From positions 1 to 11,656 of the forward strand of contig JAITJV010000033.1 in the NCBI GenBank assembly GCA_031278755.1: a stretch of 11,656 bases of DNA, in the 5' to 3' direction. The notes beneath the pieces were generated by a model. That model searched no databases. It saw only the letters and a list, made by a program, of their open reading frames with translations, and was not told the origin of the DNA. The position numbers and the translations under genes are program-made. The stretch's first letter is position 1. Each line of letters starts with the position of its first letter. Positions 1-11,656 of the stretch are shown here, piece after piece. The DNA comes from Treponema sp. (lineage in GTDB: Bacteria; Spirochaetota; Spirochaetia; Treponematales; Breznakiellaceae).

Positions 1-259
1 TGTCGCCGGGTTTCAGGTGCTTCACTTCGGAGCCGACCTCGACCACTACGCCGCCGGGTTCATGGCCCAATACAAAGGGAGGCTTTACGACAAAATCGCT
101 TATCCTCCCCATTTCATAATAATGAAGATCCGAACCGCAGACTCCCACATATTCAAGTTTTACAAGCGCTTCGTTGGGAGCGGGTTTGGGTATATCCCGT
201 TCGGTGATTTCCATTTTTCCTATTCCGGTCATTACCGCAACTTTCATTTTTCCGGTCAT
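1..259 (-). CDS. Zinc-dependent sorbitol/xylitol-type dehydrogenase, N-terminal part (partial)
   Basis: This is the first 86 codons of a medium-chain (MDR) zinc alcohol dehydrogenase; the rest lies beyond the left edge. The family oxidises polyols such as sorbitol, xylitol or L-iditol to ketoses with NAD(P)+ in the cytoplasm. Visible family features are [13 protein letters not shown] (residues 41-53, with Cys41 as the expected catalytic zinc ligand) and VLGHEPGG (63-70, with His66 and Glu67 as the next zinc-site residues). These are followed by a typical EVGSEV-x-HLKPGD stretch (75-86). The wording of the segment closely resembles sorbitol dehydrogenase rather than a generic alcohol dehydrogenase. 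I chose the ATG at 259 because GGAGG (minus strand, 269-265) lies 5 nt upstream; an ATG at 247 would be too far from it. The gene is divergent from the fructokinase-like gene at 393, which would phosphorylate the fructose made from sorbitol. The exact substrate is inferred, and the NAD-binding half is not visible. Confidence 0.88.
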
Positions 260-270
260 GGCGTCCTCCA

Positions 271-299
271 TTACATTTACTTGTGTTAGATTCTATAAT
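271..299 (+). promoter_or_regulatory. Candidate promoter of the sugar-kinase gene
   Basis: A perfect TATAAT lies at 294-299 in an AT-rich divergent intergenic region. The -35 element is weak: TTACAT at 271-276 with a 17-nt spacer. The predicted start would be near 306, leaving a leader of roughly 87 nt before the kinase ATG. A weak -10 (TATTAT, 300-295) is also present on the opposite strand and could serve the dehydrogenase gene, but no good -35 accompanies it. Confidence 0.45.
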
Positions 300-309
300 A
301 CCCTATTAT
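295..309. promoter_or_regulatory. Palindromic operator candidate
   Basis: ATAATA-CCC-TATTAT is a perfect 6-3-6 inverted repeat. It overlaps the last five bases of the TATAAT box and lies between two divergent genes of probable polyol metabolism. That is where a repressor controlling both would sit. No regulator gene is present in the window, so this is inferred from position and symmetry only. AT-rich short palindromes also occur by chance. Confidence 0.35.
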
Positions 310-324
310 CAAAAAATAAACATC

Positions 325-378
325 CCCGCCGGGAAAAGGCGGGAAAATTATATTTCCGTCGTTTGGCGACGCCGGAAA
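325..378 (+). other. Two hairpins in the kinase mRNA leader
   Basis: The first hairpin is CCCGCC (325-330) with GGCGGG (338-343) and a 7-nt loop. The second pairs TTTCCG (353-358) with CGGAAA (373-378), with an inner TCG/CGA stem (359-361 with 367-369) and a 3-nt bulge. Both lie between the predicted promoter and the Shine-Dalgarno (AAGGAG, 381-386). The first is followed by AAAATTATATTT rather than a T run, so it is not a clear terminator in the kinase direction. The leader could modulate expression, but I recognise no riboswitch. Confidence 0.35.
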
Positions 379-392
379 ATAAGGAGTTCTTC

Positions 393-1346
393 ATGATCAT
401 TGCCTGCGGCGAAGCCCTTATTGACATGGTCCCGGATACCGGCGGCGGCGGAGAAGGTTTTCTGCCCATACCCGGCGGCAGCCCCTGCAACACGGCCGTC
501 GCCGCGGGAAGGCTCGGCGTACCTGTTTCCTTTCTCGGACGGCTTTCAACGGATTTTTTCGGCAATATACTTGTCGAACACATGAAAAAGAACGGCGTAG
601 GAACGGAAATGATCGTCCGGTCCGGTGAGAATTCGACGCTTGCCTTTGTCAGGCTGGAAAAGGGAAGGGAGCCGGAGTATGTCTTTTATACCGAAGGAAG
701 CGCCGATCGATCTTTTTCGGAAGAAGACCTTCCCCCCGCCCTGCCTTCCGCCGTACGGTGCATTCTTTTCGGCTCCATAGCCATGACCATGGAGCCTGTC
801 GCCACAACAATAGAAACCCTTGTGCGCCGGGAAAGGCAGGGTCCTCTCAAGCCTGTCGTTTCCTTCGACCCCAATGTACGGCCTTTCATGATCAGGGACA
901 GGGCTGCGTATGTAAAACGTTTTGAAGGCTGGGCGGCTTCCGCCCATATTGCGAAAATTTCCGAAGCCGACTTTGACTTTATCTATCCCGGACTGGGGCT
1001 TGAAAAGTCCCTGGAAAAGATCCTCGCCATGGGGCCGTCTCTCGCCGTTACCACGTTGGGGAACAAGGGCGCCATGGCCCTTCTCCGCAGGGACGGGGGG
1101 CCTCTCAAAGTCAGCGCGCCTGTGGTCGATCTTCCCGTGGCCGACACCATAGGCGCAGGCGACACCTTTCACGGCGCTTTCCTTTCATGGCTGGAACTCA
1201 ACGGAAAAATGTCCGCCGGGGCGCTTGCCTGCTTAAGCGAAAAAGAACTGTACGACGCCCTTTTTTTTGCCAACAAGGCGGCGTCCATCGTCTGTTCCCG
1301 CCGGGGAGCGGAACCGCCCACGCTGGCGGAAGTGAAAGCCCTGTAA
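393..1346 (+). CDS. PfkB-family sugar kinase, fructokinase-like
   Basis: This 317-aa ribokinase/PfkB-family kinase transfers phosphate from ATP to a sugar hydroxyl, most likely fructose, giving fructose 6-phosphate in the cytoplasm. It starts MIIACGEALIDM, typical of fructokinases. The substrate-side signature GGSPCNTAVAAGRLG is at residues 28-42 and the SFDPNVRP strand at 157-164. The C-terminal PfkB signature DTIGAGDTFHGAFL is at 251-264, where GAGD (254-257) forms the anion hole and Asp257 is the expected catalytic base. Length is normal for the family. The ATG at 393 is chosen because AAGGAG lies 6 nt upstream and the protein then begins exactly at the first beta strand; the frame is open further upstream but that part is leader. 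It is divergent from a sorbitol-type dehydrogenase and 1 nt ahead of aroC. Substrate specificity is not proven by sequence alone; another hexose or a nucleoside is possible. Confidence 0.9.
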   Translation: MIIACGEALIDMVPDTGGGGEGFLPIPGGSPCNTAVAAGRLGVPVSFLGRLSTDFFGNILVEHMKKNGVGTEMIVRSGENSTLAFVRLEKGREPEYVFYTEGSADRSFSEEDLPPALPSAVRCILFGSIAMTMEPVATTIETLVRRERQGPLKPVVSFDPNVRPFMIRDRAAYVKRFEGWAASAHIAKISEADFDFIYPGLGLEKSLEKILAMGPSLAVTTLGNKGAMALLRRDGGPLKVSAPVVDLPVADTIGAGDTFHGAFLSWLELNGKMSAGALACLSEKELYDALFFANKAASIVCSRRGAEPPTLAEVKAL

Positions 1347-1347
1347 T

Positions 1348-2475
1348 ATGGCGGGAAATACATTCGGGACTCTTTTTACCGTAAGCACCTTCGGCGAATC
1401 TCACGGAAAGGCGCTGGGCTGCGTCGTGGACGGCTGTCCCGCGGGGCTTTCCCTTGATACCGAAGACATCGCCCGCGATCTCAGGCGGCGGAGGCCCGGC
1501 GGCGGAGGCCCGGCGGCTTCAAAACGGCGGGAAGGCGACGAACCGGAGATCCTGTCGGGGGTTTTTGAAGGGAAGACCCTTGGTACGCCCATCGCCGTTG
1601 TCATACGCAATACCGATCAGCGTTCCGCCGATTATGACAGGTTGAAGGACATGTACCGTCCCGGACACGCCGACTGGACGTGGGAGGCAAAATACGGCCT
1701 ACGGGATCACAGGGGCGGCGGCAGAAGTTCCGGCCGCGAAACGGCGGCCCGTGTGGCGGCGGGGGCCGTAGCCAGGGTTTTTCTCGCGTCCGCCGGAATA
1801 TCCGTACAGGGATGGGCGTCGTCCATCGCGGGAATAGATATTCCCGGCCCCGGGGAAGAAGGCTTTGACGTCAACGAGGCCGAAAGGAATCCCTTCCGCG
1901 TACCGCGGAAAGAGTATGACGAAAAAATAAACGATGCGCTTGAAGCGTTGAAAAAAGAGGGGGACAGCGCAGGCGGCATAGTGTCCTGCTCGGTAACAGG
2001 CCTCCCCGCGGGGCTGGGCGAACCTGTCTTCGGCAAACTCGACGCGCTTATCGCGGGCGCCATGCTTTCCATCGGAGCGGCCAAGGGCGTGGAATTCGGC
2101 GCCGGTTTTTCGGCGGCTTCCATGAAAGGCTCTGAAAACAACGACGCGCCTTTTCCCGCGGAGGGCGTGGAGACGCCGCCCGGCGCAAAGGCCTTGCCCG
2201 CGGGCGTACCTTCCCTTTCCTTCAGGACGAACAACGCGGGCGGCGTACTGGGGGGCATTTCCAGCGGAATGCCGCTTCTGTTCACCGTCGCATTCAAACC
2301 CGCCGCTTCGATATTAAGGCGTCAGGAAACGGCAGGCAGGCGGGGCGCCGGGGATCTTGTCCTTGAAGGCAGACACGACGTGTGCATAGCGCCCCGCGCA
2401 GTCCCCGTCGTCGAGGCCATGGCCGCCATCGTACTTGCCGATCTCCTCCTTATGCAGCGCTGCGGCAGGGTATGA
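1348..2475 (+). CDS. aroC: Chorismate synthase
   Basis: This 375-aa enzyme catalyses the last step of the shikimate pathway, 5-enolpyruvylshikimate 3-phosphate to chorismate, using reduced FMN, in the cytoplasm. Family signatures include TFGESHGKALG (14-24, with catalytic-type His19), the RRE substrate-binding stretch (60-62), RPGHADWTWEAKYGLRD (104-120, with His107) and GGGRSSGRETAARVAAGA (123-140). Further ones are RTNNAGGVLGGISSG (293-307) and GRHDVCIAPRAVPVVEAM (341-358, with conserved Asp344). Both conserved active-site histidines are present. Two local oddities are visible. The loop after RRRPG is one residue longer than in E. coli AroC and is glycine-rich because of a 14-nt tandem repeat. 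There is also an insertion between residues about 264 and 292 relative to E. coli. The ATG lies 1 nt after the kinase stop and the Shine-Dalgarno is weak, so translation is probably coupled. The 3' end overlaps the MATE gene start by 4 nt. Confidence 0.97.
   Translation: MAGNTFGTLFTVSTFGESHGKALGCVVDGCPAGLSLDTEDIARDLRRRRPGGGGPAASKRREGDEPEILSGVFEGKTLGTPIAVVIRNTDQRSADYDRLKDMYRPGHADWTWEAKYGLRDHRGGGRSSGRETAARVAAGAVARVFLASAGISVQGWASSIAGIDIPGPGEEGFDVNEAERNPFRVPRKEYDEKINDALEALKKEGDSAGGIVSCSVTGLPAGLGEPVFGKLDALIAGAMLSIGAAKGVEFGAGFSAASMKGSENNDAPFPAEGVETPPGAKALPAGVPSLSFRTNNAGGVLGGISSGMPLLFTVAFKPAASILRRQETAGRRGAGDLVLEGRHDVCIAPRAVPVVEAMAAIVLADLLLMQRCGRV
1484..1517 (+). repeat. 14-nt tandem repeat inside aroC
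   Basis: The unit GGCGGCGGAGGCCC occurs twice perfectly (1484-1497, 1498-1511) and is followed by a partial third copy GGCGGC (1512-1517). Because 14 is not a multiple of three, the two copies are read in different frames, giving RRRP and then GGGP. It lies in the loop after the conserved RRRPG of chorismate synthase. Confidence 0.85.
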
Positions 2476-3923
2476 AAAGAACCCCTCCCCTCATGCCCCC
2501 GGAAGACCGCCGGAACTTTTACATATCGGTTGCCGCCATTGGTCTTCCCGTCGCCCTGCAGAACCTCCTTACCACTTCCGCCGGCATGGTGGATACGATC
2601 ATGATAGGCACATTGGGGGAAAACTCCGTCGCCGCCGCGGGTATCTGCGTTCAGTATTCCATGCTGCTCCTTGCCGCATGGTTCGGTTTCTGCAACGGCG
2701 GGACGATCTTCTTCGCCCAATACTGGGGCGCCGGGGACGAACGGGGGATATGCCGCGCATACGGCATTACCTTTTCCTGCATGATGGCGGTAACCTTCGT
2801 TTTTTCCGGTTTCGCGATCTTCGCCCCCGGCTTCATCCTCAGGCTGTACACGGACAAGGAAGCCATACGCCGCGCGGCCGTTCCCTACCTCAGGATAGTG
2901 GGGCTGAGTTATCCGCTCCAGATATGGGCCGCCGCCATAAGCGCTCTTTTAAGATCCATAGAGAAGGTAAAGATTCCCCTCTTTGCTTCGGTTGTGTCCC
3001 TTATAACGAACTTTGTCCTTAACTGGCTTTTGATCTTCGGCCATTTTGGTTTTCCGAAAATGGGAATGGCGGGCGCGGCCGTCGGAACGGTATGCGCCGC
3101 GGCGGTCAACGTTCTTGTACTCTACATCTTTTGTTTCCGCGGCAAATGTTCGTATATTCTGCGCATACGGGATCATTTCAAATGGGACGCGGCTTTCATA
3201 AAAGAATATTTTTCACGGAGCTTCTTCGTGGTCTGCAACGAAATGCTCTACGGCACAGGCCAGCTTCTCATCAACATCATCATAGGCCGCCAGTCCGCGG
3301 CGGGAATAGCGGCCATGGCGGTCTTCCGCGTGCTTGAAGGCATTCTCTTTGTTTTTTTCGGCGGGCTTGCAAACGCCAGCTCCGTCATGGTGGGTAAAAA
3401 TATCGGCGCGGGAAAACACATGGAAGGCTACAGGGAAGCGCGACGCTTTACGCTGCTCTGCCCGGCGATAACCCTCGTCATCTGGCTTGCCATGCTTCCT
3501 TTCAGCCGGCAGCTTCTGGGTCTTTTCGGCCTTGGAAACGAAGCGCTCCGTTATGCGATGTACATGCTCCTCATCTATACCGTCGCCGGAAATTTAAGGA
3601 GCTGCAATTATATCACAAACAACATTTTCCGCGCGGGCGGCGAATCCATTTTCGGAACCACGGTTGAAATCTGCGGCCTTTTCTTTTTAAGCATTCCGCT
3701 CACCGCCGCGGCGGGCCTTGTCCTGCACTGGCCGTTCCTTGTTGTGTTCCTGCTTACCTATTCCGACGAAATCATACGCATTGGAATTCTGCAGCGGTAC
3801 ATGAAATCAGGCAAATGGATCAAGCCGGTTACCGGCGAAGGAATACGGGCGCTTGCGGCGTTCCGGAGCCAAATCGCCCGGGCCGGTCAAACCCGTCCCG
3901 CGAATCATCCTTTCCTGATGTAA
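2472..3923 (+). CDS. MATE-family multidrug/toxic compound efflux transporter
   Basis: This 483-aa polytopic inner-membrane protein has the layout of a MATE (NorM/DinF-like) Na+ or H+ antiporter that exports cationic compounds. About twelve hydrophobic segments are spread over the whole length in two halves. Family-like stretches are GMVDTIMIGTLG (38-49), ALLRSIEKVKIPL (158-170) and NWLLIFGHFGFPKMGMAGAA (184-203). The second half has a corresponding NASSVMVGKNIGAG (301-314). The start at 2472 forms ATGA with the aroC stop, with AGGG a few nucleotides upstream. The reading frame extends further 5' inside aroC, but there the residues are non-hydrophobic and Arg/Pro-rich, so the longer form is rejected. 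The C-terminal tail after about residue 445 is soluble. The 3' end overlaps the convergent gene at 3905-4291 by 19 bp. Substrate cannot be told from sequence. Confidence 0.92.
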   Translation: MKRTPPLMPPEDRRNFYISVAAIGLPVALQNLLTTSAGMVDTIMIGTLGENSVAAAGICVQYSMLLLAAWFGFCNGGTIFFAQYWGAGDERGICRAYGITFSCMMAVTFVFSGFAIFAPGFILRLYTDKEAIRRAAVPYLRIVGLSYPLQIWAAAISALLRSIEKVKIPLFASVVSLITNFVLNWLLIFGHFGFPKMGMAGAAVGTVCAAAVNVLVLYIFCFRGKCSYILRIRDHFKWDAAFIKEYFSRSFFVVCNEMLYGTGQLLINIIIGRQSAAGIAAMAVFRVLEGILFVFFGGLANASSVMVGKNIGAGKHMEGYREARRFTLLCPAITLVIWLAMLPFSRQLLGLFGLGNEALRYAMYMLLIYTVAGNLRSCNYITNNIFRAGGESIFGTTVEICGLFFLSIPLTAAAGLVLHWPFLVVFLLTYSDEIIRIGILQRYMKSGKWIKPVTGEGIRALAAFRSQIARAGQTRPANHPFLM

Positions 3924-4291
3924 AGGGGAATGGAACTTAACTCCTTGTCGTCGATATAAAGGACAAAATTCACCACGCCGCTGCTTTTGAAATGCAGGTT
4001 TGAAACGGTGAAGACAAGGTGGGAGACCGCCGTCGCATTGCCCGCGCCTTTTACTTCCACATTTCCGGAGATCGTTTCCATGCTCATCTCTCCGTCAAGA
4101 TCGCGCGTCTCTATGCGGAAGCTGTGGCCGGAAAATTCCCAAAGATCAAAACGCACCCGTATTACCACGGAAAGCTGCGGATGAACACAGGGAAAATTTC
4201 TGGAGATAATGGTGTCGAAGGTTCCGACTATGGTCAGTTTGCCGCCGTTCTCCTGGGCAAAATCACAGAATGTAAACAACTCAATTTTCAT
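3905..4291 (-). CDS. Conserved-type protein of unknown function (possible DUF6941 family)
   Basis: This is a 128-aa protein without signal peptide or membrane segment. The N terminus reads MKIELFTFCDFAQENGGKLT followed by IVGTFDTI. That reminds me of the small bacterial family called DUF6941, whose members begin with a similar cytoplasmic-looking 'CD-AQ-GKL-VGAFD' pattern; this assignment is from memory and tentative. Alternating hydrophobic and polar residues throughout suggest an all-beta fold, and it ends in a run of beta-like strands (HLVFTVSNLHFK, VVNFVLYIDDKELSSIPLYI). No catalytic motif is evident. The ATG at 4291 is preceded by TAAGGAG with 6 nt spacing and by a good promoter, so it is a single-gene transcription unit. 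Its last 19 bp overlap the end of the MATE gene on the other strand. Function is unknown. Confidence 0.85.
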   Translation of the reverse strand: MKIELFTFCDFAQENGGKLTIVGTFDTIISRNFPCVHPQLSVVIRVRFDLWEFSGHSFRIETRDLDGEMSMETISGNVEVKGAGNATAVSHLVFTVSNLHFKSSGVVNFVLYIDDKELSSIPLYIRKG

Positions 4292-4317
4292 GGCAGCTCC
4301 TTACCGGTCCGCCGCCA

Positions 4318-4346
4318 AGTATACACCCATTGTCGCTTTTTGTCAG
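4318..4346 (-). promoter_or_regulatory. Sigma70-type promoter of the 128-aa protein gene
   Basis: On the minus strand, CTGACA (4346-4341, 5 of 6 match to TTGACA) is followed by a 17-nt spacer and TATACT (4323-4318, 5 of 6 match to TATAAT). The predicted start is near 4311, giving a leader of about 20 nt that contains the AGGAG Shine-Dalgarno (4301-4297). This is one of the two best promoter matches in the window. Confidence 0.7.
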
Positions 4347-4436
4347 GCGACGCGCGTCCGCGGGAACGCGGCTGATTGCAAGGCGTGGTTCACGTCCGGG
4401 GGCCGCCTGCTTCAGGGTTTCCCGGAGCGGCCCGTA

Positions 4437-4466
4437 TTGCGGGGAAGCTGATTTTCAGGTTATCAT
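4437..4466 (+). promoter_or_regulatory. Weak promoter candidate immediately before dnaE
   Basis: TTGCGG (4437-4442), an 18-nt spacer and TATCAT (4461-4466) lie just before the dnaE ATG at 4472. Transcription from it would begin at or next to the start codon, so the mRNA would be leaderless. This fits the lack of a clear Shine-Dalgarno before dnaE. The match is weak and the true promoter may be elsewhere in 4347-4460, which otherwise holds nothing I recognise. Confidence 0.25.
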
Positions 4467-4471
4467 AGGCC

Positions 4472-7400
4472 ATGATCGATTTTGCCCACCTCCATGTCCA
4501 TTCCGATTTTTCCCTGCAGGACGCCGCGGTTTCCGTCCAGAGCCTCGCGGACAGGGCGGAAGAGCTGGGGATGAAGTATCTGGCCCTCACCGACCACGGC
4601 AATATGTTCGGCGTCATGGATTTTCTTGCCGCCTGCAGGGAAACTGTCGATGAAGAAGGGAACCATATAAAACGCAAAAACCCCATCCATCCGATCATCG
4701 GCTGCGAGGCGTATGTCGCCCCGGGTTCACGGTACGAGAAAAAAGGGGCCGAAAGCGAAAACCGCTATTACCATCTGATCCTGCTGGCCGGAAGCCGCGA
4801 AGGCTACTTCAATCTGGTCAAGCTCTGTTCCTTTGCCTATACCGAAGGCTTCTACTACCGGCCCCGGATAGATGATGAATTACTGCAAAAATACCACGGC
4901 GGGCTTATAGCCCTTTCGGGCTGCGTCTCGGGGGAAATCCCCAGGCTTATCGGGGCCGGCAAACCCGACGAAGCGGAAGCCAGGGCGCGGCATTACCGCG
5001 ATCTTTTCGGGGACGGCAATTTTTATCTTGAGATTCAGGATCACGGCATACCGGCGGAATGGCTCAAGGGAAATCTGTCCCAGAGACAGATAAACGGCGT
5101 CATCGCCGGCATATCGCGGCGGACGGGCATTCCCCTGGTCGCCACAAACGATGTTCATTACCTTAGGCAGGAAGATCACGAAGCCCACGATATCCTCCTT
5201 TGTATAGGCACCGCCAGGCTCAGAAGCGAAGAACGGCGGAAGCGTTATTACAAGGATCAGTTTTACCTTAAAAGCGGCGGCGAGATGGCCGCCCTTTTCC
5301 CCGAATATCCCGAGGCTGTCGCCAACACGATCCGCATCGCGGAACGCTGCGCCGGGAATTTTTCGTTCCCCGTGGTGGAAGGCAAAGACCTTCCGAAGTA
5401 CCTTCCGGAATTTAAAATCCCCGCCGGCTTCAACGCGCGGGCCGACGTTACAAACAAGGTTCTGGAAATACTCAAGGCCCGGAAACCGCAAAAGGAAGAT
5501 CCGCCGGACAAGGTTCTCTATACGGAAGATGAAATAAAACCGGCGGCTTATCTTTATTCCCTTACCATGGACGGCCTTGCGAAACGCTACCCCGATCTTC
5601 CTTCCGGCGTCGTACAGCGGGCCGAATACGAACTGGGCGTGATCATCCAGATGGGTTTTACCGGCTATTTCCTCATTGTGGAAGATTTCATCAACTGGGC
5701 CAGGGAGCACAATATACCCGTCGGCAAGGGACGGGGGTCGGGGGCGGGTTCCATCACGGCCTATTCGCTTGGAATCACCGATGTTGAACCCCTTAAATAC
5801 AACCTGGTGTTTGAACGTTTCCTTAACGCCCAGCGCGTCAGCATGCCCGACTTCGACATAGACTTTGCCAATGAGGGCCGTGAAGACGTGATCAGATACG
5901 TTACGGAAAAGTACGGCAAGGAGCGGGTGGGGCAGATAATCACCTTCGGAACCCTGGGAGCCAAGCAGGTGATCAAGGATGTAGCCCGGACCCTCAGCAT
6001 CGGCATCCCCGAATCGGAAATGATCACCAAACTTATCCCAAAGGACCCAAAGATAACCCTGAAGAAAGCATTTGAAGGCGAACCGAGGCTCCGGGAACTG
6101 GAGCAGAATCCCAGCTATACCGAACTCTTCAGCCTGGCGCGGAAACTGGAAGGCCTCAACCGCCATTCCAGCATCCATGCCGCAGGCGTGGTAATCGGCA
6201 AGGACGCCCTCTATAATTTTGTACCCCTCTACCGCGATCCCAAGACCGGAAGCATTGCCACCCAGTACACCATGAACTTCCTGGAGGACTGCGGGCTGGT
6301 AAAGATGGACTTTTTGGGCCTTAAAACCCTGGATGTGATCAAGCACACCGGAGAACTCATCAGACAGAAGGGGGGAGAACTAAAAGACTTCAATATAGAA
6401 ACCATCCCGGAAAACGACGGGGCCGTGTTTAAGATGCTCGGCGAAGGAAAGAGTTTCGGCGTTTTTCAGTTTGAATCCGAGGGGATGCAGAATATTCTGA
6501 AACAGGTAAAACCCGACAGGCTCGAAGATCTTATCGCCCTTAACGCCCTTTACCGGCCGGGTCCCATGGACAGCATAGCCCAGTTTATCGAATCGAAAAA
6601 CGGTCTTAGAAAAATCGAATACCCCGTCCCCAGCCTGGAGTCTGTTCTGAAAGAAACATACGGGGTCATTACATATCAGGAACATGTCATGCAGGTCGCC
6701 CAGGTCGTGGCGGGCTATACGCTGGGACAGGCGGATATTCTCCGCAAGGCCATGGGGAAAAAGAAAAAAGAGACGATGGTCAAAGAGAAAGAACGGTTTA
6801 TTGAAGGCGCAATCAGGCAGGGCAACAAGCCGGCGATTGCGAATAAAATTTTTGAGCTTTTGGAACCCTTTGCGGGTTACGGTTTCAATAAAAGTCACGC
6901 CGCGGCCTATGCCATAATCGACTACCAGACCGCCTGGCTCAAGGCCAACTTTCCCGCAGAATTCATGGCGGCAAACCTTTCCAACGATATAAACAGCGCC
7001 GACAAGGACAGGCTCTCCGCCTGTATAGACGAAACCCGCAAGATGGGCCTTGTCATCGATCCGCCCGATATAAACCACTCGGACAAATATTTTACCGTTG
7101 TTGAAGGCCGCATCGTCTACGGTTTTCTGGGAATCAAGGGGCTGGGCGAATCGTCGGCCGATGAGATCATCAGACGCAGAAAAGAGGGCGGACCCTACAG
7201 GGATTTTATGGATTTCCTTAACCGCGTGGAGATCAAGACCGCCGGGAAAAAAGTAATAGAAATTCTTGTACAGACCGGCGCTTTTGACTGCTTCGGTGTT
7301 TCCCGGGCGGTGCTGCAGGGCAATCTGGAGAAAGCCGTTGAATACATACAGAACATCAAGGACGACAGACAGTTCGGCCAGTCAAGTCTTTTCATGGACA

Positions 7401-8557
7401 GCGGCGAAAAAGAATACGCCGCTTTTATATTCGGGGATTTTCCCGAAATAGACAGATCGGAAAAACTCAGGATCGAAAAGGAACTTATAGGGTTTTATTT
7501 TTCAGGCCACCCCATGGATGAGTACAGGGAACTTTGGGAAAAGACAGTCAAAACCGATCTCGGTCATCCTGAAACATTAAAGCCCGGCGCCTGCGTACTC
7601 GTGGGGATCATCAAGACCCTTAAACTCCACACCACCGGCAGCGGCGGCAAGATGGCCTTCTCATCGCTTGCGGATTATAACGGCGAGATTGAAGTTACCT
7701 TTTTTTCAGGCGCGTGGGAAAAATGCCGGGACAAGATTGAAACCGGCAAAATCGTCATGCTCAGGGGAGAAATCAAGTACCGGAAAGATCAGGATCGCTA
7801 CAGCTTCATTGCCGAAGATCTTCTCAATCCTTCCGAAGCGGAAAGCGGCGCCAGGGCGGCGGAGGCCCGTTCCAAAAAATGGGATAAATATCTCAATATC
7901 TGGAAATATTCAAAAGACCCCGACATACAGATTCTGGAAAGCGTCGATGTTCCCGGCGCGGCAAAGGGGACTTACACCATAGCGGGGCTTCTTAAATCCC
8001 TGCGGACCCATAACGATAAAAACGGAAACGAAATGGCCTTTGGGACCCTTGAGGATTACCAGGGTGAAATTGATTTGGTTTTCTTCGCCAGGGACTGGAA
8101 AAACTGCAAAGCCCTGGCCGCGGTGGATGAAATGATCGCCCTCCGGGGTTCTCTCGATCCCGCAAACGCCAGGAATCCCGGCAAACCGGGTTTCAGGGTT
8201 TCCAGCGTTCAGGATATCAACAAACTGGTCAGGACGGCGGCAAAAAAAGCGGCGATTCCGCCGGCCGCAGACCAGCCCGCCGCAACGGACCGGCCCGCGC
8301 AGCCTGCCGTCCCATCCGCCGCGGAACCGAACTACGCCGAACTGCACATCCGGCTCAAAGGCGGCGCGGCTGACAACGATGAAAACCTCTACCCCCTGCG
8401 GAAATGCCTTTCGGAAAAGCCCGGCCCCTGCACGGTCATCATACATGTCCCGCTTCCCCGCGGCGAAACGATCATACGCACCGCCACACAGACGGCCGGC
8501 GCCGCCCTCGCCGAAATCAGCGGCTTCCAGGCGGTCGCTTCAGCCTGGGGGGAATGA
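4472..8557 (+). CDS. dnaE: DNA polymerase III alpha subunit, with duplicated OB fold
   Basis: This is the replicative polymerase catalytic subunit (C-family), 1361 aa against about 1160 in E. coli. The PHP domain starts AHLHVHSDFSLQDAA. The residues expected for the metal site all appear present: His8, His10, Asp17, His42, Glu79, His101, Cys151, Asp227 and His229. The palm holds GKGRGSGAGS (418-427), MPDFDIDF (458-465, catalytic Asp462/Asp464) and VKMDFLGLKTLD (610-621, third catalytic Asp613). The fingers and helix-hairpin-helix regions follow (YRPGPMDS 694-701, GYGFNKSHAAAYA 802-814). QSSLF (970-974) fits a beta-clamp binding motif. Two homologous OB folds come next (about 1040-1118 and 1166-1250), then an Ala/Pro-rich linker (1257-1285) and a DnaE-type C-terminal domain. 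No intein is present; the extra length is the second OB fold plus linkers. The ATG at 4472 gives the expected N terminus. No strong Shine-Dalgarno is visible. The downstream side has no obvious plus-strand terminator. Confidence 0.97.
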   Translation: MIDFAHLHVHSDFSLQDAAVSVQSLADRAEELGMKYLALTDHGNMFGVMDFLAACRETVDEEGNHIKRKNPIHPIIGCEAYVAPGSRYEKKGAESENRYYHLILLAGSREGYFNLVKLCSFAYTEGFYYRPRIDDELLQKYHGGLIALSGCVSGEIPRLIGAGKPDEAEARARHYRDLFGDGNFYLEIQDHGIPAEWLKGNLSQRQINGVIAGISRRTGIPLVATNDVHYLRQEDHEAHDILLCIGTARLRSEERRKRYYKDQFYLKSGGEMAALFPEYPEAVANTIRIAERCAGNFSFPVVEGKDLPKYLPEFKIPAGFNARADVTNKVLEILKARKPQKEDPPDKVLYTEDEIKPAAYLYSLTMDGLAKRYPDLPSGVVQRAEYELGVIIQMGFTGYFLIVEDFINWAREHNIPVGKGRGSGAGSITAYSLGITDVEPLKYNLVFERFLNAQRVSMPDFDIDFANEGREDVIRYVTEKYGKERVGQIITFGTLGAKQVIKDVARTLSIGIPESEMITKLIPKDPKITLKKAFEGEPRLRELEQNPSYTELFSLARKLEGLNRHSSIHAAGVVIGKDALYNFVPLYRDPKTGSIATQYTMNFLEDCGLVKMDFLGLKTLDVIKHTGELIRQKGGELKDFNIETIPENDGAVFKMLGEGKSFGVFQFESEGMQNILKQVKPDRLEDLIALNALYRPGPMDSIAQFIESKNGLRKIEYPVPSLESVLKETYGVITYQEHVMQVAQVVAGYTLGQADILRKAMGKKKKETMVKEKERFIEGAIRQGNKPAIANKIFELLEPFAGYGFNKSHAAAYAIIDYQTAWLKANFPAEFMAANLSNDINSADKDRLSACIDETRKMGLVIDPPDINHSDKYFTVVEGRIVYGFLGIKGLGESSADEIIRRRKEGGPYRDFMDFLNRVEIKTAGKKVIEILVQTGAFDCFGVSRAVLQGNLEKAVEYIQNIKDDRQFGQSSLFMDSGEKEYAAFIFGDFPEIDRSEKLRIEKELIGFYFSGHPMDEYRELWEKTVKTDLGHPETLKPGACVLVGIIKTLKLHTTGSGGKMAFSSLADYNGEIEVTFFSGAWEKCRDKIETGKIVMLRGEIKYRKDQDRYSFIAEDLLNPSEAESGARAAEARSKKWDKYLNIWKYSKDPDIQILESVDVPGAAKGTYTIAGLLKSLRTHNDKNGNEMAFGTLEDYQGEIDLVFFARDWKNCKALAAVDEMIALRGSLDPANARNPGKPGFRVSSVQDINKLVRTAAKKAAIPPAADQPAATDRPAQPAVPSAAEPNYAELHIRLKGGAADNDENLYPLRKCLSEKPGPCTVIIHVPLPRGETIIRTATQTAGAALAEISGFQAVASAWGE

Positions 8558-8560
8558 CTT

Positions 8561-8635
8561 CCCCGGCGGAGCCGCGGACTACCGGCGGCAAAAAGGAATC
8601 GCCATGCCCCGGCGGGGCCGCGGACTACCGGCGGC
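8561..8635. repeat. 29-nt GC-rich direct repeat, two copies, 46-nt period
   Basis: Copy 1 is at 8561-8589 and copy 2 at 8607-8635. They differ only at one position (A8570 versus G8616). Each begins CCCCGGCGG and contains GCCGCGGACTACCGGCGGC. The first starts 3 nt after the dnaE stop codon. In copy 2 the change creates a perfect CCCC-GGC-GGGG mini-hairpin. The spacer (8590-8606) is AT-richer. It may be a small REP-like intergenic repeat, but no other copies occur in this window. Confidence 0.8.
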
Positions 8636-8639
8636 CGGC

Positions 8640-8678
8640 AAAAGAAAAACGCCATATCCGCAATGCGGGTATGGCGTT
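8640..8678 (-). terminator. Rho-independent terminator of the lipoprotein operon
   Basis: A 14-bp stem (8648-8661 with 8665-8678, one G-T wobble) has a 3-nt loop AAT. Read on the minus strand it is followed immediately by TTTTTCTTTT (8649-8640). This is a textbook intrinsic terminator for transcription coming from the lipoprotein genes at 8767-10707. In the plus direction no T run follows, so it probably does not serve dnaE. Confidence 0.88.
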
Positions 8679-8699
8679 CTCACAGGGTATTTAAGGCGG

Positions 8700-8724
8700 T
8701 TCCAAAACCAACCGGGTTTTGGAA
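8700..8724. other. Perfect 10-bp hairpin in the lipoprotein operon 3' region
   Basis: TTCCAAAACC (8700-8709) pairs perfectly with GGTTTTGGAA (8715-8724) around the loop AACCG. No T run follows on either strand. It lies between the lipoprotein stop and the terminator and could protect the 3' end of the mRNA. Confidence 0.65.
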
Positions 8725-8741
8725 AAGGCTCATTTATATGC

Positions 8742-8766
8742 GGGTTTTACGCCCGGCGTGAAACCC
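8742..8766. other. Hairpin abutting the lipoprotein stop codon
   Basis: GGGTTTTACGC (8742-8752) pairs with GCGTGAAACCC (8756-8766), giving 11 bp with one wobble and a 3-nt loop. It ends directly against the TGA of the minus-strand gene (8769-8767). It has no T run, so it is more likely a stability or translation-end structure than a terminator. Confidence 0.6.
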
Positions 8767-10005
8767 TCAATACGAATCAAGATAAGAAGCCAGCAGCTTC
8801 CCGTATTCTCCTTTTATTTTCCGCTCGGCCGCCGCGATCGCCCGGTTTTCCGCTTCCGTGACGCTTATATGCCCCTCCCTTCCGCTGACGGTATACGGAA
8901 AAAGGACGCCGCCTGTAACGGAATCGGTCAGCATGGCTTCGATGGTATACCGCACAAATTTATTCTGCTGATTGGGCAGATCCACCGGATCCAGAACAAC
9001 CGACGTATCAAGCGCGTAGCGCGAATTTCTTCCCCCGCTTTTAAAGCCCTGGCTGTTAAGCGCCGCGGCAAAAGCGCCCCGTATCCGGTCCGCCTTGTCG
9101 CCTGAAACGTTGATTGCGACAGGAATATTCTCCGTTATGTTCGCCGCTTCCAGCCGGTAATCATCGCCCTTTTTCATGCTGCCTATGTCTACGCCCGTTC
9201 CCTCCGCGCCGACTATATAAAGTACATTGGCAAAGGTCCGGTTTGCATCGGCGATGGTCCCCGCCAGACGGTAGCGGGAATACCCGTTGAAGGTGTTTTT
9301 TTCGGCAGTGGTCATGGTTATAAGGTCTGAAATGATGTTCTCGTTGGACCGTATCATATCCCTGTAGAGCAGGGCGGTTTTGGCCCGCTCCATAACGGCT
9401 ACCGCATAGTGGGTCGATTTTCCGTCATACCAGTAGTCCCTGATTTCCGCTCCTACAAGGGATTCAAGCTCCACGGATGTTTTTATGGCGTTTGAAACAC
9501 CGGTAATTTCCGATGAGGATACCGCCCCGCTGGTAACAGCCTCGGAATAACGGGTTATCACGGCAAGTTCCCCCTGAATGGACTGGCCGAAAAGGGCGGT
9601 AAGATTGGCAAGGGCGTTCTTTTCGGCCGAAATCCTTTCGGTACCGTAGCCGACGGCGGCAATATACTGCTGGCGGTCAAAGACCGAATCCGGGGAAACG
9701 ACCCAGGAAGGTTCCGGCCCCCCGGAAGAACCGGAAGGGTTTGCTGAAGGTGAAGAAGCGGAGGCGCTTGTTGCGCCCGCGGTACTTGCGGCGCTTGCAG
9801 GCTGCCTGCCCGCCCCGGATGCGCCGGAAGATCCACCCTTATTCATGGCGTCAAGGGCGGCGGCGGCCGATTCCCTGGCTTTAACCGCCTGGCCGTCATC
9901 CGTCCGGCCGCCCGTATCCGCGGCCGGCGCCCCGGCGCACGCCAAACATGCGGCGCATACAAGGCATGTCAAACAAACGCGGAACGCCCGAACCATACTG
10001 TCCAT
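8767..10005 (-). CDS. LPP20-like predicted lipoprotein
   Basis: This 412-aa exported protein has an N terminus with two Arg residues (6, 9), a hydrophobic core and several cysteines (11, 14, 17, 20, 23). Cys20 (after CAA) or Cys23 (after CLA) is the best lipidation site; spirochaete lipoboxes are loose. A low-complexity Ser/Ala/Gly/Pro linker (about 58-98) probably spans the periplasm. It leads to an LPP20-type domain beginning PSWVVSPDSVFDRQQYIAAV (99-118) and GYGTERISAEKNALANLTALF. The rest (about 240-412) is an alpha/beta region I do not recognise; it contains ANITENIPVAINV and a C-terminal helix rich in Lys/Glu. The start at 10005 follows AGGAGG with 5 nt spacing. The upstream lipoprotein gene ends inside that same Shine-Dalgarno. 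A surface or cell-envelope role is inferred; LPP20 proteins have no single established function. Confidence 0.87.
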   Translation of the reverse strand: MDSMVRAFRVCLTCLVCAACLACAGAPAADTGGRTDDGQAVKARESAAAALDAMNKGGSSGASGAGRQPASAASTAGATSASASSPSANPSGSSGGPEPSWVVSPDSVFDRQQYIAAVGYGTERISAEKNALANLTALFGQSIQGELAVITRYSEAVTSGAVSSSEITGVSNAIKTSVELESLVGAEIRDYWYDGKSTHYAVAVMERAKTALLYRDMIRSNENIISDLITMTTAEKNTFNGYSRYRLAGTIADANRTFANVLYIVGAEGTGVDIGSMKKGDDYRLEAANITENIPVAINVSGDKADRIRGAFAAALNSQGFKSGGRNSRYALDTSVVLDPVDLPNQQNKFVRYTIEAMLTDSVTGGVLFPYTVSGREGHISVTEAENRAIAAAERKIKGEYGKLLASYLDSY

Positions 10006-10014
10006 AACAACCTC

Positions 10015-10707
10015 CTATTCAATTTCGGTATATGCGTCCGCGGGGGTTTCATTGTAAGAATCCACAGGGATCCTCTTGTCAAGAGCGGCGGCGGGCAGCA
10101 CCGAAAGCAGATAATCCTGTTCAAAAAGGTTAACCAGCTCTGTCGCCTGGGCGCGGGTAAAATACGTGCGTATATTAAGGGATTCGCGCGATTCCGTCGC
10201 CGCAAGCCCCTCATCATCCGCCCTGCGCTGGAGTACGGTAAGATAGGGGCTTCCGTTATTGAAACGGTACCCCAGTTCCATGCGGGGATAGGCTTTGCCG
10301 CTTAAAAACACAGCTACGTTAAGCTGGCCCCATTCCGTATACCCTTTCAACTGTCCGTATGCACGGCTTGCCTTTGCCGGCTTCAGCCCAAGATTACGGG
10401 CGTCATAATCGTCTTTGTACCGCGCAAGCGCAGCCTTAAACATGGCCCGCCCCGATCTGTCCCAATATTGCCGGTAGGTAACGGTCTGAAACCTGAACTG
10501 GAGATACACCGAATCGGTACGGGGAACAAAAACCACCGTCGCTTCCTTTTTTTCCAGGGCGCTTGAAAGAAATTTTTCAAGCTCCAATTCTATGGTTCCC
10601 AGGGATACAGGGTCCACGTCGGCAATCATATCAGGATGAGGCCTGGCGGTTCCGCAGGAAAAAAACAGGACGGTAAAAAGAAACACAGATACCATAACAG
10701 TTTTCAT
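10015..10707 (-). CDS. Predicted lipoprotein of unknown function
   Basis: This 230-aa protein starts with Lys2, a hydrophobic stretch MVSVFLFTVLFFSC and a cysteine at residue 18 followed by GTARP. That is a plausible lipoprotein signal with a relaxed lipobox (FFS before Cys). I do not recognise the mature part. It contains a beta-like stretch (ATVVFVPRTDSVYLQFRFQT), several aromatic residues and an acidic C terminus (TPADAYTEIE). It lies 9 nt upstream of the LPP20-like gene in the same direction, and its TAG stop overlaps the AGGAGG of that gene. The two are therefore probably co-translated and may act together in the cell envelope. The ATG at 10707 lacks a clear Shine-Dalgarno; it directly follows a -10-like element, which suggests a leaderless message. 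Next to nothing can be said about biochemical function. Confidence 0.82.
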   Translation of the reverse strand: MKTVMVSVFLFTVLFFSCGTARPHPDMIADVDPVSLGTIELELEKFLSSALEKKEATVVFVPRTDSVYLQFRFQTVTYRQYWDRSGRAMFKAALARYKDDYDARNLGLKPAKASRAYGQLKGYTEWGQLNVAVFLSGKAYPRMELGYRFNNGSPYLTVLQRRADDEGLAATESRESLNIRTYFTRAQATELVNLFEQDYLLSVLPAAALDKRIPVDSYNETPADAYTEIE

Positions 10708-10713
10708 AAGGCC

Positions 10714-10743
10714 ACTATACTACGGATACGATACGGCCTGCAA
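10714..10743 (-). promoter_or_regulatory. Promoter candidate of the lipoprotein operon, possibly leaderless
   Basis: On the minus strand TTGCAG (10743-10738) is separated by 18 nt from TATAGT (10719-10714, 5 of 6 match). The -10 ends 6 nt before the ATG at 10707, which places the predicted transcription start on the A of the start codon. The -35 is poor. Confidence 0.4.
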
Positions 10744-10834
10744 CGGGAACCTTGCCAAATTCAAAAGAGCTTATACGAAATTGCCGAAAAAGCTGGCTGA
10801 AAAATATGACTGTTATATTTTTTGCAAAAACCAC

Positions 10835-10863
10835 TTGATAATCATTGTAATTGTATGTATATT
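10835..10863 (+). promoter_or_regulatory. Promoter of the toxin-antitoxin operon
   Basis: TTGATA (10835-10840, 5 of 6) and TATATT (10858-10863, 5 of 6) are separated by 17 nt. The start is predicted near 10870, just before the GAGGAG Shine-Dalgarno (10874-10879). The spacer and -10 are covered by the direct repeats described separately, consistent with autoregulation by the antitoxin. Confidence 0.7.
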
Positions 10864-10868
10864 GTATG
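10844..10868 (+). repeat. Phased direct repeats, candidate antitoxin operator
   Basis: ATTGTATG occurs at 10850-10857 and 10861-10868, an 11-nt step close to one helical turn. A partial copy ATTGTA is at 10844-10849. The repeats cover the spacer and -10 of the promoter. Ribbon-helix-helix antitoxins often bind tandem short sites of this kind; binding here is inferred. Confidence 0.5.
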
Positions 10869-10882
10869 AAACAGAGGAGAAT

Positions 10883-11128
10883 ATGCCATTATTGCAGGTA
10901 AGGGATTTCCCTGAGGATATTTATGGGGAAATCACATTTGAAGCTCACCGGCAAAACAGAACAATAGCCCAACAGACAATTGTTTTAATAAAAAAAGGGC
11001 TTGGTGAAGAAATGCCAAACAAAGAACGAAGAAAACTTGCCATAGAAAGCACTTTTTCCCGAAATATACCCCGGGATGCAAAAATTGCCGATTATGTAAA
11101 ATTTGTCCGTGAGGATAGAGAAAGATGA
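10883..11128 (+). CDS. Ribbon-helix-helix-like antitoxin (VapB/FitA type)
   Basis: This 81-aa protein probably represses its own operon and neutralises the overlapping PIN toxin. The N terminus MPLLQVRDFPEDIYGEI resembles the beta strand and first helix of FitA/VapB-type ribbon-helix-helix antitoxins ('LQVRD-P'). A second helix follows (about 27-40, IAQQTIVLIKKGL). The C-terminal half (about 45-81) is charged and basic/acidic mixed, as expected for the toxin-wrapping tail. The ATG at 10883 is chosen because GAGGAG lies 3 nt upstream and the protein then begins at the DNA-binding strand; the frame is open further left but with no start of matching quality. It overlaps the toxin start by 4 nt (ATGA). 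Base composition is AT-rich compared with the left-hand genes, suggesting acquisition. The family call rests on short motif resemblance plus context. Confidence 0.82.
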   Translation: MPLLQVRDFPEDIYGEITFEAHRQNRTIAQQTIVLIKKGLGEEMPNKERRKLAIESTFSRNIPRDAKIADYVKFVREDRER

Positions 11129-11523
11129 CAGGTTCAATTGATGTCTGCGGGGCGATGGAAATTCTATTGCAGAAGGATAAGGCGGTTCAATTCAGTAAAA
11201 TATTACAGGAAGCCGCGCTTGTTATAGCGCCGGATTTATATATTTCTGAATTAACAAATACTTTTTGGAAATATCACCGGGCAAACATTTTTACCAAAGA
11301 TGAATGCATACAATATATAAAAGACGGAATAAATTATGTGGATAAATTTATAGACAGCAAAGAACTCTGGCAAGAGGCCTTTTCGGAAGGAATACATAAT
11401 AACCGTTCAATTTATGATATGCTTTATATGGTAGTTACAAGAAGAAATGATGGTACGCTAATAACCAATGATTCAGTTTTAGCGGCAATTTGTCAAACTA
11501 ACAATGTTCAAACATGCTATTAG
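11125..11523 (+). CDS. PIN-domain toxin (VapC-like ribonuclease)
   Basis: This 132-aa toxin is of the type that cleaves RNA with a cluster of acidic residues holding a metal ion. The PIN pattern is visible: Asp6 in SIDVCGAMEILL, Glu42 in YISELTNTFWKY, Asp98 in SIYDMLYMVVTRR and Asp116 in LITNDSVLAAIC. The order and spacing fit the family, and the length (about 130 aa) is normal. The ATG shares ATGA with the antitoxin stop, so the pair is translationally coupled. G/C content in the body is low (57 of 180 bases at 11221-11400), well below the genes to the left. The C terminus after the last Asp is short but complete for the fold. The specific RNA target cannot be read from sequence. The four acidic residues suggest an active enzyme. 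Confidence 0.88.
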   Translation: MTGSIDVCGAMEILLQKDKAVQFSKILQEAALVIAPDLYISELTNTFWKYHRANIFTKDECIQYIKDGINYVDKFIDSKELWQEAFSEGIHNNRSIYDMLYMVVTRRNDGTLITNDSVLAAICQTNNVQTCY

Positions 11524-11540
11524 GGAAGCACTGATTTAAT

Positions 11541-11573
11541 GAAGAACCCCGCCGCAAGCAGCGGGGTATCTTC
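11541..11573 (+). terminator. Terminator-like hairpin after the toxin gene
   Basis: CCCCGC (11547-11552) pairs with GCGGGG (11561-11566) around an 8-nt loop. The stem can be extended outwards by GAAGAA/TATCTTC with one bulged A, about 12 bp in all. Only a mixed T-containing stretch (TATCTTCGTT) follows, so termination in the toxin direction is plausible but not textbook. On the other strand TTCTTCATT follows, so it may act for a minus-strand gene beyond the right edge. Confidence 0.5.
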
Positions 11574-11590
11574 GTTCCGGGAAGAATGTG

Positions 11591-11611
11591 ATTGTATGTG
11601 GGGATACATAC
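11591..11611. repeat. Octamer echo and short inverted repeat past the toxin
   Basis: ATTGTATGT (11591-11599) is the same 9-mer as at 10850-10858 in the antitoxin promoter. Here it forms one arm of GTATGT (11594-11599) and ACATAC (11606-11611). The remaining tail (11612-11656) shows no gene or recognisable site. Confidence 0.4.
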
Positions 11612-11656
11612 CATATTTCGTAGACGTTACAATAATCAACCGCCCCAAGGCTCCCC

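Follow-up and report, generated by a model that had tools for sequence, protein, structure and literature searches.

The replicative polymerases of most bacteria are built to one plan. According to the 2013 survey by Timinskas et al. (PMC3919608), 91% of DnaE1 proteins have the standard layout with a single OB fold, and a DnaE1 with a duplicated OB is listed as a minor variant. Section 14 of that survey, which describes the variant, names no organism, and the limits of the duplicated unit, repeated origin, spread and mosaic genes are absent from it. The same source reports two Lactococcus PolCs with tandem OBs. These resemble the protein studied here in being C-family replicases with OBs duplicated in tandem, but they are PolCs, in which the OB lies N-terminal to the core, suggesting a separate event. 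The main text of a 2026 survey (PMC12926913) makes no mention of an OB domain, an OB-fold or two OBs.

What the OB does is best described for Escherichia coli, in the cryo-EM study PMC4703070. The OB (residues 960-1071) and the tau-binding domain (residues 1079-1160) are described there as a rigid tail that swings when DNA binds, and the OB contacts the sliding clamp through a loop (residues 1003-1013) and a helix (residues 1035-1043). R1004, K1009 and R1010 are at the clamp interface, where the mutations R1004S/K1009S/R1010S lie, and the template single-stranded DNA (ssDNA) is ∼40 Å from the OB. According to the same study, the role of the domain is debated between ssDNA sensing and clamp contact.

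Here we analyse a DnaE from the gut spirochaete Treponema sp. (Breznakiellaceae), a family for which we found no paper describing its DnaE in the open-access literature that was searched. The gene lies in a stretch of 11,656 nucleotides, referred to below as the window, from a draft genome of 322 contigs that is 62% complete.

Two homologous OB folds in the DnaE tail

The protein passes two NCBIfam equivalogs for DnaE (NF004226, 1341.7 bits against a cut-off of 1002; NF005298, 1290 bits against a cut-off of 1260), and its Pfam domains follow the order PHP, Pol3 alpha, finger and HhH (PF02811, PF07733, PF17657 and PF14579), then OB. The enzyme is a replicative polymerase of the DnaE1 type that carries two copies of a tail unit, both lying after the helix-hairpin-helix/clamp-motif region and ahead of the C-terminal domain (CTD; Table 1). 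The clamp motif, of the QxxLF type, is one that we take to be a likely internal sliding-clamp-binding motif.

Table 1. Coordinates of the dnaE gene, the parts of its product and the neighbouring genes
Feature	Residues	Position in window	Strand	Remarks
DUF6941 protein gene		3908-4291	-	Directly upstream of dnaE
dnaE (DNA polymerase III alpha subunit, DnaE1 type)		4472..8557	+	1361 aa; NCBIfam, domain order
QSSLF motif	970-974	7379..7393	+	Presumed clamp-binding motif
SGHP helical segment, copy 1	994-1041	7451..7594	+	N-terminal part of repeated unit
OB1	1042-1118	7595..7825	+	Standard DnaE position
Linker between OBs	1119-1168	7826..7975	+	26-residue helix (1120-1145)
OB2	1169-1246	7976..8209	+	Second five-stranded barrel
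Linker	1271-1283	8282..8320	+	Low confidence (pLDDT <50), probably flexible
CTD	1290-1361	8339..8554	+	At place of E. coli tau-binding domain
LPP20-type lipoprotein gene		8767-10005	-	
Gene for 230-aa protein		10015-10707	-	Adjoins lipoprotein gene
Small gene		10883-11125	+	Likely VapBC-type toxin-antitoxin pair, with next
Small gene		11125-11523	+	Overlaps preceding gene

A sequence-only reading of the window had proposed that residues 1044-1101 and 1171-1228 are tandem homologous OB folds, and the proposal is borne out by alignment, Pfam, a profile of our own and a structure model. The gap-free alignment of the two stretches does contain exactly 21 identities in 58 positions, and window positions 7601-8155 do encode residues 1044-1228. 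Local alignment of residues 1020-1130 with residues 1131-1270 scored 139, whereas 2000 shuffles averaged 25.7 (sd 4.3) and reached no more than 57, which rules out a chance likeness of OB1 and OB2. PF01336 (OB fold, tRNA_anti-codon) matched two stretches of DnaE, with an E-value of 1.4e-21 for the whole protein, and a purpose-built OB profile gave two separate matches in the tail, OB1 at 104 bits and OB2 at 100 bits. A structure model of 377 residues starting at residue 985, computed with 45 aligned sequences (mean pLDDT 89.2, pTM 0.60), has two confident barrels of five strands each. Both the profile and the model place OB1 and OB2 ahead of a confident alpha/beta CTD. The CTD matches no Pfam family; its position alone predicts a tau-binding role.

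Canonical DnaE1 proteins (E. coli alpha, 5fku; Mycobacterium tuberculosis, 7pu7) share with the window protein the upstream domains, the place of OB1 and the CTD, but they have one OB and are shorter, at 1160 and 1184 residues, respectively. The window DnaE thus has one OB more than E. coli DnaE, as had been noted, and it is fair to attribute most of its extra residues to the duplication, since the period of 127 makes up the greater part of a surplus of 201. Like the variant described in PMC3919608, it is a DnaE1 with two OBs, OB2 being homologous to OB1, and an otherwise canonical architecture. The double-OB layout is therefore already known in kind from what that survey reports, and the novelty that the sequence-only reading implied is reduced.

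Among the neighbouring genes, the DUF6941 gene (PF22091, 124.7 bits) lies inside the stretch that matches a same-genus genome (see below). The 230-aa protein has no Pfam match at E 0.001. The two overlapping small genes gave sub-threshold matches to a ribbon-helix-helix family (PF07878, 23.3 bits, cut-off 26) and a PIN family (PF01850, 20.7 bits, cut-off 23.6).

Extent of the repeated unit and its spread in the family

The repeat is larger than the OB pair first seen. It begins ∼48 residues ahead of the OB and includes a helical segment, here called the SGHP segment, so that by sequence comparison the unit is ∼122-127 residues long. The distance between the starts of the two OBs is 122 in 36 of 84 double-OB proteins and 119-128 in 72 of them; in the window it is 127. 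The second copy of the SGHP segment is plain in two relatives, L014 (score 145, shuffled 24.1, sd 4.5) and L017 (score 96, shuffled 19.2, sd 3.6). Since the second copy starts with SGHP in these proteins, the copied module was SGHP plus OB in at least the groups that we call B and g7. In the window this copy is worn (score 33, shuffled 20.0, sd 3.9; equalled by 10 of 1000 shuffles), and in L041, a closer relative of the window, it is undetectable by the shuffle test (24 versus 20.5; 191 of 1000). In the window protein the corresponding region forms a long helix that resembles the first copy only faintly, and the linker between the OBs is probably a worn second SGHP segment. For the window's own group (A), it is this faint similarity together with the period that suggests SGHP plus OB as the copied module.

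Within the Breznakiellaceae, 87 of 136 DnaE tails carry a double OB and 49 a single one (one of the singles is cut by a contig end). Double-OB relatives with names include a Treponema, a Spirochaetaceae (cut inside OB2) and a Spirochaetia record (L002, L003 and L004), and genus g3 contains both states. Elsewhere in the phylum, all 58 tails taken from outside the family have a single OB (18 of 18 in one set and 40 of 40 in another), and among the matches listed in a phylum-wide search no out-of-family genome aligned beyond query residue 1132. The double layout is thus no standard of the phylum; the duplication arose within the window's part of the spirochaetes. Together with the frequencies reported in PMC3919608, these singles also rule out a double OB as the general rule for DnaE. 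Neither of the two findings that would have spoken against the sequence-only reading, a single confident OB or a double OB common to bacteria at large, was obtained.

Three single-OB DnaEs (L022, L177 and L188, from families f3, f4 and f11) have a post-OB tail of 148-157 aa, compared with the usual ∼86-90.

Conservation of OB2 and its possible role

We compared the two OBs in 40 chosen group-A proteins, using E. coli numbering for loop positions. In the OB1 loop a basic residue is found at 1004 in 40/40 and at 1013 in 38/40, and 1009 and 1010 are mixed. The OB2 loop keeps the pattern R1004, D1008, K/R1009, D/E1013: it is basic at 1004 in 38/40 and at 1009 in 34/40, with D at 1008 in 37/40 and D/E at 1013 in 33/40. 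The mean net charge of OB2 is -2.0 versus +0.6 for OB1 (0 and +1, respectively, in the window protein). The two OBs reach similar mean pairwise identities, 57.1% (OB1) and 56.4% (OB2), whereas the linker that joins them has 38.3% and the CTD 43.0%. With OB2 conserved like OB1 and above linker and CTD, these values are most simply read as selection acting on OB2, which would then be no mere relic. In addition, in 83 of 84 doubles OB2 has an OB2 match in another genus (the best of many, and narrowly so in g7) that is closer to it than OB1 of the same protein.

Considering its standard place, OB1 would keep its standard job of packing on the polymerase and contacting the sliding clamp, and we infer that this function is retained. 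OB2 would lengthen the tail and provide one further contact, of a somewhat different kind, with the clamp or another partner. Judged from sequence and model, this longer tail with an added contact is the reading that we favour, with slightly less than even confidence. Counting against it, 49 of the 136 relatives (among them one truncated at the end of its contig) manage without a second OB. Moreover, the acidic residues also occur in single OBs (D at 1008 in 17/67, E at 1013 in 15/67), so a sole OB can work with this pattern and a new partner is not required.

The same loop pattern in single OBs is what a neutral expansion would lead one to expect, under which OB2 would serve as a structured spacer that contacts no new partner, its gains and losses being due to drift and recombination. 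The patchy distribution of 87 doubles and 49 singles, the presence of both states inside g3, the worn linker and the origin of the layout on at least two occasions (see below) are all in its favour. However, a plain spacer should drift like the linker, whereas OB2 is as conserved as OB1, and among the family matches listed a stop within the matched stretch was seen in G414 only. We consider neutral expansion unlikely, but it is the nearest competitor of an added contact.

The sequence-only reading had instead called OB2 a second single-stranded-DNA-binding module that could alter template handling or partner contacts. Tandem OBs do bind ssDNA in RPA-type proteins, which resemble the window protein at the level of fold, in having OBs in tandem. 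As stated, the proposal is unsupported, although the case against it is one of argument, from sequence and from analogy with E. coli. The distance of ∼40 Å between the E. coli OB and the ssDNA given in PMC4703070 speaks against it, and the acidic OB2 loop and the mean net charge of OB2 argue weakly in the same direction, though OB2 of the window itself is neutral. In the two-OB superpositions listed, the rmsd is 15-25 Å, so the modelled barrels may not be placed as in RPA; how the domains lie relative to each other is itself uncertain in this model (pTM 0.60). Matches to the OB fold in themselves reveal no function. A second ssDNA-binding module is, in our estimate, improbable, and we prefer an added contact to the clamp or another partner.

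Number of origins of the double layout

When doubles alone were analysed, groups A and B separated cleanly into first and second units (99/98). This split, together with a period of ∼122 common to A, B and g7, is what one ancestral duplication in the family, followed by many losses and no repeated gain, would produce. A duplication shared by A and B was indeed not rejected (AU p 0.147), provided that the singles of g178/g188 retained the second unit. However, a single clade of all second units that includes those of genus g7 was rejected both with doubles alone (AU p 0.0054) and with single-OB rows admitted (AU p 0.0059), so that a single duplication for the whole family is rejected as far as g7 is concerned. 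Both g7 units fall instead beside the one unit present in genus g176 (98/94), a pattern that gene conversion between units could mimic. One ancestral duplication also fits badly with group B, whose two units fall in one clade (95/89), and with the rejection of a clade uniting the first units of A and B (p 0.012). We therefore regard a single ancestral gain as a rather improbable history.

A separate origin for group A was not rejected (p 0.177) and one in g177 was marginal (p 0.064). Two further AU results (p 1.3e-5 and 0.003) are unfair to duplication plus loss, since possible second-unit singles were kept outside the clade. Because the fairer test excludes g7 yet allows a shared duplication in A and B, we put the number of origins at two or more and do not argue for three or four. 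From these trees, the doubled layout was probably gained at least twice in the family.

Losses appear to have occurred as well. The single OBs of three g3 members (L023, L111 and L117) group with first units, which reads as loss of the second OB. The g178/g188 singles possibly lost a first unit; the intact SGHP segment in the members listed fits an original single unit equally well.

Capture of OB2 from some other OB protein is very improbable and unsupported: although global alignment of both domains gives just 29% identity between OB1 and OB2 of the window and OB2 has one weak sequence match only among solved structures, that sole match is itself a DnaE OB (7pu7, E 0.036), the second unit of relatives also includes the DnaE SGHP segment, and OB1-OB2 identity reaches 66% among relatives (L154).

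The dnaE gene looks mosaic

Compared with the same-genus genome G454 (L166), positions 1-4294 of the window show 76% DNA identity and two stretches downstream 74-75%. Likewise, aroC has its nearest match in the same genus (78-79%), the next full-length match being 72% and one partial match of 174 residues 73%. Within dnaE, pieces 4472-5351 and 5567-7281 are only 67-68% identical in DNA to congeners, positions 7282-8344 have no DNA match to G454, and identity climbs at ∼8340, with 73% over positions 8345-8555 (the last 211 bases).

The protein comparisons also separate the body from the CTD. The three congeners of the window have single-OB DnaEs, and the best protein match of the DnaE body in the core tree is L067, from a genome of another genus (G484, g190), at 79%. 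A same-genus clade for the polymerase body was rejected (lnL 123 lower), at an AU p of only 0.032 and in a tree with 22 of 45 forks open and unsettled bootstrap values. By contrast, the CTD groups with the same-genus single-OB congeners (100/98), its nearest among the rows compared (46 rows, few columns). GC3 is 0.60-0.66 in the dnaE pieces ahead of the CTD, 0.64-0.69 in three flanking genes and 0.76 in the CTD; this measure of base composition shows no mark of foreign origin in the dnaE body.

Thus, dnaE looks like a mosaic in which the flanks and CTD match the window's own genus, whereas the body that holds OB1 and OB2 is closest to other genera. The pattern looks like the outcome of a dnaE body having been replaced in place, with the breakpoint lying after OB2 and before the CTD. 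A foreign body probably came in and replaced the resident one up to just before the CTD. The body of the window is taken as the incoming one because double-OB relatives lie in other genera; we think this direction the likelier of the two. The comparison rests on draft genomes, including that of the window. Misassembly is unlikely, since two joins would be needed where the alleles differ strongly.

L067, whose body is nearest to that of the window, lies apart from other g190 members and is perhaps another exchanged allele; the core tree divides g190, but without statistical significance (AU p 0.24).

We tentatively propose, as a possibility of limited likelihood, that the DnaE tail behaves as an exchangeable cassette. 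One- and two-OB bodies would pass from genus to genus, replacing the resident body in place up to a breakpoint shortly ahead of the CTD. Each recipient would keep its own tau-binding end while sampling new polymerase bodies and tails, and doubles would arise by unequal recombination in the tail and by tandem copying.

Discussion

The observation that started this analysis is true and its interpretation partly right: the window DnaE has a rare, known layout that is unusually common in the window's family. What is new is the spread of the double OB within one family, its probable origin on at least two occasions and the apparent mosaic gene.

The architecture of the replicative polymerase is stable in most bacteria, judging by the share of standard DnaE1 proteins given in PMC3919608. 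A family whose tail OB is doubled in most of the members studied, a state that probably arose two or more times and that varies within a genus, is a natural experiment on OB function. The mosaic gene suggests that replicase bodies may be swappable between genera, provided that the C-terminal contact stays native.
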